Assembly: GCF_900113375.1 (NCBI RefSeq) | Contig: NZ_FOPC01000010.1 | Location: 101,559-165,558, forward strand | DNA length: 64,000 nucleotides | Origin: Algoriphagus hitonicola | Lineage (GTDB): Bacteria > Bacteroidota > Bacteroidia > Cytophagales > Cyclobacteriaceae | Direction: 5' to 3' | Part shown: in pieces, positions 1-64,000 of the stretch | How positions within the stretch are numbered: position 1 is the first letter of the stretch | Layout: every line of letters starts with the position of its first letter | Program-made: the position numbers and the translations under genes | The notes under the pieces: model-generated | The model's database searches: none | Told to the model about the DNA's origin: nothing | What the model saw: the letters and a program-made list of their open reading frames with translations, nothing else

Positions 1-88
1 TGGCTGGTATGCTGTTTTTTATGTACTATTCTAGGATTTAAAAAATTATTGGATTTGGGAAGTCCCATATTAAGAATGGGCAAGTTTT

Positions 89-121
89 AACTTTTCCAAA
101 GTTTTAAACTTTGGAAAAGTT
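89..121. repeat. REP-like hairpin downstream of cas2
   Basis: Perfect inverted repeat: left arm AACTTTTCCAAAG at 89-101, right arm CTTTGGAAAAGTT at 109-121, 7-nt AT-rich centre. The same hairpin recurs at 1387-1420 and, as variants, at 1777-1809 and 2043-2076 around the transposase. It lies just after the cas2 stop and could also act as a transcription end. The rest of positions 1-126 shows no gene and no CRISPR repeat. Confidence 0.85.
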
Positions 122-126
122 TAGGT

Positions 127-1363
<1,237 letters not shown>

Positions 1364-1386
1364 GTTTTTAAATTTTGGCAGGAGTC

Positions 1387-1420
1387 AACTTTTCCAAAGT
1401 TTTAGAACTTTGGAAAAGTT
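1387..1420. repeat. REP-like hairpin, 3' flank of the transposase
   Basis: Arms AACTTTTCCAAAG (1387-1399) and CTTTGGAAAAGTT (1408-1420) pair perfectly around an 8-nt loop TTTTAGAA. It lies between the transposase stop (1431) and the cas1 start (1363) and has the same arms as the hairpin at 89-121. Confidence 0.88.
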
Positions 1421-1430
1421 ACCTGATCCA

Positions 1431-2009
1431 CTATTCCAAATTTTTATTCATTAACCATTCCTTTTTCATTTTCATCATATTCTCCACATGTTCCCAACCG
1501 TCATAGAAATTTGTAAAATAGGCTCTTTGTAAATTTGAAGTCTTATTTAAATTTTGGTAAGCATGCCAACTCGACCATTTCCAATCAGGATGATCTTTGA
1601 CAAAACCATGTTTAACTGGATTGAGATGAATATATATAAAAGTCTCCTGCCATTGGTGTTCGTCAATAATGGGGGTTCTTTTGAAGTTCTTAATAAACAA
1701 ACTTCCTTTTCTATTATAAACTTTATTAAACGACTGAGTGTAAGAACTAAAGAATTTAGCGAATTGCTTAGAGATTAACTTTTCTAAAGTTTCGAACTTT
1801 GGAAAAGTTGACATCAATTGCTCTTCATCCATCACACCCACCAGCAAATGGAAATGATTCGGCATCAGGCAATAGGCATAAGTATCTACCACACCACTCA
1901 AATACTTGACATATTGCTGAAGAAAGAACCTATAATTCTCTTCGTCACGAAAGATATTCTCCATTCCGTTTGCGTGATTGTAGATATGATAGGATCGTCC
2001 TAGCTCCAT
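1431..2009 (-). CDS. REP-associated tyrosine transposase (Y1/HUH, TnpA_REP type)
   Basis: Single-strand DNA transposase of the IS200/IS605-related RAYT group, 192 residues. The HUH metal motif is H52-F-H54 in MPNHFHLLVG. The likely catalytic tyrosine is Y126 in FIYIHLNPVKHG, the signature strand of RAYTs, followed by the typical W-K-W-S-S stretch. Between the HUH motif and the SSYTQSFNKVYNRKGSLF block it carries about 30 residues. Residues 67-78 of this stretch are encoded by a copy of the element's own hairpin. The reading frame is intact, so it may be active. It lies co-oriented between cas9 and cas1. Confidence 0.92.
   Translation of the reverse strand: MELGRSYHIYNHANGMENIFRDEENYRFFLQQYVKYLSGVVDTYAYCLMPNHFHLLVGVMDEEQLMSTFPKFETLEKLISKQFAKFFSSYTQSFNKVYNRKGSLFIKNFKRTPIIDEHQWQETFIYIHLNPVKHGFVKDHPDWKWSSWHAYQNLNKTSNLQRAYFTNFYDGWEHVENMMKMKKEWLMNKNLE
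1777..1809. repeat. Hairpin copy embedded in the transposase coding sequence
   Basis: Arms AACTTTTCTAAAG (1777-1789) and CTTTGGAAAAGTT (1797-1809), with one T-G wobble and a 7-nt loop. It is nearly the same palindrome as those flanking the gene, but here it is translated as residues 67-78 (STFPKFETLEKL). Confidence 0.8.
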
Positions 2010-2042
2010 AAATTTAATTTTATAACGACTAGCTTAAGGGTA

Positions 2043-2076
2043 AACTCATCCAAAGTTTTAGAACTTTGGATGAGTT
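2043..2076. repeat. REP-like hairpin, 5' flank of the transposase, with paired substitutions
   Basis: Arms AACTCATCCAAAG (2043-2055) and CTTTGGATGAGTT (2064-2076) pair perfectly around TTTTAGAA. Compared with the hairpin at 1387, three positions in the left arm (TTT to CAT) are matched by complementary changes in the right arm. It lies in the 168-bp gap between cas9 and the transposase. Confidence 0.85.
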
Positions 2077-2177
2077 GAAGAAAGCACTTATAAAAATCCT
2101 TTTTTGGTAACCATCCTCCATGCTAATAGCGTCATTATAGGTATCGAAGTATTTAGATGGTCCCATTTATGTTTTTC

Positions 2178-5100
2178 CTATTTATTTATCTTTCCTAATC
2201 TATTTACTTTTATTTTTATGCAACACTCCTTAATTCTTTTGTCCGATTCGATTGTTAATTCTTGCTTATTTAAACTTCCGAGCTCACCAATTTTTGATTT
2301 GGAATCATAATTTTTTATTAATGCTGCGATATCAGCTCTTACAAAATGGCATTCTGGCCCAGTACAGCTAACCATTTTATAAATTCTACAAACCTGATTT
2401 TTTGAAAGGTTATTAAAATCGATTGTATCTATACTTTCCTCTTTATCAGGAACATAAACCAAATCATTTGGAGATAAATAAAACAAAAGTCTATCTTCTT
2501 TTTCATTCAATGGAGGAACTGGTTCCTCTCCCTGCTTAAGCCTTTCCATTACAATATTGAATGGAATTGTTTCATAACTTCTTTTCCCTTCATCATTCAC
2601 ATAAATTCCAAAGAAAAGGTTGGTGCCTTTAGCAGCTTCTACAAATTTGGACTTTTTGTTGCCTATATAACCTACTGGAAATTTATTCCCTTTTGGTTCA
2701 TAAGTCCTTACTTTATAAATTGGTTTATGGAATTTCCCTCTATTAAGGCTTATTATATTATTATTCATTTCCTCAATGCCTTCGGGTGTAAATGCCAATG
2801 TTTCGGGATCTATAACCTCTCCTTTGTCATTCTTAACCCCTTTATAATTCTCTAAATGATTAAGTAGAATTTTCTGTATTCCTGTATCAGTAACTGAATG
2901 AAGCTTTTTCTCTGAAAATGAAGTGTCTAAGCTAACTCTAGATGCTGCTAAATCTTTATCAAAGAAATAAACATCCACCTTTGAAATATCCTTTTCTTCA
3001 AACTTAAAACCTCTGTCTTTAAAATACTTTAAAAGCAATTTATTGTCATAGTTTAGATTTTTTAGTTCTACGATTTTCTTCTTGAGCTTTTTATCTAATA
3101 GATCCGAATGGATATCTAATGCTAATCTCAATGGAACTGTTTTCACCTTTCTTAATTCTACCAGACCTGAAACAGTATCCTTATGTATTGCCTTTCTAAT
3201 AGCCCATGAATCACCTTTTATCTGGGCGGTTAGTCCTTTTATAGGATTTCCATTTTTATCTTTTCTAATATTCCCTTCCTCGTCATAATAGCTCTGATAT
3301 TTATTTGTAGTCCTGTTGATAACTCTTAAGTTTTGTTTGAAGCTCACAGTAATTTTTCCCAAATTTTCTTTTGCGTCGGACGTAAATGATTCCCAAGGTT
3401 TATGAAAAACCCAATCAAAATCCTTGGCATTGTTGGAATTAGTTTTTTTGTAGCAAAGCTTGTGTTTAAGGTCAAATCTTCTTTGTTGCTTTTCCTCCTT
3501 ACCTCTATATTTCTTACCTAAAGCATGTTCATTGTTTAAATAATTCACGTGATCTCTAGTAGCACAGGCAATGACTAAAGCATCCAAGGCATGATGCCTG
3601 TGGTCTATTCTCTTCTTTTGAAACCCTTTCGAATACTCTATTGGAACAGTAGGTAAAAATTTCTGATGTTTTTTATTCCATGATGTAAAACTATTACTCG
3701 CGGTGATCTGATTCATTCTTTCAAATCTTGGAAGTATTAAGTCGTTCCATATATCATTAAGTCCCCAATCATTTTTTAATTCGTTAGTAATTTTACCATT
3801 ACCAGGAATTACATTTTTTGAATTGAATCCAGAATCATCTTGATTTGACCTCACAATATTGGACAAAATGGAGGTAACATACTTGCTTATATACTTAGTA
3901 TCGTTCATTTGTCTTTCTACCATTTTCTCTGGTAATTCATCCATCAATAACTTTCGCTTCTTAGCTGGATTTTTTGAATAATTATCTTGAACAAATGACT
4001 TGAAAGCACTTTCTGAAAAAATCTCGACCTCTTCTCCCATTCCCAAAGAAACCCGTTGTCCATGAAAATTTTTAATGAATTCTAACCCCATCATTTTGTC
4101 TTTAAGTTTGTTCACAGCCGATTCACAAATAACTTTATTGCTTAGGCTGTCATCAAAAAATCTTGATTGTGGAATCACATGCTCAATTTCATAAGCTGAG
4201 GTGAAAAGTTTATTTAAAGGGATTACTTTACCTGTGTAAGGTGACATGTATTTTTGTTCCAGCCATAATTTATACCTCTGTAAATCCGATCTTGATGGTT
4301 GGGCAGTTTTACTGATTTTCAAAATTTCATCTGGAACATCAATACTTGATTTTAAAATTCCTTCCTCGTAGATTTTAAGAATTTCCTGCTGCATGGGCGA
4401 AAAAGGCCTGACATTATCAACATCAGGATCTTCTAAAAGCTCAACTAACAATGCTTTTACTCTAAGATTTGTGCTTTCATTTTCTGAAATCACTTTTGAA
4501 AGTCTTTCCCTTTCGCCAGCAGGATTTTTCATATCCCTACCTAATTCTACATGGATTTCATCAAAAAAGTCTTTATTTCCATTCCCATACTGAAGCCATA
4601 TATCTTTTACCACTCTCAGGGTTTCAACTATTACCTGCTCAACAATAGGGTTTCTTAATGAATGTTGTTTGAAACCTTTAATAAATGACTCCAAGCCCTC
4701 ACTTGAATTCCATTTGGTGATTTCCGAAGCCTCAGAATGTCTACCATAAACCAAGTAATTTACAAACCATATAGGTAATCCCTGGAAATCTTCAACAGAG
4801 GTGAATTCTTTTGAAAGATCTCTCACTTTATCCTTGATTTCTGGATCATACTCGCCATTTAGTATTTTATCAATTCTTTCTAAGGTAGATAGCTCAATTT
4901 TTTCTGCACTCCAATTAGAACCAAACCTCATCAATGGAATCAACCTTTTAATTGCTTTGAGAGAGTAGGCACCGTAATCACTCTTATAAGGCGGAATTTT
5001 TTTAAACGAATCAACAAAAGATTGAACATCGAGATCCTTCTTTCTGGCAAATGATTTTAATGCTTTCTCAAATTCAACTTTATCAGTTACTGAATAAATT

Positions 5101-6770
5101 ACATGCCATAATGCTTCTTCAAATTCGCTTGTAAAGTTCTTGAAATCAAAACCTTCAACTTTCTCAAGTCTCTTCAAAATCTCAAACCTTGTCGGGTTAC
5201 AAGGGTATACTTTTGACTCGCCTTTCTCTACATCATAAACATAGTTCCATTTATAATTTAGGATTTCTGAATTTAATTCTTTCCCTTTAAGCCCTTCCTT
5301 AATAAGAAAGAACTTCATTAAATTTTTGCAATCAATTTCTTTCTGATTCATCAAAAAATCCAAGAGTTCTTCATACTGGTCTATATCTCCAAGAAATTTT
5401 TCGGTCACATATTTTTCATCTTTAATTCCAATAATCCTAAGGTTATTAATCCATTGCAACAACCTAAATTCTTGGTATAATGGATGGGATTTCGAAACAA
5501 CCTTTATTGGTGAAACATTTTCTATTCCATCCTTCATAAAAACTCTGCTCTCCAATGGACAATTGGAAATTGTTGATTTTTGGCTCCTTAAGGGTCTTTG
5601 GTAAAATATAATATCTTCAACCAAAAGATGAATCAAATCCTGGTTTTGAAGAAGGCTTTGATGGGAATAATTGTTTTTATACAATTCTCTGATACAGTCT
5701 GACAAAACCCCTTCATCATTCAGCTCAGAATGAAAACGTTTTTGGGAAATTAATATCGACTTTAATTCTTTTTTATAAAACTTCCTTTCAATTGTCCTAA
5801 TTAAGTCTCCTTTAATTTTCTGAGAGGGATTTGAAAGAAGATTATCATAGATAAACTCTCCAACCGTCTTGTTGGAGTCTTTTATTTCCTTTTCGGTTTT
5901 TTTCTTTCTTAGTCCCCAATCATCTTCGCTAGGAGCTCGAAAACTCCTTTTTTCATTTCCTTCTTTATCAAGTTTGACATTTCCTTCTTCATCAATATCA
6001 GTGGTTACAATGAAATCCTTTGTTTTTCCAAGCCAATCATCCATTGGGACTTTGCTTGATCTTCGATAAACCCACCCATTTTCCAATATCAAAGAATACC
6101 AAGTTTCTCCTTTTTTATTAGGACTTTCGTCTGCTGTAATTTCAATTACTTTCAAAGAATAAAATTCTTCGAGTTTATTTGCCTTCTCATCATCTTCCTC
6201 ACCTCTCAATTGATAATATCCTCTCTTTTGATTAAAGTTCAGAATTAACCAAGCCAATTCCTCTTTTTCAACTTTTTCTGTAATAGCCTTTTTCCTTAAA
6301 AAATATATCGTCCAATCATAAGGAATTTTTCTTCCACCCTTAACTAATTCTGGATGACTTGACTTAAATTCATTTAGCATTTCTTCGAAGGAATTCTTAA
6401 AAATGAACCCTTCCGTATTGTAGGCTATTTTAGGTTCAGACTCTTCAATAAACTTTCCTAGATTCTTCTCAAAATCAATTTGATCTGAAAAATGTTTAGG
6501 TAGAAAGTTTAAAACATTTAAAACCCTTAACAACCTTTCCCTTCTCAGCAAATGTCTTTCTCTTAGTCTTCTGACTCCTCTTAACCTCGTTCTTTCAGCA
6601 GTTTGTGAAATAGAATTACCTTTTTCAAATTCACCTAAAATATCTTGGCTCATAGGGATAATTCTAGATCCCATACCAAGAATTCTTCCTTCTCTTTCTT
6701 TAAAGTCTTGCTCTATCAAAGCCCATCCAATCGAGTTAGTCCCCAAATCCAATCCCAAAATCTTTTTCAT
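2178..6770 (-). CDS. cas9: CRISPR-associated endonuclease Cas9 (type II-C, large)
   Basis: RNA-guided DNA nuclease, 1530 residues, at the long end for the II-C Cas9s of Bacteroidota. Domains in order: RuvC-I with D8 in GLDLGTNSIGWA; an arginine-rich bridge helix near residues 58-85 (AERTRLRGVRRLRERHLLRR); a helical recognition lobe; RuvC-II with E742 in IHVELGRDM; HNH with H864 in YEIEHVIPQSR followed by DDSLSNK; RuvC-III with H1059-H1060 and D1063 in HHALDALV; then a long C-terminal PAM-interacting region. All four catalytic positions are present, so it should cut both strands. No cas4 or csn2 is present, consistent with subtype II-C. The gene is clearly more AT-rich (30-35 percent GC in two counted lines) than cas1 or tex. 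Confidence 0.97.
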   Translation of the reverse strand: MKKILGLDLGTNSIGWALIEQDFKEREGRILGMGSRIIPMSQDILGEFEKGNSISQTAERTRLRGVRRLRERHLLRRERLLRVLNVLNFLPKHFSDQIDFEKNLGKFIEESEPKIAYNTEGFIFKNSFEEMLNEFKSSHPELVKGGRKIPYDWTIYFLRKKAITEKVEKEELAWLILNFNQKRGYYQLRGEEDDEKANKLEEFYSLKVIEITADESPNKKGETWYSLILENGWVYRRSSKVPMDDWLGKTKDFIVTTDIDEEGNVKLDKEGNEKRSFRAPSEDDWGLRKKKTEKEIKDSNKTVGEFIYDNLLSNPSQKIKGDLIRTIERKFYKKELKSILISQKRFHSELNDEGVLSDCIRELYKNNYSHQSLLQNQDLIHLLVEDIIFYQRPLRSQKSTISNCPLESRVFMKDGIENVSPIKVVSKSHPLYQEFRLLQWINNLRIIGIKDEKYVTEKFLGDIDQYEELLDFLMNQKEIDCKNLMKFFLIKEGLKGKELNSEILNYKWNYVYDVEKGESKVYPCNPTRFEILKRLEKVEGFDFKNFTSEFEEALWHVIYSVTDKVEFEKALKSFARKKDLDVQSFVDSFKKIPPYKSDYGAYSLKAIKRLIPLMRFGSNWSAEKIELSTLERIDKILNGEYDPEIKDKVRDLSKEFTSVEDFQGLPIWFVNYLVYGRHSEASEITKWNSSEGLESFIKGFKQHSLRNPIVEQVIVETLRVVKDIWLQYGNGNKDFFDEIHVELGRDMKNPAGERERLSKVISENESTNLRVKALLVELLEDPDVDNVRPFSPMQQEILKIYEEGILKSSIDVPDEILKISKTAQPSRSDLQRYKLWLEQKYMSPYTGKVIPLNKLFTSAYEIEHVIPQSRFFDDSLSNKVICESAVNKLKDKMMGLEFIKNFHGQRVSLGMGEEVEIFSESAFKSFVQDNYSKNPAKKRKLLMDELPEKMVERQMNDTKYISKYVTSILSNIVRSNQDDSGFNSKNVIPGNGKITNELKNDWGLNDIWNDLILPRFERMNQITASNSFTSWNKKHQKFLPTVPIEYSKGFQKKRIDHRHHALDALVIACATRDHVNYLNNEHALGKKYRGKEEKQQRRFDLKHKLCYKKTNSNNAKDFDWVFHKPWESFTSDAKENLGKITVSFKQNLRVINRTTNKYQSYYDEEGNIRKDKNGNPIKGLTAQIKGDSWAIRKAIHKDTVSGLVELRKVKTVPLRLALDIHSDLLDKKLKKKIVELKNLNYDNKLLLKYFKDRGFKFEEKDISKVDVYFFDKDLAASRVSLDTSFSEKKLHSVTDTGIQKILLNHLENYKGVKNDKGEVIDPETLAFTPEGIEEMNNNIISLNRGKFHKPIYKVRTYEPKGNKFPVGYIGNKKSKFVEAAKGTNLFFGIYVNDEGKRSYETIPFNIVMERLKQGEEPVPPLNEKEDRLLFYLSPNDLVYVPDKEESIDTIDFNNLSKNQVCRIYKMVSCTGPECHFVRADIAALIKNYDSKSKIGELGSLNKQELTIESDKRIKECCIKIKVNRLGKINK

Positions 6771-6805
6771 GGTTTTATAAAAGTTTAAAGTTTAAAATCT
6801 ATATT

Positions 6806-6905
6806 AGCATTATCAATTTGAAGCAATTCACAATAAGGATTATTCCGTTGTGAAAACATTTAAGAGGGCCCCGATAGATTCATTCTTTCGGGGTCGTCTT
6901 TTTTT
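6806..6905 (+). ncRNA. tracrRNA candidate, divergent from cas9
   Basis: The plus strand carries an anti-repeat TTTGAAGCAATTCACAA (about 6817-6833). This is the complement of the start of Bacteroidota II-C repeats as I remember them (GTTGTGA-TTGCTT-CAAA). It is followed by AATAAGG and a small nexus hairpin GGATTATTCC, a layout seen in known II-C tracrRNAs. It ends in a GC-rich hairpin and a T-run at 6867-6905. The 5' end is not determined; 6806 is an estimate. The anti-repeat cannot be confirmed against the array, which is outside the window. Confidence 0.75.
6867..6905 (+). terminator. Intrinsic terminator of the tracrRNA
   Basis: Arms GGCCCCGA (6867-6874) and TCGGGGTC (6888-6895) form 8 pairs including one G-T wobble, with a 13-nt loop, followed by GTC and seven T. 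Confidence 0.85.
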
Positions 6906-6946
6906 ACTCCTTAGTTTCAGGAGCAAAATAGGAACTTCAATCCAAA

Positions 6947-6974
6947 AAAAAATACCCAGTACAGGGTATTTTTT
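6947..6974. terminator. Bidirectional terminator between the CRISPR locus and tex
   Basis: Perfect 11-bp stem AAAAAATACCC / GGGTATTTTTT with a 6-nt loop AGTACA. A and T runs on both sides make it usable from either strand. It lies 100 bp downstream of tex (minus strand) and just past the tracrRNA end. Confidence 0.8.
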
Positions 6975-7074
6975 AAGTTTTTAATAATTTGACAGAGATT
7001 GTCGTAGAATTATTTAGATATTTTCGAACAATATATTCTGCATTTCATATAATTTTGAATTTATTTCATAAAAG

Positions 7075-9324
7075 TCAACCCCCAAACTTCCCCTTCAGCA
7101 TCGCCAGCTTCTCGGCCATGCTAGGTTCTTTTTGGTTGGGCTTTGCTGATCGATTTTCTTCAGGCTTGGCCATCTTTTTCCCACGCTCAGCGAAGGGATC
7201 CGACTTCATACTCAAGCCAATTCGCTTTCGGGCAGCATCGACTTCCATTACCGTCACCTGAACTTTTTGATTGACTTGGATCACTTCATTGGGATCTTTG
7301 ACAAATCGATCAGCCAAATGACTCAAATGCACCAAGCCATCCTGATGAACTCCTATATCCACAAATGCGCCAAAAGCCGTGATATTGGTTACCACACCGG
7401 GAAGTTTCATTCCTGTTTTCAGATCAGAAATGCTATTGACCCCTTCCTCAAACTGGAAGACCTCAAAACTCTCCCGCGGATCTCGCCCCGGTTTGGCCAA
7501 TTCTTGTAAAATGTCCTCTAGAGTCGGAATCCCTACTCGCTCAGAAACGTAATTTTTTAAGTTGATCCGCTGTCGGAGTTCCTCCGAACTCATCAAATCG
7601 GTAACAGTCGCACCCAAATCCTTGGCCATTTGCTCGACGAGTTCGTAGCGCTCCGGGTGAACTCCCGAACTGTCCAGGGGATGCTTGGCCTGACGAATCC
7701 GTAAAAATCCCGCTGCCTGTTCGTAGGCTTTTTCGCCCAATCTTGGCACTTTCAGCAATTGGGACCGACTTGAGAATGGACCATTTTGATTTCGATATTC
7801 TACAATGTTTTGCGCCAAGACAGGCCCCAGTCCAGAGACGTAGGTCAACAGCTGCTTGGAAGCAGTATTTACCTCCACTCCCACTCCATTTACAGCCGAC
7901 ATCACGGTATCATCCAGCGCATTTTTAAGCGCACTTTGATCGACATCGTGTTGATATTGCCCGACCCCGATGGATTTGGGATCGATTTTGACCAACTCGG
8001 CCAATGGATCCATCAAACGCCTTCCGATACTTACTGCTCCTCTCACAGTCAAATCCAAATCAGGAAATTCCTCCCGAGCCACATCCGAAGCCGAATAAAT
8101 CGATGCTCCAGACTCATTGACCATGGTGACGATAACAGATTTGGGTAATCCCAAATTTTTGACAAAAGCCTCCGTTTCCCGACCGGCAGTCCCGTTTCCT
8201 ATCGCAATCGCTTGGATAGAAAACTTTTCCGCAAGTCCTTTAACAGTCATGCCCGATTCGGCTGTTCTCCGTTGCGGTTCATGGGGATAGATTGCCTCAT
8301 AATGTAAAAATTGTCCCTGAGGCCCCAAACACACCAATTTACAGCCTGTTCGGAAACCCGGATCAATTGCCATCACTGCTTTTTCGCCTAGAGGCGCACC
8401 CAAAAGCAGCTGTCTCAAATTCTCCGCAAATACACGGATAGCTTCCTCATCGGCTTTCTTTTTAGTCATCAGACGAACCTCCGTCTCCATACTGGGCTTA
8501 AGCAATCGCTTATACGCATCTTTGATCGCCAAGTGAACTTGCTCTACCGAAGCGTTAGCGGCATTTTCTAAAATTTCCCGCTCCATCAACGCCAAAGCAT
8601 CGGCTTCCTCCGGACAAGAATCCAGCATCAAAAACAATTCCTTTTCCCCTCTTCTCATCGCCAATACTCGGTGAGAGGGTGCTGTTTTAATGGGTTCGGA
8701 CCAGTCAAAATAATCCTTGTATTTTATCGCTTCCTGCTCTTTTCCGGGGATGACTCGGGAAGTAAAGGATCCATGCTCTAAAAAAAGCTTTCGCATCTTT
8801 TCACGTAAAATCACATTTTCGTTGATCCACTCCGCAATGATATCCCGTGCACCCTGAAGGGCCTCCTCGATGCTATTGACTTCTTGAGCTGCATCCACAT
8901 ATTCAGCCGCAGTCTGCTCGATATCCAAAGATTCTTGCTTAAAAATCTGTTTAGCAAGCGGCTCCAAGCCTTTCTCCCGCGCAATGGTCGCCTTGGTTCG
9001 TCGTTTAGGTTTATAAGGAAGATAAATATCTTCGAGTTTTGCCATCGTCTCAGCAGTGGCGATGGACTGTAGAAGGACATCTGTCATTTTCCCTTGCTCC
9101 TCGATTGACTTGATTACCGCTTCCTTTCGCTTATCCAAATCCCGCAGTTGTTGCAGGCGATCCCGGACCGCAGCAACTTGCACTTCATCCAAGCTTCCGG
9201 TGACTTCCTTTCGATAGCGGGAAATAAAAGGTACTGTCGCTCCTCCGTCCAAAAGCTCGATCGTCGCTTTTACCTGGGCCGGTCGAACCTGCAGTTCGGA
9301 AGAAATTTTTACTTCGTAATTCAT
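7075..9324 (-). CDS. tex: Tex family RNA-binding transcription accessory protein
   Basis: Highly conserved nucleic-acid-binding protein of the Tex/Spt6-like family, about 749 residues. Regions in order: N-terminal Tex helical domain (EVKISSELQVRPAQVKATI onward); a YqgF/RNase H-like domain around VMAIDPGFRTGCKLVCLG; a helix-hairpin-helix region (YVSGLGPVLAQNIVEYR); and a C-terminal S1 domain (VVTNITAFGAFVDIGVHQDGLVH). I chose the ATG at 9324 because the protein then begins MNYEVKISSELQ as in the family. The longer ORF to 9453 adds 43 residues unlike the family. About 50 percent GC in one counted line, in contrast with cas9. Confidence 0.93.
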   Translation of the reverse strand: MNYEVKISSELQVRPAQVKATIELLDGGATVPFISRYRKEVTGSLDEVQVAAVRDRLQQLRDLDKRKEAVIKSIEEQGKMTDVLLQSIATAETMAKLEDIYLPYKPKRRTKATIAREKGLEPLAKQIFKQESLDIEQTAAEYVDAAQEVNSIEEALQGARDIIAEWINENVILREKMRKLFLEHGSFTSRVIPGKEQEAIKYKDYFDWSEPIKTAPSHRVLAMRRGEKELFLMLDSCPEEADALALMEREILENAANASVEQVHLAIKDAYKRLLKPSMETEVRLMTKKKADEEAIRVFAENLRQLLLGAPLGEKAVMAIDPGFRTGCKLVCLGPQGQFLHYEAIYPHEPQRRTAESGMTVKGLAEKFSIQAIAIGNGTAGRETEAFVKNLGLPKSVIVTMVNESGASIYSASDVAREEFPDLDLTVRGAVSIGRRLMDPLAELVKIDPKSIGVGQYQHDVDQSALKNALDDTVMSAVNGVGVEVNTASKQLLTYVSGLGPVLAQNIVEYRNQNGPFSSRSQLLKVPRLGEKAYEQAAGFLRIRQAKHPLDSSGVHPERYELVEQMAKDLGATVTDLMSSEELRQRINLKNYVSERVGIPTLEDILQELAKPGRDPRESFEVFQFEEGVNSISDLKTGMKLPGVVTNITAFGAFVDIGVHQDGLVHLSHLADRFVKDPNEVIQVNQKVQVTVMEVDAARKRIGLSMKSDPFAERGKKMAKPEENRSAKPNQKEPSMAEKLAMLKGKFGG

Positions 9325-9482
9325 ATTTACTGGTGATTTTTCCAACTTGAGGCTGCAAGATACGTGTCCTGAGTCAGACAAAAAGGCTGATGTGTAAGAC
9401 TTGTCACTAAATGGCTGAAGCTGATGGATTAATTTTGAAAATAAATTGATCAATTATCAGCTGCTAAAAATCAAGGATAAAA

Positions 9483-10073
9483 ATGGAGGAAAAGAAAAAA
9501 ATGGATTGGAAAAAAGAAATCAAGTCTTGGGGACTGATTCTCGCATTTTTTGCCTTTCTCTATTTCACCGGATTATTGCCCGTGGTCCAGGGAGCCATTC
9601 AGTCCGTCTTACTTTCCACAGGTTTGATCCAACCCAAACTGGAACGAGTGGATCTGACCGATCAAAATTTTGATTATTCAGGTCAGTTTCAGGATTTTGA
9701 TGGAAATCGAATAAATCTCTCCGATTATAAAGGTAAAACGGTCTTCATCAATCTGTGGGCCTCTTGGTGTGGCCCGTGTAGAGCTGAGATGCCGCATATT
9801 TCCGAACTCTATAAATCCTTGGAAGATGAGAAAGACATTGAATTTCTCATGATTGGATTGGATAATGACTTTGAGAAAAGCAAAGGTCTGATTGAATCCA
9901 AGACTTGGGCTTTCCCGGCCGTACATGCCAGCTTTGGGATTAATAAAAGTCTTCAAAGCGAATCGATTCCCACCACCTTAGTCGTCAATTCAGAGGGAAA
10001 AATCGTTTTTTATCAGGAAGGAATGAGCAATTTCAACACGGATGAATTTCGAGATTTTCTCATTTCCCAATAA
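9483..10073 (+). CDS. TlpA-like membrane-anchored thioredoxin
   Basis: Thiol-disulfide oxidoreductase, 196 residues. An N-terminal membrane anchor (about residues 16-38, WGLILAFFAFLYFTGLLPVV) is followed by a thioredoxin fold with the active site W-C96-G-P-C99. A cis-proline region SIPTTLVVN follows, and the central insertion typical of TlpA/ResA proteins is present. It probably acts on the periplasmic side in cytochrome maturation or envelope redox homeostasis. It stands alone: tex is divergent upstream and GH95 starts 90 bp downstream. The substrate is unknown. Confidence 0.9.
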   Translation: MEEKKKMDWKKEIKSWGLILAFFAFLYFTGLLPVVQGAIQSVLLSTGLIQPKLERVDLTDQNFDYSGQFQDFDGNRINLSDYKGKTVFINLWASWCGPCRAEMPHISELYKSLEDEKDIEFLMIGLDNDFEKSKGLIESKTWAFPAVHASFGINKSLQSESIPTTLVVNSEGKIVFYQEGMSNFNTDEFRDFLISQ

Positions 10074-10163
10074 ATCCAAATCCTGGTTTCGGCGCTTTTT
10101 TAATTTCGGTTTGCTGGCACAAAAGATTTGTAGTATTCTTCGGATGCAAACCCAATCTAGCCG

Positions 10164-12494
10164 ATGAAAAATGCTATTATCCTCTTAGGAGTCTTTATTG
10201 CTGTATTTTTTGATAGTCAAGCCCAGCAATCGAAATTGTGGTATCAGCAGGCCGCTGAAATATGGGAAGAGGCCTTACCGCTTGGAAATGGCCGATTAGG
10301 CGCCATGGTCTTTGGTATTCCGGGAAATGAACGAATCCAGTTGAATGAAGACTCTCTCTGGCCGGGAGGACCAAAAGATTGGGGGCTTGCCGAGGGAAGA
10401 CCGGAGGATTTGGCACAAATTAGAGCTTTCCTTATTGCCGGTGAGCATCAAAAAGCAGACTCACTGTTGGTTTTAAAATTCTCCAGAAAAGGAATTACCC
10501 GATCCCATCAGACGCTAGGCGACCTTTTTTTAGATTTCGAGTGGAAGGAGGTGAGCGATATTTACCGCGAGTTGGATTTAGAGCGGGCAGTGGCTTTTTC
10601 CAGGTTTGAAAGTGAGGGATATGAGGTAAGTCAGGAGGTTTTTTCTTCGTCCCCAGATCAAGCCTTGATTATCCGATTAATAACCAATCATCCCAAAGGA
10701 TTCCGGGGAAAAATCCGATTAAACAGACCCGAAGACGAAGGCGTACCCACTGCGGAGACCAAGGCCATTCATAATCAATTATTGGAAATGAATGGAGAAG
10801 TCACCCAGCGCGGAGGTCAAATTGATTCCAAGCCTGCTCCCATTTACCATGGAGTTCGTTTTCGCAGTATTTTACAAGTTGATGCGGATATTCCTTTAGA
10901 AAGCGAGGAGGAAAAACTTCTGGTTAATGGCGCCTCAGAAATCACGTTGAAATTGGTCACCGCTACCTCCTATTATCATCAAAATCATGAGCAGGTAGCC
11001 CAAAGTCAACTGGATCGAATCGCATTCAAAAGCTTTGGAGAATTGCTGTTTGCGCACGAAAAAGAATATAAGGCCTGGTTTGATCGAATGGATCTCCAAC
11101 TAGGGGAAAATAAGCAAGATGAAATCCCCACAGATCGTCGGATCCAGCTAGTAAAAGAAGGAAAAACCGATCTCTGGCTCGAAAAACTGCTTTTCGACTA
11201 TGGCCGATATTTGTTGATTTCCTCCAGTCGGCCGGGCACCAATCCAGCCAACCTCCAAGGACTTTGGAACCAACACATCGCCGCTCCCTGGAATGCGGAT
11301 TATCATTTGAATATCAATTTGCAAATGAATTATTGGCCGGCGGAAGTGACTGGCTTGAGTGAATTGCATATGCCGCTATTTGATTTCACAGATGAATTAA
11401 TCGAAAACGGAAAAGAAGTCGCACGGGTAAATTTCGGTATGCAAGGATCCGTTTTGCCGCATACCACCGATCTATGGAAAATCCCATTTTTACAGGCAGC
11501 TACAGCTTACTGGGGCAGTTGGATGGGTTCGGGTGCTTGGCTGGCCCGGCATTATTGGGAACACTATTTATTTACCGGCGATGAGGTTTTTCTTCGCGAG
11601 CGGGCACTTCCGGCAATCGAACAATTATGCCTTTTTTATGCAGACTGGCTGATGAAAGATCCACGGGATGGAAGCTGGGTATCGGCTCCTTCGACCTCTC
11701 CCGAAAATCAGTTTATCAATCCAAAAGGAATAAAATCAGCCTCCACCATGGGTGCTGCTATGGATCAACAATTAATTGAAGATATATTTACTATTTATCT
11801 TAAAATCAAAGATGTAAATCCTACTAAATCTGAACTAGGTAACCGAATAGAAAAGCTAATGCCTAGTTTGAGATCCGGCGTGATACTGGGAAAAGACGGG
11901 CGGATCCTAGAATGGGACAGAGAATATGAAGAGTCTGAAAAGGGACATCGCCACCTTTCCCATTTGTATGCCTTTCACCCTGCCAATCAAATCACTCCCA
12001 GCCAAACTCCCCCTCTAATGGAAGCGGTCAAAAAGACCTTGGATTTCCGACTTGCCAACGGTGGGGCTGGTACCGGTTGGTCCCGGGCATGGCTGATCAA
12101 TTTCTCGGCGAGACTTCTTGACGGGGAAGCTACCCACGATCACATTCAAAAACTCATCAGTCAGTCACTTTATCCCAACTTATTTGACGCTCATCCGCCT
12201 TTTCAGATTGACGGGAATTTTGGCTTTACAGCAGGGGTAGCCGAAATGCTCATTCAAAGTCATGAAGAGGGCATTATTCGAGTATTACCTGCTTTGCCTA
12301 AAGCTTGGAAAACGGGAAAAGTGCATGGTATCAAAGCAAGAGGGGGATTTACGCTAGATTTCGAATGGAAAGACGGAAAACTCAGCTGGTTAAAAATCCA
12401 TTCTTCACTGGGAAAACCGGTAACTGTATTTGCAGAAGGATCAGAAATGGAACTGAACTTAAAAGCGGGTGAAAAAATGGAATTTGAGTTTTAA
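10164..12494 (+). CDS. Glycoside hydrolase family 95 (alpha-L-fucosidase type)
   Basis: Exported GH95 enzyme, 776 residues with an N-terminal signal peptide ending near AQA/QQS. The N-terminal domain begins LWYQQAAEIWEEALPLGNGR as in the family. Catalytic-site features are N383 and N385 in YHLNINLQMNYW and an acidic cluster EWDREYEESEKGHRHLSHL, the region of the acid residue in GH95. GH95 enzymes cleave terminal alpha-1,2-fucose or, in some members, alpha-L-galactose, so the exact sugar is uncertain. No SusC/SusD pair is nearby; it is not in a classical polysaccharide utilisation locus. Confidence 0.92.
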   Translation: MKNAIILLGVFIAVFFDSQAQQSKLWYQQAAEIWEEALPLGNGRLGAMVFGIPGNERIQLNEDSLWPGGPKDWGLAEGRPEDLAQIRAFLIAGEHQKADSLLVLKFSRKGITRSHQTLGDLFLDFEWKEVSDIYRELDLERAVAFSRFESEGYEVSQEVFSSSPDQALIIRLITNHPKGFRGKIRLNRPEDEGVPTAETKAIHNQLLEMNGEVTQRGGQIDSKPAPIYHGVRFRSILQVDADIPLESEEEKLLVNGASEITLKLVTATSYYHQNHEQVAQSQLDRIAFKSFGELLFAHEKEYKAWFDRMDLQLGENKQDEIPTDRRIQLVKEGKTDLWLEKLLFDYGRYLLISSSRPGTNPANLQGLWNQHIAAPWNADYHLNINLQMNYWPAEVTGLSELHMPLFDFTDELIENGKEVARVNFGMQGSVLPHTTDLWKIPFLQAATAYWGSWMGSGAWLARHYWEHYLFTGDEVFLRERALPAIEQLCLFYADWLMKDPRDGSWVSAPSTSPENQFINPKGIKSASTMGAAMDQQLIEDIFTIYLKIKDVNPTKSELGNRIEKLMPSLRSGVILGKDGRILEWDREYEESEKGHRHLSHLYAFHPANQITPSQTPPLMEAVKKTLDFRLANGGAGTGWSRAWLINFSARLLDGEATHDHIQKLISQSLYPNLFDAHPPFQIDGNFGFTAGVAEMLIQSHEEGIIRVLPALPKAWKTGKVHGIKARGGFTLDFEWKDGKLSWLKIHSSLGKPVTVFAEGSEMELNLKAGEKMEFEF

Positions 12495-12699
12495 CTGGGA
12501 AAAGCCAGATTATTAGCCATTGATAATCATTAAATTAAAAATCCACTTTGAAAAACCCCTCGCATTGATTTTGGAATAAAACCAATTAATCAGAATTTTT
12601 TTACATTTTGCCTTTTCAAGTTGACAATCAAGTAGCATTGGAATATACTCGGAAACACTTCACCATGTCAGTCCATTCTTAAATCAAATTCACCCAGAC

Positions 12700-13830
12700 A
12701 TGAAGAGGTTTATCATTTCAGCAGTCCTTCTATTGATTTTTATTTGGCTTATCTGGTCAAACACCGGAAGAGGTTATCCCCTTCCTCCCCCTGAAATGTA
12801 CTTGGATTTGGTTCAGGAGTTGAATCCTTCGGATACCTTGAATCGAAATATTCTGGGTATTCAGCCCTATATGGAAACCCGTGATTATCTCAATCAAGAT
12901 GTATTTTATTCCAAATTGAACGGATATTTAACAGCAGCCGATCAGGAGGGATTAGTCAAGCGAAATTCACTCATTTTATTCCCAGAATACATCGGTACCT
13001 GGTTGGTGATATCCGGAGAAAAACATGCAATCGCCGAAAAGGAGAAATTGGAAGATGCCATGTCCACCCTGATTATTTCCAATTTGGTGGATTTTGGATT
13101 GAGCTATTTCAAGGCTAGGGAAGAAAATCGAAAGATGGGCGCCCTTTTCCGAATGAAATCCAGTAAAATGGCCCGGGAATACTACTATGCCTTCAGCCGA
13201 ATGGCCCAAGAGCAAAAATGCTATATCGCTGCAGGATCCATCATTTTGCCGGGTCCCGGTGTCGCGGATGGGGAATTGATCATAGACAATTCCAAACCCC
13301 TTTATAATGCCTCCTTTATTTTCGGACCTGATGGCAAAATAATAGGACAGCCCGTGCTCAAAGCTTTTCCAATCGAATCAGAAAAATCATTTTTAGGCTC
13401 TGCCACTACAGATGATTTTCCCATTTTCAACCTTCCCATGGGAAAAACCTCCCTGTTAATTTGTGCTGACAGCTGGTATCCTGAATTCTTCCAGCTAATG
13501 GATGAAGAAGAAGTCGAAATTGTCCTCGTTCCCTCTTTTTTGGCCGAAGATAGAGGAATGGACCGCCTATGGATGGGTTATACCGGGGCATCTGCTCCTG
13601 TCGGCACTGACTTAAATGACATTGAAAAAATCAGCGAATGGGAAGCATGGAATAAATATGCCCTACCCGCTAAAATCAACAATACCAAAGCTAAAGTGGC
13701 GCTGAATGTATTTTTGAGGGGAAATCTATGGGATTTGGGTTCGGACGGGCAGGCCATGGCCTATTTCAACGGGCAGCATTTGGATGCTCAGAAAGCCGAA
13801 CGGGCAGGAATTTGGTCTTTGAATTTTTAG
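12700..13830 (+). CDS. Membrane-anchored nitrilase-superfamily (carbon-nitrogen hydrolase) protein
   Basis: 376 residues with one N-terminal hydrophobic segment (residues 3-20). This is followed by a carbon-nitrogen hydrolase fold with the Glu-Lys-Cys triad: E96 in LFPEYIGTW, K221 in PVLKAFPI and C255 in LICADSWYP. The triad is complete, so an amidase or N-acyl-transfer activity outside the membrane is likely. The substrate cannot be told, and I do not call it Lnt because the polytopic domain is absent. It follows GH95 by 205 bp in the same orientation. Confidence 0.82.
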   Translation: MKRFIISAVLLLIFIWLIWSNTGRGYPLPPPEMYLDLVQELNPSDTLNRNILGIQPYMETRDYLNQDVFYSKLNGYLTAADQEGLVKRNSLILFPEYIGTWLVISGEKHAIAEKEKLEDAMSTLIISNLVDFGLSYFKAREENRKMGALFRMKSSKMAREYYYAFSRMAQEQKCYIAAGSIILPGPGVADGELIIDNSKPLYNASFIFGPDGKIIGQPVLKAFPIESEKSFLGSATTDDFPIFNLPMGKTSLLICADSWYPEFFQLMDEEEVEIVLVPSFLAEDRGMDRLWMGYTGASAPVGTDLNDIEKISEWEAWNKYALPAKINNTKAKVALNVFLRGNLWDLGSDGQAMAYFNGQHLDAQKAERAGIWSLNF

Positions 13831-13983
13831 GAAAAAACAATCCTTGTCCAATTAATTTCAAAACTTCGCTTTCATATTAATTACAAATCAACGCGACATT
13901 AGCTTTTGGTTAATTTTTAAAAGTCAGCCTATCTCTTTTTAATTCCACCCAAAAAATGGGTATTTTTCAGAAAAGACAAACTC

Positions 13984-15549
13984 ATGAAATCTATCCTGTC
14001 CCTATCCCTGATTTTTCTTTTCACTTTTCAAGTACTTGCCCAGAAGCCACGAGTGTACAAAGCGCCCCAGTTTGGTCAGGACTGGAGTAAACCTTCCGAA
14101 CACCCTGACCGAATAGTATTGACTTTTGGTCAAAATGCCACGGAAGAAATTCGAATCAACTGGAGAACAGACAGTACCATTACAGAAGCCTACGCAGAAA
14201 TAGCCATTGCCACTGCCGCACCCAAGTTTTGGAGAAATGCGATAAGCCAAAAAGCAAAAACCGAAAGGTTCAACGCACTTGATGTCCCCCGAGCAGAGGT
14301 TTTAGCCAACTACCACAGTGTACAATTCGATGAACTCCAACCGGCAACGACCTATGCTTATCGCGTGGGAGATGGAGATCGCTGGTCAGAATGGTTTCAG
14401 TTCAACACTCCGGATTCGGACCCGGAAGCTAAATTCTCCTTTCTCTACGTAGGAGATGCGCAAAACTTCATTCTTGAACTTTGGTCAAGACTCATTCGAG
14501 AAGGCTATCGCAAAGCACCCAATGCCGATTTTATCATCCATGCAGGTGATTTGATTAACTATGCCCACCGTGAACAAGAATGGCACGAATGGTTTACCGC
14601 AGGAGGTTTTATCCATAGTATGCTACCGACTTTAGCTGTACCAGGAAATCATGAATATAACTACCTCAACGACCAGGATCGAATAGATCGAAAACGTAGT
14701 CTATCCGCACAGTGGAAACCTCAATTCAGTTTTCCCGAAAATGGACCGGAGGGATTGGAAGAAACGGTTTATTTCATCGATTATCCCCAGGTGAAATTTA
14801 TTTTTCTGGATAGCAATCGAGAGCATGAGGTTCAGGCCGAATGGTTGAAATCGGTGCTTGCGCAAAATGATAAAAAATGGACCATTGTCAGCTACCATCA
14901 CCCCTTGTTTTCAGCCTCTGCAGGACGCGATAATGAAGATTTGCGCAAACTTTGGAAACCGATTTTTGATGAATATTCAGTGGATTTAGCCCTTCAGGGC
15001 CATGATCACAGCTATGCCAGAGGGCGGGTAGCTCCCGGTGAAAATGTACTCAATGGACTTAATATGCGAGATCAGACCGGAACCGTTTACGTGGTATCCG
15101 TCAGTGGGGGCAAAATGTACGGACTACGCCCCAATGGCTGGGAAGACCTGGAAGCGGAACGGGATCGAGCAGCGGAAAACACCCAGCTTTTTCAGGTGAT
15201 TTCAGTGGAAGGAAACAAGCTCCAGTTTGAAGCTTATACGGCTATCGGAGAGCTTTATGATGCATTTGAATTGATCAAATCTGAGGATGGCCGCAATCAA
15301 TTCGTGGAGAAAAAGGGAGAACTCGGTCCGGAATTTCGATTTGAAAACACCATACCATATGAAGATCAGCTACCGGAAGAAATCGCCTCAAGCTTGCTCA
15401 AAAAATACCCAGGATATCAATTGGGAAGAGTAAGTTTCATAGAGGACAAAAATGGATTCCGGTATCAAGTCCGCTTACAAAAAGACGAAGATGAGAAAGA
15501 GGTAATTTTGGACAAAACAGGTCAAGAAGTCGACAAGCTGACAAATTGA
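13984..15549 (+). CDS. Secreted purple-acid-phosphatase-like metallophosphoesterase
   Basis: 521 residues: signal peptide (cleavage near LAQ/KPR), an N-terminal fibronectin-like PAP domain (about residues 40-140), then a calcineurin-like phosphoesterase domain. Metal motifs in order: YVGDAQ, HAGDLINY, PGNHEYN, YHHPLFS and GHDHSYARG. These supply the two-metal ligands of the family. A C-terminal extension of about 130 residues is rich in charged residues. It probably releases phosphate from organic esters in the periplasm or outside. It stands 60 bp upstream of the LacI regulator, in the same orientation. Confidence 0.9.
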   Translation: MKSILSLSLIFLFTFQVLAQKPRVYKAPQFGQDWSKPSEHPDRIVLTFGQNATEEIRINWRTDSTITEAYAEIAIATAAPKFWRNAISQKAKTERFNALDVPRAEVLANYHSVQFDELQPATTYAYRVGDGDRWSEWFQFNTPDSDPEAKFSFLYVGDAQNFILELWSRLIREGYRKAPNADFIIHAGDLINYAHREQEWHEWFTAGGFIHSMLPTLAVPGNHEYNYLNDQDRIDRKRSLSAQWKPQFSFPENGPEGLEETVYFIDYPQVKFIFLDSNREHEVQAEWLKSVLAQNDKKWTIVSYHHPLFSASAGRDNEDLRKLWKPIFDEYSVDLALQGHDHSYARGRVAPGENVLNGLNMRDQTGTVYVVSVSGGKMYGLRPNGWEDLEAERDRAAENTQLFQVISVEGNKLQFEAYTAIGELYDAFELIKSEDGRNQFVEKKGELGPEFRFENTIPYEDQLPEEIASSLLKKYPGYQLGRVSFIEDKNGFRYQVRLQKDEDEKEVILDKTGQEVDKLTN

Positions 15550-15559
15550 TCAATTCTTT

Positions 15560-15609
15560 GGATTTTGGGTAGAATCTGACTTATATTCAATCCAATAGAC
15601 CCAAAATCC
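15560..15609. promoter_or_regulatory. Inverted repeat in the leader of the LacI gene
   Basis: Arms GGATTTTGGGT (15560-15570) and ACCCAAAATCC (15599-15609) are exact inverse complements separated by 28 bp. The right arm ends immediately before the ATG of the regulator. It could be an operator or a leader hairpin that hides the start codon. It does not resemble the 23333-23374 palindrome. Confidence 0.5.
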
Positions 15610-16632
15610 ATGTCAGACAAACGCCGCATTACCCTTAAAGACATTGCCCGGGAATTGGGTATTTCTGTTTCCACTGCTTCACGGGCACTCAATTCTTATT
15701 CTGGAATTTCGGCGGACACCATTAAATTGGTGAAGGATTACGCGGAAAAACACCATTACGTTCCAAATTCGATTGCTGTAAACTTTCGGAAAAACAAAAC
15801 GCAGACCATCGGGATGATCGTCCCTGAATTGGTGCACCCTTTTTTTTCGGCAGTGATTAGTGGCGCTATTAGTCGGGCAAATGCCGCAGGTTACCGCTTA
15901 CTGATTAGTCAAACTGACGAGAAAGCAAAAAATGAAATCCTTGCCTGCCAAAGTATGATAGGTGGTAATGTAGATGGTCTGCTGATTTCCATTGCCAATG
16001 AAACCACCAATATTGATCATATTCAGGAGTTTTTGGATGAAGGCAAACCAGTAATCCAGTTTGATAAGTTTTCAGAACTGCTTGACACGCCCAAAGTGAT
16101 TACCGATGATTTCGAAAGTGCCTATTCAGCTGTCAAACATCTTATAGATCAAGGGTATCGAAAAATCGCGCATATCAATGGCTTGATGGCTGTACAGAAT
16201 TCCATCGACCGATTCAAGGGATACAAAAAAGCCCTGGAAGATCATGGTCTAGAATACCGGGAAGAATGGGTACCGCATTGCAAATCAATCAGTGAAGGAG
16301 AAGGGCTTGAATTTGCAAAGCAATTGATGAATTTACCCCAGCGGCCGGATGCGATTTTTTGTATTACCGACTTGGTTGCATTGGGTGTCATGAATTACCT
16401 CAAAAGCGCAGGAATCAAGGTGCCGGAGCAAGTAGGCGTGATGGGATTCAGCAACTGGAAAATTTCCGAAGTGATGTGCCCGAGCCTCAGCACAGTCGAT
16501 CAGCATGGCTTTAAAATTGGTGCAAAATCGGCGGAAATTCTGCTCAATTTGCTAAAAGAAAACTCCCAAGGAAATCATGAGACTTACAAAATTGAAACGG
16601 ATTTAATTATTCGTGAATCTACTTTAAAATAA
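15610..16632 (+). CDS. LacI family transcriptional regulator
   Basis: 340 residues. The N-terminal helix-turn-helix and hinge (ITLKDIARELGISVSTASRA) are followed by a periplasmic-binding-like effector domain beginning IGMIVPELVHPFFSAVI and ending with the usual GVMGFSNWKISE and STVDQ blocks. Likely a sugar-responsive repressor. The nearest sugar genes are the amylosucrase and transporter at 19.8-23.2 kb; a palindrome upstream of the transporter has LacI-type half sites. The link is inference. Confidence 0.94.
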   Translation: MSDKRRITLKDIARELGISVSTASRALNSYSGISADTIKLVKDYAEKHHYVPNSIAVNFRKNKTQTIGMIVPELVHPFFSAVISGAISRANAAGYRLLISQTDEKAKNEILACQSMIGGNVDGLLISIANETTNIDHIQEFLDEGKPVIQFDKFSELLDTPKVITDDFESAYSAVKHLIDQGYRKIAHINGLMAVQNSIDRFKGYKKALEDHGLEYREEWVPHCKSISEGEGLEFAKQLMNLPQRPDAIFCITDLVALGVMNYLKSAGIKVPEQVGVMGFSNWKISEVMCPSLSTVDQHGFKIGAKSAEILLNLLKENSQGNHETYKIETDLIIRESTLK

Positions 16633-16826
16633 ACCCTTCCTCTGATCACGAGTGATTTATAACCTTATTGATTCCCGCCTAGTAAAAAGGACTTTCAATA
16701 ATTTTGGTTTGACAGGTACATTGTGAAGAATTTCATCATCCTATTTTATTTCTTTAGAAGAATTCCCTTAACTTCTAATCTTCAATCCCAAAATACGAAC
16801 ACTTACCACCACCAATCATCTCCAAT

Positions 16827-19601
16827 ATGAAATCATCCATTTTTAAAGGATTGTTTCTTCTGTTAGTTGGCTTTCAGTCAGCTCAAGCACAAGAAATAGA
16901 CGAAACCTACAACTCCAAAATCAGAGAGTTTACCACCGATCCAAGATTCCTTCCACAATCAGTCCTGAATGTGGAAAAACATCCGGAAATCCCCTCCCCT
17001 CTGGAGCATTTTGGCGAAATAATAGGTGCGCCAAAAATCATGCATAGCACAGCGGAGATTTATGAGTATTATAAAATTTTGGCGGATAAATCCCCCTTTC
17101 TAAGTATCCGGCAAGTCGAAACTTCTGAAGAAGGAAGGCCGATATTTTTGGTGATTATTGGCGATGAGGACAGCAATCAGCGCCTGGATCATTACCAATC
17201 CCAAATGAATAAGCTTGCCGATCCGAGAATTACTGACGCTGCCCAAGCGAAGGACATCATTGCTGACACCAAACCTTTTTATTACCTCAACGGAGGCATG
17301 CATTCCACTGAGATGGGTTCACCGGAAATGCTGATGGAACTAGCCTATCGAATGGTGAGTAGCTCAGATCCCGCTATTGTCAATATCCGGGAAAACCTAA
17401 TCCTATTGATCAATCCGGTTTCCGAGCCTGATGGCAGAGACAAGCAAGTGGATTGGTATCATCGATATACCAAAGAAATCAGTGAGTGGGAAAATGATTT
17501 TCCAAAATCCCCTCCTTACTGGGGCAAGTATGTCTTTCATGACAATAACCGGGACGGGCTTCAGGTTTCGCAGGCAATCACCAAAGGGATCTTCAAGATC
17601 TTTTTTGATTGGCATCCCATCGTTATGCTGGATTTGCATGAGTCTGTTCCTTTGCTTTACATCTCTACAGGAACCGGTCCCTACAATGAGCAGGTGGATC
17701 CGATTACCATAGGAGAATGGCAGATCATGGCCAATAGTGACATTGCAAGTTTGGCTGCTCAGGGAATGCCTGGCGCATTTACTTGGGCATTTTATGACGG
17801 TTGGTGGCCGGGTTATGGAATCTGGGTAGCCAATAACCATAATTCCAATGGACGCTTTTACGAGACATTTGGTAACGCAGGCGCCAACACCTACTTAAGG
17901 GATCTTTCCAAGCAATCCTATGCAGGAGACCCAGCTACCACCCGTGAATGGTACCGTCCAGATCCGCCTACAGAAAAAGTCTATTGGTCTGCCCGAAATA
18001 ATGTCAATTACATGCAAGCGGGAGTATTGGCATCCCTCACCTACGCTGCGCATAATGGAGAGCAATTACTCAAAAACTTCTATCAAAAAGGAGTCAATTC
18101 CATCCAAAAAGGGAAGAGCGAAAGTCCCAAGGCTTTTATCATTCCGTCTGGACAAAAAGATCCTGTGATGGCTGCCTATTTGGTCAATCAGCTTCGAGCC
18201 CAGCGGATCGAAGTGCATCAGGCTACTGAGGGAGAAAATGAAGGAGATTATGTAGTCCTTCTTGATCAACCTTATCGCAATCTTGCGGTGAATTTACTTA
18301 CCGAACAAAATTATCCTAAGGATGCGAAATTTCCACCCTATGATGATATTGCCTGGACTTTGGGCTATTTATACGGGGTCAAAGTCGAGAAAACAGACAG
18401 CCTAGTCTATGAGTCAAACCAACTGAAACTCCTAAACGAGGATGCCAAATACACTGGGAAAACAGTTGGAAATGGAAACGGATATTTCCTTAACTATCAG
18501 GCTCAGAACACCGTTTTACCTGCGCTATATTGGATGAAAGAGCAAAATAAAAATTTCGAGGCTTTAATTTTAGAAGAGGAATTTATTGTTGGAAATGATA
18601 CTCTAGCGAAGGGCTCCATTTATTTTGAGGGGATAAATTCAAGCCTAGCTAAAAGTCTCAACGAAAACTATGGCTTGGATTTGATTAGAGGCAGCGAAAA
18701 ACCGCAAAGTGATCAGGGTCATAAGATGAATCTTCCACGGATTGCCATTTACCATACCTGGTTCAATACACAGGATGAAGGCTGGTCCCGCTATACATTT
18801 GAGCAACGCGGAATCCCATATACATCCATAGATAAAGATGATCTGAAAAACGGAAATCTTAGAGCCAACTTTGACGTAATCTTGGTGCCCAGATCAAGAG
18901 GAAATGCTTCTACGTTTATTCATGGTGTCACTACTGAATTTGGACCTATAGCTTATACCAAAACAGAAGAATATTCCTCGCATGGATTTCCAGATAGTAG
19001 CGAGGATATCACCGGTGGACCTGGATTTATGGGCATGGATAATCTAAAGAAGTTTGCCGAAGACGGAGGGATGATTATCACATTGGATAATTCTACCGCA
19101 ATGGTAGCCGAGACAGGAATTACCAGAAAACTCAGTCCTTATTCAGCCAGTGGCTTGTTTCATCCCGGTTCTGTAGTGACAGTAAAAGCCAAAAATTCGT
19201 CCAGTCCACTGCTCTATGGATACCCGGAAATCTTCTCGATTTTCCGTGGAAATGGTCCTCTTTACCAAGTTGATTTAAAAAATCGGGACATGATGGTATT
19301 GCAATATGGTACGAAGGGATTGAAAGACGAAACACCTTATGACGGGCCGATTATGGGAATGCCGGATAAAAAGAAGGAGGAAACCAAGGAACAAGAATCT
19401 ACCGAAAAGTCACCTCCTTATGTAAGATCAGGAATGGTCAGAAATGAACAAAATATTATCGGACATGGTACACTGTTTAATGTGCCCGTTGGAAAGGGAA
19501 GAATCATCGCCTTTACCTTTGATCCACTTCATCGATATCTAAATCACCATGACGCTCCATTGGTTTGGAATGCCTTGATTAATTGGGATGATATGGATTA
19601 A
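16827..19601 (+). CDS. Secreted M14 family zinc carboxypeptidase-like protein
   Basis: 924 residues with a signal peptide (cleavage near AQAQ). The M14 domain (about residues 70-430) has the zinc ligands H159 and E162 in GGMHSTEMGSPE and a candidate third ligand H271 in MLDLHESVP. A large C-terminal region (about residues 450-924) has alpha/beta character with a glutamine-amidotransferase-like flavour (RIAIYHTWF, then GPGFMGMDNLKKFAEDGG), as in long Bacteroidota M14 proteins. Probably a periplasmic or outer-membrane-associated peptidase. The specificity is unknown. Confidence 0.88.
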   Translation: MKSSIFKGLFLLLVGFQSAQAQEIDETYNSKIREFTTDPRFLPQSVLNVEKHPEIPSPLEHFGEIIGAPKIMHSTAEIYEYYKILADKSPFLSIRQVETSEEGRPIFLVIIGDEDSNQRLDHYQSQMNKLADPRITDAAQAKDIIADTKPFYYLNGGMHSTEMGSPEMLMELAYRMVSSSDPAIVNIRENLILLINPVSEPDGRDKQVDWYHRYTKEISEWENDFPKSPPYWGKYVFHDNNRDGLQVSQAITKGIFKIFFDWHPIVMLDLHESVPLLYISTGTGPYNEQVDPITIGEWQIMANSDIASLAAQGMPGAFTWAFYDGWWPGYGIWVANNHNSNGRFYETFGNAGANTYLRDLSKQSYAGDPATTREWYRPDPPTEKVYWSARNNVNYMQAGVLASLTYAAHNGEQLLKNFYQKGVNSIQKGKSESPKAFIIPSGQKDPVMAAYLVNQLRAQRIEVHQATEGENEGDYVVLLDQPYRNLAVNLLTEQNYPKDAKFPPYDDIAWTLGYLYGVKVEKTDSLVYESNQLKLLNEDAKYTGKTVGNGNGYFLNYQAQNTVLPALYWMKEQNKNFEALILEEEFIVGNDTLAKGSIYFEGINSSLAKSLNENYGLDLIRGSEKPQSDQGHKMNLPRIAIYHTWFNTQDEGWSRYTFEQRGIPYTSIDKDDLKNGNLRANFDVILVPRSRGNASTFIHGVTTEFGPIAYTKTEEYSSHGFPDSSEDITGGPGFMGMDNLKKFAEDGGMIITLDNSTAMVAETGITRKLSPYSASGLFHPGSVVTVKAKNSSSPLLYGYPEIFSIFRGNGPLYQVDLKNRDMMVLQYGTKGLKDETPYDGPIMGMPDKKKEETKEQESTEKSPPYVRSGMVRNEQNIIGHGTLFNVPVGKGRIIAFTFDPLHRYLNHHDAPLVWNALINWDDMD

Positions 19602-19626
19602 GGATTCAAAACTGAAAAAAGGAATT

Positions 19627-19680
19627 AAAAAGCTGGATGACTATTGGACTAAGCTCTCAATATAGTCATTCAGCTTTTTT
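19627..19680. terminator. Terminator between the M14 gene and the amylosucrase gene
   Basis: A 17-bp stem AAAAGCTGGATGACTAT (19627-19643) / ATAGTCATTCAGCTTTT (19662-19678) with one G-T wobble, followed by further T. It serves the plus-strand M14 gene and may also stop minus-strand transcripts from the amylosucrase side. Confidence 0.85.
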
Positions 19681-19758
19681 GCATAAATAACTACACACTA
19701 AAAACAAGCAGCCGCCCAAGCCGCTCCAAATTCGTCCAGATTTACAAAAAAATCAGCA

Positions 19759-21708
19759 TCAGTCCTTCACCTCCAAAATTCGGAATTCATACGGAGCCAA
19801 GTGAAGGAACTCATTATCCAAGCCAACCTGAAGAAATTCTTCATTCCAATGATCCCAAAGTTTACGGGGAATCAATCCCTGCTCTTTGAATACATACCAG
19901 GTCAAGTCTTGAAACTGAGTACTGAAATTAAACACCACATAAATCCGCTGCTCACCCAAACTTCTCAAATATCCCGTGATATGCTTGTTTTGAAGTCCAA
20001 GCCAGAGCAAATTATTATAGTCTCCAATTGCTGACAAGTCCTTTCGTATTTGAATTAAGCGCTGCGTGCCTGAAAAAATCCGCTCCTCCACAGTTCCCCT
20101 TTCCTTAATTTTCAATGCTGTTTCCCAAGTAATTTGAGGACGGTGCATCCAGCGATTGTCATAGCTTTTGCCAGGATCATTTTGATAGGAGTAATCATTG
20201 GTGTAACCCAATTCATCCCCGTAAAATATCATCGGCAATCCACCCAGAAAAAAAGAATGGGCCTGCATTAACAGAATTTTTTGGATTGATAGATTGATCT
20301 GTCCTTGATCATTTTCTTCCAAGGATTTTTCCAAACCACAAAGTGAAGCCAAAGTCCCGGAAATCCTCGCATCATCGGTTCGGGGATTGGATGAAAAAAG
20401 CGCTCCCCTTGCAGGACTTCCCAGTGTGTTCCCGATAAAATAATCCTTCAGAAATCGTCGGTGCAAAAAGGGATCTTTTCCCGCTTTGGCAATCATGTAA
20501 TCATCATAACCCAAGCCAATATCATCGTGACATCGAGTATAGGAAATCCAGCTACAGCCATAGGGTTTTTGGGACAAAATGGGCTGGGCCTGAAGCATCA
20601 CCTCAGTTTCTCCGGAAGCCAGCATATCCCATTGCAAAGCCATCTGAGTCGCATTATAGGTAAAATCACATTCTTTTCCCTCCTGCTCTCCTTCACCAAA
20701 ATATTCCATAATCGCAGCCGGGGCCACAATAGCCTCTCCCAAAATCGCCATTCCCGGACTTGACATCTGCACGGCCTGCTTGATCAGTTGTAAAATAGCA
20801 TGCGCCTGAGGAAGATTCTGACAGGAAGTCCCCGTTTCCTTCCAAATAAAAGCCGGTGCATCGATTCGGAGGAGGTCCACTCCCAGATTGGCATAGAAAA
20901 AAATCGTATCCAGCATTTCCCGAAGGACTTGAGGATTTCTAAAATTAAGATCCCATTGATAACCATGAAATACAGTCATTACCCATTTCTGACATTCCTC
21001 AGACCAAGTGAAATTTCCGGGTGCACTTTCGGGAAAAATTTCGGGCATCGCCACTTCATATTGATTGGGAATCCAGCGATTGTCATACATATAGTAGTAA
21101 TCCTGATAGTACGAATCACCGGATTTGGCTTTTTCCGCCCACTCATGGCGATGAGAAGTATGATTGAGGACGATATCCAACATGAGGTTCATTCCCTTTT
21201 CATGTAGCGTATGGACCAATCCCTGTAAATCCTTGAGCGAACCAAACCGAGGGCTGACTTTTCGGAAATCCGAAACTGCATATCCTCCGTCGCTCTCTCC
21301 TTCCGGACTTTCGAAAAGCGGCATCAGATGAAGAAAATTCACGCCTAACTCTTCCAAATAGGACAGCTTGCCATTTAAATCGTTGATTTTCCCACAAAAT
21401 CGATCCACATACAAACTCATTCCCACGAGTTCATTGCTGAGAAACCAGTTTCCCTTTGCGAGTTTATCCTTATCTCTTTTCTTCAAATTGGGACTCCGTG
21501 ACACATAAGCCTCAAATATTGTCCGAAGGAGTCGGTAAAAATAATCGTCAATTTCGGGCTCATTTCCGTAAATACTTTCATACAATTTCCGCAGCGAGCC
21601 CATTCCCTCTTTAAGCCGAATGGAAAAGGCATAATCTGAATCATCCTTATCCAGATTAAATTCGGTATAAAACCCTGATATCTTTTGATTGATATTTTCT
21701 TGCTTCAT
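19759..21708 (-). CDS. Amylosucrase-type GH13 enzyme (GH13_4)
   Basis: 649 residues, close to the roughly 636 of Neisseria amylosucrase. The TIM-barrel motifs give a complete triad: D283 in LLRIDAPAFIWK, E325 in ILGEAIV and D395 in TRCHDDIG. The stretch GTSCQNLPQAHA closely matches amylosucrase rather than alpha-amylases. No signal peptide, so it is cytoplasmic. It would split sucrose, either transferring glucose to glucan or hydrolysing it. It starts 12 bp downstream of the sugar transporter, forming a two-gene operon that imports and uses sucrose. Sucrose hydrolase is the main alternative. Confidence 0.88.
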   Translation of the reverse strand: MKQENINQKISGFYTEFNLDKDDSDYAFSIRLKEGMGSLRKLYESIYGNEPEIDDYFYRLLRTIFEAYVSRSPNLKKRDKDKLAKGNWFLSNELVGMSLYVDRFCGKINDLNGKLSYLEELGVNFLHLMPLFESPEGESDGGYAVSDFRKVSPRFGSLKDLQGLVHTLHEKGMNLMLDIVLNHTSHRHEWAEKAKSGDSYYQDYYYMYDNRWIPNQYEVAMPEIFPESAPGNFTWSEECQKWVMTVFHGYQWDLNFRNPQVLREMLDTIFFYANLGVDLLRIDAPAFIWKETGTSCQNLPQAHAILQLIKQAVQMSSPGMAILGEAIVAPAAIMEYFGEGEQEGKECDFTYNATQMALQWDMLASGETEVMLQAQPILSQKPYGCSWISYTRCHDDIGLGYDDYMIAKAGKDPFLHRRFLKDYFIGNTLGSPARGALFSSNPRTDDARISGTLASLCGLEKSLEENDQGQINLSIQKILLMQAHSFFLGGLPMIFYGDELGYTNDYSYQNDPGKSYDNRWMHRPQITWETALKIKERGTVEERIFSGTQRLIQIRKDLSAIGDYNNLLWLGLQNKHITGYLRSLGEQRIYVVFNFSTQFQDLTWYVFKEQGLIPRKLWDHWNEEFLQVGLDNEFLHLAPYEFRILEVKD

Positions 21709-21720
21709 GTCACTTCAAAA

Positions 21721-23202
21721 TCAATGTCCCGCAGATAGCCCGCTGACTTCAGTGATTATCTTTTTATTTTCTTTGATATAGAGGGTCGCCAATCCCGCGA
21801 TCAAGAGTAAAACCCCTCCAAATACGATCGCCAAACCGGGGTCATTGTTCAGAAATGTCCGCGAAATAAACCCAAACGTAAGCGTCTGCAATATCATCGG
21901 AATCACAATCATCATATTGATCACGCCCATGTACACACCGTATCGTTCCTTCGGTATCTCATTGACGACCAACAAATAAGGAACTCCCATCATACTGGCC
22001 CAAGCAATGCCAAATCCAGTCATGGGAAGAAAAAGAGCATATTTATTTTCCAAAAATGGAAAAACCAAAAGTCCTGCTCCTGCCAACAAGAGACAGATAA
22101 AGTGCACCTTTTTTGGTCCAAATTTCCGAGCCATTCCCGCCAGAAAAAAAGCGGACAGAAAGGTGACAATATTATACCAGCCATTGACCAATCCTGTCCA
22201 TCCTACCGCCTCCTCAAACAGCTTGGGATCGGCAGTAGGTGAGGTATTCCAAACCGATTGGGCGATACTTTTGGCGGCATTCTGCCAATAGCAAAACAAG
22301 GCATACCATTGAAACAAATACACCAAAGCCAGCTTCCACATCACCGAAGGCATTACCATAATGGATTCGATGATTTCGATATTCTGGGCAAATAGAATTC
22401 GGGTGGTCGAATTCGCTTTCGTTTTCTGCAAAATACGATGCAATAGTCCTTTTTGAAAAATGGCCGGGATCAGTAGCACAAAGAAAACCAGATAGGCAAA
22501 GAGTGTAGTCAGAATCGATAAAAAGAACTGAATCGCCGGATGAGGCATTCCTTTGGTTCGCACTTTTAGCGCCTCCAATTCTTCAGGACTCGGGGGGATT
22601 TCATCGGTTTTGGAAATACTCCAGAGCACCGAACCAATCGAACAAACCGTACCCAAGAAAAATGAGGCATATACCCAATAGGGCAGCGAACCCCAAGTGC
22701 CGGTAATGAATTTTTGAAAGACGAAAAGGGAGACGTTGGCCAAAGTAATCCCCAAACCCGTGAAAAAACTTTGCGTCAAAAAACCGGTGCTGTATTGCTC
22801 GTCGGGCAATTTATCCGCAATTAAAGCCCGATAAGGCTCCATGGCAGTATTGTTTGCCGCGTCGAGCACCCAAAGTAATCCGGCAGCCATCCAGAGCGAA
22901 CTGCTAAAAGGATAAAAGAATAGCGTAATGCTACAAAATAAGGCTCCGATAAAAAAGAAAGGTTTTCTTCTACCGTATTTTGGACTCCAAGTATTGTCAC
23001 TCAGCGCACCAATTATCGGCTGAATCAGCAAACCAGTCATTGGTCCTGCCAAATTCAAAATAGGAATCTCATCCGGCATGGCACCCAGCATGTCATAAAT
23101 GGGATTGACTGCACTCTGCTGAAGACCGAAACTATACTGAATGCCAAAAAAACCAACATTCATGTTGATGATTTGGGAAAAAGAAAGGCGTGGTTTTGCC
23201 AT
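21721..23202 (-). CDS. SLC45/GPH-like MFS sugar (probably sucrose) transporter
   Basis: Polytopic membrane protein of about 493 residues with around twelve hydrophobic segments. It begins MAKPRLSFSQIINMNVGFFG. The loop GALSDNTWSPKYGRRKPFF carries the D-x-G-R-R-type signature, and NTAMEPYRALIAD is typical of SLC45-like symporters. I chose the ATG at 23202 over 23253 because the extra residues are unlike the family. First gene of the operon with amylosucrase; substrate sucrose or another alpha-glucoside is inferred from that neighbour. Confidence 0.88.
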   Translation of the reverse strand: MAKPRLSFSQIINMNVGFFGIQYSFGLQQSAVNPIYDMLGAMPDEIPILNLAGPMTGLLIQPIIGALSDNTWSPKYGRRKPFFFIGALFCSITLFFYPFSSSLWMAAGLLWVLDAANNTAMEPYRALIADKLPDEQYSTGFLTQSFFTGLGITLANVSLFVFQKFITGTWGSLPYWVYASFFLGTVCSIGSVLWSISKTDEIPPSPEELEALKVRTKGMPHPAIQFFLSILTTLFAYLVFFVLLIPAIFQKGLLHRILQKTKANSTTRILFAQNIEIIESIMVMPSVMWKLALVYLFQWYALFCYWQNAAKSIAQSVWNTSPTADPKLFEEAVGWTGLVNGWYNIVTFLSAFFLAGMARKFGPKKVHFICLLLAGAGLLVFPFLENKYALFLPMTGFGIAWASMMGVPYLLVVNEIPKERYGVYMGVINMMIVIPMILQTLTFGFISRTFLNNDPGLAIVFGGVLLLIAGLATLYIKENKKIITEVSGLSAGH

Positions 23203-23332
23203 AGAAAAGAGTGGACATTTTGGGTTTAAAGGAAAATAAGCAAGTATTCTCACCTATTCAATCCACCTAACATACAAACTTTATCACAGCCAAAAGCTGT
23301 CTTTCCAAATAAAAAGCATGAAAAAAATATGC

Positions 23333-23374
23333 AAACGGTTGATAATTTTGACAAGCCTAAAATATCAACCGTTT
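23333..23374. promoter_or_regulatory. Candidate LacI-type operator upstream of the sugar transporter
   Basis: Arms AAACGGTTGATA (23333-23344) and TATCAACCGTTT (23363-23374) are exact inverse complements with an 18-bp spacer. Each arm contains AAACGGTT, similar to half sites of LacI-family operators. It lies 130 bp upstream of the transporter start, in the only regulatory gap of that operon. A LacI regulator is encoded at 15610-16632. Confidence 0.6.
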
Positions 23375-23397
23375 TCTTTGAAGAGCTTAAAAACAAA

Positions 23398-23427
23398 CTC
23401 TCCGAGGGATGAAAAACCCTCGGAGAG
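23398..23427 (-). terminator. Strong hairpin, possible minus-strand terminator
   Basis: Perfect 11-bp stem CTCTCCGAGGG (23398-23408) / CCCTCGGAGAG (23417-23427). On the minus strand it is followed by TTTGTTTTT, so it could end transcripts coming from the PLP decarboxylase operon. It also resembles the short palindromes scattered in Bacteroidota intergenic DNA. Confidence 0.55.
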
Positions 23428-23454
23428 TAATTCGGTATTGTTGGTTTAAAAAGA

Positions 23455-23700
23455 CGTTGTCAAGCTGAGCACTTGAAATACGAGAGTCTCGAAATCGAAA
23501 CGTCCCCGACTTCGCCACCAATGACAGAGATGCTTAATATCACAAAATTGGGGTCAGTCCGAGCACCCGAAAGACGGGAGTCTGAAGGTACGAGGACGCT
23601 TTGACTCTCCCGAAACTTGATCGGGACAAGCTGCTCAGCGTGATCAAAAATTTGATTCAAACCATAATTTTCGTCATCTCCTTTTTGTATGTTCGAAGAA
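23455..23700. repeat. Intergenic DNA with two diverged copies of a roughly 45-nt unit
   Basis: Two similar units start GTCAAGCTGAGCAC (about 23459) and GTCAGTCCGAGCACC (about 23552). Both continue with a CGAGAGTCT or CGGGAGTCT core. The 622-bp gap 23203-23824 holds these, the operator-like palindrome and the hairpin. An open frame on the minus strand here (23460-23726) matches nothing I know and I do not call it a gene. Confidence 0.5.
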
Positions 23701-23824
23701 TAGTTAAGACTCGGACTGAACCACACTCAGTTGTCCAAAAGCCTTCCGTCATGGGTAGCACTTGAGAGAAAGGTGGGCCCTCAAAGTGACAAATGACAGG
23801 TATTAAACAGTCCCGGTTTTTTTT

Positions 23825-25081
23825 CTAACTCGAAACCTTTGTAAAACTTTTCATTTCAGCGATAAATTCCTTCAAATGCTCGATTTCCACATGGTCCATC
23901 AAGACGATTTTGTACCATTCATTATCTTCTCCATGGGACTGAGGGACCAAATTGAATTTCATAGCAATCGGTTCAGGCACGGCATGGGCTCGGATCGTCA
24001 CGATATTCATCTCCGGTTCTCGGAAATAGGGAATTTTTAACAGATCGAGTTGTTTACAGAGCCAGTTGGTGCGCATTTTTAGCACAGATATTTTTTCATA
24101 CCATTTATGCGGGCCATAGGTAGTCAGGATGGTCCAGACAGCCACCGCATTGGCACCGGATCGGCTACCGCAAAGTGTCAAATCCATACCCTCCACGTAT
24201 TCGGCTTCCTTAGTCAGTACATTTTCGATCAAGCCTTTTCGACAGACAAAAATCCCCGTTCCATAGGGTGCCTGAAGCATCTTGTGCGCATCAATGGTCA
24301 GGGATGAAATATCAGGATTTTCAAAGGTGATGGGGTTTTCGTCCTCGGAAAACGGAAAAACAAAACCTCCATAAGCCCCATCAATATGAAGCCGGAAAGT
24401 CACTCCAAAACTTTTTAACGTTTCGGCTAATGGTACCGGATCATCCACGGAGCCAAACATGGTCGTTCCCATATTGGCGATCGCGATGAAGTATTTTTTA
24501 CCGTTAGAAATCGCGCGTTTGATTGCAGCCTCAATTGCTTCCTGAGACATATCTCGAGTATCCTCTTGAACGGGCACCTTTTCCCAATCAATCATCAAAA
24601 GATTAGCTCCGTTGGGAATGGAATAGTGCGTATCCTCAGAGGCCAAAATCACAATTTCTTCTAATTTGGCTCTGTGTTTTTTCATAAACTCATTTCTGAA
24701 AATCCACATCGCCTGAACATTGGCTTCCGTTCCTCCGGGGGAAATGTAACCGTCAAACTGATCGTCTTCTATTTTAAACAAGTCCACGGCGATCATTTTC
24801 AAGACTTCCCGCTCGAGATCTTGGGTTCCTTTGAAAGCATATTCGGAAGTACCGTACGTATGACATCCGATATGATTGGGATTGGCGATATAGGTGCTCA
24901 AAACGGGCATTTCCCGAAGAAAAAGGGATTCATTGGTAAAGACCTTTTCATCCAATCTAGAGGCAGGATAGCCTAAATTGGCATCTTTGGAAAAATCAAC
25001 ATTGGCCTTTAAGGCTTTTTGTACACGCTCTTGGCGCTCTTCCGGAGAGAGTTTTCTCCAATACTTCATCTCTATGTTCAT
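23825..25081 (-). CDS. PLP-dependent group II amino-acid decarboxylase
   Basis: 418 residues, fold-type I PLP enzyme of the glutamate/tyrosine decarboxylase superfamily. Key residues: a stacking His (H152 in SEDTHYSIPNGAN), D234 in LHIDGAYGGF and the PLP lysine K267 in TIDAHKMLQAPYGTG. The C-terminal part is shorter than in glutamate decarboxylases and closer to MfnA-like tyrosine/aspartate decarboxylases. The substrate cannot be decided from sequence. It starts 19 bp after moaE and is likely co-transcribed with the moaD-moeB-moaE block, though no metabolic link to the cofactor is obvious. Confidence 0.85.
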   Translation of the reverse strand: MNIEMKYWRKLSPEERQERVQKALKANVDFSKDANLGYPASRLDEKVFTNESLFLREMPVLSTYIANPNHIGCHTYGTSEYAFKGTQDLEREVLKMIAVDLFKIEDDQFDGYISPGGTEANVQAMWIFRNEFMKKHRAKLEEIVILASEDTHYSIPNGANLLMIDWEKVPVQEDTRDMSQEAIEAAIKRAISNGKKYFIAIANMGTTMFGSVDDPVPLAETLKSFGVTFRLHIDGAYGGFVFPFSEDENPITFENPDISSLTIDAHKMLQAPYGTGIFVCRKGLIENVLTKEAEYVEGMDLTLCGSRSGANAVAVWTILTTYGPHKWYEKISVLKMRTNWLCKQLDLLKIPYFREPEMNIVTIRAHAVPEPIAMKFNLVPQSHGEDNEWYKIVLMDHVEIEHLKEFIAEMKSFTKVSS

Positions 25082-25100
25082 AACTGTGCATTTGGGTTTC

Positions 25101-25547
25101 TTAGGTATTTACTTTCCACACATGCTCGTCCGAATCTAGGATCTCCTTACCCCACACGGGGAGTTCGGCTTTGATTCGTTCCACGAGTTCTTCGCAAGCA
25201 TCCATGGCTGCTTTCCGGTGTTTGGATGAGGTGAATACAAAAAGACAAAGTTCACCTGTCTTCACTTCCCCTAAACTGTGATAGATGTGCATGCAGGTCA
25301 GGGGGTATTTTTCAAAAATGGCTTCCCTTATTTCAAACGCCTTTTCCAAAGCCATTTCGGCATAAGCCGAATATTCAATACCGATTACTGCGCCGTTCTC
25401 TTTTTGGTCGGCACGTACCTGACCCAAAAAGATGGAATGTCCGCCGATTTCGGTTTTACTGCTGTGATTGGCGATGGACTGAGCGATTTTTTCGGGTGAA
25501 ATTGCTCCTTCAATAAATATATTTTTGGGTTTTCTGACTTTATCCAT
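25101..25547 (-). CDS. moaE: Molybdopterin synthase catalytic subunit MoaE
   Basis: 148 residues. With thiocarboxylated MoaD it converts precursor Z (cPMP) to molybdopterin. Family blocks visible: GGHSIFLGQVRADQKENGAV, IEYSAYAEMALEKA, the HSLGEVKTGE stretch, SSKHRKAAMDACEELVERIK and PVWGKE, which carry the conserved lysines near the active site. The start overlaps the end of moeB by 8 nt, indicating translational coupling. Confidence 0.95.
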   Translation of the reverse strand: MDKVRKPKNIFIEGAISPEKIAQSIANHSSKTEIGGHSIFLGQVRADQKENGAVIGIEYSAYAEMALEKAFEIREAIFEKYPLTCMHIYHSLGEVKTGELCLFVFTSSKHRKAAMDACEELVERIKAELPVWGKEILDSDEHVWKVNT

Positions 25548-26631
25548 TTCGAAATTGACTTGATTTTAATGCATCTATCCCACCACGGATAGAGAAGATC
25601 GTCTTATCGGGAAATTCCGATTTCAATCGTAAAGCGGCCTTTTGACTACGAATTCCACTTTGACAGAAAAAAAATAAAGCTTCCGCTTCTTCTAGTTGAT
25701 CAAAGTATCCTTCAAACTCTGAAAGAGGAGCTTTGAATAAGACTGAACAAACCAAAGGTGGCTGTTCATCGAGTTCCCTAACATCTACCAGCATAGTCCC
25801 ATGACCAGCTCGCTGAAAAGCCTCATCCCAATCCAGCAACTCGATTCCTTCGCAGGCCAATTCATAATTCATTTGTTGGAAAGCCTCCCAATCTTGCGGG
25901 GCTTGAGCTCGTGATTGATATTGAGGGCTGATCTCCACCTCATAGGATTGGGAATTGAGGCTGTTGAAAAACAAGATTCGGTTATCCAAAATTTTACCCA
26001 ATCCGGTAATCCACTTAATGGCTTCCAATGCCATTAAATTGCCGATGATTCCCGGCAAAACACCAATTACGCCCGTTTGGGCACAATTGGGGATTTCTGT
26101 CGCCGCCGGCATATTGGGATACAAATCCCGGTAATTACAGGAGTTTCGGAAGGAGTTAAATACCGAAACCTGTCCTTCATGCTGATAAACTGCCCCGAAA
26201 ATAAGTGGTTTTTTAGCTAGCACACAGGCGTCATTGACCAAATATCGGGTGGGAAAATTATCCGAACCATCGATAATTAAATCATAGGATTTCAGAAGTT
26301 GAGAAGCGTTATCCACTCGGATAAACTCCGGAAAAGCAAACCAGTTGATATCGCTGTATTTATGTTGGAAAAAAGCAACAGCCTGCTCGGCTTTGTTTTT
26401 CCCAAGGTCTTTTTCCCCGAAAAGCACCTGTCGGTTTAGATTGGAAAGACTTACTTCATCACCATCCACCACTCCGATTCGGCCTACTCCTGCCGCTGCC
26501 AAATACAGTAAAATCGGGCAACCCAAGCCTCCTGCTCCGATCACCAAAACGGAAGCTTTCCGGAGTTTTTCCTGTCCCTCTTTTCCCAATCCGGGAAGCA
26601 TCACCTGTCGCTCAAATCTATCCATAATCAT
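25540..26631 (-). CDS. moeB: MoeB/ThiF-type sulfurylase-activating enzyme with C-terminal rhodanese domain
   Basis: 363 residues. The E1-like adenylation domain has the nucleotide loop GAGGLGCPILLYLAAAGVGR and the LSNLNRQVLF block. It activates the MoaD C-terminal GG (or a ThiS-like partner). A rhodanese domain (about residues 270-360) has active-site Cys in FFCQSGIRSQKAA and could supply sulfur. The two CxxC zinc pairs of E. coli MoeB are not evident, which as I recall is usual for the Bacteroidota form. It overlaps moaD by 4 nt (ATGA) and moaE by 8 nt, so MoaD is the most likely partner. Confidence 0.92.
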   Translation of the reverse strand: MIMDRFERQVMLPGLGKEGQEKLRKASVLVIGAGGLGCPILLYLAAAGVGRIGVVDGDEVSLSNLNRQVLFGEKDLGKNKAEQAVAFFQHKYSDINWFAFPEFIRVDNASQLLKSYDLIIDGSDNFPTRYLVNDACVLAKKPLIFGAVYQHEGQVSVFNSFRNSCNYRDLYPNMPAATEIPNCAQTGVIGVLPGIIGNLMALEAIKWITGLGKILDNRILFFNSLNSQSYEVEISPQYQSRAQAPQDWEAFQQMNYELACEGIELLDWDEAFQRAGHGTMLVDVRELDEQPPLVCSVLFKAPLSEFEGYFDQLEEAEALFFFCQSGIRSQKAALRLKSEFPDKTIFSIRGGIDALKSSQFRNG

Positions 26632-26867
26632 CCTCCTGAAAACGGGGGTAAAAGTGCCACTTCTGCTCCTTGAGGAATTTCAGTTTGTTCAGCAGCTAAT
26701 TTCTTATTGATTGCCAAAGTAAACTTCAAGGGCTTCAACTCCGGAAATCGCTCAAAAAGTTGCTGTTTGAATCTTGCAGGGTTTCCCGGATTATCCATTT
26801 GAAAATCATTCATTCCGATTTTCTCTGCCACCAGCCCAAAAGCTTTTACTGAAATCTGATTTTCCAT
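26628..26867 (-). CDS. moaD: Molybdopterin synthase sulfur carrier subunit MoaD
   Basis: 79-residue ubiquitin-like protein ending PPFSGG; the terminal GG is the site adenylated by MoeB and thiocarboxylated. NKKLAAEQTEIPQGAEVALL matches the beta-grasp C-terminal half. First gene of the block moaD-moeB-moaE; the start faces the divergent toxin-antitoxin pair across a 162-bp gap. Confidence 0.94.
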   Translation of the reverse strand: MENQISVKAFGLVAEKIGMNDFQMDNPGNPARFKQQLFERFPELKPLKFTLAINKKLAAEQTEIPQGAEVALLPPFSGG

Positions 26868-26973
26868 ACTTAGTTAATTCTAGCTACTAAATTAAAGTTC
26901 AATGCCCGATTTAGCTAATTAACTGATCAAATATCCAATCTCAATGTCTCTAGGTATCTTGTACGGAAGAAAA

Positions 26974-27015
26974 ACGTACTTAATTTTTAACGTACGTATG
27001 ATTTACGTACATTTG
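26974..27015 (+). promoter_or_regulatory. Promoter and triple ACGTAC operator of the DUF1778/GNAT pair
   Basis: ACGTAC occurs at 26974-26979, 26990-26995 (within ACGTACGT) and 27005-27010, at 16- and 15-bp spacing. The last box overlaps a Bacteroidota -7 element TACATTTG (27008-27015); TTTT at 26985-26988 is 19 bp upstream, in the -33 position. The antitoxin ATG follows at 27030. Repeated short boxes over the promoter fit binding by a ribbon-helix-helix antitoxin. Confidence 0.68.
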
Positions 27016-27029
27016 TAAAAATCTAACTT

Positions 27030-27317
27030 ATGGATACCAAAGAATTAAATCCCAAAGACGCACGATTTGACACTCGGCTTTCCAAGGAACAAAAGGAGCT
27101 TTTTGAAAAGGCAGTTCGACTCGGTGGCTACAGAAATTTAACTGATTTTGTGGTACTTACACTTCAGGAAAAAGCAAAAGAAATCATTTCTGAAAATGAG
27201 CGAATTCTCAGCTCACAACGAGACGGTGAAATCTTCTTTGAAGCGGTAATGAATCCAAAAAGCCCGAATAAATCACTTTCTGATGCAGCAGCTGAGTTTA
27301 AATCTATTTTCTCCTAA
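27030..27317 (+). CDS. DUF1778 (TacA-like) antitoxin
   Basis: 95 residues. An N-terminal ribbon-helix-helix segment (ARFDTRLSKEQKELFEKA) is followed by the DUF1778 helix with TDFVVLTLQEKA and a C-terminal tail that in TacA-type antitoxins wraps the toxin. It neutralises the downstream acetyltransferase and represses their shared promoter. The stop overlaps the toxin start by one base (TAATG), the usual coupled arrangement. Confidence 0.88.
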   Translation: MDTKELNPKDARFDTRLSKEQKELFEKAVRLGGYRNLTDFVVLTLQEKAKEIISENERILSSQRDGEIFFEAVMNPKSPNKSLSDAAAEFKSIFS

Positions 27318-27820
27318 TGAGTCAACTCTCAGAACCTTTACAATCTATTCATAAGAAATCTGAATTTTCCTGTGGAAAGGAAATGCCAGATTCCTATATC
27401 CAAGAACAGGCAAACCAAGACATCAAACGAAAACTTTCTGCTTGTTTTGTAATTGCACAAGAAAAAATAAAACTTATAAAAGGGTATTACACGCTTTCCA
27501 ATAGTAGCATTCCCCTGAATCTGATTCCTTCAGAAATTCAGAAAAAATTGCCAAAAACCTATCGTTCTATTCCAACTATCTTACTTGGTAGATTAGCAAT
27601 TGATATACAATTCCAAGGCAAAGGAATAGGGAAATTACTTTTAGTTGATGCTCTAAAGAGATGTCATGATATTTCAAAATCCTTAGGTTCCTTTGCGGTA
27701 ATAGTGGACCCTATTGATCCTGATGCAGAAGAATTTTATACAAAATACGGGTTCATCAAGCTTCCAGACAGTGGGAAAATGTTTCTTCCAATGAAAACAA
27801 TCAGTCAACTATTTGAATAA
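27317..27820 (+). CDS. GNAT-family toxin (TacT-like acetyltransferase)
   Basis: 167 residues. The acetyl-CoA-binding motif A is visible in LAIDIQFQGKGIGKLLLVDA (Q/R-G-x-G motif), preceded by LLGRLAI and followed by VDPIDPDAEEFYTKYGF, which matches the TacT/AtaT class. Known relatives acetylate the amino group of aminoacyl-tRNA and stop translation. With the DUF1778 gene it forms a type II toxin-antitoxin module placed between two blocks of molybdenum cofactor genes, on the opposite strand. Confidence 0.88.
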   Translation: MSQLSEPLQSIHKKSEFSCGKEMPDSYIQEQANQDIKRKLSACFVIAQEKIKLIKGYYTLSNSSIPLNLIPSEIQKKLPKTYRSIPTILLGRLAIDIQFQGKGIGKLLLVDALKRCHDISKSLGSFAVIVDPIDPDAEEFYTKYGFIKLPDSGKMFLPMKTISQLFE

Positions 27821-27855
27821 ATTTTATAGAACGCATTTATAAATAAGATCACTAA

Positions 27856-27940
27856 GTCCCAGCGGGACGGCCGATTTATAACTGGGGATTTTAATCCCTA
27901 GACCTTAAGCATCAACCAGAGAGTAGAGTCCCAGCGGGAC
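27856..27940. repeat. Palindromic repeat cluster, left of the IS200-like unit
   Basis: Two copies of the triloop palindrome GTCCCAGCGGGAC (27856-27868 and 27928-27940). They flank ATTTATAACTGGGGATTTTA and ATCCCTAGAC, which recur at 28764-28795 on the other side of the transposase. This 85-bp module and its counterpart at 28748-28831 form an outer pair of direct repeats. Confidence 0.8.
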
Positions 27941-27962
27941 GGAACATTCCTATGAAATGAAC

Positions 27963-28104
27963 CGTGCCTCTGGCACTTTCCCTTTTCTATCTAATCACTT
28001 GTCCAGCCATTAAAATGGCTGGTTATTAAATCGATCATGCCTCTGGCATTGAGGCCCGCGCCAAGTATCATTAATAATCCCTCAACCAAGTCCCAGCGGG
28101 ACGG
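27963..28104. repeat. 142-bp direct repeat, left copy
   Basis: Same sequence as 28621-28762 with only two differences by eye. It contains four short palindromes: GTGCCTCTGGCAC (27964-27976), CCAGCCAT/ATGGCTGG, ATGCCTCTGGCAT (28037-28049) and GTCCCAGCGGGAC (28090-28102). Confidence 0.9.
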
Positions 28105-28112
28105 AGCATTAA

Positions 28113-28574
28113 TTATTGCAAATCTTCAAACAAATACTCCGGTAAAAAGGGGATATTATGAGCTTTCAAGAGCTCTATGTACTCGTATCTAAAAGTCATT
28201 TTTTTATGATGCTCCTCTTGATTTTTGATGTATCTAGTTACTCGGCTTAATTGACTTTGACTATACGCAAAACATCCAAAGCCTATTTGCCATTCAAATC
28301 TGTGTTTCAAATAACTCGTTTCATTTAGCCACTTAGAGGATTTTGATTTTGCGCTTTTCATAACATCAGAAATGGAATGCTTTGGGTAAAATCGAAACAA
28401 ACAATGAACATGATCACTTACCCCATTTACTATCAGAGTTTGACAACCTGTCTCATTAATGAGATTACCGATTACAGCCAAAAGCTCCATTTTGAATGAT
28501 TCATGGATTATTGCTGACCGATACTTTACAGCAAAAATAGCTTGACAATAAAGAGATGAGTAGGTATTTGGCAT
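28113..28574 (-). CDS. IS200/IS605-family transposase (TnpA, Y1/HUH)
   Basis: 153 residues, full length for IS200 TnpA. The HUH motif is H55-V-H57 in VSDHVHCLFRF and the catalytic tyrosine is Y115 in RVTRYIKNQEEHHKK. The frame is intact. No tnpB or iscB follows. It acts on single-stranded DNA by recognising subterminal hairpins, and palindromes are abundant on both sides. It belongs to a different subgroup from the RAYT at 1431-2009. Confidence 0.93.
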   Translation of the reverse strand: MPNTYSSLYCQAIFAVKYRSAIIHESFKMELLAVIGNLINETGCQTLIVNGVSDHVHCLFRFYPKHSISDVMKSAKSKSSKWLNETSYLKHRFEWQIGFGCFAYSQSQLSRVTRYIKNQEEHHKKMTFRYEYIELLKAHNIPFLPEYLFEDLQ

Positions 28575-28620
28575 AGGATATACTTTTTTACTTCACCTTA
28601 ATTTAAAAAAAATAATCGTT

Positions 28621-28762
28621 CGTGCCTCTGGCACTTTCCCTTTTCTATCTAATCACTGATCCAGCCATTAAAATGGCTGGTTATTAAATCGATCATGCCT
28701 CTGGCATTGAGGCCCGCGCCAAGTATCATTAATAATCCCTCAACCAAGTCCCAGCGGGACGG
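28621..28762. repeat. 142-bp direct repeat, right copy
   Basis: Right counterpart of 27963-28104, differing at two adjacent bases (CTTGT versus CTGAT). It holds the same four palindromes in the same order and lies upstream of the transposase start. Confidence 0.9.
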
Positions 28763-28831
28763 CCAATTTATAACTGGGGATTTTAATCCCTAGACTCTAA
28801 TCAATATCCAAACCCAGAGTCCCAGCGGCAC
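28748..28831. repeat. Palindromic repeat cluster, right of the IS200-like unit
   Basis: Direct counterpart of 27856-27940: GTCCCAGCGGGAC at 28748-28760, the same central stretch, then a decayed copy GTCCCAGCGGCAC at 28819-28831 in which one stem pair is lost. It shares its first palindrome with the 142-bp repeat and ends just before the TSUP stop. Confidence 0.78.
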
Positions 28832-28845
28832 GGAGCATTTTTTTC

Positions 28846-29589
28846 TTATCCCAAAATTAACTTCACCGAAGCAAAAAGCAACACAAAAGCCAAGAGGTAC
28901 TTCAGAGACTTGACCGAAAACCGTTTTGCTCCTAAATAAGCTCCCAAAATTCCCCCAGCCACAGTCAGCGGAACCAATATCCACAACTCCTCTTTCAGTG
29001 GTATCTCGTAAGTACTCGCCCCAAGAAATCCCGACACAGAATTCAAAAATATAAACAGGGCACTCAAGGCCGCCGTTTCCTTCACTCCTGCCCAGCCCAA
29101 CATCAATATAATGGGAGTCAAAATAATTCCCCCTCCGATTCCAATCATTCCTGATAGCAAGCCTATACTTATTCCCAAAATTGGCCCCATCCACCAACTT
29201 CGCTGGATTATTTTCTCATCAGCAACCGGAAAAATACCCGCAAACTTCAAAGCCGGAAAAAGTAACAACCCACCTAAAACCTTTTTGTAAATCGAGGCAT
29301 CCAATAAAATCGTCCCGCCCAAATAGGCCGCCGGAATCGAAAAAATGATCAAGGACCAAAACAAGCTTGTGGGAAATTCACCGGCTTTGCGATAGCTTAT
29401 AAAAGAAGCCATGGAAACCATCATGTTGAGAATCAAAGCCGTGGGCCGTATTTCTTCAGGTGCAAAACCCAACAATGCTAAAATCATCAAATATGAACTC
29501 GCTCCTCCATGACCGACAGAAGCATATAAAAATGCCGCAAAAGGCATCAGTAAAAACAAGGCATAGTAGATCAAATCCTCCATTACCAA
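28846..29589 (-). CDS. TauE/SafE (TSUP) family membrane permease
   Basis: 247 residues with about eight hydrophobic segments. Family repeats GFAPEEIRPTALILNMMVS and GIGGGIILTPIILML show the two inverted halves of a TSUP transporter. These proteins export or import sulfite, sulfonates or other organic anions; the substrate here is not known. The start overlaps moeA by 7 nt, so it is translated with the cofactor genes, and a role in sulfur or oxyanion handling for molybdopterin is a reasonable guess only. Confidence 0.88.
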   Translation of the reverse strand: MVMEDLIYYALFLLMPFAAFLYASVGHGGASSYLMILALLGFAPEEIRPTALILNMMVSMASFISYRKAGEFPTSLFWSLIIFSIPAAYLGGTILLDASIYKKVLGGLLLFPALKFAGIFPVADEKIIQRSWWMGPILGISIGLLSGMIGIGGGIILTPIILMLGWAGVKETAALSALFIFLNSVSGFLGASTYEIPLKEELWILVPLTVAGGILGAYLGAKRFSVKSLKYLLAFVLLFASVKLILG

Positions 29590-30758
29590 GGAAAAAATTT
29601 CACCTTTTCTCCAGCCTGAACAAACTCGATTTCCTCAGGGATTTCCACAAAGCCATCCGCCAAGCCAAAAGCAATCAAATTGAAGGATTCCTGTCCCTGT
29701 AGAATGTACGCCTTTTCCTCTTTCATCTCGGCTTTTAAAAATTGGGTCAGGGGAATTTTCTTTTCAAAATCATCTGCCAAGGGAACTTTGATATAGGCTT
29801 CCCAAGCGGTTGGTTCTCCCTGCCATGTACGAATCAAAGGCTTTACATATTGCATAAAACAGGAAAGAACGGAACCGGGATTTCCCGGTAATCCAAAAAC
29901 TAGTTTCCCTGCCTTTTGTCCCACGTAAAGCGGTTTTCCCGGTCGCTGTTTCAACTTATAAAACAGCTCCTGCACCTGATTTGCCTCCACCGCTTCCTTC
30001 ACAAAATCATAATCCCCTACCGAAATACCACCGGTAAAGATCACCAAATCACTGGATTCCATAGCTTCTTTCAATCCCTGGATAACCGCCTCTTTTTCAT
30101 CCCTAACTTTGATTTGATTGACCTGCCAAATCCCCAATTGCCGCAACCAAGACTCCAAAGCCGGGCCATTGGCATTGTAAATCTGACCGGGATTCAATTC
30201 TTCGCCCAAATCTTTGATTTCATTTCCGGTAATGATCAGCGAAATGCCGGGAAACTCCCAGACTTCCACATGCTCCACTCCCACCGAGGCCAATAAACTG
30301 ACCATCCCGGGTGTAATTTTCGAACCTTCTTCCGCAATTCGATCTCCAGCTCGGCACTGCGAACCTTGGTAGCGGACGTGTTTTCCTTTTTCTACTTCGG
30401 AAGAATCAAAAAAAATCTCATCCCCTTTTCGCTCCACCTTCTCCTGCATGATGACCGAATCCGCTCCTTTAGGCATGGGTGCACCGGTAAAAATCCGGAC
30501 AGCCTCTCCATTTTTGAGTTCCAAATTCATGGTGGAACCTGCCGAAATCTCTCCCTTAATCCGAAGAGAATTAAGATTTTCCTGCCAAAAAAAAGCATAG
30601 CCATCCATCGCCGAATTGTCAAAAGATGGCACATTGATTTTGGAAAAGACCGGCTCAGCCAAAAAATAGCCCAAAGCCTGAGAAATGGGGATTTTAATTT
30701 TCCTACGGGGCAAATTCAACTGTCCCAAAATTCTTTTTGCCTCAGCTACCCCTATCAT
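29583..30758 (-). CDS. moeA: Molybdopterin molybdenumtransferase MoeA
   Basis: 391 residues. It inserts molybdate into adenylated molybdopterin. Family motifs: SFDNSAMDGYAF, GAPMPKGADSVIMQE, the MoCF-binding motif VIFTGGISVGDYDFVKEAV and KPLYVGQKAGKLVFGLPGNP. The C-terminal domain IV is present. It follows moaA with only one base between and overlaps the TSUP gene by 7 nt. Confidence 0.95.
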   Translation of the reverse strand: MIGVAEAKRILGQLNLPRRKIKIPISQALGYFLAEPVFSKINVPSFDNSAMDGYAFFWQENLNSLRIKGEISAGSTMNLELKNGEAVRIFTGAPMPKGADSVIMQEKVERKGDEIFFDSSEVEKGKHVRYQGSQCRAGDRIAEEGSKITPGMVSLLASVGVEHVEVWEFPGISLIITGNEIKDLGEELNPGQIYNANGPALESWLRQLGIWQVNQIKVRDEKEAVIQGLKEAMESSDLVIFTGGISVGDYDFVKEAVEANQVQELFYKLKQRPGKPLYVGQKAGKLVFGLPGNPGSVLSCFMQYVKPLIRTWQGEPTAWEAYIKVPLADDFEKKIPLTQFLKAEMKEEKAYILQGQESFNLIAFGLADGFVEIPEEIEFVQAGEKVKFFPW

Positions 30759-30759
30759 T

Positions 30760-31740
30760 TTAGCCTCCGATTTTGATCATACTTCGATTTTCTATCGCAT
30801 CAGGATTGGTTTTGAGGTAGTCAGGATCAAACTGCCCCCCCAGCGCTTTATGCTTTCGGGAAATGGAAAGTCGAATGAGTTCTTCAATATTTTCTCCCTT
30901 GCGCAAAGCGCCCAAAAGATCCAACTCTTCTTTTCCAAACAAACAATTTTTGATTTTACCGTCTGCAGTGAGCCGAATGCGATTGCAGCCCGCGCAGAAG
31001 TTTTCACTCATGGTGGTGATAAAGGCAAAAGTTCCTGCAAAACCCGGAACCATATATTTTTTGGTAGTGTCGTGCTTTTTGTCCTCCAGTTTGATGATTT
31101 CAAATTTTTCCCGAACCAAGTCCAGCATCTGAGCCGCGGTGATCACTTTTTTGCTCTGCCAGTGATTTCCCGCAAAAGGCATAAACTCAATAAAGCGAAC
31201 ATGCAGCGGAAGCTTTTCGGTCAAGGTCACAAAGTCGCAAATCTCTTCCTCAATCAATCCGTGGAGGGCAACGGCGTTGATTTTTACCCGAAAACCATTC
31301 TGAAGCAACAACTCGATATTGTCCCAAACCTGCTGAAACTGATCACGACGGGTGAGTTGGAGGAATTTTTCCCGATTCAGCGTATCCAAGGACACATTGA
31401 CAGATCGCACACCTGCATTTTTAAGAGTTTCGATATGCTTATGAATCAATACACCATTGGTAGTCAAAGTCAGTTCCACGGGATGCTTGGAAAGTGCAGC
31501 CATTAGTTCAGGGAATTCTTTTCTGACCAAAGGTTCCCCACCGGTTAGCCGGATTTTTTTTACCCCCAGGCCGATAAAGGTTTCTGCGAGTTTAAGAATC
31601 TCCTCCTTACTCATCAACTTGGACTGGGGCATCCACTCCATTTCCTCCTGCGGCATGCAATAGGTGCAGCGAAAATTACAGTGATCCGTCAGCGAGATCC
31701 TGAGGTAATCGTGTGTACGTCCAAAATTGTCCTGAAGCAT
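30760..31740 (-). CDS. moaA: GTP 3',8-cyclase MoaA (radical SAM)
   Basis: 326 residues. First step of molybdopterin synthesis: rearranges GTP to 3',8-cyclo-GTP, which MoaC then converts to cPMP. The SAM cluster cysteines are C21, C25 and C28 (HCNFRCTYCMP). The second cluster cysteines are C249, C252 and C266 (FCAGCNRIRL ... KNCLF). The protein ends in GG, as needed for activity in the family. First gene of the moaA-moeA-TSUP operon. No moaC gene is in the window. Confidence 0.96.
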   Translation of the reverse strand: MLQDNFGRTHDYLRISLTDHCNFRCTYCMPQEEMEWMPQSKLMSKEEILKLAETFIGLGVKKIRLTGGEPLVRKEFPELMAALSKHPVELTLTTNGVLIHKHIETLKNAGVRSVNVSLDTLNREKFLQLTRRDQFQQVWDNIELLLQNGFRVKINAVALHGLIEEEICDFVTLTEKLPLHVRFIEFMPFAGNHWQSKKVITAAQMLDLVREKFEIIKLEDKKHDTTKKYMVPGFAGTFAFITTMSENFCAGCNRIRLTADGKIKNCLFGKEELDLLGALRKGENIEELIRLSISRKHKALGGQFDPDYLKTNPDAIENRSMIKIGG

Positions 31741-31831
31741 ATGCGATGTTACCAGCTTTTTATGTAAGAATCAATCCTCTAAAAGCCAATCCTTCCTAAA
31801 ACGAATTATTTATCCTTTGAATTCCACCTAG

Positions 31832-31866
31832 AAAAAAGCCAAGCTCAAGGAGCCTGGATTTTTTTG
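31832..31866. terminator. Terminator downstream of the AraC gene
   Basis: Stem CCAAGCT (31839-31845) / AGCCTGG (31851-31857), one wobble pair, flanked by an A-run on the left and a T-run on the right, so it works on both strands. It immediately follows the stop of the minus-strand AraC gene and insulates moaA. Confidence 0.75.
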
Positions 31867-31875
31867 TTAACCAAT

Positions 31876-32808
31876 CTATCTATTGTTTCCTGATTTTCGC
31901 GAATTGATCCCTCCTTTTCTAAATTGGGTAGGATTTAAATTCAGGTGTTTTTTGAAAAAATTATTGAAATGTGTCACCTCAGTAAATCCTAGCGAATAGG
32001 CAATTTCGGACACATTCCAGCTGCTTTGCTTTAAGAGAATTTTTGCCTCCTGAATGAGTCGATCGGCAATCAGCTGACTGGTGGTTTTCCCGGTCATTTC
32101 CTTCACCGCCCGGTTAAGGTGATTGACATGGATATTGAGTTGGTCGGCAAATTCTGCCGGAGCCCGCAAACCAATGGTTTGGTGGGTATCGTCGACTGGG
32201 AATTGCCTTTCGAGCAATTCCAGGAAGATCGAAGCAATCCGAAGGGAAGCATTGCCATGCTGAGTAATCTGAATCTCAGCAGGCTGCAGCTTCATGCCGA
32301 AGTGAATCAATTCAAAGACCAAGGCCCGGAGTGAATCATACTTGTATTTGTATTCCGAGTTGAATTCGGTTTGCATTTTTTCAAAAATGTTTTCCACCTG
32401 AACCGTTTCCTCATCCGTCAGTTCGAAGATGTGAGTCCCATTGGGATGAAAAACCTCGTACTGTTGGATTTGTCCGAAATTCATAAAAAAGTGTGGATTG
32501 AAAATGCAATAAATCCCCTGAGTTTCCGGACTCAGATGATCCCATTTATAGGGTACAAGCGGATTGGAAAAAGAAAGCGCCTGCTTTTTGACCTCATAAA
32601 TCCGATCAGCATAATGCACGGTACTCGCACCCTTGACCAGCATAATTTTATAAAAATCTCTTCTTCGGTAAGGTACCGCCTTGAGCTTTCCCTCGAAATA
32701 AGGCTCCAGCCGAAAAAGGTTAAAATGCCCGATTTCGTTTGCGATATTTTCCGGAATCCAATTGAATTTCCGCTTGTAAAACTCCTCTAGACTTTCGGGA
32801 TTTTCCAT
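31876..32808 (-). CDS. AraC family transcriptional regulator
   Basis: About 310 residues: N-terminal cupin-like sensing region, then a C-terminal double helix-turn-helix (LNIHVNHLNRAVKEMTGKTT and SSWNVSEIAYSLGFTEVTHF, ending NNFFKKHLNLNPTQFRK). I chose the ATG at 32808, giving MENPESLEEFYKRKF, over 32838. The restored upstream outer-membrane frame would stop at 32813, leaving a 4-bp gap typical of an operon. The target genes are unknown. Confidence 0.9.
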   Translation of the reverse strand: MENPESLEEFYKRKFNWIPENIANEIGHFNLFRLEPYFEGKLKAVPYRRRDFYKIMLVKGASTVHYADRIYEVKKQALSFSNPLVPYKWDHLSPETQGIYCIFNPHFFMNFGQIQQYEVFHPNGTHIFELTDEETVQVENIFEKMQTEFNSEYKYKYDSLRALVFELIHFGMKLQPAEIQITQHGNASLRIASIFLELLERQFPVDDTHQTIGLRAPAEFADQLNIHVNHLNRAVKEMTGKTTSQLIADRLIQEAKILLKQSSWNVSEIAYSLGFTEVTHFNNFFKKHLNLNPTQFRKGGINSRKSGNNR

Positions 32809-32812
32809 GAGA

Positions 32813-33621
32813 TTATTTTTTTGAATAAAGATTTTCAAACTTATACAACAGACTCACATTCCAAACCAAGTCATTTCCCGGGATGGTGGATTTGATTTTT
32901 TGATTGAAAAAAGTCTGAAACTGAAAAGGCAGTGCCCTTTTTTAAAGGTAAAGGCCGAATTGACATAATTTCCAGAGTTTTCATCTACTTGTAGAAAAAA
33001 GACCTGCGGATTGATACTCAAGCTGAGATCATTAACCAACTTCACGTCAGATATACCCGCATTCAAGGCGAAAAAGTCGGAATTTTTTGCTGCGATCACT
33101 TGTACACCGGATCCCCTCAGGTAATAAAATCCAAGAGAAAATTTATTGGTGACTTTATAGCTTGTGTTGACCTCCCCTGCAAGATAACGATTTGCCACAA
33201 AGGCCCTTTCCTGATTTCCATCCACTAGCATTTCTTTTTCCATAAATAGAAATGCCGGATGACCTCCAATAGTCAGCGAAAACCGCTTGTCCTTAATCAC
33301 CTTATACCTTCCCCAGAAAATAAATGTCCAGGGTTTTCCGTCCATTCCGAAGCGAAGCATCGGATCAAAGGATAGCCGCTTCCCTCCCATCGACAGATCA
33401 AAGAAGACGGCAGGTCTTCCCAGAGAAAAGGAAGGAATAATTGAAATCCCATTGTTGGTGGCTGTTATGGTACCACTCAACTGACGGTTTTCAGATTCCT
33501 GTGCATTCGAAATAACATTTACAAAAATCAATACAAAAGTCAGAAGTGAAAACACCACTGATTTGAGCAGTTGATTTTTCAGATAACTTGCTTTTTTAGA
33601 AATAAGCTCGACTACTCTCAT
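32813..33621 (-). pseudogene. Outer-membrane beta-barrel-like protein with an apparent 1-base frameshift
   Basis: As read, the frame is 33621-32854 (255 residues) with a signal peptide (cleavage near SNAQ) and alternating beta-strand character, but the end (from about GHCLFSF) looks random. After the A6 run at 32939-32944 (T6 on the plus strand) the next frame reads LPFQFQTFFNQKIKS and then WNVSLLYKFENLYSKK, ending in TAA at 32813-32815. That is a typical barrel C-terminus. One added A in the run would join them (TFKKRALPFQFQ). It is either a genuine frameshift or a homopolymer sequencing error. Function not recognised; it precedes the AraC gene by 4 bp if restored. Confidence 0.72.
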
Positions 33622-33889
33622 GATTCAATTGAATTACACCACAAAATTGCGGGGAAATAAAGAGCAGGAGCTAATGCTATTCAAATGATAAGTTACGATA
33701 TTCAAACAAAACTTACCCAAACTCTTTCCATCCGATTCCCAAAGAAAAAAAACCTTTCAAAAAGAAGAAAAGCTCATGTAAATTGTTTGAATTTGATAAG
33801 AAAAGGTTTGAAAATCATTAGCTATCAGGAGAAATAACTGTGAATTTTGTAAGAACGAAATTTGAATACTTAGGCAAAACTATTCGATC

Positions 33890-34336
33890 ATGAAAAAATA
33901 CGTCATCCTTTTCACCTTTTTCTTTTGTGCCGGTTTCGCAGTTGCTCAGTCCTCCGTCGAGCAGGAAATCAAACAGCTCTCTATGGACAAATGGCAGTGG
34001 ATGGCCGATAAGGACATCGCCAAACTAACTCCCCTCTTCCATCCAGAAGCCAAGTTCGTACACATGAGTGGTACCTGGACCACTGAACGCGAACTTGAAA
34101 TCATCGAGACGGGAAGCATTTGGTATAAAAAAGCAGATGTCCACGATACCGCAATCGAGATCCTAGGAAACACTGCCATCGTATGGAACCGAATCACGCT
34201 GACGGCCCATGTCCGAGGAAATGATGTAGCCACTGAATTCACTGTAACCGAAGTTTATCAGAAAGAGGAAACGGACTGGAAAATGCTGGCCTTAACTTTC
34301 AGTAGCGTGCGGGATACGCATGAGATTGAGAAGTAA
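33890..34336 (+). CDS. Secreted SnoaL/DUF4440-like NTF2-fold protein
   Basis: 148 residues with a signal peptide (cleavage near VAQ/SSV). The rest is a single NTF2-like cone fold: WQWMADKDIAKLTPLFHPEA, FVHMSGTW, AIVWNRITLTAHV and TEVYQKEETDWKMLALTFS are the expected strand blocks of DUF4440. Members are often of unknown function and may bind or isomerise small molecules. It lies 114 bp upstream of a flavodoxin-like lipoprotein in the same orientation. Confidence 0.82.
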   Translation: MKKYVILFTFFFCAGFAVAQSSVEQEIKQLSMDKWQWMADKDIAKLTPLFHPEAKFVHMSGTWTTERELEIIETGSIWYKKADVHDTAIEILGNTAIVWNRITLTAHVRGNDVATEFTVTEVYQKEETDWKMLALTFSSVRDTHEIEK

Positions 34337-34449
34337 AGCCGCCCAGGTTAGTGTCTCTACTAACTGAAGCAAAACAAGTGAGTGGGGACCTGACTAACCG
34401 TCAGGCAAGCACTCACTTGGGCATAAAAAACATCAGCATATTCAAACCA

Positions 34450-35061
34450 ATGAAGCTCCTTCTCCTAAGTATTTTCTTGTTTACCTCCCTGCTTGGTTCC
34501 TGCCAATCCAAACCCGAGACAATCGTGCAAAATACTCAGGTGACCTCCGAAAAAATACTTATCGTCTACCTCTCCAGGACCAAAAACACCAAAGCAGTGG
34601 CGGAGATGATTCAGAAAGAAGTTGGAGGTAGATTGGTCGAATTGGAATTGAAGACACCCTATCCGGAAGACTACCAAGCCATTGTGTCTCAAGTAGCCAG
34701 AGAAAATGAAACTGGCTTTCTACCACCTTTAAAAACCAAAATCCACGATCTGGATCAAGTAGAAGTGGTTTTTCTGGGATTCCCAACTTGGGGTATGCAA
34801 TTGCCTCCTCCGATAAAAAGTTTTCTTACCGAGAATAACCTGAGCGGGCAAAAGATCATCCCCTTCAATACCAACGGAGGCTATGGCATCGGAAGCAGTT
34901 TTGATACGCTGGAAGAGCTTTGTAAAGGCTGCCTGATTCTATCGGGATTTTCTGTTCGGGGTGGATCCGAGCGGGATGGAATTCTTTTTGTCATGGATGG
35001 GGAAAAAGAAATAAAGGTTGAAAAAGAAGTAAAAAAATGGCTTAGTAGCCTAAAATCCTGA
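34450..35061 (+). CDS. Flavodoxin-domain lipoprotein
   Basis: 203 residues from the ATG at 34450. That start gives a lipoprotein signal with lipobox SLLGSC, whereas the upstream ATG at 34351 would bury it. The flavodoxin fold begins KILIVYLSRTKNTKAVAEMI (FMN phosphate loop region), with FLGFPTWGMQLPPPIKSFL and NTNGGYGIGSSFDTLEE as the next FMN-binding loops. It probably sits on the outer face of a membrane and binds FMN; electron partners are unknown. Confidence 0.86.
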   Translation: MKLLLLSIFLFTSLLGSCQSKPETIVQNTQVTSEKILIVYLSRTKNTKAVAEMIQKEVGGRLVELELKTPYPEDYQAIVSQVARENETGFLPPLKTKIHDLDQVEVVFLGFPTWGMQLPPPIKSFLTENNLSGQKIIPFNTNGGYGIGSSFDTLEELCKGCLILSGFSVRGGSERDGILFVMDGEKEIKVEKEVKKWLSSLKS

Positions 35062-35166
35062 TTTTCAATAGCTCCAAAAGCTTAGGTATTGGTTGAGAAA
35101 AAGATTTTTTTAAACTTTCCATCTACTCTTTTGTTCTTGTAACAACATCTAAAAAACCTTCAAACG

Positions 35167-35715
35167 ATGAAAAAGACAAAAATTTTAGTACTAGCGGGAA
35201 GTTTCCTAGCTATGGGATTGTGGACCGCTTGTAGCGCTCCAAAAGAAGAAGCCACCGAAGAGACGGCTGTAGAAGAAGAAGTAGTGGAAGAAGCACCGGC
35301 TCCTTCAAATACGGTAGTGGATATTGCGATTGGATCTCCAGATCATACTACGCTGGTAGCTGCTGTCCAAGCTGCTGAATTAGTTGAAACGTTAAGTGGT
35401 GATGGACCATTCACGGTTTTTGCACCTACCAATGCAGCATTTGAAGCTTTACCGGCAGGTACTGTAGAAGATCTTTTGAAGCCTGAAAACAAAGAAACTT
35501 TAACAGGCATTCTTACTTTTCACGTAGTCTCTGGCAATGTATTATCCAGTGACCTAAGTGATGGTCAAGTTGTCACTACTCTTAATGGTCAAGAATTGAC
35601 CGTTTCTATCGTAGATGGTAATGTATCAATCGGCGGTGCAAATGTAGTTGCAGCTGATCTGGAAGGCACCAACGGTGTGGTTCATGTCATCGATACTGTC
35701 CTATTGCCACAATAA
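35167..35715 (+). CDS. Fasciclin (FAS1) domain lipoprotein
   Basis: 182 residues. The lipobox ends at C22 (LWTACSAP), followed by a Glu-rich linker (about residues 26-46) and one FAS1 domain with the H1 motif DGPFTVFAPTNAAFEALP and the H2 region NGVVHVIDTVLLPQ at the very end. FAS1 proteins mediate adhesion or surface interactions. Single-domain form, complete. Followed by a strong terminator. Confidence 0.93.
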   Translation: MKKTKILVLAGSFLAMGLWTACSAPKEEATEETAVEEEVVEEAPAPSNTVVDIAIGSPDHTTLVAAVQAAELVETLSGDGPFTVFAPTNAAFEALPAGTVEDLLKPENKETLTGILTFHVVSGNVLSSDLSDGQVVTTLNGQELTVSIVDGNVSIGGANVVAADLEGTNGVVHVIDTVLLPQ

Positions 35716-35735
35716 TTTATTGAAAACGACACTTA

Positions 35736-35766
35736 AGGCTGATCCTTTTCGGGTCAGCCTTTTTTT
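35736..35766 (+). terminator. Terminator of the fasciclin gene
   Basis: 10-bp stem AGGCTGATCC (35736-35745) / GGGTCAGCCT (35751-35760), one wobble, 5-nt loop, followed by six T. Confidence 0.9.
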
Positions 35767-36137
35767 ATGTTGGGAAAATGGGAGATTTTTTTGAATTATC
35801 TCCACACCTTGTTTTCCTTTCAGGTAGAGTTTTAAATTTTTTTTTGATGAAAGCAGGAAGCTGAAGACGGGTTTTCCAACCTAATTTTTATGTTATAAAA
35901 TTCAGAGATTCAGATAAATCTATTTTTATCCGACTACCAGTTGACTCTCGAATTTTTTAGCCATCTATTATCATTAATAAATAACTAGTGAGCCAATTGA
36001 TTTTTTCTTGAAAAAAACCCTAAATTTCCTCAGTACAAAAACCCGGTCGATAACCCCTGAATCTACCAAGGAAAAATTTGTCTGCTTTACCATCCATCCT
36101 TACCAACCCAAAATTCAATTAGCTGTTTATTAATAAT
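35767..36137. other. 371-bp gap with no recognised gene
   Basis: AT-rich leader region before the propeller sensor. I see no convincing TTTG-N19-TAnnTTTG promoter, no repeat copy and no conserved ORF. Confidence 0.5.
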
Positions 36138-38816
36138 TTGAAGTTTAAGAATTTGTTTAGGTTTTTGCTTTTGCTCGTTTTTTATTCTATCCCCAATTTT
36201 TGGGATACTGGGTATTCTTTTGCTCAGGCTGAGCAGAATTCAGATTCTGCGGCTGATTTTTCCCTTGATTACGTCATGGAAATCTGGGACAATACCAAAG
36301 GACTACCTCAAAATGCGGTTTTTGCCCTCGAAAAAGACAACCATGGATATTTGTGGATCGCCACCGAAGAAGGCTTGGTACGTTTTGACGGAACTTATCC
36401 CAAGGTCTTTGATCAGGACAATTATCCTGAAATGATCGAGCAGACCTATTACACCTTTTTTAAGACCCCGGGAGGATTATGGGCTACGGCCGACAGAAGT
36501 GTAGCCCTATTAGAAAAAAATATCCAAAAAGTAATTGATTGCACATCCATCACTGAAAACACCTGGATCAGAGCCATTACCCAAATAGAAAATGGAGACC
36601 TATTGATCGGAACCGAGGAAGGAAAGATTCATCGCTGGGCTAATGAAACTTTTACCCCTCTTGATTTTTGGAATCCAGAACTTGGTTTAGAAATCCAAAG
36701 CTTTTTCCATTGGAGTCCTAGTCAACTCATGGTGGGAACCACCCGGGGGCTTTACTTATTAGACTTGGATGCAGAGGAAGTCAAGTTGCTGTCCTCGGAT
36801 ACTTTTCCCGTCATTAAAATTTTTGGCTCCTCAAGTGTCGTGTATGTGTATTCTCCGGATGCAGGGATTTTTCAACTGATGGAAAACATGGAAATGAAAT
36901 CTATTATTTCATTCAATGAAATTAATGACATCAATCCCTCCAGTTTGGTCAGTGATTCGGAAAACCGGATTTGGGCAGGATCTATCGAAAAAGGCATCAT
37001 TCTGATCGAAAATGGCAAGGTAAATCGATTCAGCTATCCTGAACTAGAAAATTATACAATTCGGAAAATCATCAAAGAGGATGAAAATCTATATCTAGGT
37101 ACTTTGGGAAAAGGTCTCGCTCTGGTCAAACCCGCCAAAGTAACTCAGCCTAAATTTAAAGCCCTGGATAAAAAGAATATCAAGCCGATCTTTCAGGCAG
37201 CAGATAGCAGCGTCTGGATAGGTACTCGATCAGATGGGATATTTTGGATTGAAGACGGAAAAATCCGCAACTTGAATGAAAGCAATGGACTAATTCAAAA
37301 TGGAATCACGACCATAGGGGCCAAAGACGAAAAAATCTATGCGGGGACGACCGTGGGAATTTCAATCATAGACCGAAATTCCGGCAAAATAATATCTGAA
37401 TTCACCAAAGAGGACGGTCTCAAACACAATTACATCACCGCCATTTATAAAGATTCCAAAGATTGGGTGTGGATTTTAACCCGAAGAGGAGGCATTCATT
37501 ACATCGACGAGAACGAGGTATTTCATCAAATTGACCTTCCTGAAAACTTTGCCTTTACCAACTTCGTGACTATTAAAGAATTACGAAATAAGGAGATTCT
37601 GATTGGATCAATGAATCAAGGCATTTTCCGGTTCAAAGACGGGGAATTTATAGGAAATCGAACTTTACCCCTTACTCCGGGAGAAGATGTGGTTTATGCG
37701 ATTTACGAAGACAAAGTAGGAGACTTGTGGTTTGCTACCCACGGAGGCTTGATATTATTGAAAGATGGTCGATTTAAAGTTTTAAGAAAAGCCAATGGAC
37801 TAAAAACCAAAAGTGTGTATAGCATCACCCATGACGGAATTAATGGGGTTTGGATCAGCAATAATTTCGGGGTTCAATATTTTTCGGATTCAGAGCTTGA
37901 GAAATTCAAGGAAACCAGAGATGAGGATTTTTTCATCGGTACCACCCTTTACAATGAAAGCTTGGGAATGCCTAATTCTGAAGCCAATGGGCTCATTTTC
38001 CCTCCAGTGACCAAAGATTTCTCCGGGAAAATCTGGGTACCTACCGTAGAGGGAGTTGGGGTCATAGATCCTGCGGTCACTTCAGAGCAAGCAAAGTCTC
38101 CCTCCAATTTTATTTGGGATGAGTTACAACTGGGAAATCAAAAAGCAGCGATTGACAGTCAAATTGAAATTCCCCCCGGGGTTCGAATGTTTCAGGTTTC
38201 TTTTAGCCTCATTGACTTCGAAAACCCCTCTCAGTATTCTCTTTTCTACCGAATTGATGACGGATCGGAGAGTTGGCTACCAATCAAAGATCAGCGATTG
38301 CTCTTTTTCAATGGCTTAATGCCCGGCACCTATGATCTGGAAGTGAAAATCTTAAGATTTGGACAGGAGGAAACGATCCATTCACTTCCTATTCAGGTTA
38401 AAGCAAATTTTATTGAAACTCCATTCTTTTGGATGATTATCGGTTTTTCCCTTTTGCTTTTGGTTTATTTCATTTTTAGATACTATTTCAATAGTAAAAT
38501 GAAGCGGGAACTGGAGGCCAAAGTCGAGCGGAGAACTTTGCAACTCAGCCAAACCAATGAAAAACTCAAGGAGGCAGTTCGGGAAATTGAGGATCAAAAT
38601 TTGAGATTGCAAGAAATCACCTGGGATCAATCCCATCTCGTCCGGGCACCCTTAACCAAAGCCATGGGAATCAATCAGTTGTTGATTAAATATTCGAAAT
38701 ACTCGAAAGTAGCCAAAAGCAAAGAGGAATTGGAAATCGAGCTTTTGGAAACCCTGAAACAATTGGATGAAATCGTAAAGGAAACTCACTCCAAATCCGA
38801 AAACCTTAAGAAATAA
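36138..38816 (+). CDS. Two-component propeller sensor with H-box but no ATPase domain
   Basis: 892 residues from a TTG start at 36138, supported by the signal peptide it gives (FRFLLLLVFYSIP). Regions: a large periplasmic beta-propeller of Reg_prop repeats (about residues 35-690; e.g. LWIATEEGLVRFDGT, IWAGSIEKGI, VWISNNFGVQYF), a Y_Y_Y-like domain, one membrane segment (about 762-785), a coiled coil, then a HisKA-like helix with H833 in WDQSHLVRAPL. It ends about 60 residues later without the HATPase_c domain. It overlaps the response regulator by one base (TAATG). It senses an extracellular ligand; how the signal is phosphorylated is unclear. Confidence 0.88.
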   Translation: MKFKNLFRFLLLLVFYSIPNFWDTGYSFAQAEQNSDSAADFSLDYVMEIWDNTKGLPQNAVFALEKDNHGYLWIATEEGLVRFDGTYPKVFDQDNYPEMIEQTYYTFFKTPGGLWATADRSVALLEKNIQKVIDCTSITENTWIRAITQIENGDLLIGTEEGKIHRWANETFTPLDFWNPELGLEIQSFFHWSPSQLMVGTTRGLYLLDLDAEEVKLLSSDTFPVIKIFGSSSVVYVYSPDAGIFQLMENMEMKSIISFNEINDINPSSLVSDSENRIWAGSIEKGIILIENGKVNRFSYPELENYTIRKIIKEDENLYLGTLGKGLALVKPAKVTQPKFKALDKKNIKPIFQAADSSVWIGTRSDGIFWIEDGKIRNLNESNGLIQNGITTIGAKDEKIYAGTTVGISIIDRNSGKIISEFTKEDGLKHNYITAIYKDSKDWVWILTRRGGIHYIDENEVFHQIDLPENFAFTNFVTIKELRNKEILIGSMNQGIFRFKDGEFIGNRTLPLTPGEDVVYAIYEDKVGDLWFATHGGLILLKDGRFKVLRKANGLKTKSVYSITHDGINGVWISNNFGVQYFSDSELEKFKETRDEDFFIGTTLYNESLGMPNSEANGLIFPPVTKDFSGKIWVPTVEGVGVIDPAVTSEQAKSPSNFIWDELQLGNQKAAIDSQIEIPPGVRMFQVSFSLIDFENPSQYSLFYRIDDGSESWLPIKDQRLLFFNGLMPGTYDLEVKILRFGQEETIHSLPIQVKANFIETPFFWMIIGFSLLLLVYFIFRYYFNSKMKRELEAKVERRTLQLSQTNEKLKEAVREIEDQNLRLQEITWDQSHLVRAPLTKAMGINQLLIKYSKYSKVAKSKEELEIELLETLKQLDEIVKETHSKSENLKK

Positions 38817-39226
38817 TGAAAAATAACACCCCCAAGGTTCTTATTATAGATGATGATCCCGGAGTGTTATTCCTTCATGAAATCATAGTGACCGAAAATA
38901 ACCTGCATCCCAAGCCCAGTACTTTTTTTGATGCCAAAAATGCCTTGAACTATATTCTATCCATCGATGAGGGTGTCAATCGAATTTTGATTTTTTTGGA
39001 TATCAATATGCCAAAAATGAATGGTTGGGAATTTCTAGATCGTTTGGTCAGAAAAATCAAACATTTGGATATCAAAGTAATCATGGTCACTTCCTCATTA
39101 AACAGAAATGAACGGGAGAAAGCCAAAGAATATGAAATCATCATTGATTTTTGGGAAAAGCCGATGGACGAAGATCAGGTTTCTGGACTGATTCAAAAAT
39201 TAGAGTCCTGGCTGAAGGGTCACTAG
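38816..39226 (+). CDS. Single-domain response regulator (receiver only)
   Basis: 136 residues, a stand-alone REC domain: acidic pocket D12-D14 (LIIDDDPG), phosphoacceptor D62 (IFLDINMPKMNGWEF), VTSS switch region near 91-94 and K115 in FWEKPMDE. There is no output domain, so it acts through protein contacts or as a phosphate relay. Its start overlaps the stop of the propeller sensor, so the two are a pair. Confidence 0.93.
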   Translation: MKNNTPKVLIIDDDPGVLFLHEIIVTENNLHPKPSTFFDAKNALNYILSIDEGVNRILIFLDINMPKMNGWEFLDRLVRKIKHLDIKVIMVTSSLNRNEREKAKEYEIIIDFWEKPMDEDQVSGLIQKLESWLKGH

Positions 39227-39366
39227 CAAACAGGTCTGTAAATCGCAAAAGCAAAAATATCCAACGTCAATTTCCCGAATTGATTGATTTACAAAATCTT
39301 CTGTTTGATTTTCGTAAGAATACCTTTCCATAAAATCCCTAACTTTATTCTTTAAATAACTATGAA

Positions 39367-39825
39367 ATGGCCATTATCAATCTTACTATCAACGGAAAAT
39401 CCAAGCAAGTCGATGTAGATCCCAACACCCCTGTACTTTGGGTTTTACGGGATCATCTGGATTTAGTAGGGACCAAATTTGGTTGCGGTATCGCCCAATG
39501 CGGTGCTTGCACCATTCATCTTGACGGCACTGCAGTTCGATCCTGTTCACTACCGGTTTCGAGCGCAGAAGGTGCCGAAATCACCACTATTGAAGGACTC
39601 TCAGAAAAAGGAGATCATCCCCTTCAGGAAGCCTGGATTGAGCATGATGTCCCCCAGTGTGGCTATTGTCAGGCTGGACAAATCATGACAGCGGCAGCAC
39701 TATTAAAAGATAATCCTAGCCCATCCGATGAAGAAATTGAAGATGCCATGAATGGGAATATTTGCCGATGTGGAACCTACCTCAGAATCAAAGCTGCCGT
39801 AAAAACTGCGGCACAAAAACTGTAA
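39367..39825 (+). CDS. [2Fe-2S] subunit of a molybdenum hydroxylase (IorA-like)
   Basis: 152 residues. The N-terminal plant-ferredoxin-type cluster is in [20 protein letters not shown] plus a later Cys. The C-terminal helical [2Fe-2S] domain has [12 protein letters not shown] and GNICRCGTY. It carries electrons from the molybdenum centre of the subunit encoded 12 bp downstream. The set resembles isoquinoline 1-oxidoreductase and related two-subunit enzymes, which lack the FAD subunit. Confidence 0.93.
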
Positions 39826-39837
39826 TCCCTCAGAACC

Positions 39838-42105
39838 ATGACCACTGTAAATACAAAACTCAATAGAAGATCATTTCTGAAGGTTTCTGCCCTTGCCGGG
39901 GGAGGAATGGTCCTTAGCTTTTCTTGGTTGGCCGGTTGTAAACCTACACCAGAAGAGACGCTTGGCATGCCCAAGGAATGGTTTGAACTCAACAGCTACA
40001 TCAAAATCGGTGAAAATGGAGCGGTTACGCTTTACAGTTCCTCACCTGAATTTGGTCAAAACATAAAAACCTCCATGCCTATGATCCTTGCCGAGGAACT
40101 CGACGTGGATTGGAAAAATGTAATGGTAGAGCAAGGTAATTTTGACACCAATCGATTCCAAAGACAATTTGCTGGAGGAAGCCAATCCATCCGCCAAGGC
40201 TGGACGCCGCTCCGTACAGCAGGTGCCACAGCCCGAGCCATGCTCGTCACTGCTGCGGCCCAAACTTGGAGTGTTCCCCAATCAGAAATCACCACTGCAT
40301 CTGGAATTTTGGAGCACAAGGGAAGTGGAAAAAAAGCACACTATGGTGAAATGGCTTCTTTAGCCTCCACCTTAGAAGTCCCCGAGAAAGTAGATTTGAA
40401 GGCTAGGAAAGATTTCAAAATCATTGGCACCTCGAAAAAAAATGTAGATGTACAACAGATAATAACCGGCAAACCACTTTTTGGATTGGACTATAAAGTG
40501 GAGGGGATGAAATACGCTTCAATTATTCATCCACCTGCTTTTGGAATGCGATTAAAATCTTTTGACGGGGACAAAGCCAAAGCAATGCCGGGAATCCAAG
40601 ACCTATTCACCATAAAAGTTTACAATGAAGATTTCGTCAGGAGCTTTTTCGATGTGGTCACTTTTCCGGAGCTACTGGTGATTGTAGGGAATTCAACTTG
40701 GGAAGTATTTCAAGCAAAAAAAGAAGTGAAAGTGGAGTGGGAAAAGGCTCCTGAATCCAATTTTTCAATGAGGGGTTTTGGCGGAGGAGAACCCTCGACA
40801 ATCACTGTACCGGAAGGGCTTGAAAATACCGTTGATCATCGCTCAAAAATGGAAATAGTTGCCAAAAATTCAGCTAGGGTCGTCCGAAGAGATGGAGATC
40901 CCGAAAGTGCATTTAAAAAAGCAGCAAAAGTCCTAGAGAGAACTTATACGGCTCCTTACTTAGCCCATAATACCATGGAGCCGGCAAATTGCTTTGCAAA
41001 CGTAGGGGATGAACAAGCTGAAATTTATGGCCCTACTCAATGGCCGGAACCGATCAGCGCGGCATTGGCAGACCGATTGGGTTTACCCAAGGACAAAATA
41101 AAAATCAACCTTCCTAGAATGGGAGGAGGTTTTGGATTAAGAGCTTATAGCCATCATTTGTTAGAGGCAGCAGTGATATCCCAAAAAATAAAAGCTCCCG
41201 TCAAAATGGTGTACACACGAGAGGATGATATGAGCTACGGAATTTATCGCCCTACCTACTCGGCTACTTACCGTGCAGCTTTGGATGAAAACAATCAATT
41301 ATTGGCATTTCATGTCAAAGCTGGAGGAATTCCAGAATCCCCACTTCACGCCAACCGTTTTCCGGCAGGCGCGATTGACAACTATTTAGCTGAAGGTTGG
41401 GAAATCCCTTCCAATATTACCATCGGGGCTTTCCGAGCTCCTCGATCCAACTTTATCGCAGGAGCTGAGCAAAGCTTTCTGGATGAATTGGCCGAGGAAA
41501 TGGGGAAAGATCCAATCGAATTCCGCTTGGAATTACTCAAGCGAGCAGAAACAAATCCAGTAGGGGAAAACAACGATTATGACCCCAAGCGCTATGCTGG
41601 TGTACTAGAATTGGTACGGGAAAAATCCAACTGGAATAATCCCCCGGCTGATGTCCATCGCGGAGTTTCCGCCTATTTCTGCCATAATTCTTACGTGGCT
41701 GAGGTCTTGGATTTAAAAATGGAAGGCAGTACCCCAAAAGTAGAGAATGTCTTCGCCGCCGTCGATTGCGGGATCGTCGTGAATCCCGATGCCGCTGCCA
41801 ATATGGGTGAAGGGGCTATCGTGGATGGAATCGGCAATGCCTTTTTTGGTGAGTTGGGGTTCGAAAACGGCGCTCCTACCAAGCGGAATTTTGACCAATA
41901 CCGAATGATTCGTCAAAAGGAAGCTCCAAAAAATATCCAAGTGCATTTCGTGGAAAACAATGAAGATCCCACAGGTTTGGGTGAGCCTCTCTTCCCTCCT
42001 GTCTTCGCAGCCGTAGCCAATGCGCTATACAAGGCCACTGGAAACCGGCTTTATGATCAGCCTTTCCAACCCAAACTGGAAGAGATGAGCAATCTGTTGA
42101 TGTAA
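39838..42105 (+). CDS. Molybdopterin-binding subunit of a xanthine dehydrogenase-family hydroxylase (IorB-like)
   Basis: 755 residues. A twin-arginine export signal (NRRSFLKVSALAGGG) with a following hydrophobic stretch indicates folded export to the periplasm. Molybdopterin-binding blocks include GGGFGLRAYSHHLLEAA and GAFRAPRSNF. The conserved catalytic glutamate region is GLGEPLFPPVFAAVANAL near the C-terminus. It oxidises N-heterocycles or aldehydes in known relatives; the substrate here is unknown. It needs the molybdenum cofactor whose synthesis genes lie 8-17 kb away. Confidence 0.92.
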   Translation: MTTVNTKLNRRSFLKVSALAGGGMVLSFSWLAGCKPTPEETLGMPKEWFELNSYIKIGENGAVTLYSSSPEFGQNIKTSMPMILAEELDVDWKNVMVEQGNFDTNRFQRQFAGGSQSIRQGWTPLRTAGATARAMLVTAAAQTWSVPQSEITTASGILEHKGSGKKAHYGEMASLASTLEVPEKVDLKARKDFKIIGTSKKNVDVQQIITGKPLFGLDYKVEGMKYASIIHPPAFGMRLKSFDGDKAKAMPGIQDLFTIKVYNEDFVRSFFDVVTFPELLVIVGNSTWEVFQAKKEVKVEWEKAPESNFSMRGFGGGEPSTITVPEGLENTVDHRSKMEIVAKNSARVVRRDGDPESAFKKAAKVLERTYTAPYLAHNTMEPANCFANVGDEQAEIYGPTQWPEPISAALADRLGLPKDKIKINLPRMGGGFGLRAYSHHLLEAAVISQKIKAPVKMVYTREDDMSYGIYRPTYSATYRAALDENNQLLAFHVKAGGIPESPLHANRFPAGAIDNYLAEGWEIPSNITIGAFRAPRSNFIAGAEQSFLDELAEEMGKDPIEFRLELLKRAETNPVGENNDYDPKRYAGVLELVREKSNWNNPPADVHRGVSAYFCHNSYVAEVLDLKMEGSTPKVENVFAAVDCGIVVNPDAAANMGEGAIVDGIGNAFFGELGFENGAPTKRNFDQYRMIRQKEAPKNIQVHFVENNEDPTGLGEPLFPPVFAAVANALYKATGNRLYDQPFQPKLEEMSNLLM

Positions 42106-42136
42106 AGAGGAATGATTTCGTTTTAAAATAGTATTC

Positions 42137-42168
42137 AAAAGCAGGCATCGGGGGATGCCTGCTTTTTT
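42137..42168 (+). terminator. Terminator of the molybdenum hydroxylase operon
   Basis: Perfect 11-bp stem AAAGCAGGCAT (42138-42148) / ATGCCTGCTTT (42155-42165) with a 6-nt G-rich loop, then more T. Confidence 0.92.
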
Positions 42169-42308
42169 GTTTTACGAAAACTCAAAAACTGACTTTTAGA
42201 AAATTTCAATCCTGATTTTCTGTGATTTAATATTTTTTTACAAAAGTCTTGAAGCGAAATCAAGGCTCATGACGTATTGGGGACAGAATAAAAACTAAAT
42301 CCAACACC

Positions 42309-43040
42309 ATGATTAAAAGATTGATTTCTTTCAAGAAAAGAGGCCTGATGATGGCTACCAGTACATTGGCCCTAGCAGGGATTTTGGGTCTGAGCAGTTG
42401 CCTCGATGACATCGAAAACCCAAATCTCCCTCCCACTGCCTATGTTTCTGTTTATCAGGGTTCCCCTGACGCCCCTGAGCTCGACATTTATGCAGATGCA
42501 AACCGGATTAATAATCAGGCATTAGATTTTGCTGAAGCACTAGCATACAGTCCTTTTTATGTAGGAGAGCGACAATTCAAAGTGACCGCATTTGATGCTG
42601 CTTCTTCCCTATTGGAGAAGGATTTCGTACTCGGAGCGGATACGGTCTATTCCCTGTTTATCCTAAATAAAATGCCTGATTTGGATGCGATTTTAGTTGA
42701 AGATGACTGGGAGGACCCAACTGCTGAGGAAGCTCAAGTTCGTCTGGTTCACCTTTCTCCGGATACCGAGGAGGTTTATGTCAAAATCAGCGATTCAGAA
42801 GATCGTTTATCCACTGATGTTGACTTTGGAGGTCACTCCGGTTTTTCAGCAATCGCTACAGATACTTACGACATCGAGGTGATCGCCGTGGACACAGAGG
42901 AAGTAATAGTCAGTGCATCGGATGTAGAGCTCAAAGGCAACCGGGTGTACACCTTTATTCTCCGGGGATTAGCCGAAACCGAAGATGAAGACCTCAAGCT
43001 AGACTTACAATTATTAACCAACTATGTCAACTACCAGTAA
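42309..43040 (+). CDS. DUF4397 domain lipoprotein
   Basis: 243 residues. A long basic N-terminus is followed by a hydrophobic segment and a lipobox ending LSSC. Two beta-sandwich DUF4397 halves follow: AYVSVYQGSPDAPELDIYAD and VRLVHLSPDTEEVYVKISD are the repeat signatures. The protein is strongly acidic. Surface or outer-membrane lipoprotein of unknown function. It is convergent with the T9SS plug gene. Confidence 0.88.
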   Translation: MIKRLISFKKRGLMMATSTLALAGILGLSSCLDDIENPNLPPTAYVSVYQGSPDAPELDIYADANRINNQALDFAEALAYSPFYVGERQFKVTAFDAASSLLEKDFVLGADTVYSLFILNKMPDLDAILVEDDWEDPTAEEAQVRLVHLSPDTEEVYVKISDSEDRLSTDVDFGGHSGFSAIATDTYDIEVIAVDTEEVIVSASDVELKGNRVYTFILRGLAETEDEDLKLDLQLLTNYVNYQ

Positions 43041-43057
43041 ATTCTGAGTAAACGAAG

Positions 43058-43092
43058 CCAAAAATTCCCGGGTAATCACTCGGGATTTTTTT
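43058..43092. terminator. Convergent terminator between DUF4397 and plug genes
   Basis: Stem TCCCG (43066-43070) / CGGGA (43081-43085), extended by flanking A and T runs (AAAAAT ... TTTTTTT), in the 50-bp gap between two stop codons. Confidence 0.65.
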
Positions 43093-44359
43093 ATAACCTT
43101 CTTCGATTGGGCTGTAGGTAAACATAGCCCACCAACTGATCATAGCGGGAACCCAAGGCCCGATAATACACCATCACTTCGTATTCATTTTCGGTTTGGA
43201 AATAGCTACCCTCGAAAGGCTTCGTATCTAACTCCTCTCCCAAAGCATATTGATAGTCATACCAGCCTTGTTTTAATAAAACCGCAGTTTCATAAAGCTC
43301 CAATTCCTCATTCCATTTCATCTGTGCATCCAGTGATTTTCCCCAAGCAGTAAAGGCCCCCATCAGGTAAATAGGTTCTGAGGTTTGGGGATATTTGAGG
43401 TAAAAATTGGTTAGAATGTATTGGCTGTCCATTTCGGGATTTCCTCCCGGTCGATCATTATTAAACACCACATATTGCCCATTGAGATCCAAATATTGGG
43501 AATAGGCCTGATTGGGCCTTGGACTGTCGATTTTGGCATCGGCATAGATCACATCCGTTTCCACGGTTATATTGGCAATATTGACGCCCGCAGCTCGAAT
43601 AAATCGTAAGTCCACAAAACGAAATTCATTCCCAGCCGAAAAGGTGTTTTCCCCGTCAAAACTCTCAAATCGCATCAGTTTACTGCTTTCGTTCAAAAAT
43701 GTTGGCTTAGAGAAGGACTTGGCATTTCCCCATCGCTGATTTTGACGGATAACTACTCGAATTTGATTATTCGGGTCCATGATGTCCCCATTTGAATAAT
43801 TGACATTGACATTAATTTGCTGGGAAGTTTGGCGATCCGCCGTTTGACTCGTGGGAACGATGCTCGCACCCACGGTAAAAAACTCCTCATAGACCATAAA
43901 TCTGCGAGTCAAAACCACATCCTCTTCATCTCTTCCACGATACACTTTCGCAATGTAATTTCCCGATTTGGTCACGGGTGGTATCTGAAACGTGTAATGG
44001 ATATACGGAATCCGGGTATTGACTGAATACTCGTAGTCCTGTATGGTAAACTCATTGAAAGTGGACAGAAAATCATTGTTTTTCAACTGAGATTGCTTCC
44101 AGTCCGCATCACAATGAACCAACTTGACCGAATAGAGCTCCGGATCATAGGCTAAATCATCAAAATGCAAAACCAATGGCCTGGAATCTGAAATGGAAAC
44201 CACCGGAGCATTCAACTGACTATTATAATCCGATCCCACGGGAAAAAGCCGAACCGAATAAATGTGATCCTTATACACTTTATCCTCAATTTGGCCAAAG
44301 AGATTTCCCGCATTCAGGGCAAAAAAGAAAAGTAAAAGATAGGTTCTTGCTTGATACAT
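43091..44359 (-). CDS. Type IX secretion system plug protein (DUF5103)
   Basis: 422 residues with a signal peptide (cleavage near LFGQ). DUF5103 blocks: PLVLHFDDLAYDPELYSVKL, VHCDADWKQSQLKNNDFLS, IPYIHYTFQIPPVTKSGNY and a C-terminal GWYDYQYALGEELDTKPFEG with NEYEVMVYYR. In Flavobacterium the homologue plugs the periplasmic side of the SprA translocon when it is not carrying cargo. No other T9SS genes are adjacent, which is normal because they are dispersed. Confidence 0.9.
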   Translation of the reverse strand: MYQARTYLLLFFFALNAGNLFGQIEDKVYKDHIYSVRLFPVGSDYNSQLNAPVVSISDSRPLVLHFDDLAYDPELYSVKLVHCDADWKQSQLKNNDFLSTFNEFTIQDYEYSVNTRIPYIHYTFQIPPVTKSGNYIAKVYRGRDEEDVVLTRRFMVYEEFFTVGASIVPTSQTADRQTSQQINVNVNYSNGDIMDPNNQIRVVIRQNQRWGNAKSFSKPTFLNESSKLMRFESFDGENTFSAGNEFRFVDLRFIRAAGVNIANITVETDVIYADAKIDSPRPNQAYSQYLDLNGQYVVFNNDRPGGNPEMDSQYILTNFYLKYPQTSEPIYLMGAFTAWGKSLDAQMKWNEELELYETAVLLKQGWYDYQYALGEELDTKPFEGSYFQTENEYEVMVYYRALGSRYDQLVGYVYLQPNRRRL

Positions 44360-44383
44360 CGTTGAAAATAGGCAATTATTGAG

Positions 44384-46309
44384 TTAAGCCAAAACCTCCT
44401 GAAGGGCTGAAATCTCATCCACCAGTTTTTCCCAGGTCTCGGTAATCTGCCCAAGTTCTGTTTTTACCTTTTGGTAGTGCTCCTGTACTTCTTGGGCTTT
44501 TTGATCATCGGCATACAAATTCGGGTCAGCAAGCTCTTCTTCCAGCTTGCCCTGCTGGGCTTCTAGTTTTTCCATCTTTCGTTCGGATTCCTCCAAGTCC
44601 CGCTCCAAGCGCTTTAGGTCTTTTTTTGCCTGATTCAGTTCCACCTCTGACTTGGTGGGTATTGGTTTTTCTTTGGGTGGGCTTTTGACCACTTCTTCCT
44701 TGACAGAATTTTGTTGTTGTTGGCTTCGCCAAAATTCGTACTCCTCATACGTTCCCGGATATTCTTTGATCTGCTGATCTTCGATGTACCAGATTTTATT
44801 TGCCACTCCTTTGATGAAATGCCGATCGTGAGAAACCGTCACAAAAGTGCCTTCATACTGCTGCAAAGCCTGGATCAAAATATTTACCGACTGAAAATCC
44901 AAGTGGTTGGTCGGTTCATCCAAAAGCAAGAAATTAGCTTCAGAAATAAGAGTTTTCGCCAGAGCGACCCGGGATTTTTCCCCACCTGACAGTACTTTGA
45001 TTTTTTTATACACCTCTTCATTGGAAAATAGAAAGCAACCCAAGACGCCTCGTAATTCTGAATCGGTTTTAGAGCTTCCGGCCTGATTCATTTCCTGCAA
45101 AATTTCATTGTCCAAAGTCAAGGCTTCCAGCTGATGCTGTGCAAAAAATGCCTTGATCACATTATAGCCTTCTGTCCGATTTCCCTCGATTTTCTCTGAA
45201 CCGTCGATGATCCGAAGCAAAGTGGACTTTCCTTTTCCATTGGCTCCGATCAGGGCGATCTTATCTCCCCGCTCGATTCGGGCAGAGGTGTTTTTCAGAA
45301 TGGTCAAATCCCCATAGGACTTGGATACATGATCCAAGACGACCACATCCCGACCGGATTTTTGGGAAAATTTGAATTTGAAATTGACAAAAGCCTCATC
45401 ATTGACCACTTCATTTACCCGATCCAATCGGTCAAGGGCCTTGATTCGGGATTGCACCTGATTGGATTTGGTCGCTTTGGCACGGAAACGCTCGATAAAA
45501 CGCTCCGTCTGCTTAATCATCTGCTGCTGATTTTCGTAGGCATTTTGCTGCAGTTCCATGCGAAGTTTTTTCTCTTCTTTATAGAAAGAATAATTACCTG
45601 GGTATAGCGTCAAAGTTTGATTCGCCACCTCCACGGTGCTACTGATACAATTGTCCAAAAAAGTCTGATCATGGGAAACCACGATTACCGCTCCTTCGTA
45701 ATTTTTCAGATAATTTTCCACCCACTGAATGGATGGCAAATCCAGGTGGTTGGTTGGTTCATCCAGCATCAACAGGGAGGGTTTTTCCAACAGCAACTTT
45801 GCCAACATTACCCGCATTCTCCATCCACCGGAAAAGGTCCGCAGTGGCTTTTCCAAATCCCCGGTTTTAAATCCGATTCCTTCCAGAACTTCCTCAGCCT
45901 TGGCTTTGATGGTATAGCCTTCATTTGCTTCAAAGCGATCCTGTAAGAAGGCCAATCTATTGATGATTTCCTCCGAATGATCCGTCTCCATTTTATGCAG
46001 TACCTCATCGATCTCACCCTGAAGAGCCAGTGTTTCTTTAAAAGCCGCCAAAGCCACGTTTAAAATACTGTCGTCGGATTGATAGGAAAGCAAATCCTGA
46101 TTTAAAAATCCTATGGTACAGTCTTTGGCTTTTTGAACTTCACCGGTTGTCGCTTGATAATCCCCATTGATGATTCTTAAAAGTGTCGATTTTCCGGTTC
46201 CGTTTTGGCCTACCAACCCGATTTTATCTTTGGGTTTGATATGAAGGTTTGCGTTTTCGTAAAGAGCTCTCCCGCCGATAAAGTATGAAAGGTTACTGAT
46301 TGATAACAT
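44384..46309 (-). CDS. ABC-F family ATPase (Uup/YdiF-like)
   Basis: 641 residues, soluble, with two ATP-binding cassettes. Cassette 1 has Walker A GQNGTGKST, signature FSGGW and LMLDEPTNHLD. Cassette 2 has Walker A GANGKGKST, signature LSGGEKSR and LLLDEPTNHLD. They are joined by the basic ABC-F linker, and a C-terminal coiled coil (about residues 555-640) is rich in Lys and Glu. Relatives act on the ribosome exit site or bind branched DNA (Uup). It is not specifically like an antibiotic-resistance ABC-F. Confidence 0.94.
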   Translation of the reverse strand: MLSISNLSYFIGGRALYENANLHIKPKDKIGLVGQNGTGKSTLLRIINGDYQATTGEVQKAKDCTIGFLNQDLLSYQSDDSILNVALAAFKETLALQGEIDEVLHKMETDHSEEIINRLAFLQDRFEANEGYTIKAKAEEVLEGIGFKTGDLEKPLRTFSGGWRMRVMLAKLLLEKPSLLMLDEPTNHLDLPSIQWVENYLKNYEGAVIVVSHDQTFLDNCISSTVEVANQTLTLYPGNYSFYKEEKKLRMELQQNAYENQQQMIKQTERFIERFRAKATKSNQVQSRIKALDRLDRVNEVVNDEAFVNFKFKFSQKSGRDVVVLDHVSKSYGDLTILKNTSARIERGDKIALIGANGKGKSTLLRIIDGSEKIEGNRTEGYNVIKAFFAQHQLEALTLDNEILQEMNQAGSSKTDSELRGVLGCFLFSNEEVYKKIKVLSGGEKSRVALAKTLISEANFLLLDEPTNHLDFQSVNILIQALQQYEGTFVTVSHDRHFIKGVANKIWYIEDQQIKEYPGTYEEYEFWRSQQQQNSVKEEVVKSPPKEKPIPTKSEVELNQAKKDLKRLERDLEESERKMEKLEAQQGKLEEELADPNLYADDQKAQEVQEHYQKVKTELGQITETWEKLVDEISALQEVLA

Positions 46310-46454
46310 GCTGCAAAAATAGCTAATCGCCCGTTCCTATCCTTCCTGAAATGGAAAAGATTGTTGGGAGGGTTGGGTGTAAAGGAGGAAGTCATAGGAA
46401 AGTCTGAAGGCTTAAATGAAAAAGTTGAAACGGTATTTAGCAAAGGGAATGGGT

Positions 46455-46828
46455 GAAATCTAATCTGCTCCTCGTAAATCCTATTTCATAAATCGTAAAT
46501 AGGCAGGCAGTCGCAGTTTTCAGGAATTAGGAACTCGGAAAGTTGGTATTTCTAAACCTTTAAAATATCGAATGAAAAATGATGGATTTCGAAATACTCA
46601 AAGAGGATTACAGAAAAATCCCGAAGTGCCTGTCCCGATTATCGGGAGATTAAACTTTTCAATACCTGTGCGCCGCGGCGTAGCCCCGAATGAAAGGAGT
46701 TGCGGAATGCGGGGTTTGGACATGACGATAGTCCTCAACCTTGGCCCGAGGATCTGCCGGATTTCTGCACCGGAATGCCGAGGAGGGTGACAAAGTTCAA
46801 TAAACAAATTCAATGAGCAATTTTCAAG
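46455..46828. repeat. Long structured intergenic repeat, copy 1 (left of the RES/Xre pair)
   Basis: About 374 bp resembling 48276-48652 throughout, for example TGCTCCTCGTAA near the start, CCCGAAGTGCCTGTCCCGAT, ATTAAACTTTTCAATACCTG and the 45-nt hairpin 46739-46783. Short open frames in it on either strand are not conserved proteins. The remaining gap (46310-46454 and 46829-46988) shows nothing recognised. Confidence 0.85.
46739..46783. repeat. 45-nt hairpin core, copy 1
   Basis: Outer arms CCTTGGC (46739-46745) and GCCGAGG (46777-46783) pair with one G-T wobble; inner CCGG/CCGG can also pair. Same length as the cores at 48564 and 63714. Confidence 0.7.
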
Positions 46829-46988
46829 GGAAATGGAATCATTGCTCGGGACTAAGCCATTTTCTTAACGGATTTTCAATGCCCCAAAAAACCATAAATG
46901 CTGCAAGGCAGATACCCACTACCTAATATTCGGATTTTAATTCAAAAACGGAAAAAGTTGCGTCGTAGGGAGCACTTTATAAGTTGAT

Positions 46989-47459
46989 CTATAAAACACT
47001 CCCCTTTCTAAATCTTGGGTCAATGCGAAGATTTAAAAATTCCTTTACTCGAACTTTTCCAAACTCTTGATACAAAGGATTTAATATTAGATTATACTCC
47101 ATATTTACAATAGTCGAAGGCACCCGAAGTGCAAAAACCCCCTTCTTGTTAACTAATTCTGTAAAAATAGTGGTAGTCTCTGTAGAATAAGGATATTGAT
47201 TCCAATGTTTGGGAAGTTCAGTTAACTTCTCTATGGGGAAATCATCCGGAAATTCAATTTTGGCAACTAAAATCTCTCTGGGTAAATTGGCAATGTTATC
47301 TGAGTGGACATAGTATTCCAAAAGCGCGAGAGAAATATTCTCAGAACAATAAACCGCTCTAGTACCAACCTCATTCCATCTTCCCCCAACCTTTTCGGCA
47401 CCTATTCCCGAAAGCGTAAAGTCCTTGAATTTGGCATTGGCAACTCTGAAAACGACCAT
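46989..47459 (-). CDS. RES domain toxin
   Basis: 156 residues. The RES fold is recognisable by FRVANAKFKDFTLSGIGAEK, then GGRWN with R27, AVYCSENISLALLEYYVH and VPSTIVNMEYNLILNP, which hold the Arg, Tyr/Glu and Ser of the active site. Known RES toxins degrade or modify NAD+ and stop growth. The start overlaps the antitoxin stop by one base (TAATG). The gene pair lies between two direct repeats. Confidence 0.92.
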   Translation of the reverse strand: MVVFRVANAKFKDFTLSGIGAEKVGGRWNEVGTRAVYCSENISLALLEYYVHSDNIANLPREILVAKIEFPDDFPIEKLTELPKHWNQYPYSTETTTIFTELVNKKGVFALRVPSTIVNMEYNLILNPLYQEFGKVRVKEFLNLRIDPRFRKGSVL

Positions 47460-47953
47460 TAGCTATAAACATTATATTTAATTCTAATGATCTCATTTTC
47501 AACCATTTCAAACCCAAAACTACTATCCAGTAATTCAAATGGTTTTTTATCTCCCAAAGCACGGGAGGGTGTCAATAACCAATTTTTAAAATCCTCACGG
47601 GAGTCAAATACATCATATCCTAACCCAAACAACCTTGCCAATTCATAAATACGCTCAGACGTTTCTTTACTATACACATTTTTTTTTTGCATACTGCTGA
47701 TAGAAGCTGGAAGGATATCAGCAAACTCCTTTTCCGTCGAACCCAAAAGAGTAATCAATTGCTTCCAATCAGATTTTTTAACCCCGTCTCTAATACGGCC
47801 GATCAACTCCAACTTGTACCCAGGCGCATCTTTGGAATGAACTACAACCCAAGCCGGAGAAAACATATGCAATTGATCAATCCCACCAATTTCCTTGGCA
47901 GAAGAACCTAAGTCCCCTGATTCTGTATTTTTACTTTTTTTTACAGTTTCCAT
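47459..47953 (-). CDS. Xre/MbcA/ParS-type antitoxin of the RES toxin
   Basis: 164 residues. An N-terminal helical region with an Xre-like helix-turn-helix (KKSDWKQLITLLGSTEKEFA) precedes the MbcA/ParS C-terminal domain (TSERIYELARLFGLGYDVF and FKNWLLTPSRALGDKKPFEL), which contacts the RES toxin. I chose the ATG at 47953. The longer ORF start at 48010 lies inside the predicted promoter (47981-48011), so it could not be on that transcript. Confidence 0.9.
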   Translation of the reverse strand: METVKKSKNTESGDLGSSAKEIGGIDQLHMFSPAWVVVHSKDAPGYKLELIGRIRDGVKKSDWKQLITLLGSTEKEFADILPASISSMQKKNVYSKETSERIYELARLFGLGYDVFDSREDFKNWLLTPSRALGDKKPFELLDSSFGFEMVENEIIRIKYNVYS

Positions 47954-47980
47954 GATTGTATTTTTACGCTCGACAGAAAG

Positions 47981-48011
47981 TAAATATACAATTTTTTTAA
48001 GCCAATTCAAA
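47981..48011 (-). promoter_or_regulatory. Bacteroidota-type promoter of the RES/Xre pair
   Basis: On the minus strand TTTG (48011-48008), 19 bp, then TATATTTA (47988-47981): a full -33 box, ideal spacing and 7 of 8 matches to TAnnTTTG. The start codon at 47953 follows 28 nt downstream. Confidence 0.7.
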
Positions 48012-48275
48012 GCTAAAAGACTCTTTGGAGCCTAAAGAGGATATTCTACAGAAAATTAGGTGAGTACGATGCACAAGGCCGTAAATTTTAAAATTAAGGG
48101 CAAAAAGATGAAAGGTGAAATTGAAGTGATATACTCTATAAACTACGCTGCTGTTAGTAAATCGTAATTCAGAAATGGGTTTTTTGTCCGGTGTCCGATG
48201 TCGGATGTCCGGTGTTAATCGAAATCTAAAGGCTAATGGGTTAAATTCTGAATCGATGAATTCAAGGAAAAAGTT

Positions 48276-48652
48276 TAAATCTACTCTGCTCCTCGTAAGT
48301 CCTAATTCATAAATCGTAAATAGGTAGGCAGTCGCAATTTTCAGGAATTCGAAATTCTGAAATTTGATATATCCAAATCTTGAAAATCTCGAATGATGAA
48401 TTTCGAAATACTCAAAGAGGATTTCAGAAAAATCCCGAAGTGCCTGTCCCGATTATCGGGAGATTAAACTTTTCAATACCTGTGCGCCTGTGGCGTAGCC
48501 CCGTATGAAGTGAGGCAGAATGCCGAACGGAATGCGGGGTTTGGTCACGACAAAATACCCCAACCTCGGCCCGAGGATCTGCCGGATACCTGCACCGGAA
48601 TGCCGAGGAGGATGACAATGTTCAATTAACAAATTCAATGCGCAAATTTCAA
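48276..48652. repeat. Long structured intergenic repeat, copy 2 (right of the RES/Xre pair)
   Basis: About 377 bp, direct-orientation counterpart of 46455-46828. The 45-nt hairpin is at 48564-48608. To its right (48653-48740) it continues with AGTGGTAATGATTATTGA, a stretch shared with the copy near 63.8 kb but not with copy 1. The gap 48012-48275 contains short GTCCGGTGTCCGATG-type iterations at about 48186-48215 and no gene. Confidence 0.85.
48564..48608. repeat. 45-nt hairpin core, copy 2
   Basis: Outer arms CCTCGGC (48564-48570) and GCCGAGG (48602-48608), perfect 7-bp pairing, with inner CCGG/CCGG. Confidence 0.72.
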
Positions 48653-48892
48653 GTGGTAATGATTATTGAATTATTGATGAATCGGGGAATTGTCGAACTG
48701 TTGAATCGATGGGAAGGCGGGAGTTTGGAGAAATCAGTCCTATAAAATTTCGAATGATAAATGAAAAAAGGTGAATTTCGAAGTTTGGGCCCTATCCTCT
48801 TTTCCTATTTTTGGAATAAAGTACCATCATCCGGACAACAAGCATTATATTAAAGGGTTAATCCATTAAATCATGATCAATACCTCTCAACT

Positions 48893-50074
48893 ATGAACAC
48901 ATTGAAAATACTTAGTCTTTTTGTTGGGGTCAGCTTGTTTAGCTTAGAAGCAAGTGCCCAACTCCAAGCAGTCAAAACTCCCAATTCTGCCAACAAACGA
49001 AACATCAGCCAAGCTCAGGCGGATGTCAAACTGGACCGTATACAGCTTCCTGAGGGCTTTAAAATCGAAGTTTGGGCGGCGGATGTTCCCAATGCAAGAT
49101 CAATGAGTATAACCGAGGAAGGAATTGTCTTTGTCGGAAATCGCCAGGAAAAAAACGTCTATGCCCTTGTGGATGAAAATGGTGACGGAAAGGCAGATGC
49201 GAAGTTTGTTTTGGCCGAAGGCCTGCGCATGCCAAATGGAGTGGCCTACAAGGACGGAGATCTTTACGTTGCCGAAGTTAGCCGAATTTTACGCTTTAGA
49301 GACATTAAAAATACGCTGACCAATCCAAAATTTGAGGTCGTCTATGATGGATACCCTACCGAGTCACATCACGGATGGAAGTTTATCGCATTCGGTCCGG
49401 ATGGCATGCTTTACGTACCGGTGGGTGCCTCTTGCAACATTTGTGAATCAGAAGATGAAATCTATGCTTCTATCACTCGGATTGACCCCAACTCTGCCAA
49501 CCCTACGCCTGAAATCTTTGCCCATGGAGTGAGAAATTCAGTGGGTTTTGATTGGCATCCCGAAACCGGAGATCTTTGGTTTACCGACAATGGACGGGAT
49601 ATGATGGGCGATAATATTCCCGAATGCGAACTCAACCATGCCACGGAAAAAGGACAGCACTTTGGCTATCCTTATTGGCATGCAGGTACAGTCAAAGATC
49701 CGGAATTTGGAAATCAGGGAAAGGCCGAATCTGAATATGTGAAACCGGCCGCAAAACTTGGGCCTCATGTGGCGCCACTTGGAATGCGTTTTTATGAAGG
49801 AAGCATGTTCCCTTCGGATTATAAACATCAGGCAATCATTGCCAAACATGGAAGTTGGAATAGGAGTAAAAAGTCCGGTTATGAGGTGGTAAAAGTGGAA
49901 ATGGACTCCAATGGAAAGGTAATTGCCGAAAAACCATTTGCCACCGGATGGTTGGATGATGCGACTCAAGATGTTTGGGGAAGGCCAGTAGATGTGCAGG
50001 AATTGCCCGATGGAAGTTTGTTGATTTCCGATGATATGGCCAATTGCATTTATCGGGTGAGTTATGCAAATTGA
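48893..50074 (+). CDS. PQQ-dependent sugar (sorbosone/glucose) dehydrogenase-like protein
   Basis: 393 residues with a signal peptide (cleavage near ASAQ). A six-bladed GSDH beta-propeller is indicated by LPEGFKIEVWAADVPNARSM, VYALVDENGDGKADA, LRMPNGVAYKDGDLYVAE, FAHGVRNSVGFDWHPETGDL and WFTDNGRDMMGDNIPECELN, the last two typical of the L-sorbosone dehydrogenase group. It likely oxidises a sugar or aldehyde in the periplasm using PQQ. Whether this organism makes PQQ is not visible here. Confidence 0.88.
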   Translation: MNTLKILSLFVGVSLFSLEASAQLQAVKTPNSANKRNISQAQADVKLDRIQLPEGFKIEVWAADVPNARSMSITEEGIVFVGNRQEKNVYALVDENGDGKADAKFVLAEGLRMPNGVAYKDGDLYVAEVSRILRFRDIKNTLTNPKFEVVYDGYPTESHHGWKFIAFGPDGMLYVPVGASCNICESEDEIYASITRIDPNSANPTPEIFAHGVRNSVGFDWHPETGDLWFTDNGRDMMGDNIPECELNHATEKGQHFGYPYWHAGTVKDPEFGNQGKAESEYVKPAAKLGPHVAPLGMRFYEGSMFPSDYKHQAIIAKHGSWNRSKKSGYEVVKVEMDSNGKVIAEKPFATGWLDDATQDVWGRPVDVQELPDGSLLISDDMANCIYRVSYAN

Positions 50075-50285
50075 TTTGAAAATAATAAGGAATATGATTG
50101 TCCGCAATGATGCCAGTAGCCCAATTTTCTTTACTAAAAAAAGACGGATCCGCCTCTGCGGACAGGTGTCAGATGTCCGGTGACCGATGCCTGCATAAAT
50201 CTGTCATTTTCGCAGAATTTTAGTTGTTCAGTTTTGCTACTGGTAAGAAAGCGGATATACATAATAAGGAATTAATATTTATGGG

Positions 50286-50323
50286 CCCAAAGCATAATTC
50301 TGCATGCTTTGGGTCTTTTTTTT
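50286..50323 (+). terminator. Terminator downstream of the sugar dehydrogenase
   Basis: Perfect 10-bp stem CCCAAAGCAT (50286-50295) / ATGCTTTGGG (50304-50313), 8-nt loop, then TC and eight T. It lies 210 bp after the stop. The rest of the 468-bp gap 50075-50542 holds short GTCCGGTG iterations near 50170 and no gene I recognise. Confidence 0.85.
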
Positions 50324-50542
50324 GGTTTTGACACTTACTTTTCCCAATCAAGAAAACAGGATTTGCTTGGGCTAGTTTTAAAAATGGTATATTGGAAGCA
50401 TAAGGCAATAAGCTAATCTAGTGAGCAAAATCAGAACTTAACCTGGCATTTTGTAAAGCAAATCTCATTAACACTGTTTTTCTTTATCCCGAATACGGCT
50501 CATTAGGAAATTGTTTGCAATCAAGAATACAACTACAAATCA

Positions 50543-51520
50543 ATGGAAGAAAAAAGTTATAACATCAACATCAATCCAGATTGGATAAAAAAATATCTGG
50601 GTAAAATCCTTTGGGCAGTTTTTGCCCTGATTATTCTTTTTTCCAGCGTCCGAACAGTTGGGCCTGAAGAAGAAGGAGTCGTCATTCAGCTTGGAGAATA
50701 CAACAGAACTGTAGTGCCGGGATTGAATTTTATGCTACCCCTTGGAATCGAGAAAATGTATAAAATTCCTGTTCAACGACAATTAAAGCAGGAATTTGGT
50801 TTTCGAACCACCTCAGCAGGTCAACGCTCCGAATATGTAAAGGCTGGATACGGAGATGAAAGCATGATGCTGACGGGAGACCTCAACCTCACAGATGTAG
50901 AATGGGTGGTCCAATATAGAATCACTGATTCCTACAAATTTCTATTTAAGGTTAGAAATGCGGAAAAAACTCTGCGTGATATGTCCGAATCTGTCATGCG
51001 GAAAGTAGTTGGTGACCGAACCGTAAATGAGGTGCTAACCGTGGGAAGACAAGAAATTGCCTCCAGTGCGGAAATTAAGCTTCAGGAACTCTGCGATGAA
51101 TACGAAAACGGAATTCGAATCGATCAGGTCGTATTGCAGGATGTAAATCCACCCGAACCGGTCAAGCCTTCGTTCAACGCTGTAAATGAAGCCCAACAGG
51201 AACGCGAAACCCTCATTAACCAGGCCGAAGCTGACTACAACCGGATTATCCCTAGAGCAAGAGGAGAAGCGGAAGAAACCATCCAATTGGCTGAAGCCTA
51301 TTCTCTCAACCGGGTGAATCGTGCCAAAGGAGAAGCGGAACGATTTAATTCACTTTACGAAGCCTATATCAAGGCTCCAGAGGTAACCAAACAACGGATC
51401 TATTTGGAAACAATGGAAAAAATACTTCCCAAAATAGGTAACAAGATTATTGTAGATGAAGAAGGAAATAATGTGTTGCCACTTTTAAATATTGACAAAG
51501 TAAAGCCTCCAATCCAATGA
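50543..51520 (+). CDS. hflK: HflK, SPFH/prohibitin membrane protein
   Basis: 325 residues: one N-terminal membrane segment (about residues 18-35), then an SPFH domain (VRTVGPEEEGVVIQLGEYNR onward) and a C-terminal helical region rich in Ala and Glu (QAEADYNRIIPRARGEAEET). With HflC it forms the large cage around the FtsH protease that limits access to membrane substrates. The stop overlaps the hflC start by 4 nt (ATGA), so they are translated together. Confidence 0.94.
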   Translation: MEEKSYNININPDWIKKYLGKILWAVFALIILFSSVRTVGPEEEGVVIQLGEYNRTVVPGLNFMLPLGIEKMYKIPVQRQLKQEFGFRTTSAGQRSEYVKAGYGDESMMLTGDLNLTDVEWVVQYRITDSYKFLFKVRNAEKTLRDMSESVMRKVVGDRTVNEVLTVGRQEIASSAEIKLQELCDEYENGIRIDQVVLQDVNPPEPVKPSFNAVNEAQQERETLINQAEADYNRIIPRARGEAEETIQLAEAYSLNRVNRAKGEAERFNSLYEAYIKAPEVTKQRIYLETMEKILPKIGNKIIVDEEGNNVLPLLNIDKVKPPIQ

Positions 51521-52455
51521 GAAAGAGAAAAATAGGATATATCGTTGTAGCGGCAGTTTTGGTCCTTTTACTGTTCAACAGCTATTTCATCTTAGATGAA
51601 ACCGAGCAGGCCATAGTTACCCAATTTGGAAAACCGGTAGGCGAGCCCCGCACTACCCCGGGCATCAATTTCAAAACTCCCTTTCTTCACAAAGTGCAAT
51701 TCTTTGATAAGCGCTATCTCGAGTGGGATGGAGACAAAAATCAGGTTCCGACTAGGGATAAGAAATTCATTTTCGTCGACACCTATGCTCGGTGGGAAAT
51801 TACCAATCCCCTTCAGTTTTTTATCCGTCTAAGGGATGAGCGATCTGCCCAGTCTCGCTTGGATGATATACTTGATGGGGAAACCAGAAATGCCATTGCC
51901 AGTCATGATCTGCTGGATGTGGTTAGATCCACCAATCGTGACCCGGAGGTTACTGAGGATTTTATGGAAGAAATAGAAGTTTTGGAGGATATTTCGGTGG
52001 GAAGGGATAAGATCGAGAATATCATTTTGGAAAAAGCCAATGAACGCACCACTGATTTGGGAGTGAGGATATTGGATTTCCGATTTAAGCGAATGAATTA
52101 TGTGGATGAAGTCAGAGATCGGGTATATGACCGGATGATTTCTGAGCGAAACCGAATTGCCGATCAATTCCGATCCGAAGGTCAGGGACAAGCTCGGGTG
52201 ACTCAAGGGAATAAAGAGCGGGATCTTGCCCAAATCCAATCCGAAGCATTCAAAGAAGCTGAAGAAATCAAAGGGCGGGCGGATGCTGAAGCCACTACAA
52301 TTTATGCTGCTGCTTATAACAAAAACCGGCAATCCATCGATCTCTATAAATTTCTAAGGACCATGGAGAGTTTTGAGAAATCAATGGATGAAAACACCAG
52401 TATCGTACTTTCGACGGATTCTGAGTTTTTCAAGTACCTAAGAAGGTTAAACTGA
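51517..52455 (+). CDS. hflC: HflC, SPFH/prohibitin membrane protein
   Basis: 312 residues: N-terminal membrane segment (about residues 7-24), SPFH domain with ILDETEQAIVTQFGKPVGEP and PGINFKTPFLHKVQFFDKR, and the C-terminal helix with SEGQGQARVTQGNKERDLAQ and GRADAEATTIYAAAYNK. Partner of HflK in the FtsH-associated complex. It ends 21 bp before a strong hairpin terminator. Confidence 0.95.
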   Translation: MRKRKIGYIVVAAVLVLLLFNSYFILDETEQAIVTQFGKPVGEPRTTPGINFKTPFLHKVQFFDKRYLEWDGDKNQVPTRDKKFIFVDTYARWEITNPLQFFIRLRDERSAQSRLDDILDGETRNAIASHDLLDVVRSTNRDPEVTEDFMEEIEVLEDISVGRDKIENIILEKANERTTDLGVRILDFRFKRMNYVDEVRDRVYDRMISERNRIADQFRSEGQGQARVTQGNKERDLAQIQSEAFKEAEEIKGRADAEATTIYAAAYNKNRQSIDLYKFLRTMESFEKSMDENTSIVLSTDSEFFKYLRRLN

Positions 52456-52476
52456 GAGAATTTGTTGCGCTCCAAG

Positions 52477-52510
52477 CCTGCCAAGTTTCCGAAACTTGGC
52501 AGGTCTTTTA
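52477..52510. terminator. Long hairpin between hflC and kdsB
   Basis: Arms CCTGCCAAGTTTC (52477-52489) and GAAACTTGGCAGG (52491-52503) are exact inverse complements; TCTTTTA follows on the plus strand. It serves as a terminator for hflC and faces the kdsB stop at 52513. The centre (CCAAGTTT / AAACTTGG) resembles the RAYT-associated hairpins near 1-2 kb. Confidence 0.8.
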
Positions 52511-52512
52511 TA

Positions 52513-53244
52513 CTAGCTGTTCGTTAATTTCTCCCAATAATCTCTTGCCCGCTCCAAATCCTCCGCCGTATCAATGGCAATCGCCTGATGTTGGGTTTCA
52601 GCCATTCGGATGTTGATGCCTCGTTCCAATAATCTCAATTGCTCCAGCATCTCGATTTGCTCCAATTTCCCTTTGGGCCAAGAGGGGAATTCCTGAAGGA
52701 TTTCTCTTCGATAGGCATAGATTCCCACGTGCTTTTTAAAGGAAAGATCACTAATCTTTTCCCTGTTAAAAGGAATGGGAGAACGTGAAAAATACAGAGC
52801 ATTATTTTTATCGTCCAAAACTACCTTTACCGCATTGGGATTTTGAGCTTCATCGGGTGAAATGGAAAAGTAAAGGGAAGCCACCTGAACCTGATCATCC
52901 TCGAACAAGGCCAGAAGATCTTCCAGAGATTTTTTATCCTGAAAAGGCTCATCACCCTGCACATTGACGATGAGCTCTGCATTGACTTTTGAAAGTGCCT
53001 CTGCGATTCGGTCCGAGCCGCTTTCATGGGTTTTTTGACTAAAAAAAACCTTCCCTCCTACAGCTTGAATTTGCTCTTGAATTTGCAAGTGATCAGTTAC
53101 TACCCATACTTCATCAAACAGCCCCGTAGCCAAGGTACTTTCATAGGTTCGCTGAATAACTGATTTCCCCCCAATATCCTGAATCAGCTTTTCCGGCAAA
53201 CGGGTAGAGGCAAAACGGGCGGGAATAAGAGCGGCTGATTTCAT
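52513..53244 (-). CDS. kdsB: 3-deoxy-manno-octulosonate cytidylyltransferase
   Basis: 243 residues. It activates Kdo to CMP-Kdo for lipopolysaccharide inner core. Family motifs: IPARFASTRLPEKLIQDIGG at the N-terminus (nucleotide-binding), EVWVVTDH, ELIVNVQGDEPF (metal-binding Asp) and HVGIYAYRREIL. Complete length, cytoplasmic. It faces hflC tail to tail; divergent from the downstream membrane protein. Confidence 0.96.
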   Translation of the reverse strand: MKSAALIPARFASTRLPEKLIQDIGGKSVIQRTYESTLATGLFDEVWVVTDHLQIQEQIQAVGGKVFFSQKTHESGSDRIAEALSKVNAELIVNVQGDEPFQDKKSLEDLLALFEDDQVQVASLYFSISPDEAQNPNAVKVVLDDKNNALYFSRSPIPFNREKISDLSFKKHVGIYAYRREILQEFPSWPKGKLEQIEMLEQLRLLERGINIRMAETQHQAIAIDTAEDLERARDYWEKLTNS

Positions 53245-53552
53245 GGAATTAAAACAACTAAAATTAATTATGAAACTGCAAGTTTACAGGTTTTCTCGAA
53301 CATAAAATAAATTATACTCATCAAGCGATGCTGATTCTCCCCACTATAAGAAGGATTTGTTCTTCGGGAATATTCAAACTCTCCATGGGATTTGAAAACA
53401 TCGGAGAATAAGTTGAGGAATAAAATGAAAACTCTCTCAGTGTCTACTTTTCAACATTGAAACGATTATGGGCTTGCTTTATGAACCAAGACCTAAGCCT
53501 TGAAAAAAATCCCCTATTTTTATCCAAAATTAACTATTCAGGGATTTTCTAT
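53245..53552. other. 308-bp gap with no recognised gene
   Basis: Divergent regulatory gap between kdsB and the membrane protein. An in-frame TTG at 53457 and ATG at 53481 could extend the right-hand gene. No repeat, tRNA or clear promoter was seen. Confidence 0.45.
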
Positions 53553-55118
53553 ATGATCCAAATTCAGCCATCTGCAAATCCATCCAAATCCTCATATCTA
53601 TGGATAGGACTTAGTTTTCTGGCTATGGTGATCATCTACTTTCTGCCGTGGCGCTTTCAGGTCAACGATGATGTGATTATGATGTGGTTGGTTTCGGGTA
53701 TTTACACTGGCGAATCCGAAAATTATGCCGTGTTTATGCACCCCTTTCTGTCTTATTTACTTTCTTTCCTCTACCAGCATACCCCGACTGTTTCCTGGTA
53801 CAGCATATATCAGTATCTCCTGATTTTCTTATCATTTGCATTTGCGAGTAGCGTCATTCACCATTCTCTTCTTACAAAAAGAAGTAAAACCATTTACCAA
53901 TCCATTTTACTTTTGGTTTCCCTCCACCTTTGCATTTTTCCCCAATTCACTTTAGTGGCTGGTTGGTCCGCTTTTGCAGCCTTCTTGTTACTAATGAATT
54001 TCCCAAAGAACAAACTAGTACTTGTATTCTCGATATTCCTATTTTTTTTCGCTGCTTTACTGCGGGCAGAGGCGAGCTTATTGATTTGGCTTGGTTTTGT
54101 TTGGTTTATGATTGCCAAATTTCAAAAAATCAAGGCTTTGCATCTCAGCATCGCCCTAATCCTTTTGCTTGTCTTGATAGGTTCCAAGAGTATATATGAA
54201 AATCAATCTGAATACAAAGGTTACCTAGAGTTCAACAAAGCAAGGCATCAGGTAATTGATCATCCAGTATTTTTCCAAAATACAATTGAAGAGGTATATT
54301 CAAACGATCCTAAATGGAAAGTATTTTCGCAATGGTTTATTCAGGAATCCCCTCCTACCCTCGCTGATCTAAATCTCCACTACAAAGAATTAAATTCACA
54401 TTATTTTTCAATTAAACATAGCTGGGTTTCTTTAATTCGATTGTTACAAGTCCACTTGACGGAGCTTTTCAAAAGCTTTCTGGCCTTAACTTTTTTAATA
54501 CTCTATTGGATACATTACAGAGGGAATAAAAAAATGCTCTTGTTTGCAATAGCATGGATCTTCTTTTTTTTGATTTTTAATCATTTCAACCATATACGGG
54601 GCAGGGTAATATTTCTTTTTTACTTGCCACTTTTACCACCGATTTTTGAACAAAGCCTTAGATTTAAAAACAAATTTATATTCGGACTTTCGCTAATCAT
54701 CTTAGGGTTTTTATTAAGTATCCATATTTTTAATTTTCTGAATGAAGCCAAAAAAAGACAGTCCCAACTTAGTCAATATGAAAGCCTAATTGCTCAAAAA
54801 GCACTCGATACGCCCATATATCTTGAAGGTTTTCCTCTAGAATATTTTTCCCGATACTTCAGCTCCGGTGAAAAAACTCCCTTCTTTATCGAAGGTTGGA
54901 TAGCCAGAAGTCCATTTCAAACCAAAGCTTATCGAAGACTGGGATTCAAAGAATTAAATGATCTTGAAAGCTATTATCTAATTGCAGTTAAAGAAAAAGC
55001 ACCATTTGATTTTCCTGACTATATGAACAGCCTAGGAGATGATTATGCGTTGATCGAAACTGAGGAAACTGCCGATCTGATCATGTATAGGTATAGTAAG
55101 AATAAAGAATTTAATTAG
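53553..55118 (+). CDS. Polytopic membrane protein, GT-C-like, function unknown
   Basis: About 521 residues with roughly ten or more hydrophobic segments and a soluble C-terminal part (about the last 110 residues). After the first membrane segment it has QVNDDVIMMWLVSGIYTGES, an acidic pair in the first outer loop as in GT-C glycosyltransferases, but I cannot place the family. I chose the ATG at 53553 (MIQIQPSANPSKSS then a membrane segment); upstream TTG 53457 and ATG 53481 remain possible. Its stop overlaps the stop of the minus-strand Wzc-like gene by 4 bases. Context suggests surface-glycan work. Confidence 0.75.
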   Translation: MIQIQPSANPSKSSYLWIGLSFLAMVIIYFLPWRFQVNDDVIMMWLVSGIYTGESENYAVFMHPFLSYLLSFLYQHTPTVSWYSIYQYLLIFLSFAFASSVIHHSLLTKRSKTIYQSILLLVSLHLCIFPQFTLVAGWSAFAAFLLLMNFPKNKLVLVFSIFLFFFAALLRAEASLLIWLGFVWFMIAKFQKIKALHLSIALILLLVLIGSKSIYENQSEYKGYLEFNKARHQVIDHPVFFQNTIEEVYSNDPKWKVFSQWFIQESPPTLADLNLHYKELNSHYFSIKHSWVSLIRLLQVHLTELFKSFLALTFLILYWIHYRGNKKMLLFAIAWIFFFLIFNHFNHIRGRVIFLFYLPLLPPIFEQSLRFKNKFIFGLSLIILGFLLSIHIFNFLNEAKKRQSQLSQYESLIAQKALDTPIYLEGFPLEYFSRYFSSGEKTPFFIEGWIARSPFQTKAYRRLGFKELNDLESYYLIAVKEKAPFDFPDYMNSLGDDYALIETEETADLIMYRYSKNKEFN

Positions 55119-57568
55119 ACTCTGAATTTCTCCAATAGTTTGTTGACCCATGGAGATCTTTTTCTTGGTTCCTCCTGATCATAATAGGCACCGGTATATT
55201 CATTTTTGCGCATATAGGAATAATTATAGCCATAGCCATAATTATAACCTCCAAAATCATACACATCCAGACCAGCCTTCAGTCCATTAAATACCGCATA
55301 AATATTATCTACCTGGTCATTGGCATAGAGATCATTGATCATCAGGAGGTAGCGCTTATGCGTAAAATCCTGTCTGACGATATACAGATTTACATCCGAG
55401 AACCGAAGTAAATCCATCGTTTCGGAAACCAATCCAATCGGTGGAGTATCCATCACCACCACATCAAAATCTTCTTTCAGGGAATTCAGAAAATCTGTCA
55501 TTTTATCCTTTAGCAACAGTTCCGCAGGATTGGGAGGAATCGGACCCGAAGGAACCACATAGAGATTTTCATACTTGGTCTTAACGATTATCTCCTCTCG
55601 ATCTGCTTTATCAACCAAAAAATTGGACAATCCAGTAGTATTCTGTACACCCAAATACTCGGAGATTTTTGGTCTTCTTAAATCCAAGCCGATCAGGATG
55701 GTTTTCTTTCCACTCAAAGCAATGGCAGAAGCCAAATTGATACTCACGAAAGTTTTGCCCTCACCGGAAACGGAGGAGGTGATCAAAATCCGCTTGCAGG
55801 ATTTCTCACTGGCAATGTAAAACAAAGCCGATCTCAAGGACCTAAAGGATTCTGAAACCATGGATTTTGGATGCTCCTGCACCAACAAATTTGTATCCTT
55901 GGTACTATAGCCAATGGTACCCAAAAGTGGAATTCGAAGTACATTCTTTAATTGAACCTGGTCAACAATCTTATTATTGAGATAATGATAAAGGATCAAA
56001 AGCAATAATGGAATAAAAAGGCCAAGACCAAAAGCCAAGCCATAATTCTGCGATTTCTTTGGGAAAATCAAATTTCCTCTTCGAGCATAATCCAAGATCG
56101 AATTATCAGAAATATTGGATGCCTGGGCAATGCCAGCCTCTGCTCTTTTTTCCAATAAATAATTATATAGATTTTCCCGCAGTTTAAACTCCCTACTCAA
56201 AGCCATGAAATCCGATTCGGCCTGAGGCAGTTTAGAAAATTCCACTCCTTCGGATTCTAATTTGGCAATAGCACGATCCTTCCTATCTCTGGTATTCTCT
56301 ACCAGATTATCCATGTTTTCAAAAATATTCTCACGAATCTTGGTGATCTGCTCATCAAGCTCCAATACATTGGGATGATTTTCATTGACACTAGCTAGAA
56401 GTTTTCGCCTTTGTAAAGAAATATCAATCAGGTTACTAACTAAGCTATTTAATAGGCCATCATTGATCCCAACTAAGGAGGGAGCCAGAATATCTGAATA
56501 GTCTTTCCCTTTTTCAATTAAATAAGCTTGTAAAGAGAGGTAATATTGCAGTTCGAAATCGATGGATTGGATTTGATCTTCCAAACTCTGGATATTCCCT
56601 AATACTCCCCCGAATTCAGAATTGATATCAAGGAGTTTATTCTCAACTTTGAAGTTTAGTATCCGTCTTTCTACGGCCTTCAATGAATCCTCCACGATAA
56701 ACAACTGCTCTTCCAAAAATTTGAGCGTGTTTTCAGTCATTTGGTTTTTTTCCTTCAGACTATACTCAATGTAGGCATCCATCAGGGCATTGACATAATC
56801 ACGGCCCTTTTCCACCACTTTGGTATTCATGATTACCTGAAGGACAGTTCCGTAGCTGTTAATGGGTCTTACCGTGATCCCTCTGGAATAATCGTCTATG
56901 ATATTCATCTGACTATGAATCATAAAGGACAGCTTATCCCCAGTTCTAAGATTCTTGACTTTTTTGATTTTAAAGCTACTATTAGGTGACTGTATTTCTT
57001 CGTCGAAGGTATAAACCTTATTCAAAATCGCATCATCCACCGGACCATCTGCTTTGGCATTGAGAAAATCAAAAAAACCGGACTCCTCACGGGTAAGCAT
57101 AAATTCATCCTCATTGACCATGGTAAAGGTAATCTCCCCCATCTCCATCTGGGGAAAATCCGGATCTACTTCCACATAGATTGGAGACTGATCATAGAGC
57201 TCCACCTCCTTGATATTGGTCGAGGCGTAATAGGTCACATTGAAGTGCAAATTGCTCAAGGCTTCGGCTGCCAAATTTTTGGAAGTCAGTAAGAGAATGT
57301 CGTTTTCCAGATTATAGGCTCCCGAAAAAATATTGGATCTGTCCAAAATCCGCATCTCCGGACTGGAGTTTTGCTTGATCAAAATACTGCCTTGTACCTC
57401 ATATTCCTCCACCGAATAGCGATGAAACAAAAAGGTTATGATCAAGCCCAAGAATATACTGGTGACGTACAAGGGCCAATATCTGAAATACTTAATCAGG
57501 TAGTATTTGATATCAATGGGTTTGATATCTTCCTGAAACTTGGACATATCTACCTTGCCATCAATCAT
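55115..57568 (-). CDS. Wzc-like polysaccharide co-polymerase / BY-kinase
   Basis: 817 residues. An N-terminal Wzz region with a first membrane segment (about 33-55) and a long periplasmic coiled coil is followed by a second membrane segment (about 515-535). The cytoplasmic tyrosine kinase has Walker A TSSVSGEGKT (near 600), Walker A' GLDLRRPKISEYLG and Walker B VVMDTPPIG. A tyrosine cluster (GGYNYGYGYNYSYM and beyond) near the C-terminus is the autophosphorylation tail. It controls polymer length and export with the Wza-like partner. ATGA overlap with that gene. Confidence 0.94.
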   Translation of the reverse strand: MIDGKVDMSKFQEDIKPIDIKYYLIKYFRYWPLYVTSIFLGLIITFLFHRYSVEEYEVQGSILIKQNSSPEMRILDRSNIFSGAYNLENDILLLTSKNLAAEALSNLHFNVTYYASTNIKEVELYDQSPIYVEVDPDFPQMEMGEITFTMVNEDEFMLTREESGFFDFLNAKADGPVDDAILNKVYTFDEEIQSPNSSFKIKKVKNLRTGDKLSFMIHSQMNIIDDYSRGITVRPINSYGTVLQVIMNTKVVEKGRDYVNALMDAYIEYSLKEKNQMTENTLKFLEEQLFIVEDSLKAVERRILNFKVENKLLDINSEFGGVLGNIQSLEDQIQSIDFELQYYLSLQAYLIEKGKDYSDILAPSLVGINDGLLNSLVSNLIDISLQRRKLLASVNENHPNVLELDEQITKIRENIFENMDNLVENTRDRKDRAIAKLESEGVEFSKLPQAESDFMALSREFKLRENLYNYLLEKRAEAGIAQASNISDNSILDYARRGNLIFPKKSQNYGLAFGLGLFIPLLLLILYHYLNNKIVDQVQLKNVLRIPLLGTIGYSTKDTNLLVQEHPKSMVSESFRSLRSALFYIASEKSCKRILITSSVSGEGKTFVSINLASAIALSGKKTILIGLDLRRPKISEYLGVQNTTGLSNFLVDKADREEIIVKTKYENLYVVPSGPIPPNPAELLLKDKMTDFLNSLKEDFDVVVMDTPPIGLVSETMDLLRFSDVNLYIVRQDFTHKRYLLMINDLYANDQVDNIYAVFNGLKAGLDVYDFGGYNYGYGYNYSYMRKNEYTGAYYDQEEPRKRSPWVNKLLEKFRV

Positions 57569-58377
57569 AAATTTCTGGTCAAAAGAGCGGATAATAAAAT
57601 CAAGGAAGAACCAATGGAAATAATCAAACCCAAGGAGGAGGAAAGGTTTTCAGCATTTCCAAATTGTCGGATATTCATAGGCTCTAAGTACAAGATATCA
57701 TTGGGCTGGATAAAATAAAAGGGTGAGGCCAATAAGGACCGATCATGAAGGTTGATTTGGTGGATTTTACTTCCCCCATCGTATTGGCGAATGATAAACA
57801 GCTGATTTCGCTTCGCCAAAATATTACTTTCCCCGGCCACGGATAAGGCATCAAAAATTGTCGCCCGGTTTTTAAGAATAACCTGGGTTCCGCTATTATT
57901 AAATTCTCCCAACGCAGTGAATCGGATCCCTCCTATTCTAAGCTTCACAAACACATCCTCTTTAAAATAAACATTTATGGCATTCTGAACCTTCTTCTGG
58001 GCTTCTTTTTCGCTCATTCCGCCAATCTCAATTCTCCCTAACTTGGGTAACTCTACGAATCCCTCCTTGTCTATGCTATAACCCGTAAAATAGAACATAT
58101 CACTTACTCCTCCACCTCCGCCACCTTGACGCATCATTCGCGAGCCCTGAAATTCAAAAGCCTGGGTGAGTTCCTCATCTGAACTCGCAAAATCAATATC
58201 TACAATATCAAAAGGTTGAAGAATATACTCATACTCAACCTCGGCGAAAGGAATAAATTCATCCAATCCGATCGGCTCATTTCCCGGAAGATTCTGCAAA
58301 TAAGTGATCCGCTTGTTGCTGATACAAGACGAAAATATAGTTGTAAATACAAGTAAAAGGAATAGGCGCTGCATCAC
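57565..58377 (-). CDS. Wza-like polysaccharide export lipoprotein
   Basis: 270 residues. Lipobox ends IFSSC near residue 18. A Poly_export domain (YEYILQPFDIVDIDF, then FTGYSIDKEGFVELPKLGRI) and a SLBB-type domain (FTALGEFNNSGTQVILKNRA) follow, with a C-terminal hydrophobic stretch (SSLGLIISIGSSLILLSAL). It forms the outer part of the capsule/EPS export channel with the Wzc-like protein. A Gly-rich run (RQGGGGGGV) lies near residue 85. Overlaps neighbours by 4 nt on both sides. Confidence 0.93.
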   Translation of the reverse strand: MMQRLFLLLVFTTIFSSCISNKRITYLQNLPGNEPIGLDEFIPFAEVEYEYILQPFDIVDIDFASSDEELTQAFEFQGSRMMRQGGGGGGVSDMFYFTGYSIDKEGFVELPKLGRIEIGGMSEKEAQKKVQNAINVYFKEDVFVKLRIGGIRFTALGEFNNSGTQVILKNRATIFDALSVAGESNILAKRNQLFIIRQYDGGSKIHQINLHDRSLLASPFYFIQPNDILYLEPMNIRQFGNAENLSSSLGLIISIGSSLILLSALLTRNL

Positions 58378-59387
58378 TGATAATTTACGGAAAAATTTTG
58401 ATCAGAGGATTTATCTTTCTTTTTTGAATTCATTATATTCTCTGCCAACTCATTCATACTCATACTTTGAAGTCCTTTAGACTTTGTCAATTCATTAATA
58501 AAAATCAACAAATCTTCTAAAACTTGTAAATTTTCTTTGGGTAAATGTCCAAAATTATGCGGATGCCACCATAAGTGATAAATTTCATTTCGCTTACAGG
58601 ATTCTACGAGTTCCGACTTGATTCGCTTTATCCGCAACTGATTAAAAACCGAACCCTTTCTATAGGGTCTCAAAAGCCTAGAAGCAGGGATTTCTATGGA
58701 CTCACCACTTATTTTTGGTTCGGAATAGCTACTCCGCTTGCCTAAAGGATACAAAGTGTCACCCGTTCTAAATATTTTCTTCGCTAAACTCTCTTCTACG
58801 GCGTTTTCCCAGAACCAGTCTTTCGGATTTGTTCTGAAATTTTTAAACCCCAAATCCATGGCAGCTTGAATACTATTCTCGTCGTATTGATTGCGAGGAA
58901 ATACCAAAGAAACAGGCTCAATACCTAATTTATCCTGACTTATCTTTTTGCTTGCACTCAAATCTGCCTGAAATGCGGCGAGATCAGCTCCTTTTTCCAG
59001 TGTATAAAAATGGGAGAATGTATGCGAAGCGATCTCTTGACCGGAAGTTTGACTCACATCCAAAGCTAAATCCGGAGCAAATAAACCATTTAAACCGGGT
59101 CGATCTTTCGCCCATTCATAGGCCGAATACTTTGGCTGTTCATAATTTGGAAGCCGGTTGGGCCTATACGATTCCCACTCTTCCCAATTTTTCGCCAAAA
59201 GCATTCCTACTGTGGCCCAAGTAGCATGAATTTTATATTTTTCAAATAGCCTGAGAATCTTTGGAACAGCATATTGAGTCCCTGCATAATAGGCCTGATA
59301 ATCTGCTAAGGAATATTTATCAAACCTTCCCCAGTGAAGTTCGAAATCTAAAGAAATTACAATAACAGGTCGCTCCAAATTCAACAC
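58374..59387 (-). CDS. Polysaccharide deacetylase (NodB-like)
   Basis: 337 residues, no signal peptide. NodB motifs: catalytic-base region VISLDFELHWGRFDK, zinc-binding H-x3-H in EIASHTFSHFYTL, the PRNQYDENSIQAAMDLGFKN block and a C-terminal IYHLWWHPHNFGH. It would remove acetyl groups from a glycan precursor or repeat unit in the EPS pathway. Four-base overlap with the Wza-like gene downstream and a 4-bp gap to the membrane protein upstream. Confidence 0.9.
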   Translation of the reverse strand: MLNLERPVIVISLDFELHWGRFDKYSLADYQAYYAGTQYAVPKILRLFEKYKIHATWATVGMLLAKNWEEWESYRPNRLPNYEQPKYSAYEWAKDRPGLNGLFAPDLALDVSQTSGQEIASHTFSHFYTLEKGADLAAFQADLSASKKISQDKLGIEPVSLVFPRNQYDENSIQAAMDLGFKNFRTNPKDWFWENAVEESLAKKIFRTGDTLYPLGKRSSYSEPKISGESIEIPASRLLRPYRKGSVFNQLRIKRIKSELVESCKRNEIYHLWWHPHNFGHLPKENLQVLEDLLIFINELTKSKGLQSMSMNELAENIMNSKKKDKSSDQNFSVNYQ

Positions 59388-59391
59388 AAAT

Positions 59392-60564
59392 TCATTGAGA
59401 TTTTCTGATTATGAAAGGCCAAATTAACCATAGGAAACTGATATACAAAAAAGGAAGCCAAACAGATTTCATTCGATAAAAAAGTCCATAATTATTTAAT
59501 GTCATTGAATACAGAAAAAACATCAATAAAGTGAGTAATAAAAAATAAGATAAGGCAAGGGGAAGTCGCTTTAATTTTCTAAATCCCAATAAAATAGCTG
59601 CAAAAAACAAACCTAACATCAGCAAGTTTTCTAGTGCAAAAATTAAAGAATAGATGTCCCAAATTTCCCAGATAAATGGCCGAAAAAAAACCGAAATCAA
59701 TCGAAATATCCAAGAGTATCCCAACATAGGCAACTCGGTATGAGCCTGATAAGCACTCAAAAACTCCATTTGCTCCTGACTCAATCGCATAAATTCCGAA
59801 AAAGATATGGCCTCCAAATGACTATAAGCCCACAGCCACCTAGCCCCTAAATATAAAACAGGCAAAAGTCCAAAAACCAATCCTATTCCCACCCGTTTTT
59901 GACTCCCTGATTTTTTCCAAAATAAAATCAACAACCAGAAAACGAAGAGTAAACCGATCAAAGGTTTAACCAAAAAAACCAAAAGCCAGAAAATCAGCGT
60001 GAGATAGACACTCTTATCCTGTGAAAAGGAGAAATAAAACAGACCCATCAAACCCAAAAACAAAAGTGCTTCTTTACTGACTCCCGCTGTCCAAAAATGA
60101 ATACCGGGAAACCACCAAATCAAAAATGGAAGATACCGGATCAGGCTTTTATTTTTAACCCTCTCAAATAGTCGCTCCGTCAGCAATGCCCCAAAGATCA
60201 ATCCTATAAATGACAAGAAACCATACCCTAAATTCCCAGACAAAAAACTTAAATCCAGCACTTTATAGGGGATATAATTCAACCATTGGATAAAAAAAGT
60301 TGAAAAGCCAAAATAGCCCATCCAGGATTGGGCGTATTGGGATAAATCAGCGCTCACCTCCCAATACCGAATCGCATCCCCTCCCTGTGAAGTCAAATAC
60401 TGATGATAAAAAAAGCTAAAGCCAACATGATAGAGTCCCAATGCAATCAACTGAAACCGAATAAATCTGGAAGAATGCGTAGGGAAAACCCAATAATAAA
60501 ATAAAGCCACACTTAGACCCAAAATCAAAAAAAACACGAGCACATCTTTCCCTTCAATCAACAT
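59392..60564 (-). CDS. Polytopic membrane protein of the EPS operon (possible polymerase)
   Basis: 390 residues, nearly all hydrophobic, with about ten membrane segments. Short loops hold GGDAIRYWEVSADLSQYAQS after the second or third segment and WWFPGIHFWTAGVSKEALL in the middle. By position (between a glycosyltransferase and a deacetylase) it is a candidate for a Wzy- or EpsG-like polymerase, but I recognise no diagnostic motif. It overlaps the glycosyltransferase by 7 nt. Confidence 0.75.
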   Translation of the reverse strand: MLIEGKDVLVFFLILGLSVALFYYWVFPTHSSRFIRFQLIALGLYHVGFSFFYHQYLTSQGGDAIRYWEVSADLSQYAQSWMGYFGFSTFFIQWLNYIPYKVLDLSFLSGNLGYGFLSFIGLIFGALLTERLFERVKNKSLIRYLPFLIWWFPGIHFWTAGVSKEALLFLGLMGLFYFSFSQDKSVYLTLIFWLLVFLVKPLIGLLFVFWLLILFWKKSGSQKRVGIGLVFGLLPVLYLGARWLWAYSHLEAISFSEFMRLSQEQMEFLSAYQAHTELPMLGYSWIFRLISVFFRPFIWEIWDIYSLIFALENLLMLGLFFAAILLGFRKLKRLPLALSYFLLLTLLMFFLYSMTLNNYGLFYRMKSVWLPFLYISFLWLIWPFIIRKSQ

Positions 60565-61739
60565 CCCAATGCCCTCCCATAGCTCATTGCTGACTGCTCA
60601 AGGGAATATAACTGTAGTCCAAGTTCCCTGGCTTCCAAATGGATTTCAGGTGACAATCCCATCAACCAATCCAAGATCTGATCCAAATTTTGATCGGCTA
60701 AAAAGCAGGATTCTTGACCTCCCAGTTCCTGCCGAAGATCCCCGATCTCAGGACTCAGCCAAACAGGCAAGCCACAAAGTAAATATTCTCCCAATTTAAT
60801 TGGAGCCAATCCCTTTAGCGAAGGAGCGGGAGTCCGCAGGCAAATCCCCAAGTCTGCGGCCGATAGATAAGCCTGGATTTCTTTAAAAGCACCTTCAATG
60901 CTCATTACCCGATCCTTAAGTGAAAGCGGTAAATTTTGTTCCATCCAACTGCTGTTTCTACTAAGAATAAGCAGCTTCAATCTGGAATCCCGTTCCATCA
61001 ATTCAAACACGGGTTTCAGGTAATAGGCATTTCCCAGCGAACCGGAGTGCACCAATACTTTTTCATCTGCCCTGATTCCCCATTTCGCGCGAAAAGTCGT
61101 TCGTGAATTTTCATTCCGCTGAAATAGCTGCGGGTCTCGCCCATTAATTACTTTGAAAAATTTATTAGGATTCAATTCCCGATTTTCCTTCAGATGCCAA
61201 TCGATGGCCGCGTTACTTCGAGTAAGGATAATATCTGCCTTTTGTAGCATTTCCTTTTCGATTTTTACCAAAAAGCGATGTTGCCCAGAACCTTTTTTCA
61301 ATCTCGAAAAATCAATTCGCTCCTGAATCGGCAGACCATCAGCATCAAAAGCCAAGCGTGTAGCATTCCAATTTATTTGCCTAGCCAAAAATCGAATCAG
61401 TAAAGCAGGCATAGTACTCCTTGGCATAATCCAATCAAAATTTTGAGAGCGGATCAGCTTCAAAACAACCTTTCTGCGAATCCAAAGTGAATAAATTGCC
61501 GCAAGACTTGCTACAGGCTTTCGATAAACTGAATAGTGGAAATATTTAATTTGCGCTTTTTCTGCAAGATGATTGATTCGGCTGACTTCAGATTTATCAG
61601 CCCAAGAAAACTGAATAACACTCACTTCTAGGCCATATTTCTGGCTTAGCGCATCGAAAATCGGAAAAAAGAGCGTTTCCAAATAATTGCTCGTTCCCGA
61701 GTCCCAAGTGATAAATAACAGTTTCTTTTTTTTCTCCAT
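60558..61739 (-). CDS. Glycosyltransferase (GT4-like, GT-B fold)
   Basis: 393 residues. The N-terminal half has a typical LLFITWDSGTSNYLETLFFP opening. The C-terminal half has KVLVHSGSLGNAYYLKPVFE (nucleotide-sugar domain start), an AADLGICLRTP segment and APIKLGEYLLCGLPVWLS, the E-x7-E-like donor-binding motif region. Adds a sugar to the lipid-linked EPS repeat. Overlaps the next gene by 7 nt and follows the first gene of the operon by 11 bp. Confidence 0.9.
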   Translation of the reverse strand: MEKKKKLLFITWDSGTSNYLETLFFPIFDALSQKYGLEVSVIQFSWADKSEVSRINHLAEKAQIKYFHYSVYRKPVASLAAIYSLWIRRKVVLKLIRSQNFDWIMPRSTMPALLIRFLARQINWNATRLAFDADGLPIQERIDFSRLKKGSGQHRFLVKIEKEMLQKADIILTRSNAAIDWHLKENRELNPNKFFKVINGRDPQLFQRNENSRTTFRAKWGIRADEKVLVHSGSLGNAYYLKPVFELMERDSRLKLLILSRNSSWMEQNLPLSLKDRVMSIEGAFKEIQAYLSAADLGICLRTPAPSLKGLAPIKLGEYLLCGLPVWLSPEIGDLRQELGGQESCFLADQNLDQILDWLMGLSPEIHLEARELGLQLYSLEQSAMSYGRALGC

Positions 61740-61750
61740 GCTGATCTCCT

Positions 61751-63427
61751 TTATTCTCCAGCGCTGATTTCATACAAATGTATTCTCCAGGCACTCTTAG
61801 GATGCTCAAAGATCCTTTTTAAAATCAGATGATCCGAATCCACCGGTAAGGCCGAAAGCAAATAATCTGCTTTGAGCTGATTTTTCAAATAACTGAAATC
61901 AAAGTCCAGGTCTCGAACAGGAGCTTCATTTCGCCAAGAATACATAAAGTAATCATCCGGATATTGGGCATGTTGAAAATAGCACTTGTTTCCCCAATTC
62001 AAAAAATGCTTTTTTAATGATTCGTCCTTTTTCAGTTCCGAAGCAATGGCCTGGTAGATTTTTAGCTTATGAGAGCGTTCATAGTTCTGCATATACCCAT
62101 CCAGACTATGGAAACCGTGATACGTAGAGACTGCCGGAGGAATATTCAAATGAGCTATTCTCCGCTCCTTCCAATTTTCTCCAAGAAGGTTCTTGATTTC
62201 TGAATAGGATTCCGTCGCAAAATATTCCTTAAAACTTGGCACCTTTTGATTAATCAGCTTAAGGTCCTGATTGAGTAGATAACGCCACTCATATTGATAA
62301 ACAAAAATATTGATCAGCAGAAGTATTGGAATCAGGATTTTTGCCCATCGGAAATTCAAAAGAGCCCAGCTTTGAATAAAGAAAGCAAAGAGGAAATAGG
62401 GAATCCAAAACTCAAATCTCAGAAAATTCAGTGAAGCTAAAGAAGGAATTATTTTTCCCGCGAAAGTTAAAAGGCCCCCATGACTCAGAATGGATAAGAA
62501 AACACTAATGCCTAGGACCATAAATAGATTCCAGACCGCTTTCATTTTTAGGGGATTTCCCTTGCCCAAAAAGAAAAACACCGAAGCAAGCAGAAGATAA
62601 ATAGGTGCAAAATGAGCACCGCTTTGATTTCCAGACCAGAAAAAATCCCAAGGCATCAAATCCGACCAAATTCCAAAATCATAGGTAAAATCCTCTCGAT
62701 GACTCTGAAATGCTTCATTGAAAAAAAGGCCCTTAATCAAATGAATTTCTTGTAGGCCCCAGGCCATGCCCAAAATAATCAAACCCATAAATCCGAATTT
62801 CGGAAATCTTCTTTCCTTCAACCCAATCCAAATTCCCCAGGCCAAAAAGCCAAGCAGGAAATAGAAGCCTGCCAAAACCAATTTTGAATAAAAGGCATAA
62901 AAAACAAGAATTAAGATATACTTCCAGGAGAATTTACCGGAGTATAGGCGATCAACTACCAAAACTACCAAAGGCAGCATCGCAATAGAAACTCCCCTAT
63001 GAGGATAAAAGGCTAAGGTAGCCCAGAGCAGGGGAATCAAATTGAGAAGAAATGGACTGGTCAAAATACCAGATTGAGAGGATAACCAATAGCGAAAGGA
63101 GAAGTAGGCCAAGAGAATAATCAAGCCTTTATTGACGATATATGCCGAGAGAATTGGAAAGAAGTAGTAGAGCAAGCCTTCGACATTAAAGGCAGAAGGA
63201 TAGGTAAATCGGGGACTTTCCAAAATCATTCCTTTCACCGGAGTATCCCAAGTTGAAAAAATCAGGCCTTGATCTTTGAGGGATTTCCACCAAGCGAGAT
63301 TGGAATCCATGTTATCGGATACAGGAATAAAAACCTCTTCCCATTGCCACATATAGGGAAATAAAAGCAGTATCAGAACACCTACTGGGATAAGATAATT
63401 TAAATATGCTTTAGGAGGAGAGGACAT
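61751..63427 (-). CDS. Large polytopic membrane protein (DUF6044/YfhO-like, possible GT-C)
   Basis: 558 residues with about eleven membrane segments and a soluble C-terminal part of about 150 residues. The first outer loop is IPVSDNMDSNLAWWKSLKDQ, with acidic residues as in GT-C enzymes. The tail has STYHGFHSLDGYMQNYERSH. The family assignment to DUF6044 is from memory and tentative. First gene of the six-gene EPS operon; the gap upstream is repeat-rich. Confidence 0.72.
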   Translation of the reverse strand: MSSPPKAYLNYLIPVGVLILLLFPYMWQWEEVFIPVSDNMDSNLAWWKSLKDQGLIFSTWDTPVKGMILESPRFTYPSAFNVEGLLYYFFPILSAYIVNKGLIILLAYFSFRYWLSSQSGILTSPFLLNLIPLLWATLAFYPHRGVSIAMLPLVVLVVDRLYSGKFSWKYILILVFYAFYSKLVLAGFYFLLGFLAWGIWIGLKERRFPKFGFMGLIILGMAWGLQEIHLIKGLFFNEAFQSHREDFTYDFGIWSDLMPWDFFWSGNQSGAHFAPIYLLLASVFFFLGKGNPLKMKAVWNLFMVLGISVFLSILSHGGLLTFAGKIIPSLASLNFLRFEFWIPYFLFAFFIQSWALLNFRWAKILIPILLLINIFVYQYEWRYLLNQDLKLINQKVPSFKEYFATESYSEIKNLLGENWKERRIAHLNIPPAVSTYHGFHSLDGYMQNYERSHKLKIYQAIASELKKDESLKKHFLNWGNKCYFQHAQYPDDYFMYSWRNEAPVRDLDFDFSYLKNQLKADYLLSALPVDSDHLILKRIFEHPKSAWRIHLYEISAGE

Positions 63428-63639
63428 TTACCCGGCTTTGACATCGAATTTAGCAGGAAAGCTAGGAAAACCTGATTAAGGACCTCCGAAAAATGCTTGC
63501 TAAGGTAAAATGCGTTTATCTTGATCAGTGAATCGATTGGAGGTTTGAAAGTTTGGATGCCAAAGATTAGAGAAAAATTAGGCAGTCACAGTTGGCAGTA
63601 GGCTTTTCGGTTCTATTAAATTCTTTGAGAAAGCTCCGA

Positions 63640-64000
63640 TGGAGTAAACTCCGTATGAAGAAGCGAGGAATAAGCAAGGAAATGCGGGATTTTGTCATGC
63701 CGAAAGAATCCCACCTCGGCCTGAGGATTTGATGGATATCAGCCTCGTTATGCCGAGGAGCCTGCCAATTTTCAAGTGGTAATGATTATTGATTTATTGA
63801 TTTATTGATTTATTGATGAATTGGGGAATTGTCGAAAGTTGAATTGATGGGAAGTTTGGAGATTGGTGATGTGTGACCTTTGTAAAAAGATATCGAATTT
63901 CGAATGAAAAATGATGAATTTCGAAGTGTGACGTTCAGAAAAATCCCGAAGTGCCTGTCCCGATTATCGGGAGCTTAAACTTTTCAATACCTGTGCGCCG
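63640..64000. repeat. Long structured intergenic repeat, copies 3a and 3b (cut by the window end)
   Basis: 63645-63785 matches the second half of copy 2, including the 45-nt hairpin at 63714-63758 and TCAAGTGGTAATGATTATTG. 63926-64000 matches the first half of a further copy (CCCGAAGTGCCTGTCCCGAT, CTTTTCAATACCTGTGCGCC) and runs off the window. Between them is an 8-bp tandem iteration (TTATTGAT-like, about 63787-63817). No gene is seen in 63428-64000. Confidence 0.8.
63714..63758. repeat. 45-nt hairpin core, copy 3
   Basis: Outer arms CCTCGGC (63714-63720) and GCCGAGG (63752-63758) pair perfectly although the 31 inner bases differ strongly from copies 1 and 2. Confidence 0.72.

Follow-up and report, generated by a model that had tools for sequence, protein, structure and literature searches.

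A RAYT-like Y1/HUH gene with its own palindromes recurs between cas9 and cas1 in type II-C CRISPR-Cas operons of Bacteroidota

Background

In the 64,000-nt stretch of Algoriphagus hitonicola DNA analysed here (the window; RefSeq assembly GCF_900113375.1, contig NZ_FOPC01000010.1, positions 101,559 to 165,558), a type II-C CRISPR-Cas operon contains a transposase-like gene of the RAYT kind, placed between cas9 and cas1. The question raised by this locus is whether such a gene is an accidental insertion or a long-term partner of the adaptation genes cas1 and cas2. Surveys of CRISPR-linked genes may easily discard transposases as noise, in which case a Y1 gene that repeatedly accompanies cas1 might escape notice.

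Elsewhere, TnpA_REP was described to cleave single-stranded REP hairpins with a covalent Tyr-5'P link and strand transfer (PMC8266576). A derivation of CRISPRs from REPIN-like elements was put forward as speculation in PMC3116915. No account of a RAYT or other Y1 gene adjoining cas1 was found among the open-access papers listed by literature searches, although one of the 188 modules of PMC10910872 might be such a case.

Results

Organisation of the cas locus

The window start holds the end of a type II-C cas operon with cas9, a type II cas1 and cas2 together. In the ORF list of the window, the minus-strand order is cas9, RAYT, cas1 and cas2, all four genes being co-directional. The features in this order are:

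2178-6770, minus strand: cas9, 1530 aa; TIGR01865 at 387 bits; RuvC_III and HNH_4
2079-2177, minus strand: leader from the cas9 stop to the 5' palindrome, by homology perhaps a decayed RAYT 5' end
2041-2078: 5' palindrome, between the cas9 stop and the RAYT start
1431-2009, minus strand: RAYT-like Y1/HUH gene, 192 aa; HUH residues His52 and His54, Y-motif Tyr126
1777-1809: internal palindrome, within the RAYT reading frame at about residues 67-78 (STFPKFETLEKL)
1387-1420: 3' palindrome, between the RAYT stop and the cas1 start; 15-bp arms, 4-nt loop
467-1363, minus strand: cas1, 298 aa; type II (NMENI) family; TIGR03639 at 299 bits
127-519, minus strand: cas2, TIGR01573, overlapping the end of cas1
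87-123: fourth palindrome, directly 3' of cas2

The three core genes, their order and their strand are those of a type II-C operon, from which the window operon differs by the additional Y1 gene between cas9 and cas1. The ORF list contained no further ORF of at least 80 aa between cas2 and the window start, and a scan of the window with Rfam at gathering scores gave no match. The original prediction of a complete, co-directional RAYT-like gene between cas9 and cas1, bracketed by palindromes, was correct. Both flanking palindromes are real; the one in the reading frame and the one after cas2 had been missed.

Identity and conservation of the protein

The NF047646 profile (REP_Tyr_transpos) matched the window protein at E 2.7e-19 and 69.5 bits, short of its curated cut-off of 80, and matched 60 of 60 rows of the RAYT alignment A1 at E<=0.001; Pfam Y1_Tnp reached only E 0.036. 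When the PDB was searched with a profile of 60 relatives, TnpA_REP (4er8) was the sole match at E<=1 (E 1.2e-7). It was also the best Foldseek match (E 1.2e-8, TM 0.60/0.69) of the predicted fold, which had a pLDDT of 95.

His52, His54, Tyr126 and Ser147 are present in 43/43 cas-linked RAYTs, and the N and P of the Y---NP motif in 42/43, the exception being L065. The window protein has NHFH as HUH motif and YIHLNP as Y motif; some relatives have YIHHNP, YIHNNP or YIHQNP. W120 (22/43) and Q121 (24/43) are not conserved.

RAYT dN/dS was 0.05-0.25 in each of 12 pairs, most of which had a dS close to or exceeding 1, and was greater than that of Cas1 in all 7 of the 12 pairs for which both were computable. 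Judging by these ratios, the gene is under purifying selection. Based on the NF047646 and 4er8 matches, the conserved motif residues and the low dN/dS, the window RAYT was regarded as a Y1/HUH protein that is intact and under selection. The 3' end of RAYT overlaps the cas1 start by 8 nt at L049, L201 and L204, and RAYT is therefore an operon gene in these three loci.

Recurrence in the cas9-cas1 slot

The survey of the window's family covered 245 genomes; Cas1 relatives were detected in 53 (E<=1e-20), and 32 of these 53 had a co-directional RAYT less than 500 bp upstream of cas1. The chance of finding a RAYT upstream of cas1 was estimated at about 1e-4 per locus, assuming two RAYTs per genome, with related loci not being independent. 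At class level, 395 genomes were surveyed. A Cas1 relative at E<=1e-30 was present in 84, of which 77 (76 outside the family) were searched for RAYTs; three already in the family count and four with partial or weak matches were left out. A RAYT directly upstream of cas1 and co-directional was found in at least 9 of the 77, all nine outside the window's family, this count being read by eye and scored on RAYT-cas1 adjacency only.

A recent insertion was rejected because of this recurrence (32/53) and the purifying selection on the ORF. Together with the 8-nt overlap with cas1 in three loci, these results speak against the original picture of a unit that has just split the operon.

The content of the slot was scored in the nearest 80 of 231 Cas1 relatives in named genomes. 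It was a RAYT in 20 loci; 12 loci, all from Flavobacterium, had a 143-aa subclass-1.2-like Y1 protein, one had a third Y1 type, and three were other or unclear; the remaining 44 slots held no gene, which bears out the expectation that cas9 abuts cas1 at most loci without RAYT. Scored as other or unclear were L101, L114 and L068, the last probably empty with a cas9 match ending 21 nt before cas1. L059, L062 and L063 are close Cas1 relatives of the window without RAYT in the slot.

The slot of L101, from a Flavobacterium MAG, holds a HIRAN-domain protein of 285 aa (PF08797, E 4.9e-13). At G266:C36, G312:C29 and G414:C66, RAYT matches were also found directly downstream of cas1, G266 having RAYTs on both sides.

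The recurrence could also be due to a semi-mobile REPtron that repeatedly entered, or was carried in, a permissive cas9-cas1 slot, being small, leaving the operon unbroken and having no role in CRISPR. Its absence from close Cas1 relatives fits this explanation. On the other side, 33 of the 36 slots not scored as empty hold a Y1 protein rather than mixed insertion sequences (the 12 Flavobacterium loci counting perhaps as one event), dN/dS stays low, and RAYT overlaps cas1 in the three loci named above.

Other Y1 types in the slot

The 143-aa Y1_Tnp protein of the Flavobacterium slots (L074: PF01797, E 3.8e-28) has the motifs DHCH and Y---Q--HH (YIRNQEEHH and variants). The Y---Q--HH signature is shared with subclass 1.2 of Quentin 2018, a Y1 subclass other than that of the window gene, which was described without cas context in a text with no occurrence of the word CRISPR (PMC6006769). 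In the 12 loci (L074, L079, L082, L092, L093, L095, L098, L099, L100, L104, L105 and L108), mean identity was 93% for Cas1 and 88% for Y1, and the median dN/dS of Y1 was 0.065. The loci are close relatives and may represent a single event.

In the 11 of the 12 genomes that were searched, the cas-linked Y1 was 83-100% identical to that of L074, and other matches did not exceed 41%. Relatives 66-75% identical to the protein occur outside the locus. One of 74% identity was found in G494, not next to cas1; in addition, two Flavobacterium genomes whose slot is empty carry a Y1 relative elsewhere, one copy being broken. No hairpin was scored near the Y1 gene in 9 of the 12 loci, yet these genes are as similar to the L074 copy as stated above, which speaks against a hitch-hiking REPtron.

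A third Y1-like type with an MPNHFHAI motif was found in the slot of L128 (Sinomicrobium), with a weak Y1_Tnp match (E 0.15; shortened query).

Flanking and post-cas2 palindromes

The four near-perfect palindromes at the cas locus belong to one sequence family. When the window was shuffled 100 times, the 34-nt pattern of the 3' palindrome never matched, even with up to 3 mismatches allowed, so that the observation exceeds chance. A search of the 4.33-Mb genome for the exact core CCAAAGTT-N(0-6)-AACTTTGG gave just 5 sites, of which 3 belong to the cas locus; the palindrome is therefore not an abundant genome-wide REP. In 11 RAYT-carrying genomes, 32 of 94 palindrome cores of two types lay less than 3 kb from cas1, a proportion favoured by picking both core types from cas loci. 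A GT[AG]G within a few nt of the palindrome foot was present at 3 of 87 cas-linked palindromes and at none of the three examined in the window.

At least one palindrome scoring 11 or more was found at 41 of 44 cas-linked RAYT copies, with palindromes on both sides of RAYT in 13/44 and on the 3' side in 29/44. As a finding that would count against it, the original prediction had named a transposase fixed in many cas operons and lacking palindromes on its flanks; the gene does recur in many cas operons, and nearly all cas-linked copies keep a palindrome. A post-cas2 palindrome was present in 14/17 RAYT-carrying versus 1/7 RAYT-less loci examined (one-sided Fisher P 0.0037), and in 13/17 RAYT-carrying loci (P 0.0088) when L067, where it sits further off, was not counted.

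The second RAYT of the genome of L015 (G000:C11, about 2578-4162) is flanked by its own, different palindromes of the aacctttgaggtc type. Clusters of CCAAAGTT-type palindromes, mostly spaced by 100-200 nt, were observed at G121:C8:111109-112563 and C15:6241-6986, the C8 cluster having wider gaps; the cas9-cas1 slot of G121 is without RAYT.

RNA folding gave -17.3 to -20.3 kcal/mol (z -5.6 to -7.6) for the three hairpins between genes and -10.5 kcal/mol (z -3.9) for the one inside RAYT. Such hairpins in the mRNA might set the ratio of Cas9 to Cas1-Cas2 by processing, stability or partial termination, and the protein might autoregulate through the hairpin in its own message. The stable folding of all four palindromes (z -3.9 to -7.6) would agree with this, as would the recurrence of the in-ORF and post-cas2 positions in relatives. 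Regulation of this kind was nevertheless considered improbable: judged by eye from the sequence, no T-run follows the window palindromes, the in-ORF hairpin is lost in part of the loci while the ORF stays (see below), and what is known of the RAYT family points to single-stranded DNA rather than RNA as substrate.

Palindrome inside the reading frame

Of the 44 cas-linked RAYT ORFs, 40 contain a hairpin that scores at least 12 (median 16), located at a corresponding position in the gene. With 20 synonymous recodings per ORF as control, the mean score was 6.5 and the maximum 12 over all RAYT ORFs. The window hairpin scores 12, and the highest score among the 20 recodings of the window gene was 8. 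The score is below 12 in L045, L200, L201 and L204, yet the RAYT ORF is kept. The in-ORF palindrome is not specific for cas loci, being present in 16 of 45 other RAYT ORFs as well.

The palindrome begins 180-313 nt past the assigned start codon and, in the predicted structure of the window protein, encodes the link from the HUH region to the long helix 75-97. Its sequence differs between clades (e.g. CCAAAGTT, ACCTGTCAGGT, CCCTCCAAGGGTT and ACACCGTGACT types), and despite this variation 36 of 40 in-ORF palindromes encode F-x-x-(L/F), with a hydrophobic residue three places before the F in 33 of 40; L107, L109, L118 and L206 are misfits to this peptide pattern. Internal and flanking palindromes were more alike within a locus than across shuffled loci (32 loci, P 2e-4), and L051 and L214 contain palindrome mosaics within the locus. 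In-frame REPs in tnpA_REP genes were described as a feature of subclass 2.4 and of some members of subclass 2.8 (Quentin 2018, PMC6006769); unlike the palindromes found here, those REPs have GT[AG]G feet.

Leader and partial RAYT copies

Upstream of RAYT, L052, L061 and L212 contain tandemly arranged pieces of the RAYT 5' end that are followed by palindromes. Eighteen loci had a leader of 90 nt or longer, and in 9 of them a RAYT 5' remnant outscored every one of 200 shuffles. In the window leader (2079-2177) no remnant was detectable, 85 of 200 shuffles scoring as high. The window leader aligns continuously with the leader of L051, in which a remnant is detectable, and judging from L051 and other loci it may have arisen by decay of a RAYT 5' copy.

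Co-divergence with Cas1 and exchange of Cas9

Distances of RAYT and Cas1 were correlated across 43 loci (Spearman 0.60, P 5e-4) and in the 19 loci close to the window (0.42, P 0.019). Against Cas9 tail distances, for which 41 loci had a Cas9 end that could be read, rho was 0.11 for RAYT (P 0.045) and 0.11 for Cas1 (P 0.067). The nearest RAYT, that of L212, is 88% identical to the window's, its Cas9 tail only 21%. In 18 loci, Cas1 had an identity of 0.82-0.94 to that of the window, whereas the identity of the Cas9 tail varied from 0.14 to 0.80. The suggested uncoupling of cas9 from cas1-cas2 holds at the level of inheritance, Cas9 differing strongly where RAYT and Cas1 are alike.

In L027 (G143), Cas1 is 92% identical to the window's and RAYT only 41%, which shows that RAYT was exchanged in this slot. 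A quick tree was made of 88 RAYTs, including 45 that are not cas-linked, many of these 45 having been chosen deliberately as comparison sequences. Along this tree the cas label switches 12 times as against 29.5 in shuffles, and at least 6 changes are forced by starred branches. On this tree, the gene has made several entries into or exits from cas loci. Exclusive occurrence at cas loci was rejected, as some of the non-cas sequences are nested in cas-linked clades. RAYTs of the same clade lie away from cas genes at L215, L216, L135 and L160; from names read off translations, we take the adjoining genes there to be sulfatase-like. The replacement in L027 and the presence of the clade at unrelated loci favour a hitch-hiking element.

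The start of homology was determined for all 119 locus pairs with Cas1 at least 80% and Cas9 tail less than 35% identical. It was spread over many points, in most pairs within the stretch that extends from about 130 nt upstream of RAYT to its start. Where both loci had a 5' palindrome (30 pairs), homology started no more than 25 nt from the palindrome on both sides in 7; in the remaining 89 pairs, the median start was the RAYT start codon itself. Pairs with L027 were homologous only from cas1 onward, and in the exchanged pair L051/L052 homology started 65 nt upstream of the 5' palindrome. Given this spread, RAYT goes with cas1, and the palindrome is not established as a breakpoint.

Two candidate models were dropped. 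A Cas9 exchange ending at the 5' palindrome fitted three hand-picked pairs (6-18 nt upstream) and failed in the systematic count (7/30). A mobile RAYT-cas1-cas2 cassette reaching from the 5' to the post-cas2 palindrome was abandoned because homology between loci with different Cas9 continues past the post-cas2 palindrome (for example L011/L212, L011/L057 and L051/L055); the palindromes are therefore not the borders of a mobile cassette.

Directly after cas9 and upstream of Y1, a second copy of the cas1 start, comprising about its first 35-39 codons, was observed in L074 (about 7080-7184) and L098 (about 7085-7201), the only two cases among the loci examined. It is perhaps the scar of a cas9 exchange.

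RAYT and its palindromes might also act as a recombination joint favouring the replacement of one cas9 allele by another, with RAYT-cas1-cas2 left in place. The wide range of Cas9 tail identities among loci with similar Cas1 and the duplicated cas1 starts of the two Flavobacterium loci are in line with such a joint. The scatter of homology starts, few of them near the 5' palindrome, is not, and Cas9 is exchanged also where cas9 adjoins cas1, as described for F. psychrophilum (PMC10309648). A joint function was rated as very unlikely, slightly below the regulatory function of the hairpins.

Discussion

Relation to known RAYT and REP systems

The window RAYT shares the HUH motif, the Y---NP motif, the predicted fold (best match 4er8), palindromes on either side and a low gene copy number with the E. 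coli TnpA_REP REPtron (4er8; Nunvar 2010; class 2 of Quentin 2018). It differs from a canonical REPtron by the missing GT[AG]G foot, the few genomic copies of the palindrome and the location in a cas operon. As the GT[AG]G foot and a large number of dispersed palindromes are both absent, the gene was named RAYT-like, class 2 of Quentin 2018.

Two subclasses described in that paper come close. Subclass 2.4 (Bertels group 4) has, like the window gene, an in-frame palindrome in a region of variable length between the HUH and Y motifs. The REPs described for it have a GT[AG]G foot, either canonical or double, its Y motif is YIxNNP, and it lacks a conserved-serine tail. Here, the window palindromes examined have no GT[AG]G foot, the window protein has YIHLNP, and Ser147 is present in 43/43 cas-linked RAYTs. 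Subclass 2.6 (Bertels group 5), from Bacteroidetes, shares the host phylum, palindromes without GT[AG]G and an SS motif after the core. Its motifs are given as NH[LIV]H and YIH[QN]NP, in contrast to NHFH and YIHLNP of the window, and the passages describing it make no mention of internal palindromes such as that of the window RAYT. RAYT-like protein, palindromes, in-frame palindrome and II-C operon are each of a known kind; for their recurring combination no description was found among the papers listed by the literature searches.

Resident gene or hitch-hiker

Observed for RAYT were the recurrence in the slot, the co-directional position, selection, an intact HUH/Tyr motif, a co-divergence with Cas1 that far exceeds that with Cas9, and locus-specific palindromes. 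We favour the reading that RAYT is a long-resident, REPtron-like gene for a Y1/HUH single-strand DNA endonuclease on the adaptation side (RAYT-cas1-cas2) of the II-C operon, and give it an even chance. It is not placed higher because a REPtron that hitch-hikes in a permissive position would account for a large part of these observations, and published RAYTs, too, are maintained as single genes accompanied by REPs (Nunvar 2010, PMC2817692; Quentin 2018, PMC6006769); this competing explanation is a serious one, although its probability falls short of even.

By analogy with its family, the protein would bind the four palindromes as single-stranded hairpins, and may nick and rejoin DNA beside them by the same chemistry as TnpA_REP. 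Nicking and rejoining would explain the likeness of internal and flanking palindromes as well as the tandem partial 5' copies in some loci; either the activity of the enzyme itself or recombination may keep the palindromes alike. With less confidence, RAYT might be kept since its DNA activity, or a hairpin-based regulation of the operon, helps the Cas1-Cas2 module. A role with Cas1-Cas2 is plausible in view of the recurrence upstream of cas1, the low dN/dS, the overlap with cas1 in three loci and the use of the slot by different Y1 types. The last point, repeated use of one slot by different Y1 types, points to a benefit for Cas1-Cas2 without proving it.

More generally, and only tentatively, Y1/HUH endonucleases could be a recurrent auxiliary of II-C spacer acquisition in Bacteroidota. 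Different Y1 types (RAYT-like, subclass-1.2-like and a third one) would then have been recruited independently to the slot upstream of cas1, and would stay with cas1-cas2 during the exchange of cas9 and act on single-stranded hairpins or prespacer ends, RAYT carrying its own recognition palindrome. If this is true, the recognition palindrome within the gene means that site and peptide of RAYT change together. The in-gene palindrome is in any case a clean example of a single stretch of DNA serving as hairpin site and as coding sequence.

The recurrence of RAYT in the same place of many related bacteria suggests a long-term partner rather than an accidental insertion. If it is not functional there, a RAYT-like gene persists by riding with the adaptation module while cas9 is exchanged. 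If it is functional, type II-C adaptation would have a single-strand nuclease partner, and prespacer handling without Cas4 or Csn2 would become testable.
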